The position numbers were made by a program, and so were the translations under genes. The notes beneath the pieces are model-generated. The model did not search any database. It saw only the letters and a program-made list of their open reading frames with translations, and was not told the origin of the DNA. A stretch of 64,000 bases of DNA. Source: Campylobacterales bacterium (GTDB taxonomy: Bacteria; Campylobacterota; Campylobacteria; Campylobacterales; Sulfurimonadaceae). Below, one piece after another: positions 1-64,000 of this stretch (positions are counted from its first letter, which is position 1; each line of letters opens with the position of its first letter). The stretch covers positions 124,001-188,000 of the forward strand of contig JAPLGM010000015.1 of assembly GCA_026390165.1 (NCBI GenBank), in the 5' to 3' direction.

Positions 1-80
1 ACGGCATCCGCGCCGTAATCGATAGCAATTTTTAATTTTTCTAAATTTCCCGCAGGGGAGAGGAGCTCCACTTTTTTCAA
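1..80 (-). CDS. Peptidase U32 family protein, N-terminus only (cut by window edge)
   Basis: Read on the minus strand from a TTG at position 80, the first codons give (M)KKVELLSPAGNLEKLKIAI followed by DYGADA, the typical opening of U32 family proteins (PrtC/TrhP/RlhA type). An in-frame stop lies 15 bases upstream, so TTG is the likely start; no strong ribosome binding site is visible. Related U32 proteins act in tRNA or rRNA uridine hydroxylation, or were described as collagenases. It follows cheZ by 21 bases on the same strand, the order known from Campylobacter and Helicobacter. The rest lies outside the window, so the subfamily cannot be assigned. Confidence 0.75.
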   Translation of the reverse strand, partial: MKKVELLSPAGNLEKLKIAIDYGADA

Positions 81-101
81 ACGCTTAATCTCTATTCATT
101 T

Positions 102-809
102 TTATTTTTTTCCGAATGAAGCTAACAGTGCTTCGATATCATCGCTACTGACAACATCTTCCGTTGACGTGTCCCCTGGAAGATGGGTAGCCGAACTGAC
201 CCGTTTCGTATCATCGATTTTACCCGAGAAGAGGTGATTCATATAGTTTGAGAGGGCACGCATCACATTAATAACGCGCTCAATTTTTTGGCGGTGAATA
301 TCTTGGTATTGCATAATATCCATAACATTCATAATCGTGTCGCCACCATTTTGAAGAATATCCATAATAGTGCCCGTTTTAACTAATCCCTCTTTATTGT
401 GTTCAAGTTGCGTTTGAAACGCTTCAACATGAGGAAACTTAAGACTAAGGGTTTCAAACAGCTCGATATTGCTTTTCAAAATTGTATTAAGGGCTTTGAT
501 CTGCTTCTCGCCATCGCCTAGCTCATTACTGATCTCCTCAATAAGATCAAAAATTTGAGAAGCTTTTTGTTCGCTCTCTTTGGTAACATCATCAAGCTGA
601 TGAACCATTTTATTCTCATCTGTTGGTGGAGGAGGAGGCCAGCTGTGGGAAGCAGAAACACGATAATTGTCTGGATCCATTTCATTCGTAGGTGTTTCGT
701 CTACTTCCTCGTCTAGCGATTCCATATCGGTAAAAGATTCACCTTCTTCTTGGGTTTCATCTAAATCCATATCACCATTCATCAGCGCATCTAGCTCTTC
801 TTGCGTCAT
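102..809 (-). CDS. cheZ: CheZ-type CheY-P phosphatase, Campylobacterota class
   Basis: This 235-residue protein probably dephosphorylates CheY-P in flagellar chemotaxis. The core around residues 165-185 reads MDIMQYQDIHRQKIERVINV, matching the CheZ catalytic helix (Gln in the QYQDIHRQ segment). The N-terminus TQEELDALMNGD resembles the CheY-binding peptide of FliM, and the C-terminus DDIEALLASFGKK resembles the CheY-P-binding tail of E. coli CheZ. Residues 15-65 are acidic, with a run of five prolines. A GAGG ribosome binding site sits 8 bases before the ATG. It precedes a U32 peptidase gene and lies near glnA, as in Campylobacter and Helicobacter. The family is clear; binding by both ends is inference. 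Confidence 0.88.
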   Translation of the reverse strand: MTQEELDALMNGDMDLDETQEEGESFTDMESLDEEVDETPTNEMDPDNYRVSASHSWPPPPPTDENKMVHQLDDVTKESEQKASQIFDLIEEISNELGDGEKQIKALNTILKSNIELFETLSLKFPHVEAFQTQLEHNKEGLVKTGTIMDILQNGGDTIMNVMDIMQYQDIHRQKIERVINVMRALSNYMNHLFSGKIDDTKRVSSATHLPGDTSTEDVVSSDDIEALLASFGKK

Positions 810-838
810 ATCGATATCCTCTATGATTAATATTGCAC

Positions 839-844
839 TATAAT
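839..844 (+). promoter_or_regulatory. -10 element for hisJ
   Basis: A perfect TATAAT hexamer lies in the cheZ-hisJ divergent gap, about 35 bases before the hisJ ATG. No convincing -35 box is seen at the right distance, which is normal for Campylobacterota sigma-70 promoters. Confidence 0.45.
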
Positions 845-878
845 AACATTAAAATCTTTAGTTTATTTGGATAAAAAA

Positions 879-1658
879 ATGAAAATTGATCTTCATAACC
901 ATACAATTTTGTGTAATCACGCGACAGGAACGGTTGATTCGTACGTAGAAGCGGCGATTGCATGCGGTACAGAATATTTCGGTTTATCTGATCATGCGCC
1001 GATGAACTACGATTATGAGTATCGAATGTCATTTGAGCAGATGGATATTTATGAGCAATGGGTGCGCAATGCGCAAGAGCGTTATAGCGATAAAATCACC
1101 GTCCTTTTAGGCTACGAAGTTGATTATCTTGCTGGATATATGGATGAGCGTGTTTTAAAACGCCCGTGTGATTATTTGATCGGATCGATCCATTTTATTG
1201 ATGAATGGGGATTTGATAACCCTGAATACATTGCTAAATACAATACTATGGATATGGACACGCTCTATAAACGTTATTTTGATTTAGTGGAGACGATGGC
1301 AAAAAGTGGAAATTTTGATATTGTCGGTCATCTTGATTTATTAAAAGTGTTCAAATTTTTCCCAAAAACGGATATCCGCTTATTGGCAAAAGATGCGCTA
1401 AAAGCGATCAAAAAAGCCAATATGACAGTAGAGATTAATGTCTCAGGCTTGCGTAAACCCGTTACTCAAGCGTATCCATCACCCCTTTTACTCGAAGCCA
1501 TTGCGGAGCTTGAGATTCCTATTACGTTTGGTTCAGACGCGCATCGTCCCGATCAAGTGGGGATGTTTACAGATCAAGCCCAAGCCCTCGCGTGCAGTGC
1601 TGGATATACCCATTGTGCCCTTTATCGAAACAGAGATCGAGAAATGATTAAATTTTAA
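879..1658 (+). CDS. hisJ: PHP-domain histidinol-phosphatase
   Basis: This is a 259-residue PHP-family phosphoesterase, most likely removing phosphate from histidinol phosphate in histidine synthesis. Metal-binding motifs are visible: DLHNHT at the N-terminus, SDHAP near residue 40, GYEVDY near 85, IGSIHF near 105, GHLDL near 150, and GSDAH near the C-terminus. The ATG at 879 was chosen because the protein then begins MKIDLHNHT as in the family; a TTG at 867 would add four residues. Neither start has a good ribosome binding site. It is transcribed divergently from cheZ. A general PHP phosphatase role is the main alternative. Confidence 0.85.
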   Translation: MKIDLHNHTILCNHATGTVDSYVEAAIACGTEYFGLSDHAPMNYDYEYRMSFEQMDIYEQWVRNAQERYSDKITVLLGYEVDYLAGYMDERVLKRPCDYLIGSIHFIDEWGFDNPEYIAKYNTMDMDTLYKRYFDLVETMAKSGNFDIVGHLDLLKVFKFFPKTDIRLLAKDALKAIKKANMTVEINVSGLRKPVTQAYPSPLLLEAIAELEIPITFGSDAHRPDQVGMFTDQAQALACSAGYTHCALYRNRDREMIKF

Positions 1659-1706
1659 TCAGCGTCTTTTTCGATATTAACATTTAATTCGCTATACTTT
1701 TTAAAT

Positions 1707-1712
1707 TATAAT
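1707..1712 (+). promoter_or_regulatory. -10 element for glnA
   Basis: A TATAAT hexamer lies 18 bases before the glnA start, and a second -10-like TATACT is at 1693-1698, giving a more usual leader length. The CAGGAG ribosome binding site follows directly. No sigma-54 GG-N10-GC pattern is seen. Confidence 0.4.
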
Positions 1713-1729
1713 TATTTCAGGAGTACTGC

Positions 1730-3160
1730 ATGGGTAAATTCGTAAACAGTGTAGATGAGTTTTTCGATTTTTGTAAAGAGAACGATGTTCAGTTCGTAGA
1801 TTTTCGTTTCACTGATATGAAAGGGACATGGCATCATGTCAGCTACCGTATGAGTGCGGTTAACGCAGGTCAATTCGAAGGGGGTCTTCCGTTTGATGGC
1901 TCTTCTATTGATGCGTGGCAGCCGATTAATAAATCGGATATGTTGCTAAAACCGGATGCTGAATCTGCATTTATGGATCCATTTACCGCTGATCCGACAA
2001 TTATTGTCATCTGTGACGTTTATGATATTTACAAAGGACAAGCGTATGAAAAATGTCCTCGTTCAATCGCTAAAAAAGCATTAGAGCACCTTGCAAACGC
2101 AGGGGTAGGTGATGTGGCTTATTTCGGACCTGAAAATGAATTCTTTGTATTTGATGATGTCAAAATTCGCGATGAAGTAAACTGCTCCTATTATGAAGTA
2201 GACAGCGAAGAGGGTGAATGGAATGATGCAAAATCATTCAAAGATGGATACAACACAGGTCACCGCCCACGTAACAAAGGGGGTTACTTCCCAGTTGCTC
2301 CAATCGATACTATGGTTGATTTACGTGCAGAGATGATGTTGGTGTTAGAACAAGTGGGTCTTGAAGTTATCTTGGGTCATCACGAAGTAGCGCAAGGTCA
2401 AGGGGAAATTGGTATCGTGTTTGATACTCTTGTTAATGCAGCGGACAACGTTCAAAAACTTAAATACGTTATCAAAATGGTAGCGCACCTTAACGGTAAA
2501 ACGGTTACCTTTATGCCAAAACCACTTTACGGAGACAACGGTAACGGTATGCACGTTCACCAATCAATCTGGAAAGACGGTAAAAACACATTCTACAAAG
2601 AGGGTGGTTACAGTAATCTTTCTGAAACAGCACTCCATTACGTTGGCGGTGTTTTCGCTCACGCGCGTGCCGTTGCAGCCTTTACCAACCCATCAACCAA
2701 CTCATACAAGCGTCTTATCCCAGGATTTGAAGCACCGTCTATTTTGACTTATTCAAGCCAAAACCGTTCAGCATCATGCCGTGTTCCTTACGGTGCAGGT
2801 GAAAAAGCGACACGTATCGAGATGCGTTTCCCCGATTCAACAGCATGTCCGTACCTTGCATTTACAGCAATGTTGCTTGCAGGTCTTGATGGTATCAAAA
2901 ATAAAATCGTTCCAATCGGACCAATGGATGAAGATTTGTTTGAACTAAGCCTTGATGAAATTCGTGAAAAAGGGATTCCACAAATGCCACATACCCTTCG
3001 TGGTGCATTGGAAGCTCTCGTTCGTGATAATGAATTCCTTCAGCCTGTCATGACATCTGAGTTTGTTGATACCTACCAGCACTATAAATTTGAAACACAA
3101 GTATGGCCAAACGAAGCACGTCCAACGGCGTTTGAGTTTAAAACTACCTATTCTTGCTAA
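1730..3160 (+). CDS. glnA: Glutamine synthetase, type I
   Basis: This 476-residue cytoplasmic dodecameric enzyme makes glutamine from glutamate, ammonia and ATP. Family motifs are intact: DGSSIDAW near residue 57, PENEFFVFD near 130, [10 protein letters not shown] near 265 and the ATP-binding region ending in TRIEMRFPD near 365. At the usual adenylylation site the sequence reads MDEDLFEL, with Phe where regulated enzymes have Tyr (NLYDLP), so GlnE-type control is not expected. A CAGGAG ribosome binding site lies 6 bases before the ATG. It is a single gene followed by repeat-rich DNA; the cheZ-hisJ-glnA surroundings match Campylobacter order. Confidence 0.97.
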
Positions 3161-3162
3161 TC

Positions 3163-3239
3163 TAACGCAAATCGGAACTCGTCCCGATTTTCTACGTTAA
3201 CACTGGGTTCACTTCGGCAGTGAGCCCACGCGAGCGTGC
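3163..3239 (+). repeat. Dispersed structured repeat, copy A (hairpin pair)
   Basis: Starting just after the glnA stop, TAACG (3163) pairs with CGTTA (3194-3198) around an inner TCGG/CCGA stem. A second stem joins TGGGTTCACT to AGTGAGCCCA around TTCGG, and a third is CACGC-GA-GCGTG. The reverse complement of 13101-13181 has the same order of blocks (TAACGC, ATCGGAAC, TCCCGA, CGTTA, CACT, GG, CTTCG, CAG, CCACGCG), with stems conserved by compensating changes. It may also serve as the glnA 3' end. Confidence 0.6.
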
Positions 3240-3288
3240 TTTCCCCCCACTAAAAAATATTCTAAAATAATTTATATCTGAATTTTTT

Positions 3289-3376
3289 CTCGCTCCCAAG
3301 CTCCAGCTTGGGAGTGTATACTGCAAGTCAAGTTTACGTTAAAGTCTGCATTCCAAAGCTAGAGCTTTGGAACGAG
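3289..3376. repeat. BIME-like inverted pair of REP units, copy 1
   Basis: The left unit has arms CTCCCAAGCT / AGCTTGGGAG at 3293-3314 with a 2-base centre. The right unit, inverted, has arms TTCCAAAGCT / AGCTTTGGAA at 3351-3372. Both begin CTCGYTCC and end in a TG...CWGCA tail when read in the same sense, so this is two copies of one unit facing each other. Truncated or degenerate copies lie at 8923-8975 and 43058-43085. REP units of this kind are usually mobilised by RAYT transposases; none is seen in this window. Confidence 0.75.
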
Positions 3377-3410
3377 AGAAAAAATTATAAAATAAAACCG
3401 TAAAAGAAGG

Positions 3411-3434
3411 AAATTTCCACGGAAGTGGAAATTT
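3411..3434 (-). terminator. Terminator of pckA
   Basis: A perfect 10-bp stem, AAATTTCCAC / GTGGAAATTT with a 4-base loop, lies 16 bases beyond the pckA stop; on the minus strand it is followed by CCTTCTTTT. Confidence 0.6.
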
Positions 3435-3449
3435 AAAGAAGAGAAGAGT

Positions 3450-5036
3450 TTAGTCGATAACCTTTGGTCCCGCAGCAGAATAATCAAAACCACTTTCACC
3501 ATCGGTATATTTTTTGAAATTTTTAATAAAGAGCTGTGCTAAATTGTCACGTTGAACAAGATAGGCATCTTTATCTGCCCATGCGTTACGCGGATTGAGG
3601 ATAGTAGGGTTGATACTCCCAAGTGTTTTAGGGATATGGAAACCAAAGGTATTGGTTGTATCAAACTCGCTGTCATTAATAGAGCCATCGAGAATAGCAT
3701 TGATACACGCGCGGGTATCTTTGATACTCATCCGTTTCCCGACACCGTAAGCGCCACCTGTCCATCCGGTGTTGACCAAATAAACGTTGACATTATATGT
3801 ATCAATCTTTTCACCGAGAAGTTTGGCATAGACCGTAGGGTGAAGCGGTAAAAATGCTTCTCCGAAGCACGAGCTAAACGTTGCTACAGGTTCAGTAATT
3901 CCCCGCTCTGTTCCCGCAACTTTCGCCGTATAACCGCTAAGAAAGTAGTACATTGCTTGCTCTTTGGTAAGTTTACTTACAGGTGGGAGAACTCCGAAAG
4001 CATCTGCTGAGAGGAAAATGATATTTTTAGGATGATCCGCCATTAATGATGATTGATGATTTTCAATATGCTCAATAGGATAGGATACGCGCGTGTTTTC
4101 AGTTTTAGAACCATCGGTATAATCCACGAGCCCATCTTCATCGTAGACAACATTTTCCAGTAGTGCATTACGACGAATAGCCGCATGAATTTCAGGCTCA
4201 CTTGAAGGGTCGAGATTGATTACTTTAGCGTAACATCCCCCCTCGAAATTGAAAACTCCATCATCATCCCAGCCGTGCTCATCATCACCGATGAGTGCCC
4301 GTTTGGGATCAGTAGAGAGGGTCGTTTTACCTGTACCACTGAGTCCGAAGAAGAGACAAGTATCACCAGCTGGTCCGACATTAGCAGAGCAGTGCATAGC
4401 AAGTTTCCCCTCTAATGGCAACCAGTAGTTCATCATAGAAAAAATCCCTTTTTTCATCTCACCGCCGTACCATGTACCACCGATAATACAGAGATTTGCT
4501 TCCACATCAAAAAGGACGAATACTTCGGAGTTAAGACCGTGATTTTTCCATTGCTCATTGACCGCTTTACACGCATTAAGAACCGTAAATTGAGGCTTGA
4601 AGTCGACTAGCTCTTCTGATGTAGGACGAATGAACATATTTTTAACGAAATGAGATTGCCATGCAATTTCGGAGACAAATCGAATAGAGCGTTTACTTGA
4701 AGGGCTTGAACCACAAAAGACATCGGTTACATAAAGATCTTTATTGGAGAGTTGTTCACGAGCAACGATAAGAAGCTCATCGAAAACAGTTTTGTCGATT
4801 TTCTTGTTGACGTCACCCCACCCAATATATTTATTCGAAGGGTCTTGATTGACGAAATATTTATCTTTTGGACTGCGCCCCGTAAAAATACCTGTATCGA
4901 CCGTTGTCGCACCACTGCTTGTCATCGTGCACTCACCGTTACGAAGCTCATGCTCTATTAACTCATCAAAACTCAAATTATGAAAAATATTTTGAGTGTT
5001 TTTAATCCCTAACGCATCAATCTCTGTGATATCCAT
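3450..5036 (-). CDS. pckA: Phosphoenolpyruvate carboxykinase (ATP)
   Basis: This 528-residue cytoplasmic enzyme interconverts oxaloacetate + ATP and PEP + CO2 + ADP, feeding gluconeogenesis. Motifs visible are [10 protein letters not shown] near the N-terminus, the P-loop [25 protein letters not shown], and RVSYPIEHI. The ATG at 5036 (MDITEID) was preferred to one at 5063, because a TATAAT at 5085-5090 would place the transcript start only about 15 bases before the upstream ATG and because homologues begin here. It is a single gene with its own promoter and terminator. With gapA, pgk and tpiA nearby it fits carbon flow from TCA-cycle intermediates to sugars. Confidence 0.95.
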
Positions 5037-5084
5037 AGCTACTTCGCCTTTTGATTCGCCCATTTGAGCAATATTAGTGGCAGA

Positions 5085-5090
5085 ATTATA
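5085..5090 (-). promoter_or_regulatory. -10 element for pckA
   Basis: On the minus strand the hexamer TATAAT is preceded, 17 bases upstream, by TTCTCA (5108-5113), a 4-of-6 match to TTGACA. Confidence 0.5.
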
Positions 5091-5175
5091 CGCCTTTAAA
5101 TTATAAATGAGAATTAAAGCAGTAAATTATTAAAAGATTGGTAGCAACAAGGGTGGGGAGAGGGTGAATGAAATG

Positions 5176-5204
5176 TTGTCAATATAGAGTTGATACGCTA
5201 CAAT
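5176..5204 (+). promoter_or_regulatory. Sigma-70 promoter of the PIN toxin-antitoxin pair
   Basis: TTGTCA (5176-5181), a 17-base spacer and TACAAT (5199-5204) form a near-consensus promoter ending 26 bases before the antitoxin ATG. A well-formed -35 box is unusual in this phylum and suits an acquired cassette. Confidence 0.6.
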
Positions 5205-5230
5205 ACATAAAAGTCAATAAAGGATACAAA

Positions 5231-5515
5231 ATGACAACGACGTTGAGCATACGAGATTTAGCACGTAATACCAATATCTTGCAACAATATGACTATGTAG
5301 ATGTAGAGGACAAAAAGTCGCATGAGTACAAAGGGCTGTTTATTTCACCTAAATATGCTGATGAGTTTAGAAAGCTTTTGGAAAAAAAGATTATGGATGA
5401 AAGACAAAGAGATTTGGATGAGATTATGCAGTTTGTGGGATCTGGTAGTATTGACGAAAAATATATGAATATGACATCACGAGAGCTCAGAGAAGCTCGT
5501 GCTTTGAGGCTGTAA
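5231..5515 (+). CDS. Putative antitoxin of PIN-domain module
   Basis: This 94-residue protein is probably the antitoxin and autorepressor of the downstream PIN toxin. The N-terminal half (TLSIRDLARNTNIL, then YVDVEDKKSHEYKGLFISP) resembles a small Phd/AbrB-like DNA-binding fold, and the C-terminal half is charged and helical, as expected for a toxin-binding tail. The ATG at 5231 was chosen for its AAAGGA ribosome binding site; an in-frame upstream ATG would overlap the promoter. The stop overlaps the toxin start as TAATG. Assignment rests mainly on context; I do not recognise the family with certainty. Confidence 0.7.
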   Translation: MTTTLSIRDLARNTNILQQYDYVDVEDKKSHEYKGLFISPKYADEFRKLLEKKIMDERQRDLDEIMQFVGSGSIDEKYMNMTSRELREARALRL

Positions 5516-5934
5516 TGGAAAGAAGTAATATTTTTTTAGATGCCAATGTTATTATCGATTTGATAGTCCCTTTTAGACCACAACACGAGGCTGCTTCGGT
5601 GTTACTAAAGTATTTGATAAATAATAACTATCAAATAGTTATTAGCGAAGATATGTTCAGCACAGTTTTTTATGTGGTAAAAGAAAAAAAACAAGTTCTA
5701 AATTTTTTTAAAACCATACAATCCAAATGGCATATAGTCCCTTTTGGTGCAGAGGTGATTAAAAATGCCATAGATTTATCGTTGGAAAAGAATTTGGATT
5801 TGGAAGATGTTCTTCAATGCCTTTGTGCCAAAGAAAATGGGTGTAGTGCGTTGATAACGAATGACAAAAAGTTTGTTGATTGCGGTGTGGCTATTTATAC
5901 GACAGATGAGTTTCTTTCCAAAAGTTCCATTTAA
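5515..5934 (+). CDS. PIN-domain ribonuclease toxin (VapC-like)
   Basis: This 139-residue protein has PIN-domain acidic residues: FLDANVIIDL at 8-17, a Glu in ISEDMF, the LDLEDVLQ segment and ALITNDKKF near 112. It probably cleaves RNA when freed from its antitoxin. It is translationally coupled to the antitoxin (TAATG overlap). Directly after its TAA, and in the same reading frame, comes a 27-codon stretch that matches the C-terminus of the AAA ATPase encoded at 6145-7338. The toxin's 3' end therefore marks a junction where a cassette replaced most of an ATPase gene, or where a read-through fusion decayed. Confidence 0.82.
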   Translation: MERSNIFLDANVIIDLIVPFRPQHEAASVLLKYLINNNYQIVISEDMFSTVFYVVKEKKQVLNFFKTIQSKWHIVPFGAEVIKNAIDLSLEKNLDLEDVLQCLCAKENGCSALITNDKKFVDCGVAIYTTDEFLSKSSI

Positions 5935-6018
5935 TACTATTCGTTTGTCGTTTTCGATGATATTGAAAGTGGGTTTGGAAATAAAATACCGCTTTGGCTA
6001 TTTGGATTTTTGTATTGA
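5935..6018 (+). pseudogene. 3' remnant of an AAA_14-type ATPase gene
   Basis: Read in the PIN toxin frame past its stop, this segment encodes SFVVFDDIESGFGNKIPLW then LFGFLY and a stop. The intact ATPase at 6145-7338 ends SFVAADDIMRGNGNKIPLW then LFGFLY and a stop. The match is collinear to the final residue, so this is the tail of a paralogous gene whose front is gone. No ribosome binding site or start precedes it. Confidence 0.8.
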
Positions 6019-6066
6019 AAGGTTCATTAAAGAATTTATTACAGATATAGCAATAACCTTTTAATA

Positions 6067-6136
6067 TTGTAAACGGCTATAAACGTTTACAAAGAAAGAA
6101 GCAGGTAGTATTGTAAATGAATATGTACATTTACAA
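6067..6136. promoter_or_regulatory. Two matched palindromes, likely operators of the AAA ATPase gene
   Basis: Site 1 is TTGTAAACG-N8-CGTTTACAA (6067-6092); site 2 is TTGTAAATG-N8-CATTTACAA (6111-6136). Both have 9-bp perfect arms and an 8-base spacer, with centres 44 bp apart (about four helical turns). The one arm base that differs (C/T) is matched by its partner (G/A). Site 2 runs into the AAGGAT ribosome binding site of the GTG start at 6145, so binding of a protein, or RNA folding, there could block expression. Confidence 0.65.
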
Positions 6137-6144
6137 GGATTGCC

Positions 6145-7338
6145 GTGCTAAGTAATATCAAAAAATACCAAGAGAGACTCAAAAAATCGTTCAAGATCCA
6201 CTATAAGAGATACCTATATCATACTCTCAATTTCGATGACAAGATGATAGGAATATTTGGTGCAAGAGGTGTAGGTAAAACAACGACGCTTTTCCAATAT
6301 TTAGATCAGCTTGAACACGAAGATAAAAAAGCACTTTATATCTCTCTTGATTACCCTTTTTTAAGTGGAGTAGATTTAATCGATTTGGTAGAAGAATATG
6401 CAAATGAGGGTGGCGAGTATCTCCTTTTGGACGAAGTGCATCGTTTTGAAAATTTTGCTTCGTATCTGAAAACCATTTATGATCTCTTCGATATAAAAGT
6501 AGTGTTTACGAGCAGCAGTGCAACATCGATTTTAAATGCAAAGAGCGATTTAAGCAGAAGGGTGACCCTTTATAATCTTGGTGGATTTTCATTTAGAGAA
6601 TATTTGGAATTTAAACACAATGTCGTACTGGATCAATATGAGATTGCCGATATCTTTTCCAGCCATATCGAGATTTCAACTACGATAGCGTTAAATACGT
6701 TCAATATTCTAAAAGAGTTCAAAGCCTATATTGAAGTAGGATATTATCCATTTTATTTTGACAAACAGACATCGTATTATCAGAATCTACTCAACACTAT
6801 CAATCTCACCATTGATTTAGATTTGACATCCTTGGGACTTATAGAGCAAAAATACACGTATAAGCTCAAAAAACTTCTTGAAGTTATTTGTGAAAGCAAG
6901 CCATTTGAAGTAAACTATACCAAAATAGCTGCTCTTGCAGAAATAAGCAGAGTAAAACTTTATGATTATCTTTCCTATCTCCATGATGGGCAAATGCTTC
7001 TTTTGGTTGATGAAAAGAGTGATGGGCTTAAAAAAGTGCAAAAAGCAGCCAAAATATATCTCAATAATACCAATCTATTATTTGCGTATTGCGCAAATTG
7101 TGAAATTGGAACCCTAAGAGAGACCTTCTTTGCCAATCAGGTAAGCCATAAATATAAACTAAATATTTCAAAACAAGGTGACTTTTTGATAGATAAGAAA
7201 TTCATAGTTGAGATAGGAGGAAAAAACAAAAGTTTTGAACAAATCAAAGATTTGCCAAACAGTTTTGTAGCAGCGGATGATATTATGAGAGGAAATGGGA
7301 ACAAAATCCCCCTTTGGCTTTTTGGATTTTTGTATTAA
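6145..7338 (+). CDS. AAA ATPase, AAA_14/DUF4143-type
   Basis: This 397-residue protein has a Walker A GARGVGKTTT near residue 40, a Walker B EYLLLDEVHRF near 91, a TSSS sensor-like segment near 125, a helical middle, and a C-terminal domain with FLIDKKFIVEIGGKNKS, similar to the nuclease-like DUF4143 end of these proteins. Such ATPases are widespread in mobile or accessory regions; their function is poorly known. The GTG start at 6145 has an AAGGAT site, itself part of palindrome 2. A decayed sister gene lies just upstream (5935-6018), so the locus may once have held tandem copies. Confidence 0.78.
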   Translation: MLSNIKKYQERLKKSFKIHYKRYLYHTLNFDDKMIGIFGARGVGKTTTLFQYLDQLEHEDKKALYISLDYPFLSGVDLIDLVEEYANEGGEYLLLDEVHRFENFASYLKTIYDLFDIKVVFTSSSATSILNAKSDLSRRVTLYNLGGFSFREYLEFKHNVVLDQYEIADIFSSHIEISTTIALNTFNILKEFKAYIEVGYYPFYFDKQTSYYQNLLNTINLTIDLDLTSLGLIEQKYTYKLKKLLEVICESKPFEVNYTKIAALAEISRVKLYDYLSYLHDGQMLLLVDEKSDGLKKVQKAAKIYLNNTNLLFAYCANCEIGTLRETFFANQVSHKYKLNISKQGDFLIDKKFIVEIGGKNKSFEQIKDLPNSFVAADDIMRGNGNKIPLWLFGFLY

Positions 7339-7431
7339 AAGATAAATCAAAAGAGAGTTACTGGAGCCTTTATCTTTATAAAACAAATACTTAAGCTATA
7401 CTTAATGTATTGTGATAAATAATACTAGCAG

Positions 7432-7456
7432 AGTTACGAGTGTAACTACTTTTTTC
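7432..7456 (+). terminator. Stem-loop plus T-run between ATPase and pilin genes
   Basis: AGTTAC-GAGT-GTAACT is followed by ACTTTTTTC, the form of an intrinsic terminator. A TATACT at 7397-7402 lies upstream, so it could instead act as a leader attenuator for the pilin gene whose AAGGAG site is at 7464. Confidence 0.5.
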
Positions 7457-7475
7457 TACCTTTAAGGAGTAAACC

Positions 7476-7880
7476 ATGAAACGTTCTGGTTTTACTATGA
7501 TCGAGTTGATCTTCGTTATCGTTATTCTAGGTATTTTGGCGGCAGTTGCCATTCCGAAACTCGCAGCAACACGTGAAGATGCAGCGGCGACAGCAGCATT
7601 GGCAAGTTTTAAAACGGGTGTAAACCAAATACAAGCTACTACAACGGCGACGGGTGCTATTCCTGATTTTACAACTATTATTGATGGTAGTGCAAATCTT
7701 GTAGTAGCAGCAACAGTTATTACAGCGAAAGATAAAACAGGTGGTACTACTTGTGCTACTGCTACAAAAACTGCTAATGACTTAGTTATAGCAGTGCCAG
7801 CAACAACGGGTGGCTGTGCTCTTTTTGCAAGTGTTCAGCCTGCTACTATTCCTCTTTTGGGCAGTGCTATAGCGCGTTAA
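7476..7880 (+). CDS. Type IV pilin-like protein (prepilin), paralogue 1
   Basis: This 134-residue protein has a class III signal MKRSG/FTMIELIFVIVILGI: a short basic leader, cleavage after Gly, methylatable Phe1, Glu5 and a hydrophobic helix. The mature domain is small and rich in Ala and Thr, with two Cys (GTTCAT and GGCALF) that could close a disulfide loop near the C-terminus. It is very similar to the next gene, including DFTTIIDG and PLLGSAI. A strong AAGGAG site precedes the ATG. It is probably the major subunit of a pilus or of a DNA-uptake pseudopilus; the filament's role is inferred. Confidence 0.88.
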   Translation: MKRSGFTMIELIFVIVILGILAAVAIPKLAATREDAAATAALASFKTGVNQIQATTTATGAIPDFTTIIDGSANLVVAATVITAKDKTGGTTCATATKTANDLVIAVPATTGGCALFASVQPATIPLLGSAIAR

Positions 7881-7987
7881 TCTTTTCTCCTTCTCACTCT
7901 TCTGAGTGGGGACGCATATCTAGTATAGTTGAATTGATTTTTGAGATTTACACTAAATCGTAAAATTCAGCTCAAAGAGAGAGCATT

Positions 7988-8395
7988 ATGAAACGACAAG
8001 CATTCACAATGATTGAACTGGTGTTTGTGATCGTAATGTTAGGTATTTTGGCGGTTGTTGCGATTCCAAAGTTGGCAACGACGCGTGAAGACGCATCGGC
8101 AACGGCGGCGTTATCGAGTTTTAAAACGGCTGTAAATCAAATACAATCTGTTGCAACATCGAAGGGTAGTATTCCAGATTTTACAACTATTGTTGATGGG
8201 AATGCAAATCTTACAGTGGCAGTAGGTGTTATTACTGCATTAGACAAAGCGGGCGGTTCTACTTGTGCTACAGCAAGTATAGCTAATGGTACCGATTTGG
8301 TTATAGCTGTTCCAAAAACAGATGGAGGGTGTCTTTTGTTTGCACATGTGGAGCCTTCTACTACCCCGTTATTAGGTTCTTCAATAAATCGTTAA
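7988..8395 (+). CDS. Type IV pilin-like protein (prepilin), paralogue 2
   Basis: This 135-residue prepilin has signal MKRQA/FTMIELVFVIVMLGI, with cleavage after Ala or one residue offset, Glu5, a conserved TREDASATAALSSFK helix and the same two Cys as its upstream neighbour. The pair looks like a tandem duplication that has diverged mainly in the central and C-terminal loops. It has an AGAGAG ribosome binding site. It sits between two other prepilin genes on the same strand, so all three probably share a filament. Confidence 0.87.
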   Translation: MKRQAFTMIELVFVIVMLGILAVVAIPKLATTREDASATAALSSFKTAVNQIQSVATSKGSIPDFTTIVDGNANLTVAVGVITALDKAGGSTCATASIANGTDLVIAVPKTDGGCLLFAHVEPSTTPLLGSSINR

Positions 8396-8442
8396 TATGT
8401 ATAATGTTGAATTATATTACTTAGTGTAAATTAGGATAAAAA

Positions 8443-8904
8443 ATGAAACGAACCGCTTTCACAATGATCGAACTCGTCTTCGTCATTGTCATATTAGGGA
8501 TTTTAGCAGCCGTTGCGATACCGAAATTTGCAGCAACACGTGATGATGCCCAAATTGCCAAAGGGCGCAGTGACGTGGCGGCGATTCGTGCGGCTATCGT
8601 GGGTGAGCGTCAAGGGCGGTTGTTGCAGGGGCAGTCGAATTATATTAATCAGTTGCATCATGGTACGGATGTGTTGTTTGACGCTAATGGAACGGCTACA
8701 ACAGATGGAAAACTGCTTCAGTATGGAATTACGACTCAAGCAGATACGAATGGACATTGGCAACCTTATGCTACTTCATTACAATATAAATATCATATTT
8801 TAGGGGGTGATGTAGTGTTTACTTATGCTCCAACAACTGGTACTTTTAATTGTACCCCTGCATCAACGGCTACGACAGATCCGTGTAGATTATTGACGAA
8901 TTAA
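8443..8904 (+). CDS. Type II secretion/type IV pseudopilin
   Basis: This 153-residue protein starts MKRTA/FTMIELVFVIVILGI, then AAVAIPKFAATRDDAQIAKG, typical of the Campylobacterota transformation or T2SS pseudopilins. The C-terminus has two Cys (GTFNCTPAS and TDPCRLLTN). It differs from the two upstream paralogues after the helix and contains a Gln-rich stretch near residue 65. A TATAAT-like element at about 8402 suggests it can also be transcribed on its own. The priA fragment downstream and the pilin genes upstream may once have been one locus. Confidence 0.85.
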   Translation: MKRTAFTMIELVFVIVILGILAAVAIPKFAATRDDAQIAKGRSDVAAIRAAIVGERQGRLLQGQSNYINQLHHGTDVLFDANGTATTDGKLLQYGITTQADTNGHWQPYATSLQYKYHILGGDVVFTYAPTTGTFNCTPASTATTDPCRLLTN

Positions 8905-8922
8905 TTAGGTAACTCACCTTAC

Positions 8923-8975
8923 CTCGCTCCCAAGCTCCAGCTTGGGAGTGTATACAGCAGTCTGCATTCCCAAAA
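8923..8975. repeat. BIME-like repeat, copy 2, truncated
   Basis: The left REP unit is intact and nearly identical to the 3289 copy (arms CTCCCAAGCT / AGCTTGGGAG at 8927-8948). The inverted right unit is present only as TCTGCATTCCCAAAA (8961-8975) and then stops, so the element lost its second hairpin. Confidence 0.7.
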
Positions 8976-9014
8976 CAAAAACAAAACTCAAATTTTTATT
9001 AAGAACCGTTTTAG

Positions 9015-9020
9015 TATAAT
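9015..9020 (+). promoter_or_regulatory. -10 element of the structured RNA
   Basis: TTTAGTATAATAG contains a perfect TATAAT about 7 bases before the first base of the folded region; the upstream DNA is T-rich, as in Campylobacterota promoters. Confidence 0.5.
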
Positions 9021-9026
9021 AGTGAT

Positions 9027-9336
9027 GTTTGAAAAACTAAGGCAAACGCCTGATGATACTCTAATAGCGGGCATGGACTGGGTGTGTAGATCGTAAGATC
9101 GAGGAGTCCAAACTTGGAGGTATCCTAAGTGGAATTGGTCGTTTTGATCGTGAAGCTTGTGTGGATTTTAATCGAGTTCATCCGCTACTTTAACAAGTAG
9201 TAGATTTACTCAAGGACGTGAACCGAAGTTGTCTTTGTATCACCAAAGGTAGATCGAAGATATAGTTAAGGTTAGGTTAAAACATATTTAGCGATATGAG
9301 TTAACCGTAGTTGGATAATAATCCTTATCTATTTTC
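9027..9336 (+). ncRNA. Candidate structured non-coding RNA, family not recognised
   Basis: About 300 bases without an ORF but dense in helices: AGGC-AAAC-GCCT (9040-9051); GGACT/AGTCC (9075-9079 with 9105-9109) enclosing GATC-GTAA-GATC with a GNRA loop; ACTTGGA/TCCTAAGT (9112-9130); long-range TAGCGG/CCGCTA (9065-9070 with 9182-9187), which competes with local GTGGAT/ATCCGC and CTACTT-TAAC-AAGTAG; CTTTG/CAAAG (9233-9248); GGTTAA..CATAT/ATATG..TTAACC (9275-9306); and GGAT-AATA-ATCC (9313-9324). A TATAAT promoter lies just upstream. I looked for signature sequences of RNase P RNA, tmRNA, SRP RNA and common riboswitches and did not see them. Confidence 0.6.
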
Positions 9337-9417
9337 AAGCACAATTATAACTGCTATACGTTAAAATATTCTTACTTAAAAACAAAAAAAATACTTTATT
9401 TATAAAGGCAAAAATTG

Positions 9418-9483
9418 ATGATGATATTTGGGTTTTTGGCTAGACGATTGCATAAAAAAACTGATGATTTGAAGGATTTATAA
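9418..9483 (+). CDS. Tiny ORF, 21 residues
   Basis: ATG-ATG opens a 21-residue peptide, MMIFGFLARRLHKKTDDLKD then L, that ends in TAATG, overlapping the start of the next small ORF. An AAAGG lies 9 bases upstream. It may be a real leader peptide or just a spacer that carries the next gene's ribosome binding site. No family is recognised. Confidence 0.35.
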   Translation: MMIFGFLARRLHKKTDDLKDL

Positions 9484-9566
9484 TGTTAGCTACAGCGATG
9501 ATGATATTTTTGGCAGTTGTTTTTGTGGGTGTTATTATTTACGGTGCAAAAGAGGTAGCTTGGTGA
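9483..9566 (+). CDS. Small single-span membrane protein, 27 residues
   Basis: A good GAAGGA site 7 bases before the ATG supports translation. The peptide begins MLATAMMIFLAVVFVGVIIY and ends GAKEVAW: one hydrophobic span with a short charged tail, like the small subunits that attach to larger membrane complexes. It overlaps the preceding tiny ORF by one base, and a truncated priA start follows 8 bases later. No family is recognised. Confidence 0.5.
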   Translation: MLATAMMIFLAVVFVGVIIYGAKEVAW

Positions 9567-9574
9567 CTTATTGA

Positions 9575-9739
9575 GTGCACTTCTACGCAATAGCCCTTTT
9601 GGGCTCCTCTTTCGAACCTCTTACTTATCATTCAGATAACCCATTATCTATAGGATATGAAGTCAGTGTAAACCTCAGTAATCGTGAAACGGAGGGAGTC
9701 TATTTTATAATTACGATAAAAGCTGATTCGGATGAGTAA
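9575..9739 (+). pseudogene. Truncated primosomal protein N' (PriA), N-terminal 54 codons only
   Basis: From a GTG at 9575 the reading frame gives (M)HFYAIALLGSSFEPLTYHS, then DNPLSIGYEVSVNL and GVYFI, and stops at 9739. This is the N-terminal strand order of PriA (Campylobacter proteins open with FYELALLGSPLKALTYES-like sequence). Full PriA is about 600 residues, so the 3'-binding and helicase domains are absent. Beyond the stop comes 64 bp of AT-rich DNA and then tRNA-Arg, so a deletion or recombination event near the tRNA is likely. Whether an intact priA exists elsewhere cannot be seen. Confidence 0.7.
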
Positions 9740-9803
9740 TTGATAGTGAATTTTTTTGAGTGATTTTAGGTAAGTGAAGTTTAATAATTACGGTGTTTGT
9801 AAG

Positions 9804-9880
9804 TGGTGCGCCCGAAGGAATTCGAATCCCTGACCGCCGGTACCGCAAACCGGTGCTCTATCCAGCTGAGCTACGGACGC
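9804..9880 (-). tRNA. tRNA-Arg (anticodon GCG)
   Basis: The minus strand gives a full cloverleaf: acceptor GCGTCCG paired with CGGGCGC, D-arm AGCTCAGCTGGATAGAGC, anticodon stem CCGGT/ACCGG with loop TTGCGGT (anticodon GCG, reading CGC/CGU), T-loop TTCGAAT, and an encoded CCA end. A 34-position A, common for this isoacceptor in other bacteria, is replaced by G. Confidence 0.95.
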
Positions 9881-9930
9881 ATATCTCTGTTAAGAGACCG
9901 AAATTATAGCAGATAAAGCTTAAGATATTC

Positions 9931-10260
9931 TTAAGCGATATTCTTTCGTGAAGCCACATCTTTTAGAAAGCTTTCTAAGTCGTATTTGAGACGGTATTGT
10001 GGAGTAAGGATGTGAATAAGGATATCACCCAAGTCAATAGCAACCCAATCACCACTTTCGTCTACGTACAAAAACTGCTCTTCAGGTTTTAGACCTCTTT
10101 TGAGGTGATCGAGGAGGGCGATGGTGTGACGTTCACCCAGTGAAGAGGCTAGGACAACGTAATCGGCGAAATAATCGCTTCCGATGAGTTCAAAGGTTTC
10201 AATGTTTTCTGCTTTGTTCATATCTAAGATAGAGCAGATTTTTTCAATTCGTGGGTTCAT
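9931..10260 (-). CDS. rsfS: Ribosome silencing factor RsfS
   Basis: This 109-residue protein binds ribosomal protein uL14 and blocks joining of the subunits when nutrients run low. The family core is visible: SDYFADYVVLASSLGERHT near residue 24, then WVAIDLGDILIHILTP near 75. The ATG at 10260 (MNPRIEKI) has an AAGGA site 5 bases upstream; longer starts would lie deep in nadD. It overlaps the end of nadD by 17 bases, so the two genes are probably translationally coupled, a common pairing across bacteria. Confidence 0.93.
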   Translation of the reverse strand: MNPRIEKICSILDMNKAENIETFELIGSDYFADYVVLASSLGERHTIALLDHLKRGLKPEEQFLYVDESGDWVAIDLGDILIHILTPQYRLKYDLESFLKDVASRKNIA

Positions 10261-10798
10261 AGTGTTCCTTGTAATATGATGTAATTTCATTTTCGATACT
10301 CTCATCTAGTCCAAGCGAGTTAAATGAGGTACGAAAATCGGTTGAGCTGATGGGCTCGTTGACCACAAGGGCGATCATCCCTTCGGGGATGGGAATAGCA
10401 TTGCGCGTAGCTACTACAAAAGTGACTATTGTTTTAAGAGCCTTATATTCATGCCACAAATGGAGACTCTCAAGGTTATCTGCTCCGATCATCAGATAGA
10501 GCTTTTCGCACTGCGTGGCATAATACCGTACGGTTTCGATGGTGTAAACGCTTCGATGCGCTCTTATTTCGAAATCACTAATGGTGACATGAGGATAAGG
10601 AGCAAAGATTTTTTTGAGCCAACGCAGCCGTGATTCGCCGTCCGCAACGATAGAATTTTTAAAAGGGTTGCGAAAAGCGGGGACAATAATAAGCTGATCA
10701 TACTCTAAACGCTCAAGTGCTTTGAGTACTACAGACACATGCCCTCTATGGGGAGGATCAAAACTACCGCCATAAAGTGCTAGTTTTCTGAACTTCAA
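10244..10798 (-). CDS. nadD: Nicotinate-nucleotide adenylyltransferase
   Basis: This 184-residue enzyme joins nicotinate mononucleotide with ATP to give deamido-NAD. The nucleotidyltransferase signature LALYGGSFDPPHRGH is at the N-terminus, a GADN motif near residue 105, and the ISSTDFR signature near 150. The TTG at 10798 was chosen since a TGAGG site lies 7 bases upstream; a TTG at 10810 has none. It forms an operon with rsfS and is divergent from gapA. nadB in the same window supplies an early step of the pathway. Confidence 0.92.
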   Translation of the reverse strand: MKFRKLALYGGSFDPPHRGHVSVVLKALERLEYDQLIIVPAFRNPFKNSIVADGESRLRWLKKIFAPYPHVTISDFEIRAHRSVYTIETVRYYATQCEKLYLMIGADNLESLHLWHEYKALKTIVTFVVATRNAIPIPEGMIALVVNEPISSTDFRTSFNSLGLDESIENEITSYYKEHYEPTN

Positions 10799-10881
10799 TG
10801 TGCGCCTCAACTTATTTTAAACGAAATTATAACCGATTTTTGGTAAAATAACCTTATTATAAAGTTAGGAGAAATGGTTAA

Positions 10882-11895
10882 ATGGCGTTAAAAATCGCTA
10901 TCAACGGATTTGGGCGTATTGGGCGCTCAGTAACTCGCCTAATCTCGGGGCGAGATGACGTAGAGCTTGTAGCGATTAATGATATGGCATCCATCGAGAT
11001 GATGTGCTATCTTTTGCAAAATGATTCGGTTCACGGGCAGTTTGACAACGTATCGGTTGTGGATGAAGCGACGCTTCAAATTGGTTCCAAGAGGGTGAAA
11101 ATTTTTTGTGAAAAAGATCCTGAAAAATTAAACTTTGGGGCATTAGGTGCCCAAGTGGTATTTGAATGTAGCGGTTTGTTTTTGAGTACGGCATCGACGA
11201 AGCATCATTTACGTAATGGGGTCAAGAACGTTATTTTGTCGGCTCCAAAAAATGATGATGTGACACCGACCTATGTACTTGGGGTAAATCACCATCATTA
11301 TAAAGGGGAAGCGATACTTTCTAATGCATCGTGTACGACGAACTGCTTGGGTCCTATTGCGAGAATTCTCGATGAGGAGTTGGGGATAGAGAAAGGGTTG
11401 ATGACGACAATTCATGCCTACACTAACGGGCAGGCGATTATTGACACGGCGCATGGAACAGACAAGCGTCGTTCACGTGCGGCAGGGCTAAATATGGTTC
11501 CCACTACGACGGGTGCTGCAAAAGCTCTTTCGTTGGTATTGCCGAATCTGGAGGGAAAATTACACGGTCAAAGTGTCCGCGTCCCTACTCCCGATGTCTC
11601 GATGGTCGATTTGAACGTCGTGGTGTCGAAAAAAACGACGAAAGAAGCGCTAATTACATTATTTAAAAAATATGCAATGGGGGAGATGCACGGTATTTTG
11701 GATGTGGATGAGCGGTACCGTGTATCGCAAGATTTCGTCGGCTCCCCTTTTAGTGCTACCGTTGCAGATGATCTTATTCAGGTTGTGGATGGGAATTTGA
11801 TTAAAATTATGGCGTGGTACGATAACGAATGGGGTTATTCGAATCGTCTTATAGAAATGGCATTGTATGTCACCAATACCAAAGGAGTAAAATGA
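10882..11895 (+). CDS. gapA: Glyceraldehyde-3-phosphate dehydrogenase
   Basis: This 337-residue glycolytic and gluconeogenic enzyme has an N-terminal Rossmann fold [11 protein letters not shown], the Asp of AINDMA that points to NAD preference, the catalytic [12 protein letters not shown] (Cys near 152) and the substrate loop [18 protein letters not shown]. The usual YTNDQ reads YTNGQ here. A TTAGGAG site precedes the ATG. The stop overlaps the pgk start (ATGA), so gapA-pgk-tpiA form an operon, with a structured repeat between pgk and tpiA. Confidence 0.96.
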
Positions 11896-13085
11896 AACTG
11901 TTAAGCATTAAAGAGTGTGATATTAAAGGGAAGAAAGTATTTATTCGATGTGATTTTAATGTTCCTATGGATGATTTTGGAAATATTACCGATGATCGCC
12001 GTATCCGTTCAGCTCTTGCCACGATCAAGTATTGTCTTGATCAAAAGTGCGCTATTGTTTTGGCATCCCATTTTGGTCGTCCAAAAGCAGGGGTATTTAG
12101 TGAGGAAGATTCTCTTTCCCATGTGGCGCGAAGACTGCACCAACTCCTTAAAATAGATATTATACTCGCGTCGGATGTCGTGGGTGAAGATGCAAAAGCA
12201 CACGCTGCCAATCTTGGGCATGGTGAGATATTATTGCTTGAAAATCTCCGATTTGAAGCGGGAGAAACTAAGAATGATCCGCAATTTTGTGCGCAATTAG
12301 CAGCACTTGCTGACGTGTATATTAATGATGCATTTGGGGTGAGTCACCGTGCGCATGCATCGGTCGCAGGGATAACAGAACATTTTGATACCGCACATAA
12401 AGCGGCAGGATTTTTGCTTCTCAAAGAGATTGAATTTTTTGACATCTTATTGGAACATCCCGTCCGTCCTTTTGTAGCAATAGTAGGTGGTTCTAAGGTC
12501 TCTGGAAAACTCGAAGCCCTTATTAATTTGTTGCCGAAAGTCGATAAAGTATTGATCGGTGGCGGGATGGCGTTTACGTTTCTTAAAGCGATGGGATACG
12601 ATATTGGTAATTCCCTTGTTGAAGACGATTTGATGCCCGAAGCGATTAAGGTGATGGAGGAAGCAAAACGATTGGGAGTTAAGTTTTATCTTCCTGTTGA
12701 TGTGGTGGCAGCTGAGAAATTTGCTCCCGATGCGATGAGTCGTTTGGTGAGTGTTCAGGAGATCCCTCACGGATGGATGGGATTGGATATTGGACCCGCA
12801 ACCGTGCGCCTCTACCGTCAAGTTTTGGCGGACGTACAAACGATTTTATGGAATGGACCGATGGGTGTTTATGAAATGGAACGTTTTGCCCGTGGTTCCA
12901 ATAAAATCGCCCACTTTGTCGCCGATTCGTATGCAACAACCGTAGTGGGTGGCGGTGATACGGCGGATTTGGTTCAACGCATCGGTTTGGATGAAGAGAT
13001 GAGTTTTATCTCGACAGGGGGCGGTGCGTCGCTAGAGTTATTAGAAGGCAAAGTGCTTCCTGGCGTTAAACCTTTGATGATATAA
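11892..13085 (+). CDS. pgk: Phosphoglycerate kinase
   Basis: This 397-residue enzyme transfers phosphate between 1,3-bisphosphoglycerate and ADP. Motifs are [13 protein letters not shown] at 15-27, [10 protein letters not shown] near 55, VGGSKVSGK near 195, WNGPMGVYE near 320 and the nucleotide loop GGGDTADLV near 355. The start at 11892 is set by AAAGGAG and the 4-base overlap with gapA; a longer in-frame ORF start inside gapA is not credible. It is the second gene of the gapA-pgk-tpiA operon. Confidence 0.96.
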
Positions 13086-13100
13086 GTTGATGAGGTAGAA

Positions 13101-13181
13101 GCGCGGTATACTGCGCGTGGACTTCCTGTCGAAGGAAGCCTAGTGCTAACGCAGCTTTCGGGATCTGTTCCGATAGCGTTA
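13101..13181 (-). repeat. Dispersed structured repeat, copy B
   Basis: Read on the minus strand this matches copy A after glnA: TAACGC, ATCGGAAC, TCCCGA, GCGTTA, CACTAGG, CTTCG, CAGG and CCACGCG occur in the same order and spacing. It folds into TAACGC/GCGTTA with an inner CGGAAC..TCCCG pairing, then CTTCCTTCGACAGGAAG, then a CGCG/CGCG stem. It lies in the only large gap of the glycolytic operon, where it could affect mRNA stability or tpiA expression. Confidence 0.6.
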
Positions 13182-13206
13182 TCCCGAATGAAATGAGGAA
13201 AATGAA

Positions 13207-13914
13207 ATGATATTAGCCGCCAATTTTAAAGCCAACAAGACCCGTCAAGAGACCCAATCGTATATGGCGGTTGTGGAATCGTTTGTCTCTGTCAATGAGA
13301 TCGAGGATACCATTATTGTATTTCCCCCTTTTACGGCACTAGAGCATACATCTCGTAATGTATTGATCGGGGTTCAAAACGGCTACCCTGTCCAAAACGG
13401 AGCATTTACGGGTGAAATCGCCCTTGAACAGCTCGAAGAATTTGGGATAAAAACAATTCTGATTGGTCACAGTGAACGTCGCCATGTTTTGGGTGAAACC
13501 CAAGAGCAAATTGCGGCAAAATATCGTTTTTTTGCGGATCAAGAATTCGCGATTGTTTATTGTGTCGGTGAACCTTTGAGTGTACGCCAGCAAGGGGAAG
13601 AAGCGCTACTCTCGTACATTGATGCACAGTTTGAGGGGATTGATTTGGGATATCCTGATCTTATAGTCGCGTACGAACCCGTATGGGCTATCGGTACAGG
13701 TTTGACCCCAACGAATGAGCAAATCGAAGCGGTGCATAGTGCTTTACGCCTTAAAACAACGGCTCCATTACTCTATGGGGGAAGTGTCAAAGTTAACAAT
13801 GCGGGAGAAATAATGGCTCTTAACAATGTGGATGGGGTATTGGTCGGTTCTGCTGCTCTTCATGCGTCTGATTTTTGTGAGATGATTGCTCAAGCGGCGG
13901 AATTGAAAAAATAG
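13207..13914 (+). CDS. tpiA: Triosephosphate isomerase
   Basis: This 235-residue TIM-barrel enzyme interconverts dihydroxyacetone phosphate and glyceraldehyde 3-phosphate. Catalytic residues are visible: Lys in AANFKANK, His in IGHSERR near 87, Glu in VAYEPVWAIGTG near 150, and the phosphate-binding LLYGGSVK and VGSAAL loops. It is short compared with the usual 250 residues, as is normal for Campylobacterota. A TGAGGAAA site precedes the ATG. It is third in the gapA-pgk-tpiA operon, 121 bases after pgk. Confidence 0.95.
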   Translation: MILAANFKANKTRQETQSYMAVVESFVSVNEIEDTIIVFPPFTALEHTSRNVLIGVQNGYPVQNGAFTGEIALEQLEEFGIKTILIGHSERRHVLGETQEQIAAKYRFFADQEFAIVYCVGEPLSVRQQGEEALLSYIDAQFEGIDLGYPDLIVAYEPVWAIGTGLTPTNEQIEAVHSALRLKTTAPLLYGGSVKVNNAGEIMALNNVDGVLVGSAALHASDFCEMIAQAAELKK

Positions 13915-13939
13915 AGATAGCTGATATTAGCTGTTTACC

Positions 13940-14053
13940 TTGAATGATTTTTTTGAGAATTCAACTCTAAACTTCATTCGTTAAGAAATATTCGTGCTTT
14001 TTCATACTTTCATTAAACAAGTGCGTCTTTGAATGCTCAAAAAAATCATTCAA
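13940..14053. promoter_or_regulatory. 18-bp inverted repeat with alternative hairpin upstream of fabI
   Basis: TTGAATGATTTTTTTGAG (13940-13957) is perfectly inverted as CTCAAAAAAATCATTCAA (14036-14053), 78 bases apart. The right arm can instead fold locally, with CTTTGAATG (14027-14035) pairing to CATTCAAAG (14047-14055). The two pairings exclude each other. It lies between tpiA and fabI and could be a small non-autonomous element, a terminator pair or an attenuator. Confidence 0.55.
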
Positions 14054-14075
14054 AGTACGCAATATCTAAATATAA

Positions 14076-14912
<837 letters not shown>

Positions 14913-14924
14913 CGTTACCAAACG

Positions 14925-15326
14925 TTACTTCCCTATCACCGGTAGTTTCTCCAACTTTTCAATAGCAGAGGGCTCTTTTGCCTTCCCTTCATTCATTTTC
15001 TCTTGATTATTGTGATACATTTTCCATTTGTCTGCGTAGTGTTGTAGTGTAAACGATTCATTTTTTTCCTCTTGAATTTTTGTATTTTCGTGTGCAGTGG
15101 ATTTTTGGATTAGAGGTGTTGAGGATGAAGGTTCACTTCGTGGTGTCCACTCCTCTTTGAGCCAACCGTCTAGCCCCTTTTGCATCGCACCCCCCTTGGA
15201 GACGGACGTAGAACTAGGTGATACGGTATGTAATGCGCTGTTGTTGGAGGGGGTGACTCCTACAGTATTGGCAGCACAACCACCAAATACCAAAAAGGTG
15301 AGGGAGAGGAGTAGGGAACGTTTCAT
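14925..15326 (-). CDS. Small predicted lipoprotein, unknown function
   Basis: This 133-residue protein begins MKRSLLLSLTFLVFGGC, a lipoprotein signal with lipobox FGGC, so it should be acylated and anchored to a membrane facing the periplasm. The following 40 residues are rich in Ser and Thr, with a charged helical tail ending KLEKLPVIGK. A TAGGAAG site precedes the ATG. It is convergent with fabI, and its promoter region faces the porin gene across a perfect 14-bp palindrome. I do not recognise a family. Confidence 0.75.
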   Translation of the reverse strand: MKRSLLLSLTFLVFGGCAANTVGVTPSNNSALHTVSPSSTSVSKGGAMQKGLDGWLKEEWTPRSEPSSSTPLIQKSTAHENTKIQEEKNESFTLQHYADKWKMYHNNQEKMNEGKAKEPSAIEKLEKLPVIGK

Positions 15327-15382
15327 AAATCTTCCTAAAGGGGATTGAATTTTTGATTGAATGGAAACTATACCACACTATC

Positions 15383-15396
15383 GTATCAGCTGATAC
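15383..15396. promoter_or_regulatory. 14-bp perfect palindrome between lipoprotein and porin genes
   Basis: GTATCAGCTGATAC lies 56 bases before the lipoprotein ATG, just upstream of a minus-strand TGGTATAGT that looks like an extended -10. It is placed like an operator over the -35 region. Confidence 0.4.
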
Positions 15397-15586
15397 AAAA
15401 AAAGTGCTCTCTAACTATTGTTACATATTTGTCACATTCCTATTTTAGGGCTTTTGCGCAAGGTAAACCGATAGCAAACAAGCTTCTTAGATTACAGCAT
15501 TGTTTAAGAAATCTGTAGTTACAATTAACTTCGACGAAACAATGGAGGAGTAATCCTCAAAATCAAGTTTTATTTAAGGAGAATCA

Positions 15587-16840
15587 ATGAAATTAGTTAA
15601 AATGAGTATTGCAGCAGCAGTATTACTAGGTGCAAGTGCATTCGCAATCGACAATGTAAAAGTAGACGGTGATGCAAAACTTTATTATTACACACATGAT
15701 CAAGGTAAAAATGTAAGTGTTTTTGACAAAGGTTCAAGCGCTGCTGACACAGCAATTCGTCTTGGTGTAACGGGCGATTTGATGAAAGGTGTCTCTTTCG
15801 GTCTTACTGGAAACGCAGTAAGCACTCTTGGTCTTGAAAACAATCTTGTAGCAAACACATGGACGGGTGCTCATACATTGAATCAAACAGCGTTAGCGGC
15901 TGGAAAAGTTGATGTTAAAGATCAAGCATGGATGAGTGAAGCATGGTTGGCAACAACTATGGGAAAAACAACGGTTAAATTGGGTCGTATGGCATTGGAT
16001 ACTCCATTAGCCTTCTCTGAAACATGGTCAGTAGCTCCTAATACGTTTGAAGCAGCGGTTCTTATTAACCAAGATCTTCCTGATACAACGTTAGTTGGTG
16101 CATGGGTTGGTAAAGGTAATGGTGTGAATGCATTAAGTCCATTATCAGCGTCACATAATAATGCTGCTCAAGTAGGTGTGGATGGCTTTATGGGTATGGG
16201 TGCTTCATTTGGAACATTTATTGATGGTGGTGCATACGCAGCAGCAGCGGTTAATAACTCACTAAAATTCTTGACAGCACAAGCATGGTACTACAATGTT
16301 GTTAATGTTGCAGACGCATTTTGGTTGCAAGCAGATTGGGATTGCCAATTGGTTAAAGATGCAAAATTGGGCGTTCAATATGCAAATATTTCAACAAAAG
16401 GGTTAGCAGCACCATTTCATGATTCAAGTGCGTATGCAGTCAAAGCAGCCTACAATGGCGTACAAAACCTAAAAGTATCAGCTGCATACTCAGAAGCAGA
16501 TAAAGATGGTGCATTGAAAATTGCAAACGTTGCAACAAACAACCTTGCTGGAGCACAATCTAAATTGTACACAGAAGCATACTGGTCATATGGCTACGTA
16601 GGTGCTGCGGGTGCTAAAACGGTAACCGTTGCAGGTGAATACGATGCAGGTGTTGCTCAATTAGGTGCATACTACACTAACGTAAACAATAGCCATGCTA
16701 CAGGAGATTTACAAGAAGCTACCTTGTCAGCGGCTAAAGATTTCGGACCGTTGAATGCAACGGTTGCTTATATCAATACAAAACTTAATGGCGGTGATAA
16801 TTACAATGCTGCTCTTGCAATGTTGAAACTCAAATTCTAA
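15587..16840 (+). CDS. Major outer-membrane porin, OprD-like
   Basis: This 417-residue protein has a signal peptide ending ASAFA near residue 20, alternating beta-strand sequence throughout and a C-terminal Phe (MLKLKF), the outer-membrane assembly signal. The region KLGRMALDTPLAFSETWSV near 130 resembles the OprD/major porin family of Campylobacterota. It is Ala-, Asn- and Thr-rich, as expected for an abundant surface protein. A strong AAGGAG site and a leader hairpin GAGGA-GTAA-TCCTC at about 15544 precede it. A C4/G4 stem with six T in the loop follows the stop. It is a single gene. Confidence 0.85.
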   Translation: MKLVKMSIAAAVLLGASAFAIDNVKVDGDAKLYYYTHDQGKNVSVFDKGSSAADTAIRLGVTGDLMKGVSFGLTGNAVSTLGLENNLVANTWTGAHTLNQTALAAGKVDVKDQAWMSEAWLATTMGKTTVKLGRMALDTPLAFSETWSVAPNTFEAAVLINQDLPDTTLVGAWVGKGNGVNALSPLSASHNNAAQVGVDGFMGMGASFGTFIDGGAYAAAAVNNSLKFLTAQAWYYNVVNVADAFWLQADWDCQLVKDAKLGVQYANISTKGLAAPFHDSSAYAVKAAYNGVQNLKVSAAYSEADKDGALKIANVATNNLAGAQSKLYTEAYWSYGYVGAAGAKTVTVAGEYDAGVAQLGAYYTNVNNSHATGDLQEATLSAAKDFGPLNATVAYINTKLNGGDNYNAALAMLKLKF

Positions 16841-16927
16841 TTTTTTTTCTTCTTTCCTCCCCTTTTTTGGGGTGAAGCTTCTTCTTATTTCCTTGACTCC
16901 CATACACCCTTCGGTTATAATAATTTT

Positions 16928-17881
16928 ATGAAATATTTAGTTCGCTCATTATCTTACACTTTTTTAATGCTCTTCCTGATCTCTCTAATCTCCTTTGGTG
17001 CAATGCACGCAGCACCTAATAGTTTTATGGGGGGCGAACTCAATCCCAATATGACACCAGAACATATCGCGCAGCTCAAGGCGATTTACGGTCTTGATAA
17101 ACCACTTCTGATTCAATACAGCGATTGGATAATTAATCTCTCTCAACTCAATTTTGGTATCTCCTTCGTCAGTGGTAAAAACGTTAATGAGGTGATTTTA
17201 GAGCGGATTCCCGTGACGTTGTGGATGAACAGTATTGCCCTTATCGTCACATTCATAGTGTCGCTTTGGATGGGGATATACTCGGCGATGAAGGTTGATA
17301 AAATGACGGATACAGTTATTGGACAAATCTCATTGATTAGTTTCGCAATGCCTTCGTACTATCTTGCCTTGCTACTTATGATGCTCTTTAGTGTCACATT
17401 GGATTGGTTTCCTATCGCAGGGCTTCATTCGTTGGAACCGCCGCAAGGATTGGGTTATTATCTTGATATGATGTGGCATTTGTGCTTGCCGATACTCGTT
17501 ATGGTCTTTGTGGGGATAGGGAGCTTGGTTCTATATATTCGCTCTCTAACACTGGAAATTTTGAAAAGTGATTATATTTATTTCGCTAAAGCACGGGGAA
17601 TTGATGAGAAAAAAATCATCCGCTATTTTATTTTGCCCAATTTATTACCCCCCATTGTGACGATGTTGGGACTTTCACTTCCGGGAGTAATCGGAGGATC
17701 GGTTATTTTGGAATCAATGTTTGGAATTGAGGGGATGGGGCAGCTCTTTTATCTCAGTGCGATGAGTCGGGATTATCCTGTGATTATGGGGGTATTGATG
17801 ATGAGTGCATTTTTGACCCTCATCGGCAACCAAATAGCCGATGCGGTATTGTTGAAGCTTAATCCATTTGTGAAGCGGTGA
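16928..17881 (+). CDS. Peptide/nickel-type ABC transporter permease (DppB/OppB-like)
   Basis: This 317-residue inner-membrane protein has about six hydrophobic spans: the first at residues 9-29, a periplasmic loop to about 95, then five more. The cytoplasmic EAA loop is visible as YFAKARGIDEKKIIRYFILP near 222-241. The family takes up oligopeptides, nickel or similar solutes together with a second permease, two ATPases and a binding protein. None of these partners is adjacent, so it is an orphan here; they may be elsewhere. It starts at ATG with no strong ribosome binding site and is convergent with nusA. Confidence 0.88.
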   Translation: MKYLVRSLSYTFLMLFLISLISFGAMHAAPNSFMGGELNPNMTPEHIAQLKAIYGLDKPLLIQYSDWIINLSQLNFGISFVSGKNVNEVILERIPVTLWMNSIALIVTFIVSLWMGIYSAMKVDKMTDTVIGQISLISFAMPSYYLALLLMMLFSVTLDWFPIAGLHSLEPPQGLGYYLDMMWHLCLPILVMVFVGIGSLVLYIRSLTLEILKSDYIYFAKARGIDEKKIIRYFILPNLLPPIVTMLGLSLPGVIGGSVILESMFGIEGMGQLFYLSAMSRDYPVIMGVLMMSAFLTLIGNQIADAVLLKLNPFVKR

Positions 17882-17883
17882 GT

Positions 17884-19005
17884 TTAATTCCCAAACAACG
17901 CTTCGAGTGAACTAAGTCCTTCTTTTTTCTCTTCTGATGCGCTTGCAGAATCCCCTTGCTCTTTGAGTTCGATGATATACCCTGTGAGCATGGAGGCTAG
18001 ACGGATGTTAATTCCACTTTTACCAATTGCTTTGGATTTTTGGTCGCTTGGGAGGGTAACGATCGCTTTTCTCTCCCCATTTTCATCTTCCGTTACACTG
18101 ACGGCACTGATGATGGCAGGGCTCATAGCGCGAGAGATGAAGAGTTCAGGAGAGGCACTGTACTCAACACAGTCGATGTTCTCACCACATAACTCTTCAC
18201 TCACCGCATTGATACGCACCCCTCGAACACCAACGGTTGCCCCGATAGGGTCGATTTGGGGACGGTTAGTATAGAGGGCGATTTTAGCACGCTCTCCCGG
18301 AATACGGGCACATTTTTCGACGATAACAATACCGTCTTTGATCTCAGGTACTTCGAGTGCAAGAAGCTCTTCGAGGAATTTGGGAGCAGTACGGGAAAGT
18401 TCCATCGTGATACCTACTGCTTTATCCACGTTTACACGGCGAACGAGTGCACTGACGACATCACCCACTTTGAATTTTTCCCCTTTGATACGGCTTTTCA
18501 TTGGGAGGAGGGCACGAATTTCGTCAATTTCTATCGTGGTATTTTGATCGTTATCAACACGGGTGACGCGACCGGATACGATTTGATTGATCTTGTTTTT
18601 GTATTTGTCGTACAGTTCGTTTTCAACAAGACGTTGAATATGAAATTCAATTTCACGGTGAAGGGTTGAGAATGCGCTTCGACCATAGGTTTCAAGCTCA
18701 TGTTCCATTTGAAGCTGATCGCCAAGCTCTGCTTCGTCATCAATCTCTTTTGCATCACTGAGGCTCATATACGCTCCTGCACTCTCCCCTAGAAGCTGGG
18801 ATGCATCATCGGCAACGACCGTAATGACTTGACGAAGTTTAATCTGTTTGGTTTTCTCATCGACATCGGCTTCAAAGGCAAAGGTTGGGTTAATAAGACG
18901 TTTGCCTGTTTGGATAAAGGCGGTTTTGATGGCTTCGGTGACGTTTTCACGCTTTAGCCCTTTTTCACTGGCGATAGAGTCGATAATATCTAACATATTT
19001 TCCAT
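17884..19005 (-). CDS. nusA: Transcription termination/antitermination factor NusA
   Basis: This 373-residue protein binds RNA polymerase and nascent RNA to control pausing and termination. The order is an N-terminal RNAP-binding domain (MENMLDIIDSIASEKGL), an S1 domain (SGRVTRVDNDQNTTIEI near 140), then KH domains (GATVGVRGVRINAV near 245; IGKSGINIRLAS near 320). It lacks the acidic C-terminal repeats of the E. coli protein. The ATG at 19005 with AAGGA was chosen; upstream in-frame codons would run over its promoter. It is convergent with the ABC permease and divergent from the HP0268-like gene. Confidence 0.94.
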   Translation of the reverse strand: MENMLDIIDSIASEKGLKRENVTEAIKTAFIQTGKRLINPTFAFEADVDEKTKQIKLRQVITVVADDASQLLGESAGAYMSLSDAKEIDDEAELGDQLQMEHELETYGRSAFSTLHREIEFHIQRLVENELYDKYKNKINQIVSGRVTRVDNDQNTTIEIDEIRALLPMKSRIKGEKFKVGDVVSALVRRVNVDKAVGITMELSRTAPKFLEELLALEVPEIKDGIVIVEKCARIPGERAKIALYTNRPQIDPIGATVGVRGVRINAVSEELCGENIDCVEYSASPELFISRAMSPAIISAVSVTEDENGERKAIVTLPSDQKSKAIGKSGINIRLASMLTGYIIELKEQGDSASASEEKKEGLSSLEALFGN

Positions 19006-19126
19006 AGGAATATCCTTGTTGTTGGGTAGATCATAAAAAAATAAAATGTGATACGGGAAAGCTTTTTTATGAAGAAGTAGCATTGTACAAAAAAAACGCT
19101 TAATAGGATATTTATTGAAACGCCGA

Positions 19127-19132
19127 TATAAT
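19127..19132 (+). promoter_or_regulatory. -10 element for the HP0268-miaB operon
   Basis: A perfect TATAAT lies 38 bases before the ATG at 19171, in the divergent gap with nusA. No good -35 box is visible. Confidence 0.5.
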
Positions 19133-19170
19133 AGCCTAATTATCAAGAACAATCACAAAGGGATGAATCC

Positions 19171-19413
19171 ATGGAATTAAAACTTGCGCGTAGCGAAAAT
19201 GACGCTAAACCAAAAAAAATCGATCTGAAAAAACTTACCGAGATGGTGGAGAAGAATAACTCGCTGATCCTCTATTTCGACCGTGAAAACTCGCACAAAG
19301 ATTTGCTTGCATTGCAAGATCATTTCGAAAAAGAGGGAAAAAGTTTTTACATGCGTGAAGTGAAGTTTGGACTCTCTGCGAGTGAATACATGTATGAGGT
19401 TCACATTTTATAA
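19171..19413 (+). CDS. HP0268-family protein (small nuclease-like)
   Basis: This 80-residue protein aligns along its full length with Helicobacter pylori HP0268 as I recall it: an N-terminal MELKLA, a middle [20 protein letters not shown] and a C-terminal YMYEVHIL. The Helicobacter protein has been reported to nick DNA and cut RNA. The gene order HP0268-miaB is the same here, and the stop overlaps the miaB ATG by one base. An AAAGGG site precedes it. The family is restricted to Campylobacterota and is a good taxonomic marker. Its biological role is unsettled. Confidence 0.88.
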
Positions 19414-20714
19414 TGTCTAAAAAACTTTTTATCGAGACATTGGGGTGTGCGATGAATGTTCGCGACTCTGAACATATGGTGGCAGAGCTTCATGCCCTTG
19501 AGGGGTATGAACTCACCGATCAAGCAGGTGAAGCGGATTTAATTCTTATCAATACGTGCTCAGTACGTGAAAAACCTGTCCATAAGCTTTTTTCCGAACT
19601 GGGTGTTTTTAATAAACTCAAAAAGCCTGATGCCAAAATTGGTGTGTGTGGATGTACGGCATCCCATTTGGGCAAAGAGATTATCAAGCGTGCCCCCTAT
19701 GTGAATTTCGTCCTTGGGGCACGGAACGTCTCTAAAATTGCGCAAGTACTCCACAAAGACAAAGCAGTAGAGATTGAAATTGATTACGATGAGTCACAGT
19801 TCGCCTTTAAAGATTTCCGCACGAGTGCGCATAAAGCCTATATCAATATCTCTATCGGATGTGATAAGCAGTGTACCTTTTGTATCGTCCCAAAAACGCG
19901 GGGTGATGAGATATCTATCCCTTCAGAACTTATCGTAGCTGAAGCGCGTCGCGCCGTTGAAAATGGAGCCAAAGAGGTCTTTTTACTCGGGCAAAATGTC
20001 AACAACTACGGTCGCCGTTTCTCAGGGGAACATGAAAAGGTCAACTTTACAGAGCTGCTTCGTCGTGTCAGTGCACTTGAGGGGGTAGAACGGATCCGTT
20101 TCACCTCTCCGCACCCGTTGCATATGGACGATGAGTTTATTGAAGAGTTCGCCCGAAATCCCAAAATCTGTAAATCGATGCACATGCCCCTTCAAAGTGG
20201 CTCAACCGATATTCTCAAAGCGATGAAACGGGGATATACCAAAGAATGGTTTTTAAACCGTGCGGCGAAACTGCGTGAAATGGTACCGAATGTGAGTATC
20301 AGCACCGATATTATTGTTGCCTTTCCCGGAGAGAGCGAGGAAGATTTTGCCCAAACAATGGAGGTATTAAATGCCGTCCGTTTTGAGCAGGTATTTAGCT
20401 TCAAATATTCTCCACGTCCTCTTACGGAGGCAGAGCAGTTTACGGATGAGATTGATTCTGAAATAGGTTCGGAGCGTTTAAGACTCTTGCAATCACGTCA
20501 TGATGAGATTTTGGATGAGCTTAAATTAGAGCATCAGGGGAAAATTGTCGAGGTCTATTTTGAAGAGTTACGCTCGGATGGGTATGTCGCAGGACGAAGT
20601 GACAACAATGTTGGGGTGAAAGTTAAGGGGTCTGAAGAGCTGTTGGGGACAATAGCCAAAGTGAAGATCACGGAGGCTCACCGAACCGTTGCTTACGGAG
20701 AGATTGTTGCGTAA
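19413..20714 (+). CDS. miaB: tRNA-2-methylthio-N6-dimethylallyladenosine synthase
   Basis: This 433-residue radical-SAM enzyme adds a methylthio group to i6A37 of tRNAs reading UNN codons. It has an N-terminal cluster domain ([15 protein letters not shown], with further Cys at INTCSVRE and GVCGCTAS), the radical-SAM motif [15 protein letters not shown] near 150 and a C-terminal TRAM domain. It is second in the tightly packed run HP0268-miaB-DUF374-xerH. rimO, its ribosomal-protein counterpart, lies at 29659-30975. Confidence 0.96.
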
Positions 20715-21330
20715 ACGTTTTTTACGTGCATTCGCCCTTGCGGTTGTCCCCTTTCTCGGAGCGGTTCTTATTCGCCTCCTTTATTGGAGTAATCGCAAAC
20801 AATTTTATCTCCCCTCTGTTATCCCCCAAGAACCTGTTATATTTGCCTTTTGGCATGCTGATTTACTGATGCAACCCTATCTTTATTACCAATTCCGAAC
20901 GATACCCAAAGCCAAAGTCCTTATTAGTGAACATTTTGATGGACAAATTATTGCCCGTATTATGACATTTTTTAAACTGGGGACGATTCACGGCTCTACG
21001 ACACGAGGAGGAGCTAAAGTATTGATCCAAGGGTTGAAAGCGCTCTCGAATGGGTATGACATCGGTATTACCCCTGATGGTCCCAAAGGTCCTCGCTACG
21101 AAGTGAGTGATGGGATTATCGTTATGGGACAAAAGCGACATGCCAAAGTGATAGTATTCCATTGCCGTCCCTCGAAGTATTGGCAACTCTCCAGTTGGGA
21201 TCGTTTTGTTATTCCTAAGCCTTTTGGTATTTTGGAGTTTCATGCCTCTGAGCCGATTGATTTGGAAGGGCTGGATATGGAGTCTGCTCGAAGAGTGATC
21301 AAAGATAAACTTATGGAACGTGCCTTGTGA
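20707..21330 (+). CDS. DUF374 lysophospholipid acyltransferase-family protein
   Basis: This 207-residue membrane-associated protein has an N-terminal hydrophobic anchor, [11 protein letters not shown] near 50, [17 protein letters not shown] near 100 and [17 protein letters not shown] near 120, the DUF374 pattern. The family is related to lipid A and phospholipid acyltransferases and probably transfers an acyl chain at the inner membrane. The TTG at 20707 was chosen because GGAG sits 6 bases upstream; it overlaps the miaB stop by 8 bases. The exact substrate is not known. Confidence 0.85.
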
Positions 21331-22178
21331 ACATCGCATCGTTGTATCAGGAGAAAGAGGCATTCTTAAAATATCTTGATAGCTTCAAGGGGTATTCACC
21401 CCACAGTATACTTAATTACGACGTTTCGATTCAACAGATGTTGGATAAGGCAGAAATCACCGAAGAAGAGGGGGCGATAAAGATTAATCTTATGCCACTA
21501 CGGCTTCAGATTGCCTCCCAAAAACCCAAAACAATTGCCTCCAAACTCAGTGCTATTCGTAGTTTTGTCTCCTATCTTCGCGAACAGGGATATACAGTAG
21601 AGCTTCGAGGAGATGAGAGTATAAAAGTCCCTAAAACCCTCCCGAAACCAATTTCGCATGATCATATTATGAGTGCATTGCAACACGCTGATCCTTTGAG
21701 CGCCTTAGTGATTACCCTTTTGTATTCGATGGGGTTACGGATTTCGGAACTCTCGAATCTTAAGGTGAATGATGTGACGAAAGAGTGGTGCCGCGTAATG
21801 GGAAAAGGGAAAAAGGAACGGGATATTCCTATGATTCCTGAGGTGTATAGGCAGTTCAAAACATTTCAAGCCTCTTCCCTGACCAAAGAGTATGTTTTTG
21901 AGGCTTTGGGCAAAAAATTAAGCGAAAATAGTTTAAGATATTCTCTCGTTAAGGCGTTCAAGGATATTGGGCTGAGAGTCACTCCCCATCAGCTCCGCCA
22001 TTCGTATGCGACTGAATTGTTGAACCATGGAGCGCGGATCGCGGATGTGAGTGAGTTGCTCGGTCATGCCAGTATGGCGACGACACAGATTTATACCAAG
22101 TTGGGGAATGCTCTTAAAATGGATAATTATCTCAAATCGCATCCATTATGCCAACACTCAGAGGATGTGTCGTGCTAG
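21327..22178 (+). CDS. xerH: Tyrosine recombinase, XerH-type
   Basis: This 283-residue site-specific recombinase probably resolves chromosome dimers at a dif-type site. Catalytic residues are visible: Arg in YSMGLRISELSNL, Lys in GKGKKERD, HQLRHSYATEL (His-x2-Arg), LGHASMATTQIYT (His and the nucleophile Tyr). Campylobacterota use one XerH rather than an XerC/XerD pair. A GTG start overlaps the upstream stop (GTGA). It is the fourth gene of the miaB run and overlaps the next gene slightly. I did not find a clear dif site in the window. Confidence 0.85.
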   Translation: MNIASLYQEKEAFLKYLDSFKGYSPHSILNYDVSIQQMLDKAEITEEEGAIKINLMPLRLQIASQKPKTIASKLSAIRSFVSYLREQGYTVELRGDESIKVPKTLPKPISHDHIMSALQHADPLSALVITLLYSMGLRISELSNLKVNDVTKEWCRVMGKGKKERDIPMIPEVYRQFKTFQASSLTKEYVFEALGKKLSENSLRYSLVKAFKDIGLRVTPHQLRHSYATELLNHGARIADVSELLGHASMATTQIYTKLGNALKMDNYLKSHPLCQHSEDVSC

Positions 22179-23191
22179 CGTGGTTATTTCAGAAAATCTT
22201 TATCGCAATTGTCCCTGCTCAAGAGGGTCATGAAGTAGTTGTCCTGACGGTTAAAAATAAAAAAATTATTAATTCAGTACGGCACCATTTTGAAGGGGAT
22301 ACCTCCTCTATTGCTATGAATAATTTCATCCAAGAGAACATAAATCTTTCCCCTTTCTTTTATATCAGTGTTCTAAATCTTTATCCTAATCAAGGTGCGT
22401 ATGACGGGTGTACAAAACAAAATGATAAAACGGCAGGGATTCAAGTCCTTTGTCGCGATAAGCAATGGACACAGTATGCATCCAAAGACGATTTGAGCCA
22501 GTTGGAGACAAGTTACAGTTCGGTAGGTCTTGATTTTATTTTCTCCCCTTTTTCTTTGATTGAATACTATTTTACCGATAAAATTAAGGGTGGTCTTGCG
22601 TTGTACGCTTTTGGTATGCCCAATCTTTTTGCCGTTGCTATTTTTGATGGGGGAAAATTGGAGTATGGGTATCACTATACCCACACGCAGTCGGATTTGA
22701 TAGAGGCAGAAGAGGACGCTGAAGCGTTGGAATTTGGCTCGCCTATATTAGAAGAAGAGGGAGAGGACTCTGTTGTAAGGCTGGATGATTTGGATTTGAT
22801 GGATGATTTGGATTCTTTGGGGGATCTTGCTGATCTCGATGAGTTGGATGAATTGAGTGATATGAGTGAATTTAGCGAGGATTCACTCACCCCCGAGGAG
22901 AAGCGCATCGATAAGGATAATGGGATGGTTTTGATAAAGGGGGAACTTGACCGCAGTAACGAAGAGTATCAGCGTTTCGAATGGATTCAAAAAACATTAG
23001 AACGTTTTTATGCCAGTGAACAATGTCAAAACCGTTTTATAGAGACGGTATGTATCGCCGATTCTGGAAGTGGGGGGGATGAGTTAAAGCGCTATTTAGA
23101 AGAGGAGCTCTTTCTCAATGTGTTGATCCGTCACGTTGATGTGGGTGAGGGGATTAACGCCCTTGCACAGCTTGAAGAGGCGGCGTTATGA
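22172..23191 (+). CDS. PilM/GspL-like protein, divergent
   Basis: This 339-residue protein has no family I can name from sequence alone, but it sits first in a three-gene set followed by two proteins shaped like PilN and PilO. The first 190 residues could be an actin-like PilM fold (LYAFGMPNLFAVAIFDGG). Residues around 200-240 form an acidic linker with repeated LDDLDLMDDLDSL-type units, then a C-terminal domain. The GTG at 22172 was chosen for its GAGG site; it overlaps the xerH stop. It may correspond to the Campylobacter Cts transformation proteins. Confidence 0.55.
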   Translation: MLAWLFQKIFIAIVPAQEGHEVVVLTVKNKKIINSVRHHFEGDTSSIAMNNFIQENINLSPFFYISVLNLYPNQGAYDGCTKQNDKTAGIQVLCRDKQWTQYASKDDLSQLETSYSSVGLDFIFSPFSLIEYYFTDKIKGGLALYAFGMPNLFAVAIFDGGKLEYGYHYTHTQSDLIEAEEDAEALEFGSPILEEEGEDSVVRLDDLDLMDDLDSLGDLADLDELDELSDMSEFSEDSLTPEEKRIDKDNGMVLIKGELDRSNEEYQRFEWIQKTLERFYASEQCQNRFIETVCIADSGSGGDELKRYLEEELFLNVLIRHVDVGEGINALAQLEEAAL

Positions 23192-23724
23192 AGTACAGTT
23201 TTATAACCCCTCGTCCCAAACGTTTTATCAGCGGTGAGATGCGCCTCTCTTTTTTCTTTTTTGCCGTCAGTATTGCGATGGTGGTGGGTGCCTATCTCTT
23301 TTTACTTTATAAAACCATTCATTTTAAAGATGAACATGCCTCTTTTTCTCAAACTACTAAAGATCTTGAAGCCTCTACCGATGTTCTCGAAAAGAAGATT
23401 GGTGTTATTGATGCTGAGGTGAAGATGCACGAGCAGATTGCTACGGATAATACGGTTTTGAAAGAGAGCATCCGTAATCTTTTTGATTTGGTTCCCGATC
23501 AAATTACCCTGACACGTGCGGAGTTAGATGAAAAATCGTTGATTCTTTATGGAATTACCCCAACCAAAGATACCTATAATTTTATGCTTCAAGCTCCGTT
23601 GAAATCGATTTTTAGCCGTACCTATACGAGCTTTTATCCCATAGAAAATGGGTGGTATAGTTTTGTTTCGTCGAACTATTTAGACGATGAGACCAATACG
23701 ACGGATGAGGGAGATGAGGAATGA
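23188..23724 (+). CDS. PilN-like single-span inner-membrane protein
   Basis: This 178-residue protein has a cytoplasmic start, one membrane span at about residues 22-44 (FFFFAVSIAMVVGAYLFLLY), a coiled-coil stretch to about 95 and a small periplasmic domain (VPDQITLTRAELDEKSLILY) of the ferredoxin-like type seen in PilN. It overlaps both neighbours by four bases (ATGA-type junctions), so the trio is translated as a unit. Role in a pilus or transformation assembly platform is inferred from architecture and order. Confidence 0.6.
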   Translation: MKYSFITPRPKRFISGEMRLSFFFFAVSIAMVVGAYLFLLYKTIHFKDEHASFSQTTKDLEASTDVLEKKIGVIDAEVKMHEQIATDNTVLKESIRNLFDLVPDQITLTRAELDEKSLILYGITPTKDTYNFMLQAPLKSIFSRTYTSFYPIENGWYSFVSSNYLDDETNTTDEGDEE

Positions 23725-24263
23725 AAGGGCATATCAATAATCAAACACTCTATCTGATTTTCTTTTCGACATTACTGCTGATCATTATTTTTGTATTCTC
23801 TTTTTTTGTATTGATTCCCAAAGGGAAAGAGTATCGTCTTTTACGTTTGGAGGCTATGAAAGAGGAAAAAGTGGTGAATCAAGCTCGTAGCGATTATAAG
23901 GCAACCAATGAGAAACTCGAAAAGCTTCAGAAAAATAATGCGAAGACGATCAAAGCCTATAAAACCCCTTTTAATCCCCGAAAATTTACAAAAGTGTATG
24001 CCCGTGAGTTTCAAGATCTCTTTTTAACGGAGCTCTCCAAAGCAGATGAGAATGGATCGTTCACGGTGTATGAGGTAAATGTGACAACCAAAATAACCTC
24101 TCCAGAAAGTTTTTATAATTTTTTAGAGAAGATTAATAAAAGTAACTGGATTATTGGGGTAAATTTTCCTATCCATTTCGAACGGGACGGCGATCTTATC
24201 AAATCATCATTTACAATGAAAGTACATAATCTTGAAATAAAAAAAGAGAAAGAGGAGGACTAA
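23721..24263 (+). CDS. PilO-like single-span inner-membrane protein
   Basis: This 180-residue protein has one span at about residues 10-33 (YLIFFSTLLLIIIFVFSFFV), then a charged coiled coil (EEKVVNQARSDYKATNEKLE) and a periplasmic alpha/beta domain. This is the PilO/GspM layout, matching its place after a PilN-like gene. No PilP or secretin gene follows; the next gene is convergent proC. It likely pairs with the PilN-like protein in the inner membrane. Confidence 0.58.
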   Translation: MKGHINNQTLYLIFFSTLLLIIIFVFSFFVLIPKGKEYRLLRLEAMKEEKVVNQARSDYKATNEKLEKLQKNNAKTIKAYKTPFNPRKFTKVYAREFQDLFLTELSKADENGSFTVYEVNVTTKITSPESFYNFLEKINKSNWIIGVNFPIHFERDGDLIKSSFTMKVHNLEIKKEKEED

Positions 24264-24270
24264 TCCTCTT

Positions 24271-25035
24271 TTATTTCATTTCTTTTGCTTTTTTGTGGGC
24301 ACACCGTATTGCTTCCATACATCCATAGCGCACTCCCGCAAGCTCTAGTGCTCCATACCCTGCTGCCGTTGTCCCTCCAGGGCTCATAACACCATCTTTA
24401 AGGATGGCAGGGTGGGAAGTTTGGATCAGCTCTCCAAACCCTTTAAACAGTCCGCGCATTAAGCTCATGGCATCGGGGCGTTTTAGTCCCTCACGTACAG
24501 CTCCATCGCATAATGCCTCAGCGATTAGTGCAAGATAGGCAGGACCACTTCCACTCAGTGCTGTAGCAATATCGAGTTCTTTTTCAGACTCTAACCATAC
24601 GGTCATCCCTATGGAGCTAAAGAGGGCAATGGCTTCCTCTCGTAATGTACTATCCCCTGTTAGAGAAGTCATTGATAATCCTACTTCTGCTGCCAGATTG
24701 GGCATAGTACGAACGTATCCATCTGCTTCAAGGAGATGGAGAGATTCGAGTGATGTGCCTGCTAATACTGAATAGAGCGCATAAGCTCGTCCGTGAATTT
24801 TTTGAGATACTTCAGTGAGATTTGCCGGTTTTACGCAGAGAATAAGTGTTTTTCCCTCACACACTGCATTCTCAAGAGGGGTTTTTTGAATGGTTACCCC
24901 TAGTGCTTTTTCAAATTCGTCTAAGTTTTTTGGGTTTCGTCCGATGACTTCGATGGAATAAAACTTTTTGAGCCCTTGGGCAATAGCCAATGCCATTTTC
25001 CCATTTCCAATGAGGGAAATAGAGGGTTTAGTCAT
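24271..25035 (-). CDS. proC: Pyrroline-5-carboxylate reductase
   Basis: This 254-residue enzyme performs the last step of proline synthesis. The N-terminal Rossmann motif ISLIGNGKMALAIAQGL, LILCVKPANL near 70, and the C-terminal signature with SGSGPAYLALIAEAL and MSPGGTTAAGYGALE are clear. It overlaps fliW by eight bases. The order proC-fliW-bamD-lon matches Campylobacter. Its 3' end faces the PilO-like gene only eight bases away. Confidence 0.95.
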   Translation of the reverse strand: MTKPSISLIGNGKMALAIAQGLKKFYSIEVIGRNPKNLDEFEKALGVTIQKTPLENAVCEGKTLILCVKPANLTEVSQKIHGRAYALYSVLAGTSLESLHLLEADGYVRTMPNLAAEVGLSMTSLTGDSTLREEAIALFSSIGMTVWLESEKELDIATALSGSGPAYLALIAEALCDGAVREGLKRPDAMSLMRGLFKGFGELIQTSHPAILKDGVMSPGGTTAAGYGALELAGVRYGCMEAIRCAHKKAKEMK

Positions 25036-25417
25036 TGCTTTGCTCTGTTAAATAGTTCTTAATCGGGTCAGCAATACCAAAATCGGCGCGATTGTCGATG
25101 ATGATTTGCGCCATGGTTTGATTGTCTGTATTAAAAATTAAGGGGGCAACAAAGTTAATCGTAGAGTTTTCAATCGGTGTTGTTAAAATAACGATGGTGT
25201 AAATAAGAAGATTGCTTTGATCATTAATCTCCATCAAGGCCTGCAACGATGTAGGGATGTCAAAGGCGTATTCACGTAATGCAAAAGGATTAATTAAGGT
25301 GAAGCTCGGCCCTCCATCATTATTTTCTAAACGCATAAAAATATCATCAATTTTTTGAAGTTCCATTCGAGTGACCGACTCGAAACCCAAAAGTGGGAGT
25401 TTTAATTCAAATTGCAT
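25028..25417 (-). CDS. fliW: Flagellar assembly factor FliW
   Basis: This 129-residue protein binds flagellin and antagonises CsrA, tying flagellin supply to translation of its mRNA. It shows the family core LPLLGFESVTRMEL, LINPFALREYAFDIP and INFVAPLIFNTDNQTMAQI. The ATG at 25417 with AAAGG seven bases upstream was chosen over a longer ORF start. It is coupled to proC by overlap and divergent from bamD. No csrA or flagellin gene is in the window. Confidence 0.93.
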   Translation of the reverse strand: MQFELKLPLLGFESVTRMELQKIDDIFMRLENNDGGPSFTLINPFALREYAFDIPTSLQALMEINDQSNLLIYTIVILTTPIENSTINFVAPLIFNTDNQTMAQIIIDNRADFGIADPIKNYLTEQSND

Positions 25418-25536
25418 AACGTGCCTTTGTCTTTTTTTAGAAATTAGATTGATTTTAACACAAAAAAGTTCAAACAATGTAGTATTAATCTCTTTTTGGT
25501 AAAATTGTCGCTACTTTAATACGAAACGGACACTAT

Positions 25537-26259
25537 ATGAAGATAATTAGAGGCATAGTGAGTGCAGTTGTGGTGATCCTTTTTGTGAGCGGATGCGCCA
25601 AAGAGGTAGACGAGTACAATAAACCTGCTGATTATTGGTATGCAAAAATGATTACCGCCGTATCCAACGGAAGTTTAGAAAAAGCGGACAGTTATTTTAG
25701 TTCTTTGCAAAGTGAACATATTAGTTCTCCTTTGCTAGGTGAAGCGACATTGATTATGGCGAATGCCCATATGGCACATGAAGAGTATCTGTTGAGTGAA
25801 CATCTTTTGGATGAATACAACCGCCGTTATGCGTCGCCTGAAGGGCGTGAATATACGGAATTTTTAAAAATAAAGTCGAAATTTTTGGCACTTCCAAATC
25901 CGGGGCGCGATCAGGGATTAATCGATGAGACGCTCCGAGGGGCAGATGCTTTTAAAACAAACTATCCTCATTCAATCTATATGCCACTTATGGAGACGAT
26001 GGAGACACAGCTTCATTTGGCAAAAGCAACTCTTAACGATCATATAGCAAGTTTGTATGATCGATTGGGAAAACCAAAGGGTTCTGAATATTATCGCACT
26101 ATTGCCCCTGTAACATGGGTTGATCCAAGTACAGTTGCGATGGCCAATGTGCCGTGGTATCGGGAGATGTTTGAGGGGGACGGTACGAGTAGCTGGTATG
26201 CTTTCTTGATTCCAAAAACCCGAAGCGTCGTCTCAATGGATGATAATGAAAGTAAATAA
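25537..26259 (+). CDS. bamD: Outer-membrane assembly lipoprotein BamD
   Basis: This 240-residue lipoprotein is an essential part of the BAM machine that inserts beta-barrel proteins. The signal peptide ends in the lipobox VSGC at residues 18-21. The body is TPR-like (YWYAKMITAVSNGSLEKADS, then LLGEATLIMANAHMAHEEYL, LSEHLLDEYNRRYASP). The first gene after a divergent promoter region, it is followed 13 bases later by lon, as in Campylobacter and Helicobacter. Confidence 0.9.
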   Translation: MKIIRGIVSAVVVILFVSGCAKEVDEYNKPADYWYAKMITAVSNGSLEKADSYFSSLQSEHISSPLLGEATLIMANAHMAHEEYLLSEHLLDEYNRRYASPEGREYTEFLKIKSKFLALPNPGRDQGLIDETLRGADAFKTNYPHSIYMPLMETMETQLHLAKATLNDHIASLYDRLGKPKGSEYYRTIAPVTWVDPSTVAMANVPWYREMFEGDGTSSWYAFLIPKTRSVVSMDDNESK

Positions 26260-26272
26260 TAGGATTTAAATC

Positions 26273-28696
26273 ATGCAACTTAGTAATTATGCCGCATTTC
26301 CCACTACTCTCCCCGTTATTGCCGAGGATAATCTTTTTCTCTACCCGTTTATGATTGCACCCCTCTTTTTGAGCGATGAAAAGAGTATTGCTGCTGCCAC
26401 TGAGGCGATTGAAAATAACTCACTTATTATCGTCTGTCCCGTCAAACCTGATCATGAAGGTTCCCGTGAGATAGACGCGATCTATGACGCAGGGGTTATT
26501 GGTTCGATAATGCGCAAAGTAGTCCTTCCTGATGGGAGGATTAAGGTGCTATTCCAAGGGCTTGCTCGTGGACATATTGTGAGTATGGAGGATGATAATC
26601 CACTTCGTGCTCAGGTTAATATTATTCAATCTTTGAGTGTTAATAGTCTCAAAATGGATGCAATTTTGGAAGTTTTGAGGGAAAAGGTGCGTGCCCTCTC
26701 GCAAGTAAGCAACTATTTTCCTCCCGATTTACTTCGCACGATAGAGGAAAATCACGAATACAACCGTATTGTTGATCTCATCTCCAGTTCGATCAAAATG
26801 AAAAGAGAGAATGCCTATAATCTTTTCGTAGAGCGGGATCCAGAAAAACGGTTTTTGATGCTGATAGATGAACTCATCGAAGAGACCGAAGCGAATAAGC
26901 TTCAAAAAGAGATCCGCTCCAAAGTGCATACCCGTATTGAAAAAGTGAACAAAGAGTATTTTCTAAAAGAGCAACTCAAGCAGATCCAAAAAGAGTTGGG
27001 AACTGATACGAGTCGCAATGTAGAGATCGAAGAGTTTCGTAAAAAACTCGAAGCCAAAAAAGAGAAAATGCACCCTGATGCGTACAAAGAGGCAAGTAAA
27101 CAGCTGGAACGATTTGCACGAATGCACCCTGATAGTGGAGATGCTGGGATGTTGCAGACGTATCTGGAATATGTCCTTGAAATCCCTTTTGGGGAAGAGG
27201 CAAAAAAATCGCTCAATGTTCATGATGTCGAAAATCAGCTCAATAAAGATCATTTTTCACTCAGAAAGCCAAAACAGCGAATCTTAGAGTATTTCTCAGT
27301 GAGAGAGCTATTGGAGTTACGGGGACAAGCTGACAAAGAGGGACGTGGGGCAATTTTATGTTTCGTTGGACCTCCTGGGGTGGGTAAAACTTCCTTGGCG
27401 AACTCGATTGCTACGGCATTGAAACGTCCGTTAGTGCGTATCGCTTTGGGTGGCTTAGAGGATGTGAATGAACTGCGCGGTCATCGACGTACGTATGTGG
27501 GGGCAATGCCGGGGCGTATTGTTCAAGGGGTTATTGAAGCGAAAAAAATGAATCCTATCATCGTTTTGGATGAGATTGATAAAGTTTCGAAATCTAATCG
27601 AGGAGATCCGACGGCGGTATTATTGGAGATTTTAGATCCTGAACAAAATACTCACTTTAGAGATTATTATCTCAATTTTAATATTGATTTGAGCAAAGCG
27701 ATTTTTATTGCTACGGCGAATGATGCAGGGCAAATTCCCGGACCGTTGCGCGATCGCATGGAGTTCATCTCTGTGAGTTCGTACACACCGCAAGAGAAGC
27801 AGGAGATTGCTAAGCAGTATCTAATCCCTCAAGAGCTGAAAAAGCATGGGTTGAAATCTTCAGAACTCTCTATCTCTAAAACTGCATTAGCCGAAGTAAT
27901 TGAAAAACATACACGTGAAGCTGGGGTACGGAATTTGCGTCGTCGAATTGCCGATATTGTCCGTAAAACAGCGAAAAAGATTCTCGAAGATCCAACGAGT
28001 CCCAAGGTGAGCGTGACCCTTAAAAATCTCAAAGATTTCTTGGAAAAAACTATCTTTGAGATCGAAAAAACCGATCATATTGATCGTGTCGGTGTGGTCA
28101 ATGGACTTGCATGGACAGCGGTTGGTGGGGATGTCCTCAAAATCGAAGCGATTCGTATCAACGGTAAAGGGGTGCTACAACTGACGGGGAGTTTGGGGGA
28201 TGTGATGAAAGAGTCTGCCCGTATCGCCCTTTCAGTCGTGAAAACGTTGATTGATAGTGGCAAAATTACCGTTGATCATGCGATTATCCCCCTCAATTCT
28301 ACAGAGCGTGAGGGGAATATCAAAGTTGATGTGAGCGAAGTGTACAAACGATTTGATCTGCATATTCACGTTCCTGATGGGGCAACACCCAAAGATGGTC
28401 CCAGTGCTGGGATCGCAATGTGTACGGTTATCGCCTCTATTTTGACGGATAAAAAAGTACGTGCCGACATCGCTATGACAGGGGAAGTCTCATTGACGGG
28501 AAATGTTCTCCCTATTGGCGGACTCAAAGAGAAGCTCATTGCGGCGCACCGTGCAGGGATGAAGCTTGCTTTAATCCCTCAGAAGAACTATGAGCGTGAT
28601 TTGGTCGATATTCCTGATGAGGTGAAAAATGCCGTCGAAATTCGGGGCGTGAGTCGTATTGAAGAGGTTCTCAAAGCTCTTTTAATCGACGAATAG
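26273..28696 (+). CDS. lon: ATP-dependent protease Lon
   Basis: This 807-residue cytoplasmic protease degrades misfolded and regulatory proteins. Order: N-terminal substrate domain (1-200), coiled coil with EQLKQIQKELG near 235, AAA+ domain with Walker A GPPGVGKTS near 368 and Walker B PIIVLDEIDK near 430, and a C-terminal Ser-Lys protease domain with PKDGPSAGIAM (Ser near 705) and LKEKLIAAHRAG (Lys near 748). Its last 26 bases overlap the end of convergent tilS. Confidence 0.97.
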   Translation: MQLSNYAAFPTTLPVIAEDNLFLYPFMIAPLFLSDEKSIAAATEAIENNSLIIVCPVKPDHEGSREIDAIYDAGVIGSIMRKVVLPDGRIKVLFQGLARGHIVSMEDDNPLRAQVNIIQSLSVNSLKMDAILEVLREKVRALSQVSNYFPPDLLRTIEENHEYNRIVDLISSSIKMKRENAYNLFVERDPEKRFLMLIDELIEETEANKLQKEIRSKVHTRIEKVNKEYFLKEQLKQIQKELGTDTSRNVEIEEFRKKLEAKKEKMHPDAYKEASKQLERFARMHPDSGDAGMLQTYLEYVLEIPFGEEAKKSLNVHDVENQLNKDHFSLRKPKQRILEYFSVRELLELRGQADKEGRGAILCFVGPPGVGKTSLANSIATALKRPLVRIALGGLEDVNELRGHRRTYVGAMPGRIVQGVIEAKKMNPIIVLDEIDKVSKSNRGDPTAVLLEILDPEQNTHFRDYYLNFNIDLSKAIFIATANDAGQIPGPLRDRMEFISVSSYTPQEKQEIAKQYLIPQELKKHGLKSSELSISKTALAEVIEKHTREAGVRNLRRRIADIVRKTAKKILEDPTSPKVSVTLKNLKDFLEKTIFEIEKTDHIDRVGVVNGLAWTAVGGDVLKIEAIRINGKGVLQLTGSLGDVMKESARIALSVVKTLIDSGKITVDHAIIPLNSTEREGNIKVDVSEVYKRFDLHIHVPDGATPKDGPSAGIAMCTVIASILTDKKVRADIAMTGEVSLTGNVLPIGGLKEKLIAAHRAGMKLALIPQKNYERDLVDIPDEVKNAVEIRGVSRIEEVLKALLIDE

Positions 28697-29666
28697 TCGT
28701 ATATGCTTCGGGGGAGATGTAAAGGTATCCCCGTAGTTTTGCTTGAATTTTGAGTTTTCTACACGCTTCTTTGAACTCTTTGTCCATAGTGGTATGGGGA
28801 ATATAGGGAGCGATAAACGTATGGGACTCTTCGATTACAACGATGTATTGCCGCCCAATCACACACCATTTTTCTTTTCTTAACGCTTCTTTTTCATTTG
28901 CGCTCATTACACTTCCAAGCCGTTTGAGACTTTTATCAATACCGTAAATGAGTGAGCGAAGCGTTTGAGGATTTTTGGCATAATAGAGCTTGTCTACGTG
29001 TTCAAAATGAAGTGTTTCAATGATTTCTTCTCTATCTTCGTCGAGGTAAGCGAAACTCCGTCGTAAGCCATCCGCATATTCACGTATTAGCGGGGTGCTG
29101 TACGCTTTGCGAAAACGGTTACGGGTATAACGCTCATCGGTGTTGCTCTCGTCGATAAAATGCTTGTGTTGATGTTCGTGTAGATACGCCTCTATTTCGT
29201 CGCGTGTGTGCTGTAGAAGAGGACGGAGGATCGTGAAATTCTCTTTGACATCAAGAGAACGAATTCCCATCATTTCAGGAAGCCCAGCACCGCGCGTCAA
29301 TTGCATTAACATCCATTCAAGGCGGTCATTGAGCTGATGGGCAGTGAGGAGATAGGTATAGTGCCCCGTTTTCATCAACGACTCAAAAAAACTATGTCGC
29401 TCTTCTCTCGCACGGTGTTCGAAATTGGAACCCTTAAGATGACAGGAGTGGAGATGGCACACTAAGTTGTGTTTATCGGCAAGCATTTTGGCGTTTTGGG
29501 CTTCATCATTACTGACGGGACGGGTATGGTAGTTGACGTGGGCAATATCGAACGCAATGTTATTTTCAAGGAGGAGATGGAAGAGGGCGGTAGAATCGAC
29601 ACCTCCTGAGAAGGCGAGGAGAGATTTTCCCTCTTGGAGGAGGTTTAGGTGGAGGAGGTTAGGCAT
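28671..29666 (-). CDS. tilS: tRNA(Ile)-lysidine synthase
   Basis: This 331-residue enzyme converts the CAU anticodon of a minor tRNA-Ile to lysidine-AU so that it reads AUA. The PP-loop SLLAFSGGVDST is near residue 16, HVNYHTRP near 45, HQLNDRLEWMLMQLTRG near 115 and NRFRKAY near 180. It is the short Campylobacterota form, lacking part of the C-terminal domains. The ATG at 29666 lies inside the end of rimO, and its 3' end overlaps convergent lon by 26 bases. Confidence 0.92.
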   Translation of the reverse strand: MPNLLHLNLLQEGKSLLAFSGGVDSTALFHLLLENNIAFDIAHVNYHTRPVSNDEAQNAKMLADKHNLVCHLHSCHLKGSNFEHRAREERHSFFESLMKTGHYTYLLTAHQLNDRLEWMLMQLTRGAGLPEMMGIRSLDVKENFTILRPLLQHTRDEIEAYLHEHQHKHFIDESNTDERYTRNRFRKAYSTPLIREYADGLRRSFAYLDEDREEIIETLHFEHVDKLYYAKNPQTLRSLIYGIDKSLKRLGSVMSANEKEALRKEKWCVIGRQYIVVIEESHTFIAPYIPHTTMDKEFKEACRKLKIQAKLRGYLYISPEAYTTIRRLKEL

Positions 29667-30975
29667 TTCCCACAATCGTCGCCAACAAATGATTTCCCGA
29701 AAGCTCCGAAAGTCGTGCACGATACATTTTGCCGTAGCTCAGTTCTTCTTCGATCTCACGATCATTGACATAGATTTCTCCATCAACATCGGGTGTCCAG
29801 TTGAGGGCGCGTGCGCTTAGGAGAAATTCGTGTTCATCACTTTCTCCGTCGATAACGAGGAGAATTTCGGTGCCGATGAGTTTTTTTAAACTTTCGATTT
29901 CGATCTCAGAAGCAACTTTTCCCAATTTTTTGGCACGGGCATTGATGATTTTGGAAGGAATTTTATCCTCCATCGTATAGGCGCTTGTCCCCTCTTCATC
30001 GGAGTAGCTAAAGACGTTGAGACGATCAAATCCAAAAGTTGCGGCGAACTCTGCCATTTCGTTAAACATCTCTTCGGTTTCGTGAGGGTGTCCGACGATG
30101 AAGCTGGTGCGGATAAATGCGTTTGGCAAAGCTTTCATTGCATTGAGGAGTTCGAGGGTTTTGGCTTTTCCGAATCCCCGTTTCATAATTTTGAGCATCT
30201 CATCGTTAATATGTTGGATTGGCATATCGAAATAGTTATGAAAGATGGGGGAATCCCCGATGGCTTTGATCAGTTTGAGTGTCGTTGTTGAAGGGTAAAG
30301 GTACAAAATACGGGCACTTTTAACCCCTTCTATGAGTTCAATCCGTTTGATAAGGTGGATAAGTCCATCGGGGATATTTTGGTCACGCAAATAGGAGCTG
30401 GAATCTTGAGAGACGAAACTAAAGTCATAATATCCTTTGGCAACCAGTCCCTCTACCTCTTTGGCGATACTCTCAAGATTTCGAGAGTTAAGCTTTCCTT
30501 TGAAGGAGGGGATGGCGCAGAAGCTGCACGTTTGATTGCACCCTTCGGAGAGTTTGATATAGGCGTGGTAGGTTGAACCCGTTACGACTCGTTCGGCACC
30601 GTCGATGAGGTAGACTTCGGGGGTAAAGCGGCTTTGTTTGAGGGCGAGAAGTTCATCGATTTTGTCATAATCGCCGACTCCTGTAAAAATATCAACTTCT
30701 TTAAGCTCTTGGGAAAGCTCCTCTTTGTACCGCTCTGAAAGACACCCTGCCATCACGAGAACGGAATCTTTTTTGCGCCCTGCATCGAGGTTGAAAATCG
30801 TGTTGAGTGACTCTTGTTTTGCCGCATCAATAAATCCGCAGGTGTTGACGATGATAACATCCGCCTCGGTGCTTGTATCGGTCATTTCATAATTTTGGAG
30901 TCGTCCCAACATCACCTCGGTATCGACGAGATTTTTGGTACAGCCGAGAGAGACGATGTGAAGTTTTTTGGACAT
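29659..30975 (-). CDS. rimO: Ribosomal protein S12 methylthiotransferase
   Basis: This 438-residue radical-SAM enzyme methylthiolates an aspartate of ribosomal protein uS12. It has the N-terminal cluster domain (HIVSLGCTKNLVDTEVM, then VNTCGFIDAA and MAGCLSERY), the radical-SAM motif CNQTCSFCAIPSFKG near 145 and a C-terminal TRAM domain. SLGCTKN and NTCGFID distinguish RimO from MiaB. The ATG at 30975 has an AAGGT site. It forms an operon with tilS (8-base overlap) and is divergent from the flavoprotein gene. Confidence 0.95.
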   Translation of the reverse strand: MSKKLHIVSLGCTKNLVDTEVMLGRLQNYEMTDTSTEADVIIVNTCGFIDAAKQESLNTIFNLDAGRKKDSVLVMAGCLSERYKEELSQELKEVDIFTGVGDYDKIDELLALKQSRFTPEVYLIDGAERVVTGSTYHAYIKLSEGCNQTCSFCAIPSFKGKLNSRNLESIAKEVEGLVAKGYYDFSFVSQDSSSYLRDQNIPDGLIHLIKRIELIEGVKSARILYLYPSTTTLKLIKAIGDSPIFHNYFDMPIQHINDEMLKIMKRGFGKAKTLELLNAMKALPNAFIRTSFIVGHPHETEEMFNEMAEFAATFGFDRLNVFSYSDEEGTSAYTMEDKIPSKIINARAKKLGKVASEIEIESLKKLIGTEILLVIDGESDEHEFLLSARALNWTPDVDGEIYVNDREIEEELSYGKMYRARLSELSGNHLLATIVGNA

Positions 30976-31038
30976 AAGTAACCTTGATAAATATAGTGGT
31001 GCCATTATATCAAAGTCAGTTTTGGATAGACTTTTGTT

Positions 31039-32190
31039 ATGAAACTTAATTATGATATTCTTATTTTAGGCGCAGGTGCAAGTGGGCTTATGTGTGCGGC
31101 GCAGTTGGGTGAAAAAACCAATCTGAAAATCGCCATACTGGATGTAAATTCCCGTCCTGCGTTAAAGCTCAAAGCTTCAGGGGGAGGGAAATGCAATCTC
31201 ACCAATGTGGAGGTAGACGCAAGCCATTTTTTAGGGGATGAGAAACTTGTTTCTCATGTGTTAGATATTTTTTCCAAAGAGGCGGTGTTAAACTATTTTC
31301 ACAATGGCGGACTTCGTCCTGTGATTCGCAAAGAGCGGTACTATTTTTGTCCCAAAAGTTCGGACGAGGTGATCTCGATTCTCCTTGGAAAATCACGAGG
31401 GGCTGATTTGCTGTTGGGGCATAAGATTCTTTCGGTGAGGGGAAACGATCCTTTTGAAGTGACAACCGATCAGGGGATATTTACTGCTAAAAAAGTGGTG
31501 GTGGCAACAGGGGGGACAAGTTATAAAGAGTTGGGGGCAAGTGATATTGGTCTCAAAATCGCCCAAGAGTACGGAATAAAAACTGTCCCATTTTCACCTG
31601 CATTGGTAGGTTTGACCCTTCAACCCAAAGAGTTTTGGATGAAAGAACTCAGCGGGATCAGTTTTCCTGCACGGATTCGGGTGGGGCAAAAAATATTGGA
31701 GGAAGATTTACTTTTCGCCCACAAGGGGATTAGCGGTCCTGTTGTCCTCTCTGCGTCACTGTATTGGTTCAAAGGGGAGATAGAGATTGATTTTTGTCCC
31801 GATCTTGATCTTCAGAAGCTTTTTAGTGAAAAAAAACTTATCAGTACCGCCTTGCCTCTGCCTAAACGTTTTACGAAAGTGTTTTTGGACTCAATTGGGT
31901 TGGAGGACAAACCGTGTAACCGTCTAAACACACAAGAGCGTGAAAAACTTCTCCGACTTCAGCACTATATGATGGCTCCATCGGGAAATTTTGGATTTAG
32001 TAAAGCGGAAGTGTGTCGCGGCGGGGTGGCGTGTGATGACATCAATAAGGATACAATGGAAAGTAAAAAAGTAGAGGGGCTTTATTTTATTGGTGAAACG
32101 GTAGATGTAACAGGGGAGCTAGGGGGATATAACTTCCAATGGGCGTTTAGTTCGGCGGTAGTTTGTTCTACTGCTATCCAAAATCTTTAA
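31039..32190 (+). CDS. HI0933/YhiN-family FAD-dependent oxidoreductase
   Basis: This 383-residue protein has an N-terminal dinucleotide-binding motif ILILGAGASGLMCA, LKASGGGKCNLTN near 47, VVVATGGTSYKELGASD near 155 and a C-terminal FAD motif region GLYFIGETVDVTGELGGYN, the pattern of the HI0933 family. Members bind FAD; some act as NAD(P)H-dependent reductases, and the physiological role is usually unknown. It is followed 14 bases later by an NDH-2-like gene on the same strand. Confidence 0.85.
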   Translation: MKLNYDILILGAGASGLMCAAQLGEKTNLKIAILDVNSRPALKLKASGGGKCNLTNVEVDASHFLGDEKLVSHVLDIFSKEAVLNYFHNGGLRPVIRKERYYFCPKSSDEVISILLGKSRGADLLLGHKILSVRGNDPFEVTTDQGIFTAKKVVVATGGTSYKELGASDIGLKIAQEYGIKTVPFSPALVGLTLQPKEFWMKELSGISFPARIRVGQKILEEDLLFAHKGISGPVVLSASLYWFKGEIEIDFCPDLDLQKLFSEKKLISTALPLPKRFTKVFLDSIGLEDKPCNRLNTQEREKLLRLQHYMMAPSGNFGFSKAEVCRGGVACDDINKDTMESKKVEGLYFIGETVDVTGELGGYNFQWAFSSAVVCSTAIQNL

Positions 32191-32204
32191 AGCAAGGAGT
32201 GCTC

Positions 32205-33428
32205 ATGCAACGTAAACGTGTCGTGATTGTGGGCGGAGGATATGCAGGGGTAGAGGCGCTGAAGGTACTTGCCACGTCAGAAAGTTGTGATGTTGTACTG
32301 ATCGATCAGCACCCCTACCATTATCTCCAAACCGAAGCATACGAATTGATCGCCAATGAGTGCTCTATGACCCGCGTCACGATTGATTTGGTCGCCTTGT
32401 GTATGAGTTACGGAGAACATGTTACCTATATCAAAGATACTATCCGTGAGATTGATTTCCAAGCGAAGCATATCATGGGGCAAAATTCGGGACACGCGTA
32501 TGATTATCTGCTCGTGTGCACGGGAAGCCGAACGGCATATAATGGTGCTACTGAGGGGTTACGGGAATATTCCCATGGGGTGAAGACATTGCTTAGTGCC
32601 TTGACGTTTAAACAGCAGTTTGAACAGCGCCTTTATCAGAGGATGGAGAGTGAAGGGGGATGGTGCAGTGAACCTTTTAATATTGTTATCGGAGGAGGGG
32701 GACTGAGTGGTGTTGAAATCGCGGCAGAGATGGCGTATTATATTCGTGTGTTTCACCAAGATAATACCCTCACGTGTGACAATATCCATATCTTTTTGGT
32801 TATCCCTCATGAATCGGTTTTGGAGGGGATGGAACCTTATCTCATCACCCAAGCGACCAAACGCCTTTTGAAACTTGGGGTGAAGATACTCAACCACTCC
32901 CGTATCACTTCCGTTGAAGAACACGTTTTGATTTTAAATCAATCCGAGAAAATTTGTTTCGATTTTATGATTTTTACGGGGGGGATTGTTGCCTCTACCA
33001 TCACTGCAGGGATGGATGTTCCTAAAAATAAAAAATCGCAACTGATTGTGGATAAATATCTAGCCGTTTCTCAATACGAAGGGGTATTTGCAGCGGGCGA
33101 TATCGCACAGCTTCAGGACAAAGAGGGGAAAATGCTCCCTCCCACGGCGCAATCAGCAGAACAAAGCGGTAGGAGTGCTGCGGTTAATATTGTAGCGTTG
33201 ATAGAAGGGAAAGTTATGAAGCCCTCTAATATGAAAATGCGTGGCGTGATGATTGCGTTAGGGGGAAATTATGCGAGCGTATCGTTGTTGGGATGGATTA
33301 GGGTGAGCGGGATTGTTGGGTACATGATTAAAACGGTTATTATGCGCGGATACCGTTATCTACTCCATATTCAATGTGTCAAAGGAATTGAAATTATGGA
33401 TAAATCAAAAGGGCATTGCCGATTTTAA
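32205..33428 (+). CDS. ndh: Type II NADH dehydrogenase-like flavoprotein
   Basis: This 407-residue protein has the FAD motif RVVIVGGGYAGVEAL at the N-terminus, a second NAD-binding motif NIVIGGGGLSGVEIAAEM near 160 and FAAGDIAQL near 290. The C-terminal tail contains an amphipathic, partly hydrophobic stretch (LGWIRVSGIVGYMIKTVIM) suited to membrane binding. NDH-2 enzymes move electrons from NADH to quinone without pumping protons; a sulfide:quinone-reductase-like activity is a less likely alternative because its cysteine pattern is not obvious. An AAGGAG site defines the start. Confidence 0.82.
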   Translation: MQRKRVVIVGGGYAGVEALKVLATSESCDVVLIDQHPYHYLQTEAYELIANECSMTRVTIDLVALCMSYGEHVTYIKDTIREIDFQAKHIMGQNSGHAYDYLLVCTGSRTAYNGATEGLREYSHGVKTLLSALTFKQQFEQRLYQRMESEGGWCSEPFNIVIGGGGLSGVEIAAEMAYYIRVFHQDNTLTCDNIHIFLVIPHESVLEGMEPYLITQATKRLLKLGVKILNHSRITSVEEHVLILNQSEKICFDFMIFTGGIVASTITAGMDVPKNKKSQLIVDKYLAVSQYEGVFAAGDIAQLQDKEGKMLPPTAQSAEQSGRSAAVNIVALIEGKVMKPSNMKMRGVMIALGGNYASVSLLGWIRVSGIVGYMIKTVIMRGYRYLLHIQCVKGIEIMDKSKGHCRF

Positions 33429-33601
33429 ATAGGGTTCAAAATTCCTATTCTTGTTAACCTTGGTTTGCTTTTTTATGCCACAAGTATTTATTAAATATCA
33501 CAAGGAATATTTAATCTAAAAATAACTATAATTAATCATGGTAAGTTATGGTTAACAAAAAGTGGTGAAGTTTAGATCGAAAACAAATTAAAGGAGAATA
33601 G

Positions 33602-33982
33602 ATGTCAAAAATGATTTTATCATTCGTATTAAGTATAACACTGTTTGCCCAAGTTTCATGGGCTCAAATGGCTTCAACAGAGGCAGTTTTCGAACAACCA
33701 GTATCGGTATCGTCACATGAAAAAGTGAATCAATTTGTTGCGCGTGAGGATGTTGCAAAAACATTTGAAACTATGGGTGTTGACCCTAAAATGGTTGAAC
33801 AAAGAATTGCTTTGATGAGCGATGAAGAGGTATTAAAAATTTCTTCTCAAATCGATACATTACCAGCTGGTGGTGATTTTGGAGGTATAGTAGGTGCGAT
33901 TGTTTTTGTTTTCATCGTTTTATTGATTACTGATATCCTCGGATTAACAAAAGTTTTTGGTTTTACTCGAACATTACGTTAA
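33602..33982 (+). CDS. PA2779-family secreted/membrane protein
   Basis: This 126-residue protein has a cleavable signal peptide (MSKMILSFVLSITLFAQVSWA), a helical segment with VNQFVAREDVAKTFETMGV and a C-terminal hydrophobic span (GAIVFVFIVLLITDILGL). This is the layout of the PA2779 family, which regularly precedes a PA2778-type cysteine peptidase, as here. A TATAAT at about 33527 and an AAAGGAG site lie upstream. The function of the pair is not established. Confidence 0.75.
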   Translation: MSKMILSFVLSITLFAQVSWAQMASTEAVFEQPVSVSSHEKVNQFVAREDVAKTFETMGVDPKMVEQRIALMSDEEVLKISSQIDTLPAGGDFGGIVGAIVFVFIVLLITDILGLTKVFGFTRTLR

Positions 33983-33986
33983 TAGG

Positions 33987-34943
33987 ATGCGAAACTGCTA
34001 CCGTATACTACTCTATGCAACTGTTGCTGTAATTATGGCAACGGGTTGTGCTCCTAAAGATCCATTTCCACGAGAACAACATTACGCATCATCAATTATC
34101 GATGTCCCTTTTATTCCTCCTCGTTCAGAGCTGTGCGCTTCGACGTCCATTGAGATGGTTTCTTCGTATTGGCAATCCACAACATCCTATATCCCAAAAT
34201 TGTCCGCTCAGGAATTGGATGGACGAACGTTGATTCCGGTAAAAGGGGGTACGTTACAGATCGAATTAGTTACAGCTGCGCGCGCTAACGGTCTGATCGT
34301 TTATCCATTGGAACCAACCTTTGAAGCGCTCTTTTCAGAACTTTCCGCACATCACCCCGTTATTGTATTGGTAAACCGCAGTTTTTCATGGCATCCGCTT
34401 TGGCACTATACTACGGTTACCGGATATGATGAAAAACAACGAAGTATAATACTCCATTTTTCGGATCAGCCGAATGAGACAGTATCGATTGGAACCTTTG
34501 CTGCACTGTGGAAACGAAGTGGCAATTGGGGAGTTGTACCTCTTCCACCAGAGGAACTTCCTGTATCCGTTTCGTCGAAAATATTTCTACACACTGCGTA
34601 TGAGTTTGAAAAAATAGGGAAGGGGGAGGAAGCCATTAGGGCGTATCAAAGTGCATTGACGCGTTGGCCGGAAGATGTGGATATTCTTTTTGCACTGGCT
34701 AATGCCGATTATCATGTATTCAATCTCTCGGCAGCAGAGGAAAACTATCGGAAGATCTTAGCTCTTAAACCGTCGTATCCCCTTGCTCTTAATAATCTAG
34801 CGATGCTTTTATGTCACACCGGACGATCAGATGAAGGATTAAAACTGCTCGATAAGGTTGTGAGTGATGATACTAAAATACAATCCATTGTTAAAACTAC
34901 ACGGGAAGAAATTACTACGGGCTGCATTCCATTGTCAAAATGA
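33987..34943 (+). CDS. PA2778-family C39-like cysteine peptidase with TPR repeats
   Basis: This 318-residue protein starts with a lipoprotein-type signal (VAVIMATGC). A papain-like C39 fold follows: SELCASTSIEMVSSYW (Cys near 47), LWHYTTVTGYDEK (His near 138) and an acidic partner in HFSDQPNE. The C-terminal third has TPR motifs (AYEFEKIGKGEEAIRAYQSA, then YPLALNNLAMLL). The ATG at 33987 lies four bases after the upstream stop, so translation is probably coupled; a TTG at 33957 is the alternative. It may process a peptide at the cell envelope; the substrate is unknown. Confidence 0.75.
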   Translation: MRNCYRILLYATVAVIMATGCAPKDPFPREQHYASSIIDVPFIPPRSELCASTSIEMVSSYWQSTTSYIPKLSAQELDGRTLIPVKGGTLQIELVTAARANGLIVYPLEPTFEALFSELSAHHPVIVLVNRSFSWHPLWHYTTVTGYDEKQRSIILHFSDQPNETVSIGTFAALWKRSGNWGVVPLPPEELPVSVSSKIFLHTAYEFEKIGKGEEAIRAYQSALTRWPEDVDILFALANADYHVFNLSAAEENYRKILALKPSYPLALNNLAMLLCHTGRSDEGLKLLDKVVSDDTKIQSIVKTTREEITTGCIPLSK

Positions 34944-35054
34944 CCTTACGTAGGTTATGATGAGGTGTATTAAAATCCACTTTTTATCCCTAGTGTCGAA
35001 GTTTTATTTGGGTGAATAACCGCATAGGCTCAATGTCTTTTAAACCAAAGTGAG

Positions 35055-35060
35055 TACAAT
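35055..35060 (+). promoter_or_regulatory. -10 element for kdsA operon
   Basis: TACAAT lies 34 bases before the kdsA ATG in a 150-bp gap that otherwise shows nothing distinctive. Confidence 0.35.
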
Positions 35061-35093
35061 ACACCAATTAACTCAAGACAGGAGTCACCCCCT

Positions 35094-35888
35094 ATGATAT
35101 TATTAGCAGGACCGTGCGTCATTGAGAGTGAAGCGTCGATTTTTAAAATTGCAAAATCTCTTGAACGCTACCATAATGATTCCCGTTTTGATTTTTATTT
35201 TAAATCGAGTTTTGACAAAGCAAATCGTACGTCGTTGGATAGCTATCGAGGTCCTGGGCTTGAAGAGGGGTTGCGTATTTTACAAAAGGTCAAAGAGGAT
35301 TTTGGGTATAAAATTGTCACTGATGTTCATGAGAGCTATCAAGTTCCCATCGCCGCTGAAGTGATTGATATGATCCAAATTCCCGCTTTTTTGTGCCGTC
35401 AAACGGATTTATTGGTCGCTGCGGCAAAAACGGATAAAATTGTGAATATTAAAAAAGGGCAGTTTATGACCCCTGATGATATGCGTTTTTCGGTTGCCAA
35501 AGTACTCAAAACCCGTGGATGTGATGAGGTGACATACGAAGCATCTGCCAAGAATGGTGTTTTGTTGTGTGAACGGGGTTCAACGTTCGGATACGGTAAT
35601 CTCGTCGTTGATATGAGGGCGTTGCCGATTATGCGCCAATTTGCACCCGTAATTTTTGATGCAACGCATTCAGTTCAAATGCCTGGAAATGGAAGCGGAA
35701 AAACAGGGGGGGACAGTTCAATGGTTCCCCATTTGGCACGAGCTGCCGCTGCAGTTGGGGTCGATGGATTTTTCTTTGAGACCCATTTTGATCCGACGTG
35801 TGCGTTGAGCGATGGCCCGAATATGCTACGATTAGAGCAACTCGAAGAGTTAAGTGAGAAATTATTGTTGTTGGATGCAATAAAATAG
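35094..35888 (+). CDS. kdsA: 3-deoxy-D-manno-octulosonate 8-phosphate synthase
   Basis: This 264-residue TIM-barrel enzyme condenses PEP and arabinose 5-phosphate on the way to the Kdo core of lipopolysaccharide. It opens [12 protein letters not shown]; the Cys of GPC marks the metal-dependent class (non-metal enzymes carry Asn). Other family segments are [26 protein letters not shown] and [19 protein letters not shown]. It leads the run kdsA-ribH-nusB-mqnC-M16-recG on one strand. Confidence 0.95.
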
Positions 35889-35923
35889 TCAATACAAAAA
35901 ATAAAATTTATAAAGGGAAAAAG

Positions 35924-36394
35924 ATGACACTAATCGAAGGTAAATTAAGCGTTATAAACGGCAAAAAAGTAGCAATCGTTAGTACACGATGGAACCATTT
36001 TATCGTTGATAGACTTGTTGAGGGGGCAAAAGATGCTTTTTCACGACATGGCGGTAATGATGAGGATTTAACACACGTTTTAGCTCCGGGGGCGTATGAA
36101 CTTCCGATGGTTATTGATCGGCTTTTAAGTACGGGAAAATACGATGCTGTTTGTGCATTGGGTGCGGTAATTCGCGGTTCTACCCCTCATTTTGACTACG
36201 TTTCGGCGGAAGCTACCAAAGGGATTGCAACGATGAGTTTAAAACATCAAAAACCGGTTGCATTTGGACTATTGACCACGGATACCATTGAGCAAGCCAT
36301 TGAGCGTGCAGGGACAAAAGCAGGAAATAAAGGATTTGAAGCGATGACAGTAGTAATTGAGATGTTAGATTTGTACGAAGCGATTGGCGCATAA
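35924..36394 (+). CDS. ribH: 6,7-dimethyl-8-ribityllumazine synthase
   Basis: This 156-residue enzyme makes the direct precursor of riboflavin. Motifs are [38 protein letters not shown] (with the catalytic His) and [20 protein letters not shown]. An AAAGGG site precedes the ATG and the stop overlaps the nusB start by one base, a widely conserved ribH-nusB pairing. Confidence 0.96.
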
Positions 36395-36792
36395 TGGCAA
36401 CACGTCATCAAGCCCGTATGGCAGTTGTAAGTTTATTGTATGCGTATGATTTGGGGAATAAGAGTATTGCCGATTTTAGCGATGAGATTATGGAAGAGAA
36501 GAAGATCCGTAATAAGCAACGTGATTTTGCGATGGATTTGTTTCGAGGTGTGACAGAGCATTTGGTTGAAGTGGACGAAGCGATTGAAAAACATCTCAAA
36601 GATTGGGATTTTGACCGTTTGGGTTCGATTGAGCGAGCGACATTGCGTTTGGGGGCGTATGAGATTATGTACGGTGAACTTGATTCTGCCGTGATTATCA
36701 ACGAAGCGATCGAAGTGACTAAAGCGTTTGGAAGTGAGCAATCTCCGAAATTTATTAATGGTGTCCTTGACGCGATTTCAAAAGACAAGTAG
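36394..36792 (+). CDS. nusB: Transcription antitermination factor NusB
   Basis: This 132-residue all-helical protein binds boxA RNA with S10 during rRNA transcription. The N-terminus ATRHQARMAVVSLLYAYDLG, the middle SIERATLRLGAYEIMY and the C-terminal FINGVLDAI are typical. It overlaps ribH by one base and is followed seven bases later by mqnC. nusA lies at 17884-19005. Confidence 0.95.
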   Translation: MATRHQARMAVVSLLYAYDLGNKSIADFSDEIMEEKKIRNKQRDFAMDLFRGVTEHLVEVDEAIEKHLKDWDFDRLGSIERATLRLGAYEIMYGELDSAVIINEAIEVTKAFGSEQSPKFINGVLDAISKDK

Positions 36793-36799
36793 AAGATCC

Positions 36800-37846
36800 A
36801 TGCGACTCACCAAAGAAGAAGCCTTAGAACTCATCCGCAATGGTGATTTAACGCAACTGGGAAAAATGGCGACGGCGCGTAAAAAAGAGCTTCATCCGCA
36901 AGGGATTACGACATTTGTTGTTGACCGTAATATCAACTATACGAATGTCTGCTGGGTCGATTGTAAGTTTTGCGCTTTTTACCGCAGTCCAAAAGATAAA
37001 GAAGCCTACGTTCTCACTTTTGAAGAGATTGACCAAAAAATCGATGAACTCCTCGAAATCGGGGGAACGCAGATTTTGTTCCAAGGGGGCGTTCACCCGA
37101 AACTCAAAATCGAGTGGTATGAGGATTTAGTCGAGCATATCCATAGTAAATATCCAACCATTACCATCCACGGATTTTCTTCGATTGAGCTGGATTATAT
37201 TGCCAAAGTTTCCCATATCACGATTCAAGAGTGTTTGGCACGGCTTCATGCCAAAGGGTTGGCTTCCATTCCAGGGGCAGGGGCTGAAATTCTCAGTGAC
37301 CGTGTCCGTGATATTATCGCTCCGAAAAAAATTGACAGTGAAGTATGGTTACACGTTCATCGTGAAGCGCACAAGCTGGGGATCAAATCAACGGCAACGA
37401 TGATGTACGGAACCGTTGAGACCGATGAAGAAATTATTGAACATTGGAATCTTATCCGTGATCTTCAAGATGAAACGGGCGGTTTTCGTGCCTTTATTAT
37501 GTGGTCGTTTCAGGGGATGAATACTCAGCTCATGGAGGAGCATCCTGAGATCGAGAAGCAATCAAGTAATCGTTATTTACGTCTCCTTGCTGTCTCACGC
37601 CTCTTTTTGGACAATTTCGACAATATTCAAAGCTCATGGGTCACCCAAGGGCCATACATCGGTCAGATGGCATTGCTGTACGGAGCGAACGATCTGGGCT
37701 CTACGATGATGGAAGAGAATGTTGTCCGCAGTGCAGGGGCAGGATTTCGGATGGCAAAAGAGGAGATGATTCGTCTCATTCGTGACATCGGTGAAACCCC
37801 TGCAATTCGTAATACAGCGTATGAGATATTAGAGAAATTCGAGTGA
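36800..37846 (+). CDS. mqnC: Cyclic dehypoxanthinyl futalosine synthase
   Basis: This 348-residue radical-SAM enzyme cyclises dehypoxanthine futalosine in the futalosine route to menaquinone, the quinone of Campylobacterota. The cluster motif reads NVCWVDCKFCAFYRS (Cys-x3-Cys-x2-Cys) near residue 52, followed by QILFQGGVHP, SIPGAGAEILSD and TATMMYGTVET. The ATG at 36800 has an AGAAG site. The sister enzyme MqnE shares the fold, but the spacing and SIPGAGAEI segment fit MqnC better. Confidence 0.92.
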   Translation: MRLTKEEALELIRNGDLTQLGKMATARKKELHPQGITTFVVDRNINYTNVCWVDCKFCAFYRSPKDKEAYVLTFEEIDQKIDELLEIGGTQILFQGGVHPKLKIEWYEDLVEHIHSKYPTITIHGFSSIELDYIAKVSHITIQECLARLHAKGLASIPGAGAEILSDRVRDIIAPKKIDSEVWLHVHREAHKLGIKSTATMMYGTVETDEEIIEHWNLIRDLQDETGGFRAFIMWSFQGMNTQLMEEHPEIEKQSSNRYLRLLAVSRLFLDNFDNIQSSWVTQGPYIGQMALLYGANDLGSTMMEENVVRSAGAGFRMAKEEMIRLIRDIGETPAIRNTAYEILEKFE

Positions 37847-39129
37847 AGTATTTTTTAGTAACGATTTTATTTTTAGGGCAGGCACTTATGGCAAGTACAT
37901 TGGATACAATTTCGGTCAAAGGGGTGAAAATTCCCTTTATTTTTGAACAAGACAAACGTCTCCCTATTGTTTCGATGCAGGTGATTTTTACAGGAAGTGG
38001 CAGTGTGGATGAGGGTGCTAACGCAGGACTTGCTCGTCTAAGTGCCAAAATGATGAATGAGGGGACATTGAAAAGAGGTGCGGTAGGATTTGCCGATGCT
38101 CTCGATGCCCATGCGATTCAGCTTAGTACCAATGCAGGTAACGAAACACTCGTGATGGAGTTGGGGACACTTAGAGATGAGTTTGATACAGGACTGTCGT
38201 TGATGAGTGAGCTGGTACGCTCCCCCAATTTCACTAAAGAGACGTTATCCAAAGTGAAGACGATTACAATGAGTGATATTGCCCGAAAAGAGGCGGATTT
38301 TGATACCGTTGCCTCCGATGAACTCAAAGCAATCCTTTTCGAGGGAACCCCTATTGCTACTCCCAATATCGGAACCAAAGCTTCAGTAGAAGCAATTAAA
38401 CTCAAAAATGTGGAGAGCTTTTTAGAGGATAAGATGGTTCTTTCCAATGCCCTTATCGTTATCGGTGGCGATCTCAATATTTCTGAAGCAAAATTAAAAG
38501 TGAGCCAATTACTCTCTCTCTTTAAAGTAGGGGAACCATCGATTGAACGCCATTATGAGCCACGAAAAGAGCCAAAAGAGACGATTTTAAAACGCTCTAA
38601 TACGCAACAAACCTATCTCTATTTTGGAGCACCGTTTGCGATGAATGAGGGAGATCCTGAGTTTTACAAAGCGCGTGTTGCCATGTTCGTTTTGGGCTCT
38701 AGCGGGTTTGGAAGTCGTTTGATGGAAGAGATACGAGTGAAACGGGGATTGGCGTATTCAGCGTATTCCCGTCTAAGTGTTGCCAAAACCAATACTTATT
38801 TTAGTGGCTATCTCCAAACGAAACTCGAATCGGGAGATGAAGCGAAAAAAAGTGTCATTGAGGTGATTGAGTCGTATGTCAAAAGCGGAGTGACCCAAAG
38901 CGAACTCGATCAAGCGCGTAAATTTTTGCTAGGTTCTGAACCATTGCGGGTTGAAACTCTCTCTCAACGTTTGGGACGTACTTTTAGTGAGTATTACCAA
39001 GGGCGTGAACTGGGATATTCAGCACACGAGCTTGAGATGATTCGGCATCTGAGCCTTGAAGATTTGAACGCGTTCATTACGCACCATAATGAGATAACGC
39101 ACCTCAGCTATGCCATCGTTACCAAATAA
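37843..39129 (+). CDS. M16-family peptidase homologue without zinc motif
   Basis: This 428-residue secreted protein has a signal peptide (KYFLVTILFLGQALMA) and the two-domain M16 fold. Where active members have His-x-x-Glu-His, the aligned segment reads AGLARLSAKMMNEGT, lacking both His and Glu. The second-domain segment SRLMEEIRVKRGLAYSAYS is intact. Such inactive subunits usually pair with an active M16 protein or act as a chaperone. No active partner is next to it. A GTG start overlaps the mqnC stop (GTGA), and its 3' end overlaps recG by 20 bases. Confidence 0.82.
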   Translation: MKYFLVTILFLGQALMASTLDTISVKGVKIPFIFEQDKRLPIVSMQVIFTGSGSVDEGANAGLARLSAKMMNEGTLKRGAVGFADALDAHAIQLSTNAGNETLVMELGTLRDEFDTGLSLMSELVRSPNFTKETLSKVKTITMSDIARKEADFDTVASDELKAILFEGTPIATPNIGTKASVEAIKLKNVESFLEDKMVLSNALIVIGGDLNISEAKLKVSQLLSLFKVGEPSIERHYEPRKEPKETILKRSNTQQTYLYFGAPFAMNEGDPEFYKARVAMFVLGSSGFGSRLMEEIRVKRGLAYSAYSRLSVAKTNTYFSGYLQTKLESGDEAKKSVIEVIESYVKSGVTQSELDQARKFLLGSEPLRVETLSQRLGRTFSEYYQGRELGYSAHELEMIRHLSLEDLNAFITHHNEITHLSYAIVTK

Positions 39130-40900
39130 GGACGATGCGAAGAAGTTTCACGCTCTTGGGGTAGGGAGTGTTACAGCACTCTCCCTTATCGCCCCCGCCT
39201 CTTTTGATGATCGCCGTTTAAGTTCTGAATTTACGACGAATCTTCCTTGTGTCATTGATGCAACGGTGGAGTCCATTACCAAAACTCCTAAAACACTTAA
39301 AATACTCTTTTTTGCCCATACTTTGGAAGAACGCATTGAAGGGGTTATTTTTAACCCTAAACCGTATATGGTTCATCAGTTTACCCTTCATGAACGTGCC
39401 TTTTTTAGCGGTAAAGCTCTTTTGGAGAGTGGGCGATGGCAGATGATTCAGCCCGTTAAAATTCCTGCTGTCGGCTCTCTTGTTCCGATTTACAAAACAC
39501 CGTTACGTGCGGATGTAATGCGCAGGCTTATCGCGAAACATATTACGGTAGAAGCTCTCACAACTGACGGTTTACCGCAACCCATCGCCCAAACACTCTA
39601 TGACCTTCATTTTCCGAAACTTCCGATTCCTCTTGGAGCACAGCAGTTACACGCCCTTAAATTTGCCGAATTGTTTGATTATATGCGCCGTCTTCGTCTC
39701 AAACGCCGTTTTCATCCTACCCATTATAAAGCCAGTGGTGATGTCGCAGCATGGTCGAAAAAGCTCCCTTTTACTCTCACCGATGATCAGAAAAAAGCGA
39801 TTACTGAGATTCGCAAGGATTTGAGACGTGAGAATGCCGCCCGTCGGATGATTGTGGGAGATGTTGGATCAGGGAAGACGATGGTCATTTTGGCCTCTGT
39901 CGTCCTTATGCACCCTTATCGTTCTCTTCTTATGGCTCCTACGACGATTCTTGCCGCACAACTTTTTGAAGAGGCGCAAAAATTTCTCCCCAATCTTAAA
40001 ATTGCCCTTGTGACGAATGCGACGAAAAAGGGGTCGTTGGAGGAGTTTGATTTTATCATCGGAACCCATGCCCTTCTCTATCGAGAGCTTCCCGAGTGCG
40101 CACTAGTGATGGTGGATGAACAACACCGTTTTGGTACCGCACAACGTAATGCCCTCTCTAAACTCACCGAAAACGATTCTCCGCCCCATTTTTTACAATT
40201 TTCCGCTACCCCAATACCGCGAACGCTAGCCATGATCGAATCGGCACATATTGATGTGAGCCTCATCGTCCAAACCCCTTTTACGAAAGTTATTGCGACC
40301 AAAATTATCGGCAAAAGTGATTTTCCGCCACTCTTGGAACATATTCGCGGTGAAATAGCACAAGATCATCAAGTCCTACTCGTTTACCCCCTCGTCGAGC
40401 AAAGTGAGAGTATTAACTATCAAAGTATTGAAGAAGCACGGGGGTATTGGGAGAAAAATTTTGAAAATGTCTATGTGACCCACGGAAAAGACAAAGAGAA
40501 AGAGGCAGTATTACGAGAGTTTCGGGATAAGGGTTCTTTGTTGATTGCAACGACGGTTGTTGAAGTGGGTATCTCTTTACCACGTCTCACCACCGTCATT
40601 ATCGTTGGGGCAGAACGGTTGGGACTCTCAACCCTCCATCAGCTTCGTGGGCGCGTGAGCCGAACAGGACTGCAGGGGTACTGTTACCTCTATACCAATA
40701 CCTCGGGTAAAAACGTCCGTTTAGAGTCGTTTGGCAGGTGCACGAGCGGTTTTGAGATTGCGGCATTGGATTTGAAATTTCGCTCTAGCGGTGATTTGTT
40801 GGAGGGGAGTATCCAAAGCGGTAAAAAGCTTCGATGGGCGGATATAGGGGAAGATGAAGAGGTTGTCCGTGAGGTAAAACACTATTTGGAAGGTAGCTAA
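39110..40900 (+). CDS. recG: ATP-dependent DNA helicase RecG
   Basis: This 596-residue helicase remodels stalled replication forks and recombination intermediates. The wedge/OB domain covers residues 1-200; the helicase motor shows MIVGDVGSGKTMV (Walker A) near 245, MVDEQHRFG (DExH-type) near 333, FSATPIPRTL, ATTVVEVGIS near 485 and QLRGRVSRTG. It is shorter than the 690-residue E. coli protein, in line with Campylobacterota. The start lies inside the end of the M16 gene. It ends the kdsA-to-recG run. Confidence 0.93.
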   Translation: MPSLPNKDDAKKFHALGVGSVTALSLIAPASFDDRRLSSEFTTNLPCVIDATVESITKTPKTLKILFFAHTLEERIEGVIFNPKPYMVHQFTLHERAFFSGKALLESGRWQMIQPVKIPAVGSLVPIYKTPLRADVMRRLIAKHITVEALTTDGLPQPIAQTLYDLHFPKLPIPLGAQQLHALKFAELFDYMRRLRLKRRFHPTHYKASGDVAAWSKKLPFTLTDDQKKAITEIRKDLRRENAARRMIVGDVGSGKTMVILASVVLMHPYRSLLMAPTTILAAQLFEEAQKFLPNLKIALVTNATKKGSLEEFDFIIGTHALLYRELPECALVMVDEQHRFGTAQRNALSKLTENDSPPHFLQFSATPIPRTLAMIESAHIDVSLIVQTPFTKVIATKIIGKSDFPPLLEHIRGEIAQDHQVLLVYPLVEQSESINYQSIEEARGYWEKNFENVYVTHGKDKEKEAVLREFRDKGSLLIATTVVEVGISLPRLTTVIIVGAERLGLSTLHQLRGRVSRTGLQGYCYLYTNTSGKNVRLESFGRCTSGFEIAALDLKFRSSGDLLEGSIQSGKKLRWADIGEDEEVVREVKHYLEGS

Positions 40901-40971
40901 TAATCTAAAATGATAATGCGATTTTAATACTAAGTGGAATAAACTTAACTTCAACAATAAAGGATTCAAGA

Positions 40972-41634
40972 ATGATGCGCAAAGCTATGACAATGATTGA
41001 GGTGATTTTTGCGATTGTTATCATTGCCATTAGTATTATGGCGATCCCCTCAATGATGGAAATCTCCTCCAAGGCGACCAAAGGGGTGACTGTCGATGAT
41101 GATATTCTTAAGCGTATGTCAGGAGAGTTAACGAAAATTTTTCAGACACGGTGGGATGGGAATTATACCATGGCATCCGATTCAGGGCCATTGCTTCTGA
41201 ATCCAAATACGGCTGACTTGAACTGTTCTCGTGGAGGTGGAGGTGTTTTGTATCGACTCAATCCTGCTTCAATGTTGCAATGTAGTGATAAAAATGCCAG
41301 TGCTATTCCTGCAACGGGAACTGGAAATTTACAAAATGGCATTGAGCAGATTAATAATGTAGCAGGTTTGCAATTTGAGGTCAATGCAACAGGGGGGGAG
41401 TCGTATCTCGTCCCTGTTACCTATCAAGTAAGTTATGTGAATTCGACTGTTTCTCCATCCGATAGTAGCAGTAACACCGTCGCTGCAACATGGGTACTTG
41501 GCTCGTCAGGATCTATGACACCAAGTGCATCGGGAACGCAAACCCACCTCAAACGTATTGTTGCAACAGCATCTGGAACGGCTCCCGATGTTGACATCAC
41601 CCTCACATTTTTTAAATCGAACAAAGGGAACTAG
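40972..41634 (+). CDS. Minor pilin-like protein (prepilin type), PilV/GspI-like
   Basis: This 220-residue protein starts MMRKA/MTMIEVIFAIVIIAI, a class III prepilin signal with Glu5. The mature part is rich in Ser, Thr and Asn, with a Cys in DLNCSRGGG and another in MLQCSDKN. An AAAGGA site precedes the first ATG. It is the first of three adjacent genes with pilin-type N-termini that lead to a very large surface protein, an arrangement like the PilV-PilW-PilX-PilY1 or MSHA minor pilin sets. Confidence 0.82.
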   Translation: MMRKAMTMIEVIFAIVIIAISIMAIPSMMEISSKATKGVTVDDDILKRMSGELTKIFQTRWDGNYTMASDSGPLLLNPNTADLNCSRGGGGVLYRLNPASMLQCSDKNASAIPATGTGNLQNGIEQINNVAGLQFEVNATGGESYLVPVTYQVSYVNSTVSPSDSSSNTVAATWVLGSSGSMTPSASGTQTHLKRIVATASGTAPDVDITLTFFKSNKGN

Positions 41635-42579
41635 ATGAGTGCGAACCAGCAACGCAAAGGATTTACCTTTATAGAACTCCTCTTTGTCATAGTCATCTTA
41701 GGAATCGTAGGGGGGATGACTCTTGAAGCGGTGCGTCAGTATTACAATGGCATTTATCGCACTCAAGAGATTATGAAGAGGACAGAGACAGCCGATCATG
41801 TTTTGGATCAACTCAAGGGTTATTTTGAGTATGCACTCGATAGTTCGATTGTAAATCTTGATAAACAAGGAGCTGCTAATGCGTGTTATGGTCCACCTAT
41901 GCCCAATGATAGTGGAGACTATACCGTTGCATTCGTCGCAGTTGATCAGGACAGCTTGCGTACGATCGGGAATCGCCCTGGATGGAGCAGCGAAGTGTTA
42001 CTTGGTGCAGGTAATACGATCCTAGCTGCCGATGCTAATTTCACGGCGGGAGATGGGATTATTACAGGATTGGGATCGACGTTGGCACAATCAGCCGTTT
42101 ACGATGCCGACAGTGCCGATAATAATGCGTGTGTACGGTTTAATTTACATGCAGGAGATGGGACAAGTGGCTATCATAAAATGGATGCAGGTGCAAATCC
42201 GATTTCTTCAACAATATTGCAATTAAATCCAGACAACAACGCGACAGATGGGCATCGAAAGTATCTCTTGCGGACGGGGTATGCGTTTCAAGTTGAGCAA
42301 AGTAGTGTTACTCCTAATCCAGGAAATTTTTATATGTATACCAGTTTCCGTCCATGGCTAGGAGAGGAGTATAAAACTGATCCCACTAAAAAATATCTCT
42401 TAGCCGAAAAGGTCAACCATTTTTTCGTCGATTACGATATATCGACCGCTTCGACTGCTTTAAGTGGAAAAGTGTGGCGTCTTAAGGTGTGTATGCAGGG
42501 GTTGGATGAAAACCTAAGCGATTCCGATTTAGATGCACTGCAAATCTGCCGTGAAAGGAGCGTCCATGTCCGTTACTAA
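41635..42579 (+). CDS. Minor pilin-like protein, PilW/GspJ-like
   Basis: This 314-residue protein has leader MSANQQRKG/FTFIELLFVIVILGI with Glu5 of the mature form, then a long extracytoplasmic domain that ends in LKVCMQGLDENLSDSDLDAL. The ATG follows the previous stop without a gap. Size and position fit a PilW/GspJ-type minor pilin that primes filament assembly or carries a tip. It overlaps the next gene by 14 bases. Confidence 0.82.
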   Translation: MSANQQRKGFTFIELLFVIVILGIVGGMTLEAVRQYYNGIYRTQEIMKRTETADHVLDQLKGYFEYALDSSIVNLDKQGAANACYGPPMPNDSGDYTVAFVAVDQDSLRTIGNRPGWSSEVLLGAGNTILAADANFTAGDGIITGLGSTLAQSAVYDADSADNNACVRFNLHAGDGTSGYHKMDAGANPISSTILQLNPDNNATDGHRKYLLRTGYAFQVEQSSVTPNPGNFYMYTSFRPWLGEEYKTDPTKKYLLAEKVNHFFVDYDISTASTALSGKVWRLKVCMQGLDENLSDSDLDALQICRERSVHVRY

Positions 42580-43036
42580 AAAACGTCGCGGTTTTGCGAT
42601 GATTATGGCGATCTTCATCGTTCTCCTCGTCGCCGCTGGTGGGGCGTTACTCCTTAGCAATACCACCATAGGGGCAAAAGGGGTCAGTGACGCATATCTT
42701 CATACCCAAGCGGAGCTTTTGGCGGAGAGTGCGACCGAATTCGCCGTGATGCGGGCGCAAGGGTTTAATACAGCTGCAAGTGGGCATTGTCTTGAAAATC
42801 TCAATATTACGATTAATGATGCAAGTGGGAGTGCGATGTTTGATGCGAATGTTTCCATGAGCTACTCATCTGATGCGTCTTTAGTAGCAAAGCCGGTATC
42901 TTGTAACAATTGGGTGGTGCTCGGTCCAAATGTTCCTCCTTTACCGACGATGATATTGGTCGATGTAGCCGTAACCGATCATAACCTAACGACCGAACCT
43001 ATCCGAGTGTTCAAACGTTCGTGGCAGAAATTGTGA
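42566..43036 (+). CDS. PilX/GspK-like minor pilin protein
   Basis: This 156-residue protein starts MSVTKKRRG/FAMIMAIFIVLLVAAGGA, a pilin-like leader without the usual Glu5, as in PilX/GspK proteins at the filament tip. ELLAESATEFAVMRAQGF follows. An AAAGGAG site supports the ATG at 42566. It is the last pilin-type gene before the cassette of small toxin-antitoxin-type genes that separates it from the large surface protein. Confidence 0.75.
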   Translation: MSVTKKRRGFAMIMAIFIVLLVAAGGALLLSNTTIGAKGVSDAYLHTQAELLAESATEFAVMRAQGFNTAASGHCLENLNITINDASGSAMFDANVSMSYSSDASLVAKPVSCNNWVVLGPNVPPLPTMILVDVAVTDHNLTTEPIRVFKRSWQKL

Positions 43037-43057
43037 TGAAAATGATTCTCGTTTTTT

Positions 43058-43085
43058 CTCGTTCCCACTTTCCAAGTGAGAGAGC
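43058..43085. repeat. REP-like unit, copy 3, degenerate
   Basis: CTCGTTCCCACTTTCCAAGTG then AGAGAGC keeps the CTCGTTCCC opening and a short hairpin (CACTT-TCC-AAGTG) of the units at 3289 and 8923, but the long arms have diverged. It lies at the left edge of the inserted small-gene cassette. Confidence 0.4.
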
Positions 43086-43172
43086 ATTTCAAAATGAGAT
43101 TGTTCAAAAATGGATTAGTTATTTTGTACTGCACCAGAGTATCCATTGCATCAAAATAGAGGGGAAAGTAAA

Positions 43173-43466
43173 ATGATACAGCCAAATCAGATTATAGCTA
43201 TTGAGCAAGCAGAGTATAGGGGAGACTATAAGATACGTTTAGTATTCAATGATGAGAAAATTCAAATTATTGATTTTTATAATTTTATCGACTCATCGTA
43301 TAATCCAGAGATTGTGAAATATAAAGATTTGGAATTGTTTAAACAGTTTTCGATTACGGATGGTGATTTGGAATGGAATGATTACGATTTTTGTTTCCCG
43401 ATTTCCGACTTGTATGAAAATAAAAACATTGGAACTTCTAATGATGATTCCAATGTGGCAGCTTAA
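43173..43466 (+). CDS. DUF2442-domain protein
   Basis: This 97-residue protein has the DUF2442 pattern: an early strand pair with YRGDYKIRLVFNDEKIQIID, a central phenylalanine- and aspartate-rich part, then GDLEWNDYDFCFPISDLYE. These small proteins are common near toxin-antitoxin loci and may bind DNA or partner with a DUF4160 protein, which is absent here. The ATG at 43173 has an AGGGGAAAG site. It is the first gene of the cassette at 43173-44721. Confidence 0.75.
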   Translation: MIQPNQIIAIEQAEYRGDYKIRLVFNDEKIQIIDFYNFIDSSYNPEIVKYKDLELFKQFSITDGDLEWNDYDFCFPISDLYENKNIGTSNDDSNVAA

Positions 43467-43484
43467 AACTCCAAGGAGGATGAG

Positions 43485-43817
43485 ATGATATCTGATAACT
43501 TAAAAAATACCATCGTTTCTCAAATCAGTGCAGCGGTAAAACCTTTTGAAATTTTCCTTTTTGGTTCGCATGCGTACGGTATACCACATAAGGACAGTGA
43601 TATTGATCTTCTGGTTGTCGTCGATAGCGATGTGATACCTCAAAGCTATGATGAAAAATCAAAAATTTATCTAAGTGTGAGTCGTTCAATAAGAGATGTA
43701 GAGCGGAAAATTCCGATTGATTTGATTGTTTATACGAAGCCGGAATTTGAACGATTCAAAGAGGTAGGAAGTATTTTTTCACGTAGAATTTTAAAGGATG
43801 GAGTACGATTACTATGA
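43485..43817 (+). CDS. MNT-type nucleotidyltransferase (antitoxin-like)
   Basis: This 110-residue protein has the minimal nucleotidyltransferase motif EIFLFGSHAYGIPHKDSDID then LLVVV (Gly-Ser and Asp-x-Asp) near residues 21-45 and a third acidic residue in PIDLIVY. In MNT-HEPN pairs the enzyme neutralises the HEPN toxin by adding AMP. It has an AAGGAGG site and overlaps the following HEPN gene by four bases, as expected for such a pair. Confidence 0.85.
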   Translation: MISDNLKNTIVSQISAAVKPFEIFLFGSHAYGIPHKDSDIDLLVVVDSDVIPQSYDEKSKIYLSVSRSIRDVERKIPIDLIVYTKPEFERFKEVGSIFSRRILKDGVRLL

Positions 43818-44221
43818 AATTTATGACTGGAGAGTGGTTTAAAGCTGCCGAAATGGATTTGATGACTATCGAAGAAATAAAAGATAATGAGCATTTGACG
43901 ACCATTATCGCTTTTCATGCGCAACAATGTATCGAAAAAGTTTTTAAAGCGGTTATTGAAGAATATGATTTGGGTGAGCATAGAATTCACAGTCTCATTA
44001 AACTACGGGCAGTTATAGCTAATATTTTGCCTTTACCATTTGATGAAGATACCCTTGGATTAATTAATCAGCTCTATATCGAATCACGTTATCCAGGTGA
44101 TCTAGGACTTCTTCCAACTGGTCGTCCAACGTGTAAGCAAGCAAAAGTTTTTTATACAACGGCGCAACAAATATATGATGATGTGAAACAATTTTTTGAA
44201 AATAATCCCCAAGGAGAATAA
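43814..44221 (+). CDS. HEPN-domain protein (toxin-like)
   Basis: This 135-residue helical protein has the HEPN pattern EWFKAAEMDLMTIEEI, FHAQQCIEKVFKAVI, EHRIHSLIKL and LYIESRYPGD. It is coupled to the MNT gene upstream. The Arg-x4-6-His ribonuclease motif of many HEPN toxins is not obvious; the arginine of ESRYPGD has no histidine at that spacing. It may be an RNase-inactive or variant toxin, or part of a defence pair. Confidence 0.8.
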   Translation: MKFMTGEWFKAAEMDLMTIEEIKDNEHLTTIIAFHAQQCIEKVFKAVIEEYDLGEHRIHSLIKLRAVIANILPLPFDEDTLGLINQLYIESRYPGDLGLLPTGRPTCKQAKVFYTTAQQIYDDVKQFFENNPQGE

Positions 44222-44222
44222 A

Positions 44223-44465
44223 ATGAAAACCGTATTATTAGAAATAGAAGACAGTAAGTTTGATCAGTTCATGGCGGTGATAAGTGCCCTGAAAAGTGAT
44301 ATAGTGAAAAAGTTTGAAGTAAAGAAAAAAGAAGACGATGAGGCGATCGATGAGCAGCATTGTTTGGAGGTGCTTGACAAAATTAATCGTGGAGACTATA
44401 GGAGCTTTGAACCGATTGGCGATATTGATGAATATATAGCGGAACTCAAAAATGCAATTAGTTAA
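44223..44465 (+). CDS. Putative antitoxin of RelE/ParE-type pair
   Basis: This 80-residue protein begins KTVLLEIEDSKFDQFMAVIS, a short strand and helix like small DNA-binding antitoxins, with an acidic helical tail (KEDDEAIDEQHCLEVLDKIN). It has a strong AAGGAG site. Its last codons overlap the toxin start at 44452. The assignment is by position and shape; I do not recognise the exact family. Confidence 0.68.
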   Translation: MKTVLLEIEDSKFDQFMAVISALKSDIVKKFEVKKKEDDEAIDEQHCLEVLDKINRGDYRSFEPIGDIDEYIAELKNAIS

Positions 44466-44721
44466 AGAAAAAAGTTATCCCAAAAGGGAGTTTAAGTTTT
44501 TCAAAAAGCATCCCGATTTACTTGAGAAATATGGAATTATTTTGAAAAAGCTTGAAAACGATCCGTTTGAGCCTTCATTGAAATTGCACAAACTTCAAGG
44601 CAATTTAGAGAAGTTTCATGCGGTTCGTTTAACCTACGAATACCGAATAGTGTTGATTTTACAGATTGTTGATGAACAAATTGTATTAGTCGATATCGGC
44701 ACACACGACGATGTGTATTAA
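44452..44721 (+). CDS. RelE/ParE-superfamily toxin (YafQ/RelE-like)
   Basis: This 89-residue basic protein has the RelE-type fold pattern: FKFFKKHPDLLEKYGIILKK, DPFEPSLKLHKLQGNLEKFH, VRLTYEYRIVLIL and VLVDIGTHDDVY. Members cleave mRNA at the ribosome or poison gyrase. It overlaps its antitoxin by 14 bases and is followed 18 bases later by the large surface protein gene, which may be reached by read-through from the cassette. Confidence 0.85.
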   Translation: MQLVKEKSYPKREFKFFKKHPDLLEKYGIILKKLENDPFEPSLKLHKLQGNLEKFHAVRLTYEYRIVLILQIVDEQIVLVDIGTHDDVY

Positions 44722-44739
44722 AGTCCCAAGGAGGATGAA

Positions 44740-47700
44740 ATGAAACCTTTTAAACTTTTGTCGCGGCTGTTTGCCGTATTTGGTGTGGTGATGATGTTTG
44801 CTGTTTCGGGATGGGGGGATCCAAGTAATAATCCCATTGTGTCGCTAAGTTGTAGTCCAAATCCGATAACGGAAGGGACAAGTGGCACGACAAATGTTAC
44901 ATGTACGGTCAATATTAATGTTGCACCAAATAAAGGAGAGTTGAAGTTAAAGATTAAGACTACAAATGGAACGGCTACAACGGCTGATTCTGACTATCAA
45001 TCTTTAAGCCAAAATTTTTCATTTACTGAGGGCACTTCTCCATCAGCTCAAAATTTCACAGTGAAAGTGGTTGGCGATACGAGTATTGAACCAAATGAAA
45101 CCTTTACTGTATCTGTTACTGATAATGGTACGAGTTCATCTCAAAATTTTACTCTTCCTAGCAATAATACGATTACAATCACTAATGATGATGACCTTTC
45201 ATGCTCGTCTTTACAAGCTTCAGACAATTTGACAAGTGCGCATACCTCTTACAGTAATAGTTCTCATTATAACCAAAGTGATTGGAATGTCGGTCCAAGT
45301 GCAACGTCTGGAACATTAGCCAGAGCGTATAAATTTAGTGTCAATGGTGCAGGAAGTGTTGCTATTAATTTAACTCGTATTGATAATAGTCAAGCAAAAT
45401 TTAGTGTTGCGCAAGGTTCCTGTCCGACAACTTTAGATGGTTTAACAACATCAACACAAACGATGAGCGGTGCCGGTGATATTTATGTTTATATTTATTA
45501 TGTGGCAGGAAGTAATAATAACATTGAACATCAGCTTGATGTTGTTTTTACCCCTTCAGTTGTAAACATAGCTCCTACTGCCAATGCAGGGACTGATCAA
45601 TCTGTCACAGCTGGAGCTAATGTTACTCTTAATGGAAATGGCAGTAGTGATTCTGACGGGTCAATTTCTAGTTATTCATGGAAAGAAGGTGTGACATCTT
45701 TAAGTACTAGCGTTAGTTTTAGTAAAAGTGATTTTTCTGTAGGAACACATACAATTACCTTAACTGTTACAGATAATGGGGGTCTTACTAATACTGATAC
45801 TGTTGTTATAACCGTCAATGCTGCCGCAAACATAGTTCCAACAGCCAATGCAGGGGCTGATCAATCTGTCACAGCTGGAGCTAATGTTACTCTTAATGGA
45901 AATGGCAGTAGTGATTCTGACGGCACAATCTCTAGCTATTCATGGAAAGAAGGTACGACATCTTTAAGTACTAGCGTTAGTTTTAGTAAAAGTGATTTTT
46001 CTGTAGGAACACATACTATTACTTTGACAGTTACCGATAATAGCGGTGCTACTAATACTGATACCGTTGTTATTACGGTAAATGCTTCGGGAACAGTGAC
46101 AAAACCCTATGCTCAGTGCGGATTATTTTCCAGCGTATTGACATCGTATGATAAAATTGTGACGGGGGGAAATAATATTCAGGTTTGTTCCGAAACAGTC
46201 CTCTCTTACCCTTCTTCTACGCCTACGCCGACAATAGCATGTAATGCTTCTGGATGTGGAAGTGGAAGCTGTAGCCGTATTGATCCCCCTGCAGATCGGT
46301 ATACTGCAACATTCCCTCCTTTACCATCTACATTTTTGGATATTACTACAGACACGGTTTATACACCTAACCAAACGTATAGCGATGGTACAGTTAATGA
46401 ATATCGAGTGTTTGGGGATGTCAGGGTTTCTGGAAACAGTGGACGGACTATTACCTTTGCTCCTGGAGATTATTATTTCAATACATTGGTATTTCCAGAT
46501 AACAATGCCAAAATTGCTGTGTCTGGAGATGGGCTTGTTCGGATTTTTGTAAAAAGTGATATGACGTTGGACAAAAATGTGTATGAAATTAATACAGGTG
46601 GTACTCCCGATCAACTCTTTATTTATGTCGGCGGTAATTTGACACTGGCTAGTAGTGGTGGAGGAAATGGGGGCTTACAAGCTTATTTTTATGTCAAAGA
46701 ATCAACAACATTTGAAGGGAATTCACAGTGGTCATTGACGGGTGGTATAACGTCGGAAGGACCGATTCAAATAAACGGGCAAAACCCTGATTTTATTGCT
46801 TACAGTGGTGGTGCAGGCGGTGGATATGGCGATTGTAATGTGAAGGTAGGATTTGATAGACAAGTTTATCAAACATCTGAAGATACAACCTTACCTTATG
46901 ATGAATCGAGCCAAGTTACCCTAACAGTCAAACTCTCCCACACTGTCAGTTACCCAGTAACCGTCTCCTATAGAACATATGATGGAACAAATGCCAATCC
47001 TGTAAACAACGCCATCGCAACCTCCAGTGGCGGAACCGATTATTACTCCCAAAATAGTTTACTGACATTTGCTGCAGGGGAGATAAGTAAAGATATCAAC
47101 ATCTCGATTATCCATGACGAACCAATCGAACCCGATGAAAATTTTACAGTTGTCCTTACGAATCCCAAGCCCTCAGCGACTGTCCAATTAGATACAAATT
47201 CAACGGCGACTGTGACGATTCTTGGACAGACGACGGCACCGGTGTGTTATGCGGATAATTTTGACTCAGGGACTGCGATAGGGAATAGCTGGCGTGTTCT
47301 TAAAAGCAGTGGAACTTATACTCCTGATTATGTGAATGGACGGATGCAACTGACAGATAATAATACATATCGAGCGACGGCGATTACTAAAGATTATCAA
47401 TTTCGTGCATCGCAAAATCTTATTATTGCCGAATTTACCCACTATGCGTATGGGGGGGGAAACGGTGCAGATGGGATCGCAATGGTTCTGTATGATTCAG
47501 CGATTGGAGCGAATCCGACGGTTGGGGCATTTGGGGGATCATTGGGATACGCACAAAAGTGTCAAAATGGTGTTGCAGGCTGTTCAAGTGACTGTACCGT
47601 TGCGGGTGGTTGCCCTGGATTTCAAGGGGGATGGCTTGGTCTTGGAATTGACGAATATGGGAATTATTCTAATCCTAGCGAGGGGCGTTTAGGAACAGGT

Positions 47701-49902
47701 ACAAACAGTGGAGCTCATGCGGATTCTGTTGCGATACGGGGGTCAGCGAGCGGATCGAGTCCGTACACTTTTTTAGCTGGATCGGGAACGTTAACTTCAT
47801 CAATTGATTCCGGTTCAACATCAACATCGTCGCCTTTACCGGGGGATAAATTTCGTATGACGGTCGATGGGCGAGACCCAGCCCATCTTTTTATCACGCT
47901 GGAGCGAAAATTAACAACTGGAAGTTATCAAACGGTAATTAATAAATTTGATGCCGTAGCTTCTCAAGGAGCTAGTCCCGCATACGTTCGTCTTGCATTG
48001 ACAGGTTCAACGGGGGCATCGAATAATATTCACGAAATAGATGATCTAACTGTATCGGGTATATGTGTACCCTATACAACAGAGACTACTGCGGGTGTCT
48101 TTGATGCGTGGGATACATCGCGCTCGGTGAGTGACCGCAATATTTCAACTAACATTGCGAGTCAAAATTTTAATTTGACAATCGCCAGTTTAAATAGTGC
48201 TAATAATGGAGTTCAAGCCAAGGGATCGGGTAGAGGTGCTTATTATCGCTTATGGGATTCAATAGCAAATACCAATAGAACGCCGTACGCCTTTTTTGAT
48301 GCCAACGCAAGTGCATCGATACAACCGGCGTTTAATCTTGCCACAGCCACCAAAGATATGAAAGTAGAGTTTAAATTCTGTGCCGATTATAATGGAACAG
48401 CGTATGATGTGAAGCAAGATATTACGTGTACATCTCAAAATATATGCCATCCTACCTTAGTGACAACAAATACCCCATGTTATCGTGAAAAGTTTAGTAC
48501 GGATAATTTTGCTATCCGCCCCGATCATTTTGAATTTTCAGCACCAATAGCTAATATGAGATCGGGAGAAGATTATAATTTGACTCTGGACGCGAAAGAT
48601 TACAGTGGTGCAAATACGCAAGAGTATAATCAAAGTATTTCCAGCCTCACAAAAGTACCTTCGATATGGTGGCAAAGAGATTCTAATACACAGCTCAATA
48701 CAATAACCTACCCAGTGCATGGATCGATAGTTGCAGCAGCAGGTGATTGGAATTTGAGTAATGGAACGGGTTCTGTACCTATTCAGTTTAGCGATGTTGG
48801 AAAGTTTACATTGGATTTGAATGATACTAACTGGGCAGCTGTTGATATTGATGATACCGCTTTATCATTGCGAACGATTCATGGTGAAGGAAATGTAACA
48901 TTTATTCCATGGGATTTTAATATCACTGCTGCAATGATTACAAATAATAAAGGAGTTTTTCCGTCCTTTACCTATCTCTCCAATGATTTAAATATGTCGG
49001 CGAGAATCCCAATGAGTGTGTCAGCGAAGAATAAGCAGCATGTTACAACACAAAACTATGCTAATAATATGTATGAACGAAATATTACGATTACCCCATT
49101 TATTTCTTCGGTTGCTGCGAATACAGCAGGATTGACCCCTTTAGTACTAGCAATTAGTAATATGGATGCAAACTTTACAGCTGGAACTAAATCGATTGCC
49201 TATAATGATGCGATTGTGTCACGGTTTAATTTTAATCGAAATCAAACGCAAGCCATATCACCATTTGATATAAATAGTTCTAATGGTATTGGTAACGATG
49301 TTAATCTTACAATTATCGATACAGACAGTGTCTATGGAGATAAAAATCAAACGTTAGATGGGAACGCCACCTTCGTCTACGGCAGAATCATCCCCCGTGA
49401 CATCCGTGTCTTCGGAAACACGGCAGACGCTATCGCAAACGGTTGGTATGAGGTCTATAACGCGCCGACATTAGCAGCTACAGCACTCTCTCCAAGCCGT
49501 AATGATGCAATGTGGTATATTAATAAACTCCATAACGACACAATCGATGGCGATGCGAATGTGACCTATTTGGATTCAACGGCGCAAACTATTGGAACAG
49601 TAGCGGGGACGGATGGGATGGAAGATTATAATTTCGGTCACGCCAATGCAGCTCCTTACAGTGCCAAAGCCCATATCAATACCGAGTCATGGTTATGGTA
49701 CGGAGCGACGGCATTGCCGTATAGTGATCCATCAGGAGCAAACTTAAATTGTTTAACCCATCCGTGTTTTAATATCAGTATCGTCCCTCCCATAGGTGCA
49801 TCAGGCAGTGCCAAAGATACGTCTAGTAGTACTACTAAAACAAGCAAGCAAACGACAAAAACACCGGGGCTTATATACGATTACGCCCCAGCTACACGCT
49901 AA
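44740..49902 (+). CDS. Giant MshQ-like surface protein with Calx-beta, PKD and lectin-like domains
   Basis: This 1720-residue exported protein has a signal peptide (about 1-26); a Calx-beta domain (30-150); a domain with ACNASGCGSGSCSR later at about 500; two nearly identical PKD-type repeats (277-364, 365-451); a second Calx-beta domain (703-830) with HDEPIEPDENFTVVL; an L-type lectin-like domain from 835 (CYADNFDSG, FTHYAYGGGNGADGIAMVL); and a C-terminal DUF6701-like region as in MSHA MshQ. An AAGGAGG site precedes the ATG. With the pilin-type genes upstream it probably acts as a filament-associated adhesin. The C-terminus is Thr/Lys-rich. Confidence 0.85.
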   Translation: MKPFKLLSRLFAVFGVVMMFAVSGWGDPSNNPIVSLSCSPNPITEGTSGTTNVTCTVNINVAPNKGELKLKIKTTNGTATTADSDYQSLSQNFSFTEGTSPSAQNFTVKVVGDTSIEPNETFTVSVTDNGTSSSQNFTLPSNNTITITNDDDLSCSSLQASDNLTSAHTSYSNSSHYNQSDWNVGPSATSGTLARAYKFSVNGAGSVAINLTRIDNSQAKFSVAQGSCPTTLDGLTTSTQTMSGAGDIYVYIYYVAGSNNNIEHQLDVVFTPSVVNIAPTANAGTDQSVTAGANVTLNGNGSSDSDGSISSYSWKEGVTSLSTSVSFSKSDFSVGTHTITLTVTDNGGLTNTDTVVITVNAAANIVPTANAGADQSVTAGANVTLNGNGSSDSDGTISSYSWKEGTTSLSTSVSFSKSDFSVGTHTITLTVTDNSGATNTDTVVITVNASGTVTKPYAQCGLFSSVLTSYDKIVTGGNNIQVCSETVLSYPSSTPTPTIACNASGCGSGSCSRIDPPADRYTATFPPLPSTFLDITTDTVYTPNQTYSDGTVNEYRVFGDVRVSGNSGRTITFAPGDYYFNTLVFPDNNAKIAVSGDGLVRIFVKSDMTLDKNVYEINTGGTPDQLFIYVGGNLTLASSGGGNGGLQAYFYVKESTTFEGNSQWSLTGGITSEGPIQINGQNPDFIAYSGGAGGGYGDCNVKVGFDRQVYQTSEDTTLPYDESSQVTLTVKLSHTVSYPVTVSYRTYDGTNANPVNNAIATSSGGTDYYSQNSLLTFAAGEISKDINISIIHDEPIEPDENFTVVLTNPKPSATVQLDTNSTATVTILGQTTAPVCYADNFDSGTAIGNSWRVLKSSGTYTPDYVNGRMQLTDNNTYRATAITKDYQFRASQNLIIAEFTHYAYGGGNGADGIAMVLYDSAIGANPTVGAFGGSLGYAQKCQNGVAGCSSDCTVAGGCPGFQGGWLGLGIDEYGNYSNPSEGRLGTGTNSGAHADSVAIRGSASGSSPYTFLAGSGTLTSSIDSGSTSTSSPLPGDKFRMTVDGRDPAHLFITLERKLTTGSYQTVINKFDAVASQGASPAYVRLALTGSTGASNNIHEIDDLTVSGICVPYTTETTAGVFDAWDTSRSVSDRNISTNIASQNFNLTIASLNSANNGVQAKGSGRGAYYRLWDSIANTNRTPYAFFDANASASIQPAFNLATATKDMKVEFKFCADYNGTAYDVKQDITCTSQNICHPTLVTTNTPCYREKFSTDNFAIRPDHFEFSAPIANMRSGEDYNLTLDAKDYSGANTQEYNQSISSLTKVPSIWWQRDSNTQLNTITYPVHGSIVAAAGDWNLSNGTGSVPIQFSDVGKFTLDLNDTNWAAVDIDDTALSLRTIHGEGNVTFIPWDFNITAAMITNNKGVFPSFTYLSNDLNMSARIPMSVSAKNKQHVTTQNYANNMYERNITITPFISSVAANTAGLTPLVLAISNMDANFTAGTKSIAYNDAIVSRFNFNRNQTQAISPFDINSSNGIGNDVNLTIIDTDSVYGDKNQTLDGNATFVYGRIIPRDIRVFGNTADAIANGWYEVYNAPTLAATALSPSRNDAMWYINKLHNDTIDGDANVTYLDSTAQTIGTVAGTDGMEDYNFGHANAAPYSAKAHINTESWLWYGATALPYSDPSGANLNCLTHPCFNISIVPPIGASGSAKDTSSSTTKTSKQTTKTPGLIYDYAPATR
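45571..46090 (+). repeat. Tandem direct repeat (two PKD units, 264-bp period)
   Basis: Unit 1 (about 45571-45834) and unit 2 (about 45835-46090) are almost identical over the first 150 bases from TCTGTCACAGCTGGAGC, then differ mostly at third codon positions. The period is 88 codons. Such repeats can expand or contract by recombination, changing adhesin length. Confidence 0.85.
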
Positions 49903-50157
49903 CATTCCCCCTTTAGTGGGAATGGGTACACTTCCTTACGTATCTTCATCTTTACTTGAGTAGATTCTCTTTATGAAATATTTTATACTGAAAGCAATTA
50001 TAGTTAATGCTATAATACTGACTAATATAATAGAGAGTTGGATAAGAGGGTGAGGACTTTTGTAATCGTGTCAAAGAGCTAGAAGAGCTTAGAAAAGAGA
50101 CTGTGACGTAGCACTGAAACTTATGATTGAAAGACTTTAACACAACAAGAAAGGGAA

Positions 50158-50181
50158 TCAAAATTCCCGCAAATACGGGAA
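50158..50181 (-). terminator. Terminator of the phosphorelay operon
   Basis: On the minus strand TTCCCG-TATTTG-CGGGAA is followed by TTTTGA, just past the receiver gene. The rest of the 293-bp gap from 49903 holds only a short CATTCCC/GGGAATG hairpin right after the surface-protein stop. Confidence 0.55.
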
Positions 50182-50195
50182 CGACAGAGAAGAGT

Positions 50196-50573
50196 TTAGA
50201 TCGTGAGTTGTGCAATTTTGGCAAGAACATCTTTTTCGCGGATAGGTTTCATCAGGAAACCGTTGGCACCACACTCCAGTGCTTCCCCTTTTTTGGTTTC
50301 ATCCGTTGTTAGGACGATGACAGGAAGTTGACGAAGAGAGTCATCAGCACGGATCACTTTTAGCATCTCAATACCCCCCATAACAGGCATAATAATGTCA
50401 AGTAAGATAATGTCAATATCATCTTGTGCTTTTAAAATACCAATTGCATCTGCCCCATTTTTAGCCTCTACAATGGCACTAACGCCAGGTGATTTCATCA
50501 GCATTGATTTCAATAATTTCAAGTTAATCATATCATCATCAACTGCGAGAATTTTAAGCTTTTTGCCATCCAT
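50196..50573 (-). CDS. Single-domain response regulator (CheY-like receiver)
   Basis: This 125-residue receiver domain has the acidic pocket ILAVDDDMINLK, the phospho-acceptor in IILLDIIMPVMGG near residue 57, the Thr of VIVLTTDE and the Lys of FLMKPI near 110. It lacks an output domain, so it acts by binding partners, like CheY, or as a phosphate carrier. It is the last of four genes on the minus strand: PAS protein, HPt protein, hybrid kinase, receiver. Confidence 0.93.
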   Translation of the reverse strand: MDGKKLKILAVDDDMINLKLLKSMLMKSPGVSAIVEAKNGADAIGILKAQDDIDIILLDIIMPVMGGIEMLKVIRADDSLRQLPVIVLTTDETKKGEALECGANGFLMKPIREKDVLAKIAQLTI

Positions 50574-50587
50574 TTAGAGTTCCTTGG

Positions 50588-53500
50588 TTAGATAAATTTT
50601 TCAAATACAAGACGTAAAAGGTCTTTATTGACAAGATTTTTAATCATCTCATGAACATACAGTGCATCGTCTTGATCGGCATCCACATTCGGATCAATCA
50701 GCATTACCAACGATATATTGTTGTTATTAACACGAATTGTATCATAGAGTTCCTTGAGGTCAAGATCCGGTAACGTTTTATCAAATAACGCCAACTTGTA
50801 GTGTTTAGTTGTAATATGTTTTTTAAGATCATTGCTGTTATTCACACCAACATAAGTGTAGCCCAAATCAGCAAGAATACGACTGAAAAGTTTCATCTCA
50901 AGCGGATTTTGTTTTGCCAGTAATATATCGGCATCATAAATAGAGACTATTTCAGGAAGTGACTCTTGAACTTCTGGTATCGTCACTATTGCAATTTCTT
51001 CTTGTGGGGCAGTAATAACAGTTTCTTCTTCTAAGTCCTCCTCCAGCTCATTTTCGATACTCTCTTGAGCAAGAACAAGAGACTCATCCTCATCAACTAG
51101 AGTATCTGCTGATTGAGGGGCAACATTAATCTCCACGATTTTATGGGAGAGATAATTGTTAAGCAAATTAATAATGTCACTGCGCACTAATGGTTTAGTC
51201 GTGTACTCATCCATACCCACTGACATAAACCGTTCACGATCCCCTTTAAGAGCATTAGCGGTGAGGGCAATGATAGGGACGTGTGTTTGACCATAGTCCT
51301 CTTCGAAATCGAGAATTTCTTGGGTTGCTTCCATTCCATCAAGCACAGGCATTTGGATATCCATAAAAATTAGATCAAATTCCCCATTTTTACGTTTTTC
51401 GAATGCTTCAAGACCATTGTTCGCCAATGTGATAGTAAGTCCCAAATCTTCGAGGGTACGCTTGATGAGCTTCTGATTAATAATATTGTCCTCAGCAACG
51501 AGTACATTGGCGGCAAAGCGAGAATTCTTTTCATCAAACTTCTTGCGACGTGAGGACTTTTGTTTGCGGGTATTAAACGCTTCTGCATCATACGATTCGA
51601 GTACAGAACGAATTTTAGAGCTGTTAAGTGGTTCATAAAGAACTTTAAATAAATTAAGACCCATCGAGTCTATTTTCTTCATATAATACGATTTGGTGAT
51701 AAGAACAAATTGCTCATTAGCAGCTGAGAATTGAGTCAATTCATCATCATTGGTGTAATCATTGTCAACAAAGAGAAGATCGTAATTGACTTGGCGCTCC
51801 AATATTTTTAATTCATTCAGTTCATTGAAAGTGGTATAGCTTACTCCGAGATAATCAAGATACTCTTTCAAATAGGTACTTTGAAGTTTTCTCTTCGTTT
51901 TACTTTCGTGGATAACGGCATTGATATTTGAAAAAGATCCCTTAATAGGATCGTTAAGGCTCTCAATCTCTTCAAACGATAAGGTAAAGAAGAAGGTAGT
52001 GCCACTGCCCGGTTCGCTCTCAAGATCGAGCTTGCCCCCCATCAATTCTACGAAACGGCTTGAAATGGTGAGACCTAAGCCTGTACCGCCATATTTACGG
52101 GTAATTGAAGTGTCGGCTTGACCGAATGCTTCGAAAATACGTGATTTTTGTTCACTGGTGACGCCAATACCGCTGTCTTTGACGCTAAAACGGACAAGAG
52201 CACGGTTAGTCTCGTCACTTTGGATACGGCGAACATCGACGTTGACCGTTCCACCGCTGTTGGTAAATTTAACGGCATTACTAAGGAGATTAATAATAAC
52301 CTCTTTAATTTTGGTCGGATCCCCTTTGAGTGGTCGTTCAAGGCTAGGATCGATAAAGCACGCAAGGTCAATATGTTTTTCAGATGCACGAACAGCATAG
52401 ACATCAACGGCACTTTCAAACTCATCAATTGCGTTAAAGGCAATATCTTCAATTTCAAGTTTATTGCTCTCAATTTTGGAGAGATCAAGGATGTTATTGA
52501 TAATTTCAAGAAGATTTTCAGAACTTTTTTCAATAATATCAATAAATTCACGTTGCTCATCATGAAGATCGGTATCTTTGAGCAATTCAGTGAAACCTAC
52601 GATACCGTTCAGCGGAGTCCGTATTTCATGCGACATATTCGCTAAGAACATTGATTTGGCTTCCGATGCTTCAAGGGCGAATTGTTTATCGTGCATTGTT
52701 TGCCCAATAATACGTTCAAGCAATGCGTACGCCTGCATGGTTCCCTCAGCTGTATCAAGATTGATAGTATGACTGAGCTCTTCGGCTTCATTATCGTGGG
52801 TATCTTCAGCAACACGCTTAAGAACGGATTCAAGATTTTTGATATTTTTGGCAATTTCATTGGAGAGAAGAACCCCTAAAATACCGATCAAGAGAGAAAA
52901 AATCCATAAAGTAATGGAAAGGGCAAGAATTTGAAGCGCTTGGGTTTTAACACTGAAAGTTCGCTCATCTATCGCATTGATGAGAAGTTTTTCGGTTTCA
53001 CTAATAGCATCGATTTTTTCAGAAAGCATAGCAAACCAAATACCTGATTGTGTCTCATACTCTCCTAAGACACTTTTTTGAAGAATGGAGCCACGCTCCA
53101 TCGTAATATCTTGGAGTAAATCAACAGTATCCTCGCTAAAAAGTGATTTTTCAAAGGTCCCTTTAAGATTTTTGTCATTAATGGCATCAAAATTAAGTGC
53201 ATCTGCTTTTGACATTAAGATAAACCATTTATTCAACTCATTTTCTTGGAGCGGTGTTGCCCGAGAGAGGATATAGGTAACATAATCCCGCTCTGAACTC
53301 GTGGCTTCATTGGCTCGTACAAGGGAGAGGTAGCTACTCTCGATGGATGTGATTTGTTCATCGGATTGAATGGAAAAGAGTGTCGTAAGCTGACCTAGTA
53401 AATCCGTTTGCGATTGTCCATACACATCGTCAAAAATTTTATTAAAATTAGCGGTTTTAGCATCGATAGATGAACGTGACTCTTGACGACCTTTTTCCAA

Positions 53501-53827
53501 TTTTGCAATAATAGCGGTGATTTGCGGCGATTGATTTTGGGCACTGAATGCTTTGATCTTTTGATCAACAACGGCACGCTGTGCATGAAGTGATTTAAGG
53601 GTAGCAGCGGAAGCGTTACCTAAAAACATTACCGTCATACCACGCTCACGCCCAATATTACTAATCAGTTCGTTAAGCTGTTTCGTTTTTTCAAGATGTG
53701 TTTGTAACACTTGTGCCGATCTATAACTCAAATAGGAGGTATAAACGTAATAAGTGGCGAGTGAAAACAAAATCAGAATCGGAAGGAGACTGATAAGGCG
53801 AAGTCGATTTTTAAGTCCTAAATGCAT
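50588..53827 (-). CDS. Hybrid sensor histidine kinase with periplasmic NIT domain
   Basis: This 1079-residue inner-membrane kinase has a first span at 10-30, a periplasmic NIT-type domain (about 45-300; [20 protein letters not shown]), a second span near 305-325, then HisKA with [12 protein letters not shown] (His400), a HATPase with [11 protein letters not shown] and [10 protein letters not shown], a degenerate receiver-like stretch, a full receiver with LIFMDIQMP (Asp823) and a C-terminal receiver-like domain with [11 protein letters not shown] domains sense nitrate or nitrite in known cases. It lies between the HPt gene and the receiver gene in one operon. Confidence 0.9.
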
Positions 53828-53839
53828 GGTCGGTTCCTC

Positions 53840-55402
53840 TTAAAGTTGATCGAGATAGCTCATAAGGTGATTGAAGGCTTTTTTGGCCTCTTGCGCATCA
53901 TGAGTTTTGATAAGAACGGTAAGTTCATCGGATATTTCACTAAGACGTAGGTTATCACTGATTCCCTTAAGCTTAGACGCATTTTCATTCCAAAGGGTGG
54001 TATCAAAAGCACTGATGGCGTTAGAAATCTCCCCACCTATAATGCGTGCGTCTCCTTTATAATCATCAATTAATTCCTGCATAAAAGAGGGGTCGATTCC
54101 CAGTGCTCTTGCTGTGGAGTAAATATCATAGTGAAGCGTTACATGGTTATTTACGGAAGAGTCTGGAAGCATCTCAAGCTCCTTAATAGCCGCTTCTTCA
54201 GGAACTTTCACGCGCGCTACTTCCTTTTCAGGTTCTTGTTCATCTTCTATAACATTAAGATCGAAGAACTCCTTTTTAAAAGGGGTCTCGTCGTGTTGTT
54301 TTGGTTTTTCATCAGGCTCTTTTAGGGTAAAAGCATAAATATCGTCTGTTATCTCAGGGAGAATAATTTCAGGAACAACACTCTCTTGAGTAGTTTGAAA
54401 ATAATGCGACTCAGCCTCTTTTCCCTCCAATTTTGCGACGATACTGTAATAATATTTAAGATTTGCCTCAATTTCTCCCACTTCGGTTGAGGTATTAATG
54501 ATAGTAAGGGTTTCGAGGGCATCTTCTATACGAAGATTAGCGGCAACCCCTTTAAGTTTATGAGAGAGAATATGAAGATTGTTGAAATCACTTTTTGCAC
54601 ACGCTTCGAAGAGTTCTTCTTTAAATTCGTGGGATTGTTGAATAAAATCACCGATAAACTCTTCAATAAGATCAACAGGAAGTCCCAACTCATTTGCAGC
54701 AACACTGGGGTCGAAGAGATAGTCGTTAGGAACGTGGTGATGAGAAAGATACTCTTTTTCATTTTTACTGTAGTGCATTGATCTGGAAACAGGGTGCTCA
54801 AGCGGTTTTGGAGAGGCTGTAGGGGTGAGTTTTTCTATAATTTCCGGAATAAAAGGGAGAGACTCCTCAAACTCAACAGGATGTGGTGATGGTTTAAAAT
54901 CGGTGTAAAGATCGTCAGACTCAGAAATTTCACCCAGCGGAATGTCCAAAACACTTGGTTCACTTAATCGTACCGGTGTAATGTGTATATGATCGGTCAG
55001 AGAGGGGCTAAACTCTTTTACAGACTCTTTTGAACGCTCTTTGGGAACAATGATATGTGGTTTTATATCCTCCCCACTCATTGTTTTGATGTGCAACATC
55101 TCAATACGGTAGCCATTTTGTGCAGGATGTTCTACTAAATAAAATTGTGAAATACTTAGCTGACAACTAAATACCCGTCCATTAGCATGAACGATAGCAT
55201 TAAAAGTATCGGAATCGGAGTGGAGAATGAAGTCAATCCATCCAAAATTTTTAAAATTGTAAATGTACCCAGGTTCGTTGGCAAAAAGGTCGGCAACATC
55301 CGCGCAAACTCTTAAGAGCTCTTCGAAAGAGGAGTAGTTTAAAAGTTTTAACCCCTCATCGTCTATCCCTATAAACTCTTGTTTGTGATTGTATAGTAGC
55401 AC
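53840..55402 (-). CDS. HPt phosphotransfer protein with N-terminal PAS-like part and second, degenerate HPt
   Basis: This 520-residue soluble protein has a PAS-like start (FIGIDDEGLKLLNYSSFEEL), a long acidic, proline-containing linker, an HPt domain with HILSHKLKGVAANLRI (His281), another linker, and a C-terminal HPt-like domain in which the aligned segment reads NENASKLKGISDNLRL, with Ser476 in place of the phosphorylated His. It probably shuttles phosphate between the hybrid kinase and the small receiver; the second domain may only bind. It is located 12 bases upstream of the kinase gene. Confidence 0.85.
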   Translation of the reverse strand: MLLYNHKQEFIGIDDEGLKLLNYSSFEELLRVCADVADLFANEPGYIYNFKNFGWIDFILHSDSDTFNAIVHANGRVFSCQLSISQFYLVEHPAQNGYRIEMLHIKTMSGEDIKPHIIVPKERSKESVKEFSPSLTDHIHITPVRLSEPSVLDIPLGEISESDDLYTDFKPSPHPVEFEESLPFIPEIIEKLTPTASPKPLEHPVSRSMHYSKNEKEYLSHHHVPNDYLFDPSVAANELGLPVDLIEEFIGDFIQQSHEFKEELFEACAKSDFNNLHILSHKLKGVAANLRIEDALETLTIINTSTEVGEIEANLKYYYSIVAKLEGKEAESHYFQTTQESVVPEIILPEITDDIYAFTLKEPDEKPKQHDETPFKKEFFDLNVIEDEQEPEKEVARVKVPEEAAIKELEMLPDSSVNNHVTLHYDIYSTARALGIDPSFMQELIDDYKGDARIIGGEISNAISAFDTTLWNENASKLKGISDNLRLSEISDELTVLIKTHDAQEAKKAFNHLMSYLDQL

Positions 55403-55413
55403 TCTTCCTCCTC

Positions 55414-55827
55414 CTAGTTTTCTTGGGCGATCATTTTTTTATAAATCTCCGCAGTCTCTTCAATATTTTTACGTGATGCAGGCTTGCGAGCAGCCATATA
55501 GCCCTTGATCTTTCCATTCGCATCAACCATAGGAGAGACTTCAGTATCAACCCAGTAATATTTTCCATCTTTACGGAGATTTTTAACCAACCCATGCCAG
55601 ATCGTCCCTGATTGGATCGTCTTCCACACTTGTTCAAATGCCGCTTTTGGCATATCCGGATGGCGGATGATATTGTGAGGCTGACCTACAAGCTCATTTT
55701 GGGCGTAACCCGAAATTTCACAGAATTTTCGATTGGCAAATGTGATAATACCGTCTAAATCTGTTTCACTCACGATAGCGCGCCCTTCAAAAAAATATTC
55801 TTCATCCACCGGAACGGGTCTTTCCAT
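55414..55827 (-). CDS. PAS-domain sensor protein (Aer-like, single domain)
   Basis: This 137-residue protein is a stand-alone PAS domain of the Aer type: IVSETDLDGIITFANRKFCE, GYAQNELVGQPHNIIRHPDM and GTIWHGLVKNLRKDGKYYWV. Such domains often bind FAD and report redox state. It is the first gene of the phosphorelay operon, 11 bases before the HPt gene, with a CCAAGGAG site. It may feed a redox signal to the HPt/kinase proteins, by contact rather than by phosphate. Confidence 0.9.
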   Translation of the reverse strand: MERPVPVDEEYFFEGRAIVSETDLDGIITFANRKFCEISGYAQNELVGQPHNIIRHPDMPKAAFEQVWKTIQSGTIWHGLVKNLRKDGKYYWVDTEVSPMVDANGKIKGYMAARKPASRKNIEETAEIYKKMIAQEN

Positions 55828-55905
55828 AATTGAACTCCTTGGCTAAAAAGCTACTGAAAATATTTTGAATGGGTAGAATATGGCATAAACAAGGTAAAAC
55901 CATTC

Positions 55906-57711
55906 TTAGTTTGAGTTAAAAGCAGTTAAATCCTGAATAATTTTAGCCTCTTTTGCACCAATGAGTTCACTGAGTGTTTCGAATGAACCTTTTTGGATCT
56001 CCTCAAACGTACCATAGTAATCTAACAGTTTATGAATCTTGGGAAGGGTTATCCCTTTTAGGGAGAGAAATTTGGATTCTTGATCCCGTTTTAATTTGGT
56101 CTTTTGGTGAAAGGTGATGGCGCTTCGGTGTGCCTCATCTCGTAAAAGCTGAACAAATTGAAGCCGTTTATCGTACGGTTCTAAGCGCAGAGTATCGCCG
56201 TTAATGTGAAGAATATCGCGTGCAGACCCTTTGGCCCGGTGCGCCTTGGCATCGATCTTCTCTTTGCTGATGGCAATGACATCGAGGGTGATACCACTTG
56301 AGTAGAGGAGTTCAAGGGCGAGGGAACGGAGGGTTGAACCTCCATCGAGAATCCATAAATCAGGGGGGGGATTGGTTGCAAAAGCCTCGATACGACGACG
56401 GAGCATTTCCGACATTTGACCATACTCATCGCGTTCGTGGAGGTGGTATTGGCGGTAGCCATTTTTTTCAAAGGCTCCTTCGGCATAGACGACCATCGCC
56501 CCCACGGTCGCCACTCCTCCAAGGTGGGAGTTATCAAAGACCTCAATACGTTGAGGAATGTGTTCAAGCTCAAACAGCTCTTTGAGGGAGGTCAGTAAAT
56601 CGAGATTATTTAGTTTATGGGTTTTGAGAAGCTCTTGTGCATTCGTGAGGGCAAGGGTGGTGAGTTGTTTTTTAATCCCTATTTTTGGCGTTTCGAGTAG
56701 CGCTTTTTTCTCAAAGAGGATACTCAAATGCTCCTCAATCCAGTCGGACTCTTCAACGCAGTGGGCGGTCAGAATGGGGGCTATAATAGGAGGTTTTTCC
56801 GTGCCGTAATAATTGACTAATGCCCGCTCATACCCCTCATCGAGTGAGAAATTCTCATGAACAGCAAAAAAATCGTGGGAACTGGAGACGATTTTCCCCT
56901 CACGGATAAACAAACGAACGATACACCCTCTCCCCTCATGCGTAGCGATAGCGAATACATCGTACGCCACTTGACGTGCAAGATCAATTGTAGAGGTAAT
57001 CTCACTTTTTTCAATCCGCTCACATCGATCCCTCAATATCATCGCCTCTTCAAAACGGAGCTCTTCAGCATAGGTTTCCATTTTTTCGCGCAGTTTTGGG
57101 AGGAGGAGTTTTTTGTTTTGGATCCACGAGGTGGCGGTATCGACGAGGGTACGGTAATGAGCAACATCGACGGGAAATTCGCACGGGGCGAGGCATTGGT
57201 GCATTTGATAGAACAAACACCCTTTTTTCCCCTTGAGACAGCTCTTCTTTTGCACTAACGGGAGTAACTCATAGAGAGAATCGAGAATATCGCGTGCCCC
57301 TGTTGAAAAAGGGCCATAATAGTGGATCTTTTTCCCTTTGAGAATTTTACGGGTAATGTCGAAACGGGGATAATTTTCGTTGAGGTCGATGTAAATATAG
57401 GGATACGTTTTATCATCGCGCAAAAGAACATTGTATTTGGGTTTGAGCTGTTTGATGAGGGAGTTTTCGAGTATCAGGGCATCATTTTCATTTTCCACCA
57501 TGATGGTGTGAAGCGATACCGTTTCGGAGAGCATTTTTTGAATCCGCAACGAGAGGGTTATTTTGGGGGAGAGCTGCGGGGTGAGATTGAAATAGCTTTT
57601 GACCCGCTTGGAGAGATCTTTTGCTTTGCCGATGTAGAGGATGCGTCCCGCACCATCGAGATATTGGTATATGCCTGCACTGTGAGGGAGGCTTCGTATT
57701 TTCTCAATCAT
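55906..57711 (-). CDS. uvrC: UvrABC excinuclease subunit C
   Basis: This 601-residue protein makes the two incisions of nucleotide excision repair. It has the GIY-YIG domain ([20 protein letters not shown]) at the start, the Cys-rich segment ([20 protein letters not shown]) near 150, a UVR motif ([16 protein letters not shown]) near 215 and the RNase H-like 5' nuclease with [10 protein letters not shown] near 385. The ATG at 57711 was preferred to an upstream in-frame start because the family begins here. The final HhH region is short but present. Confidence 0.95.
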
Positions 57712-57811
57712 TGTAATCACTACCCTTCTACACGTATTCCGTAACACCACTTAATCAAGTATTTATGCTAGCTATTATACCATCCACGTTTTAAGATACA
57801 GTGGAGAAATA

Positions 57812-57931
57812 ATGACCAAAATGGCAATTCTATTTTTAATGATGCTTACATTGGCACTTAGCGGATGTGGTTACAAAGCCTCTCCGTATTACGAAAAACC
57901 AGTATCACAGGAGAACAGCGATGCGTTATGA
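57812..57931 (+). CDS. lptM: LptM-like small lipoprotein, 39 residues
   Basis: A GGAG site precedes an ATG that encodes MTKMAILFLMMLTLALSGCG, then YKASPYYEKPVSQENS. The lipobox LSGC and the following GYK-x-PYYE fit LptM (YifL), which helps mature the LPS translocon protein LptD. It is too short for usual gene finders. It overlaps the nadB start by 11 bases, so the two are co-translated. Confidence 0.78.
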   Translation: MTKMAILFLMMLTLALSGCGYKASPYYEKPVSQENSDAL

Positions 57932-59372
57932 TGTGGTAATAATTGGTTCGGGGGTAGCTGGACTGCATGCGGCGATCGAGCTTCCTAAAAGTTTAAAAGT
58001 GTTGGTGATTAGTAAATCGCACCCGTGGGAGTGCAATACCTATTATGCCCAAGGGGGGGTTACGACGGCGTACGATGATGCCGATATACCGTTGCATATT
58101 AGCGATACGTTGGGTGCAGGCGCTGGCTTGTGTAACACCGATGCCGTCCGATTTATGAGCGAAAATTCCCAAGGGGTGATTCGTGATTTGATCTCTCGGG
58201 GGTTTGGATTCGATAAAGACGTTGCGGGTAATCTTCTCTATACCCAAGAAGCTGCCCATTCACGCAGTCGGATTTTACATGCGGGGGGAGATGCGACTGG
58301 GAGACATTTGCACCTCTTTTTGCTCCAACAAAACCCCCACCCGATGCTTTCGAATGCGACAGTCATTGATCTATTAATGGAAAATGATCAATGTTGTGGT
58401 GTGGAAGTATTGAGTGAGGGGGTTCGCCGTCTTATCCATGCCGACAATGTTATTATCGCCAGTGGCGGTGTCGGATCGCTGTATGCGTATCATACCAATT
58501 CCCATGCGATTAGTGCGGACATTCACGGTATCTGTACCGAAAAAGGGATTGAGCTTGAAAGTATGGAGATGATGCAGTTTCATCCCACCGTTTTTGTCTC
58601 AGGGACGGGGGCGCGAAAACTGCTCCTTACCGAAGCATTACGGGGTGAGGGGGCATGGGTTGTCGATGAAGAGGGGAAACGATTTTTGTTTGAGTACGAT
58701 GAGCGGGGAGAGATGGCGCCGCGTGATATTGTGAGTCGGGCGATATTTGATTACAAACAACGCACCTCCAGTCAAGTTTATATCTCGTGTGCCCATTTTG
58801 AGAAAGAGTATTTTCAAGGGCGTTTTCCCAATATTTTTAAAGCATTGGGAGATTTGGGGTATAACCTTCCCAAAGATCGTGTCCCTATCTCCCCTGCATT
58901 TCATTATGCAATCGGGGGAATTAAGAGTGATTTAGAAGGGCGTGTTCCTCATATCCAAGGGCTGTATGTTGTGGGAGAAGCTGCGTGTACGGGTGTTCAT
59001 GGAGCCAATAGACTGGCGAGTAATTCGTTGCTTGAGGGGCTTGTTTTCGGGAAACGAGCCGCCCAGACAATTGTGAATACGCCACACGCTCATTGTACGA
59101 AGAATTTTGAGATCGGGAAAGAACCCCTTGAAATACAGGGGGATAAAGAGAAAAAAGATGCTCTTCGTGTCTTGATGTGGGATAAAGTTTCTATTGTTCG
59201 AACGACGCACGGGTTGAATGATGCATTGGGTATTATCGAGGAGATGATGAATGAAGGGGTTGGACGACTGTTGAAACTGCGTCTTTTGAGTGCCCGTGCA
59301 ATTGTACAGTCGGCGTTAAAGCGGACGGAATCGATTGGGGTGCATTATATTACTGCAGACAGGGCAAAATGA
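57921..59372 (+). CDS. nadB: L-aspartate oxidase
   Basis: This 483-residue flavoenzyme oxidises aspartate to iminoaspartate for de novo NAD synthesis. The FAD motif YDVVIIGSGVAGLHAAIEL, CNTYYAQGGV near 35, HSRSRILHAGGDATGRH near 115, MMQFHPT near 215, AFHYAIGGIKSD near 325 and GANRLASNSLLEG near 365 are present; the succinate dehydrogenase family is related, but the order and size fit NadB. A CAGGAG site lies before the ATG at 57921. It overlaps both the lptM-like gene and the SulP gene (ATGA). Confidence 0.93.
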   Translation: MRYDVVIIGSGVAGLHAAIELPKSLKVLVISKSHPWECNTYYAQGGVTTAYDDADIPLHISDTLGAGAGLCNTDAVRFMSENSQGVIRDLISRGFGFDKDVAGNLLYTQEAAHSRSRILHAGGDATGRHLHLFLLQQNPHPMLSNATVIDLLMENDQCCGVEVLSEGVRRLIHADNVIIASGGVGSLYAYHTNSHAISADIHGICTEKGIELESMEMMQFHPTVFVSGTGARKLLLTEALRGEGAWVVDEEGKRFLFEYDERGEMAPRDIVSRAIFDYKQRTSSQVYISCAHFEKEYFQGRFPNIFKALGDLGYNLPKDRVPISPAFHYAIGGIKSDLEGRVPHIQGLYVVGEAACTGVHGANRLASNSLLEGLVFGKRAAQTIVNTPHAHCTKNFEIGKEPLEIQGDKEKKDALRVLMWDKVSIVRTTHGLNDALGIIEEMMNEGVGRLLKLRLLSARAIVQSALKRTESIGVHYITADRAK

Positions 59373-61033
59373 AAAAAAGCTTACTCAAGCTTTTTGAGCC
59401 AAAACTAATCACCTATATCCGAAAAAATGGTTATGAAACAGGTGATTTTTTCAAAGATGCTCTTGCGGGGTTATCGGTAGCGATTGTCGCTTTGCCACTT
59501 GCCATGGCAATCGCTATTGCCTCGAATCTTCCTCCTGAGAGAGGATTATTCACCGCAATCGTAGCGGGACTCATTATCTCTTTGATGGGGGGAAGCCGTT
59601 TCCAGATAGGGGGTCCTACGGCTGCATTTATTGTTACTGTCGCTTTGGTTGCTATGAAGCACGGGTATGAAGGGCTGGTCTTGGCGACGATTATGGCGGG
59701 GATACTCCTCATCATTATGGCATTTTTCAAAGCTGGAGAGTTGATTAAATTTATCCCTTATCCCGTTATTGTTGGATTTACTTCAGGGATAGCACTCTTG
59801 ATATTCTTTTCACAACTGCGCGATTTTTTTGGTTTAGAGGTTACAACTATGCCTCCTGATTTTATTGATAAACTGGTGCTCTACGTCACGCACTTGCATC
59901 AAACCAATCCTTATGCCGTCGTTGTTGCTTTGATCTCTATCGGTATTATTATTTTTATGAAGAGGATATATCCAAAGATTCCGGGTCCGATAGTTGTTGT
60001 CACTCTCTCCGCATTATCCGTATGGCTTTTTAATATACCTATCGATACGATAGAGAGCCGTTTTGGGGCTATCCCCTCGATGCTTCCCACCCCAACATTT
60101 CCTGTGATTACGTTTGAAAAAATTCGACTGCTATTTCCCGATGCGATGACAATTGCACTTCTTGCCGCCATTGAATCACTCCTCTCGGCAGTCGTTGCTG
60201 ATGGGATGGCAGGGACGAAACATAAACCCAATACGGAGCTGTTGGCGCAAGGGATAGCCAATATCGCTTCGTCAATCTTCGGTGGATTACCTGCTACGGG
60301 TGCAATCGCGAGAACAGCTACAAATATTAAAGTGGGTGCGATCTCTCCTATTTCAGGAATTATGCACGCTCTTTGGCTCTTTGGATTTATGCTATTGTTA
60401 GCCCCATTGATTGTTAAAATCCCCCTTGCGGCGTTGAGTGCTATTTTAATCGTGGTTGCGTGGAATATGTCGGAGATCAAACATATTAGATCCATTATGA
60501 AAGCTCCCCGTACAGATCAAGTTGTTTTGTTTGTGACCTTTGCATTGACGGTACTGGTTGATTTGAACGTTGCAATACAAGCGGGGATTGCATTGGCATC
60601 AATATTATTTATCCACTCTATGATGAACGCGGTGGAAATAAAATCGTATGATGACGAGGATGAGGAAAATGATGATCCTGATGCGACATCGAAAAAAATC
60701 ATCCCTAAAGGGGTTGAAGTCTATGAAATCAAAGGACCTCTTTTTTTCGGAATCGCTGAAAAACTGGTTGATACACTCTTACTTTTTGAACGGATGCCAC
60801 GTGTTTTTATCTTACGGCTTCGGCATGTACCGATGATTGATGCAGCAGGGCTTCATGCTCTTGAAACACTCAATAAACAACTGCAAGGGCAACACTCCGT
60901 ACTTATTCTTTCAGGGGTCAATAAAAATGTCCATAACTATATTAAAAAATCGGGATTAGATAAACAAATAGGAGAATGGAATATTGTCGATCATATCGAC
61001 AAAGCTATTGCCAGAGCAAAAGAGTGTTGCTAA
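59369..61033 (+). CDS. SulP-family anion transporter with STAS domain
   Basis: This 554-residue inner-membrane transporter has about 12-14 spans; FKDALAGLSVAIVALPLAMA opens the SulP core, with SRFQIGGPTAAFIVTV near 75 and LPATGAIARTATNIKVG near 310. A cytoplasmic STAS domain starts near 450 (VYEIKGPLFFGIAEKLVDT, and MIDAAGLHALETL). The family moves sulfate, bicarbonate or other anions. It overlaps nadB by four bases. A decayed second SulP gene and nhaD lie downstream, which fits a sodium-coupled bicarbonate system, though substrate cannot be read from sequence. Confidence 0.9.
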   Translation: MKKSLLKLFEPKLITYIRKNGYETGDFFKDALAGLSVAIVALPLAMAIAIASNLPPERGLFTAIVAGLIISLMGGSRFQIGGPTAAFIVTVALVAMKHGYEGLVLATIMAGILLIIMAFFKAGELIKFIPYPVIVGFTSGIALLIFFSQLRDFFGLEVTTMPPDFIDKLVLYVTHLHQTNPYAVVVALISIGIIIFMKRIYPKIPGPIVVVTLSALSVWLFNIPIDTIESRFGAIPSMLPTPTFPVITFEKIRLLFPDAMTIALLAAIESLLSAVVADGMAGTKHKPNTELLAQGIANIASSIFGGLPATGAIARTATNIKVGAISPISGIMHALWLFGFMLLLAPLIVKIPLAALSAILIVVAWNMSEIKHIRSIMKAPRTDQVVLFVTFALTVLVDLNVAIQAGIALASILFIHSMMNAVEIKSYDDEDEENDDPDATSKKIIPKGVEVYEIKGPLFFGIAEKLVDTLLLFERMPRVFILRLRHVPMIDAAGLHALETLNKQLQGQHSVLILSGVNKNVHNYIKKSGLDKQIGEWNIVDHIDKAIARAKECC

Positions 61034-61046
61034 AATAGCGGTCATA

Positions 61047-61352
61047 TTAGCTGGGAAGTATTAGAGAAGGAAGAATTTTTGGTGCTTTAATCCGAAGTTG
61101 TTTGTTAACATTCATTCGCCCATATACGACCTCAATGTCCGAAGGGGAAATACCAAACTCTTTTGCCAAAAATCGTACCATGTGATCAGTCGCTTTTCCT
61201 CCAACGGGTGCAGCGGTGACACTTACTTTGAGTTGGTTTCCTTTGGCTTTTCCGATGGCATCTCGTTTGGCGCTTGGGGTTCCTAAAATATTCAAAACGA
61301 GAATATTTACTTCCCATTGATAAAATACGTTAGCAAGATTTTTGGTTCTCAT
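61047..61352 (-). CDS. DUF167/YggU-family protein
   Basis: This 101-residue protein has the DUF167 core: LNILGTPSAKRDAIGKAKGN, LKVSVTAAPVGGKATDHMVRF and LAKEFGISPSDIEVVYG. Members are small alpha/beta proteins of unknown function found in most phyla, often near proC or yggT genes. It is convergent with the SulP gene, 13 bases apart. No further role is suggested by the context. Confidence 0.88.
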   Translation of the reverse strand: MRTKNLANVFYQWEVNILVLNILGTPSAKRDAIGKAKGNQLKVSVTAAPVGGKATDHMVRFLAKEFGISPSDIEVVYGRMNVNKQLRIKAPKILPSLILPS

Positions 61353-61398
61353 ATATTGAATCCTTTAAATCAATCAGTGCAGGTAGTATTATACCCTG

Positions 61399-61530
61399 TT
61401 GAAGCGGCTTGCTCATCATTTTAATCGTATCGGAGAGCTCATTATACCGACGATCATTGAAGGGATAAAGATTTTCTTAGCCGTTATCTTGGTTGTTTTG
61501 GCAACAAAGCTTTATGAAAGATTGACATAG
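61399..61530 (+). CDS. Possible small membrane protein or gene remnant, 43 residues
   Basis: From a TTG the frame reads (M)KRLAHHFNRIGELIIPTIIEG, then IKIFLAVILVVLATKLYERL, one clear membrane span with a charged end. The region has no good ribosome binding site, so it may be a real small protein or the end of a decayed gene. Its stop overlaps a TTGACA box at 61523. It lies in the 530-bp gap between DUF167 and nhaD. Confidence 0.3.
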   Translation: MKRLAHHFNRIGELIIPTIIEGIKIFLAVILVVLATKLYERLT

Positions 61531-61700
61531 TATTAACATCTATTAAAGTGCTTTTTAAGTAAAATGTACTACTTACAATCAAAAACTCTCTATTTTACTG
61601 TCACACTTTTCGAAATTATTTTTTCGTATTAAAAGGATGCTGCTTCGTGTCGCTTGGAGTGGTATTTGCATGGTAGATGAAAAATATTAGAGGGGCTTGT

Positions 61701-61851
61701 ATGCTAATTTTATCACTCAAGTAAGAGTGGTTCGGTAACATTCGAGGTGATATTCTCGCCGGTATTGTTGTCGCCCTTGCCCTTATTCCCGAAGCGTTTT
61801 GGCGTTCATGATAAACCCGATGAAATTGAAAAGGTAATGGGGGGGTATTAA
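61701..61851 (+). pseudogene. Remnant of a second SulP transporter gene
   Basis: ATG at 61701 gives MLILSLK and then a stop; past it, in frame, EWFGNIRGDILAGIVVALAL then IPEA (61725-61796) is the N-terminal signature of SulP transporters. The match ends abruptly. In another frame HDKPDEIEKVMGGY ends at a TAA at 61851 and could be the C-terminal tail of the same gene, implying a large internal deletion. The N-terminal part is clear, the tail is inference. nhaD starts 31 bases later. Confidence 0.7.
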
Positions 61852-61882
61852 AAAGTGCAAACTAATCACAAGGAAGTAAAAT

Positions 61883-63208
61883 ATGACAACAGCAATCGCT
61901 GAAGATGGTCTTGATTTAGCCGTCCACCCATTTGGATGGCTATTGCTCGCTATTTTCATCATAGGATATTATTTTATCGCGACGGAAGATAAATATCATC
62001 TCGATAAGGCGAAACCTGCTTTATTTATCGGAACGTTTATGTTTGTTCTGATCGGTGGATTTTATGCGTTTAATGGGTTGAACTTTCAGCCGTTTGAAAA
62101 TGAAATTTCCCATCTTATTTTAGAAATTGCCGAGATTTTCTTTTTCTTATTTGTTGCGATGACGTTTATTGAGGCATTGATTGAGCGCGGGGTTTTTGAT
62201 GCCCTTAAGTCAAAACTGATTGCAAAAGGGTACAGCTATCGGGAACTTTTTTGGATTACGGGAACTTTGGCATTTTTTATCTCGCCTATCGCGGACAATC
62301 TGACAACAGCTTTGATTCTTTCTACGGTTTTGTTAACGATTGAAAAAAACAACAAAGCCTTCTTGGTTCCAAGTGCGATCAATGTCGTCGTCGCGGCGAA
62401 TGCGGGAGGAGCTTGGAGTCCGTTTGGAGACATTACGACTCTTATGGTCTGGACAGCAGAAAAAGGGGTTTTCACCGATTTCCTCTATCTCTTTCCGGCG
62501 GTATTTATCGGATGGTTAATAACCGCATATCTCCTTAGCCGTTATGTCCCTGATCTGGATCCATTTAAAGAGGGAGATCCCGATACGGCTGAAAAAATTG
62601 AAATTCTTCAGGGGGGAAAAGTGATCATCGCTTTGGGGGTTGCTACGATTGCCTTAGCTGTTATCTGTAAACAAGTAATGCACTTGCCTCCGATGTGGGG
62701 GATGCTTTTTGGCTTATCGCTTTTGCAGTTGTACATGTACACGCTCAAAAAAAATCACCATCAAGATGTTGATATCTTTCGCGCAATGAGCAAAATTGAG
62801 AATAATACGCTACTCTTTTTCTTCGGTATTTTAGCAGCGGTTGGTGCGCTTCATTTTGCCGGATTTTTAGGACATGCAGCGAAGCTGTATGAACTTTTTG
62901 ATCCAACCATGGTAAATATTGGCATCGGGTTTTTATCCGCTATCGTGGACAATGTCCCTGTGATGTCGGCGGTACTAAAAGCGAATCCTTCTATCGATCA
63001 TGCCCAATGGATGTTGGTGACGATGACAGCCGGTATCGGCGGATCGCTGATTAGCTTCGGAAGTGCGGCAGGTGTTGGCGTGATGGGAAAAATGCACGGG
63101 ATTTATACGTTTGCATCGCATATTAAGCTGGCATGGACGGTCTTGGTTGGTTATATTATCTCTTTGAGTGTGTGGTATATTCAATTTATGATTTTGGGGT
63201 GGGGATAA
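61883..63208 (+). CDS. nhaD: Na+/H+ antiporter NhaD
   Basis: This 441-residue inner-membrane protein has about 12 hydrophobic spans and typical NhaD segments: FFISPIADNLTTALILSTVL near 130, VVVAANAGGAWSPFGDITTL near 170, GFLSAIVDNVPVMSAVL near 350 and GGSLISFGSAAGVGVMG near 390. It exports sodium in exchange for protons. An AAGGAAG site precedes the ATG. The remnant of a SulP gene lies immediately upstream, which suggests that an anion transporter and the antiporter were once co-expressed. Confidence 0.93.
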   Translation: MTTAIAEDGLDLAVHPFGWLLLAIFIIGYYFIATEDKYHLDKAKPALFIGTFMFVLIGGFYAFNGLNFQPFENEISHLILEIAEIFFFLFVAMTFIEALIERGVFDALKSKLIAKGYSYRELFWITGTLAFFISPIADNLTTALILSTVLLTIEKNNKAFLVPSAINVVVAANAGGAWSPFGDITTLMVWTAEKGVFTDFLYLFPAVFIGWLITAYLLSRYVPDLDPFKEGDPDTAEKIEILQGGKVIIALGVATIALAVICKQVMHLPPMWGMLFGLSLLQLYMYTLKKNHHQDVDIFRAMSKIENNTLLFFFGILAAVGALHFAGFLGHAAKLYELFDPTMVNIGIGFLSAIVDNVPVMSAVLKANPSIDHAQWMLVTMTAGIGGSLISFGSAAGVGVMGKMHGIYTFASHIKLAWTVLVGYIISLSVWYIQFMILGWG

Positions 63209-63255
63209 AAAAATATTTTTTATCCTCTGACTTACTGTTGCACTTATAACTTGGA

Positions 63256-64000
63256 TTAGCGAATAAAAATTTTTACATTATCATTTTTAATCCTCATTTG
63301 AAGCCATTTCTCGATTTGAATCCGTTCTTCTTTTTTAAGACGTTTTGACGAATTTGCATTGAGGATAAAACGGGTTTGACTCCGATTTTGATCTTTCGCG
63401 GCAGCATCATAATTTTGAGAGAGGAGAACATCATTAACTTTTGGAAAGAGTGTCTGCAGCTCATTTGGAATGGCAGTATAGTATTCCTTGCTGCGTGAGA
63501 GAAGGGCAATTTGCATTTTTAGTTGTTCAATTTGTTTCTCTTTATTTGAGAGATCGGCTCTACTGTTTTGATATAAATCGGTGATAATATCGGCTTTTAG
63601 GGTAGTTACATCAATACCTTCACGTTCACCATTTTGATACACTTTGAGTTTGGCTGTTTCCAAACCAGCATTAGCGAGACGTGCGCTGATATTGTTGAGT
63701 TCACTTTGAGGAATATGATCTCCGATTAAAAATACTTTAATATCATGGGCTACGGGATCAATTTTTATTTGAGCTACGTTAGTATTTTTAAAATTGAGCT
63801 GTTCGTTAACGAAAGTGGTGGCATTTGCTTTGAAGACCTGTTGCTTGACAAGCTGATAGGCTAAATAGGAGCTAGGGAGAATTGTAATTATCGCAATGGC
63901 TACAATATAGTGTTGCGCCCGTTTCGCGACATCGGGATCGACATATTTTTTTTCGGTAATACTAAATACGCGGACAATGATGAAAGCAGACAACGCGATA
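63256..64000 (-). CDS. DUF389-type membrane protein, C-terminal part (cut by window edge)
   Basis: The visible 247 residues start within or after the last membrane spans: YVDPDVAKRAQHYIVAIAII, then TILPSSYLAYQLVKQQ, followed by a periplasmic or cytoplasmic tail with NAGLETAKLKVYQNGEREG and a coiled coil (LSNKEKQIEQLKMQIALLSR). This is the end of DUF389 (TIGR00341-type) proteins as I recall them. The reading frame stays open to the window end, so a TTG at 63993 is unlikely to be the start. It is convergent with nhaD. The function of the family is unknown. Confidence 0.65.
   Translation of the reverse strand, partial: IALSAFIIVRVFSITEKKYVDPDVAKRAQHYIVAIAIITILPSSYLAYQLVKQQVFKANATTFVNEQLNFKNTNVAQIKIDPVAHDIKVFLIGDHIPQSELNNISARLANAGLETAKLKVYQNGEREGIDVTTLKADIITDLYQNSRADLSNKEKQIEQLKMQIALLSRSKEYYTAIPNELQTLFPKVNDVLLSQNYDAAAKDQNRSQTRFILNANSSKRLKKEERIQIEKWLQMRIKNDNVKIFIR

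Follow-up and report, generated by a model that had tools for sequence, protein, structure and literature searches.

The supposed non-coding RNA at positions 9027–9336 of the window (the whole 64,000-nt stretch of DNA that was analysed) is most likely the folded mRNA of a membrane peptide of 23 residues, which is probably a self-toxin, and we consider it probable that the element as a whole represents a type I toxin-antitoxin cassette that is new and narrowly distributed. The region is intergenic and lies, as the sequence-only reading had placed it, between pilin genes and two tiny ORFs: on the 5′ side there are three type IV pilin-like genes (7476–8904), the last of which contains the N_methyl motif, and on the 3′ side two tiny frames (starting at 9420 and 9483) and a tRNA-Arg gene. 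A hydrophobic peptide, an end-closed mRNA that is predicted to sequester the Shine-Dalgarno (SD) sequence, an antisense promoter and a dispersed but narrow distribution together make up the anatomy of a type I locus; one hallmark of such loci is a non-translatable primary transcript, in which the SD is sequestered (PMC6733600).

The limits of the element were set by comparing two copies in unrelated surroundings. The copy in the window (contig C8) and a second copy on another contig of the same genome (G000:C5:5765–6130) have nothing in common except a promoter-bounded block of about 365 nt (approximately 9010–9373): the similarity stops at about 9010, where the block begins with TTTAGTATAAT, and at about 9373–9376, which gives 9010–9376 (plus strand) as the extent of the whole cassette. 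The C5 copy is flanked by an FRG-domain gene on one side and by molybdate-uptake-like genes (a molybdate operon) on the other, i.e. the cassette has been duplicated to an unrelated locus. A third copy was identified in a congeneric genome (G040, contig CANMHZ010000117.1, Helicobacteraceae bacterium isolate ZH-15may19-74), which brings the total to 3 copies in 2 genomes; the identity is 93–94%, and the promoters and the ORF are intact in all three. The C5 copy adjoins also an ORF6N-domain gene, together with the FRG-domain gene, within the molybdate gene region (L007 3585–5577); genes of both these types are frequent in phage-related or defence regions. A palindromic repeat, CCCAAGCTCCAGCTTGGG, stands at 8929–8946 and 3295–3312 of the window, and G040 has several copies of it; in both it is found directly upstream of the cassette, and it is absent at the C5 copy.

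The sequence-only reading had described the region as lacking any ORF; it contains, however, an SD-preceded frame of 23 codons (9129–9200, plus strand), which has a GTG start and a length below the usual ORF cut-offs, encodes the candidate membrane toxin VELVVLIVKLVWILIEFIRYFNK, and ends in a TAG stop followed by a second in-frame TAG. The SD sequence GGAGG (9116–9120) is located 8 nt before the GTG and is invariant in all copies; a small hydrophobic peptide ORF with a ribosome binding site, as looked for in a type I toxin gene, is therefore present. The analysis of the 36 positions within 9010–9373 that vary among the three copies revealed 12 in the 90 nt of the 5′ leader (13%), 19 in the 139 nt of the 3′ part (14%) and none in the 85 nt of the SD and ORF, the last of these results being reached in 0 of 20000 random placements; an invariant run of 97 nt, the longest, has its first base exactly at the SD (chance 0.0002). 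Some SD-preceded frame of at least 18 codons is found in 17.7% of dinucleotide shuffles, an equally hydrophobic one in 0.3%, and one that has in addition a five-base SD in 0.04%. The charged residues of the peptide (E2, K9, E16, R19 and K23) fall within a 100-degree strip on one face of the helix (chance 0.017). In the ORF the synonymous sites are just as invariant as the others, with 0 synonymous substitutions among the three copies, and therefore the coding claim is made without a codon signature; constraint at the RNA level or gene conversion could yield the same invariance in the SD and ORF. Another frame of 23 codons in the leader, starting from the ATG at 9025, was rejected, as its start codon is ACG in G040 and it shows non-synonymous differences in the C5 copy.

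So far, the searches for further relatives have returned the cassette from these two genomes only. DNA comparison with 41 genomes of the genus, 228 of the family and a phylum sample of 397 returned G040 as the sole real match, and no other real match was obtained with the peptide (60 and 399 genomes), with a covariance model of the element (228 and 399 genomes), or with a degenerate codon pattern for KLVWILIE in 84,980 genomes and IMG/VR. Exact conserved stretches of the cassette had no real match in IMG/VR, phage and plasmid records contained no match to the cassette, and the peptide had zero matches in Pfam, NCBIfam and the sequences of the PDB. The weak matches were opened and rejected, both those of the peptide (L015–L026) and those of the covariance model (L060–L064), as was a weak match in G213, where the DNA codes for an antiporter-like protein.

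At the ends proposed by the sequence-only reading (9027–9336) the RNA folds mildly better than its shuffled versions (z −1.70; 6 of 100 shuffles as good), while at the ends of the conserved block (9025–9342), which include a 10-bp helix between the 5′ and 3′ termini, the z-score is −3.05. Rfam searches with gathering and with permissive thresholds identified nothing on the element, the tRNA-Arg at 9807–9880 being the only match to reach threshold; a match to HPnc0260 (9694–9839), which scores below threshold and lies antisense to a tRNA outside the element, was rejected. The proposal of a structured RNA that matches no Rfam family is supported. The end helix (9026–9035 with 9332–9341) closes the predicted transcript of about 317 nt: the outer 5 pairs of its 5′ arm have a probability of about 1.0 in three copies, and its 3′ arm is predicted in all three. 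An end-to-end helix this long is seen in 0.33% of shuffles (chance 0.0033); in G040 one U·G pair is changed to U-A and the outermost pair is broken. The long-range helix that had been drawn between 9065–9070 and 9182–9187 was recovered as consensus helix 3 (9066–9083 with 9171–9186), which encloses the SD and ORF, with 97.8% of cells paired, one one-sided change that keeps the pair and one break. Nested within it is the SD/start-codon hairpin (9094–9152; 9094–9115 with 9131–9152, and an inner stem of 9116–9118 with 9123–9125), in which all pairs are kept in three copies despite three one-sided changes; the mean unpaired probability of the SD is 0.37–0.43, even though it lies inside this predicted conserved hairpin. 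The 11-bp 3′ stem of the earlier description (9275–9306) corresponds to consensus helix 10, with one G-C changed to G-U and one broken pair, whereas the GNRA-capped stem is there (GUAA loop at 9093–9096) but its loop is not conserved, being CUAG and UUAG in the other copies. Close to the 3′ end a weak terminator-like hairpin followed by UUUU (9312–9335; 9312–9318 with 9325–9331) has pairs that never vary, and it was not flagged by the terminator scans. In the consensus fold of the three copies 8 pairs keep pairing by one-sided changes, 4 cells break and 0 changes are doubly compensatory. Thus, with no synonymous and no doubly compensatory changes, conservation, signals and architecture are the basis on which both coding and structure are assigned.

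The perfect TATAAT reported just upstream of the region is indeed found, at 9015–9020, as a sense −10 box conserved in three copies, and its position would place the start of transcription near 9025–9027. The same hexamer is present on the minus strand at 9344–9349, again conserved in three copies, from which antisense transcription is expected to begin near 9337. The upstream part of this putative antisense promoter (9350–9373) is invariant at 9360–9373, and the conservation with C5 ends about there; that conservation runs beyond the likely 3′ end of the mRNA is explained by the presence of the minus-strand TATAAT. The block has exactly one perfect TATAAT per strand, the sense box at its start and the antisense box just inside its end, facing inward, an arrangement seen in 0.045% of shuffles (chance 0.00045). 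Neither box has a consensus −35 hexamer; epsilonproteobacterial housekeeping promoters often function without one. The promoter and terminator scan revealed no antisense terminator, so what the search for an antisense RNA showed is a conserved, inward-facing minus-strand TATAAT without a −35 element or terminator, besides a weaker second −10 candidate (TAAAAT, 9170–9165) inside the ORF.

In the scheme that we infer from these features, including transcription, translation, toxicity, the action and 3′ end of the antisense RNA and the processing step, a sense RNA some 317 nt long (about 9025–9341) would encode the single-helix membrane peptide of 23 residues and would remain untranslated at full length, as a consequence of the end helix and of the nested helix and hairpin around the SD and start codon. 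On the minus strand an antisense RNA could start at about 9337, pair with the mRNA beginning at the 3′ side of the latter, and block or destabilise it. Upon loss of the antisense RNA or processing of the mRNA the peptide would be made, enter the inner membrane and, via its TisB-like helix, presumably cause depolarisation.

Some of the same evidence would suit a regulatory ncRNA of an undescribed family, in which the frame of 23 codons would be a coincidence and the invariant stretch the functional core of the RNA. The fold over the natural ends, the zero synonymous change, the conserved helices and the promoter of its own all agree with that view, and the suggestion of a stand-alone ncRNA survives insofar as the element is a discrete gene for a structured RNA and has its own promoter; its most conserved part, however, is an SD with a hydrophobic ORF. 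Given that the invariant run opens exactly at a consensus SD with the right spacing to the start codon, that such a hydrophobic SD-preceded ORF is rare in shuffles (0.0004), and that the charges of the peptide fall on one helix face, we regard this explanation as unlikely. Or perhaps the peptide is a small membrane protein other than a toxin, translationally regulated by its structured leader and lacking an antisense partner, with the minus-strand TATAAT being there by chance or for another purpose? The SD-preceded ORF and the leader structure fit this reading, many small single-helix proteins are non-toxins, and the antisense −35 and terminator are missing. But the stretch conserved past the likely 3′ end of the mRNA coincides exactly with the minus-strand TATAAT and the sequence upstream of it, and type I toxin loci typically show an mRNA closed at its ends, duplication and a narrow distribution, which leaves this option rather less likely still.

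Two further explanations concern the neighbourhood. That the element is a long 5′ leader regulating the tiny ORFs at 9420 and 9483 is suggested by proximity only and appears extremely improbable. Neither ORF is present at the C5 copy; conversely, the 27-aa membrane frame (9483–9566, MLATAMMIFLAVVFVGVIIYGAKEVAW) recurs in two relatives, G008 (100% identical) and G031 (50% identical), both of which are without the element, and since the element and the tiny ORFs occur independently, the leader hypothesis, also raised in the sequence-only reading, is unsupported. The 27-aa frame shows a weak FixQ-like Pfam match below the cut-off (E 0.0047), and in G008 and G031 a membrane protein some 80 aa long stands before it. 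The C-terminus of this protein resembles the other frame (9420–9482, MMIFGFLARRLHKKTDDLKDL), and that frame looks like a C-terminal remnant of the protein. A non-autonomous mobile element or repeat without a host function, conserved because its copies are recent, would account for the dispersed copies and the narrow distribution, and the surrounding region is modular, with repeated 5′ fragments of priA; yet the substitutions are strongly non-uniform, the promoters and ORF are intact in all copies, and the ends of the block, on inspection, are not inverted repeats, so that we find this very improbable. In the genome studied, in G040 and in G008, fragments of the priA 5′ end recur where modules meet between the pilin cluster and priA (window 9575–9739; L008 3629–3653 and from 4222 on; L078, minus strand, 2950–2914, about 2440 and 1887), and the region looks like a small modular insertion array; the window holds only a 54-codon priA stump, while the intact priA of the same genome is at C13:230766. 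Elsewhere in the window (5168–5934) a 115-aa frame directly followed by a 139-aa frame resembles, by eye, a PIN-domain toxin with its antitoxin.

Because of their tiny size, possible GTG start and location in seemingly non-coding RNA, type I toxins escape gene finders, and the cassette exemplifies how the label of a structured orphan RNA can conceal a toxin mRNA. If confirmed, the type I assignment would add a family beyond the pathogens from which type I systems of Epsilonproteobacteria are known, and the peptide would make it possible to ask whether the charge strip of TisB is how a minimal membrane-depolarising helix is generally built.

Among the known systems, aapA/IsoA of Helicobacter and related Epsilonproteobacteria shares with the cassette several copies per chromosome and the phylum, and agrees with what is predicted for it in having a small membrane peptide and a long mRNA that is closed by a 5′–3′ long-distance interaction and in which the SD is hidden (PMC6733600). 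The counterpart of that interaction in the cassette is the end helix predicted in three copies; exposure of the ribosome binding site by 3′ truncation was not seen in equilibrium folding, where simulated 3′ trimming left the predicted accessibility of the SD unchanged, and thus the aapA-type activation is not reproduced. IsoA3 pairs with the processed aapA3 mRNA in a duplex of 80 bp (PMC6733600), whereas the cassette has its perfect antisense −10 box beyond the 3′ end of the mRNA, in a convergent arrangement; no family or Rfam model matches the cassette, and the peptide is like AapA by description only. TisB, from the tisB/istR-1 system of Enterobacteriaceae, is an amphiphilic helix of 29 aa with a narrow strip of alternating charges, and its mRNA structure is inhibitory (PMC8309996, PMC11449926), both features resembling those predicted for the cassette. 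At a shift of three, E2, K9, E16, R19 and K23 coincide with the conserved polar positions D5, K12, Q19, D22 and K26 of TisB (5 of 5; post hoc chance 0.0001), with a different kind of residue at 19 (E for Q) and 22 (R for D). Homology was nevertheless rejected: only 5 of 23 residues are identical, and the reversed peptide scores 33 against 27 for the forward one, which indicates a likeness of arrangement, not of descent. IstR-1 of E. coli is divergently encoded, unlike the candidate antisense RNA here. The hok/Sok system resembles what is predicted for the cassette in that the toxin mRNA folds into an inert form with a hidden SD (PMC6733600), but the peptide is shorter than Hok and without cysteine, and the cassette is without an overlapping mok-like frame kept in all copies. 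In yonT/SR6 of Bacillus the toxin mRNA and the antisense RNA are convergent and overlap at their 3′ ends, as suggested for the cassette. The txpA/RatA and bsrG/SR4 pairs of Bacillus are organised in the same way; all three belong to another phylum, have larger toxins and are likened to the cassette by arrangement only. Taken together, these comparisons raise the possibility, which we put forward tentatively, of a new type I family of free-living Campylobacterota, in which one compact, dispersed cassette brings together a peptide with an independently acquired TisB-like charge strip, an mRNA closed at its ends in the manner of hok and aapA, and an antisense RNA that starts convergently at the 3′ end of this mRNA.
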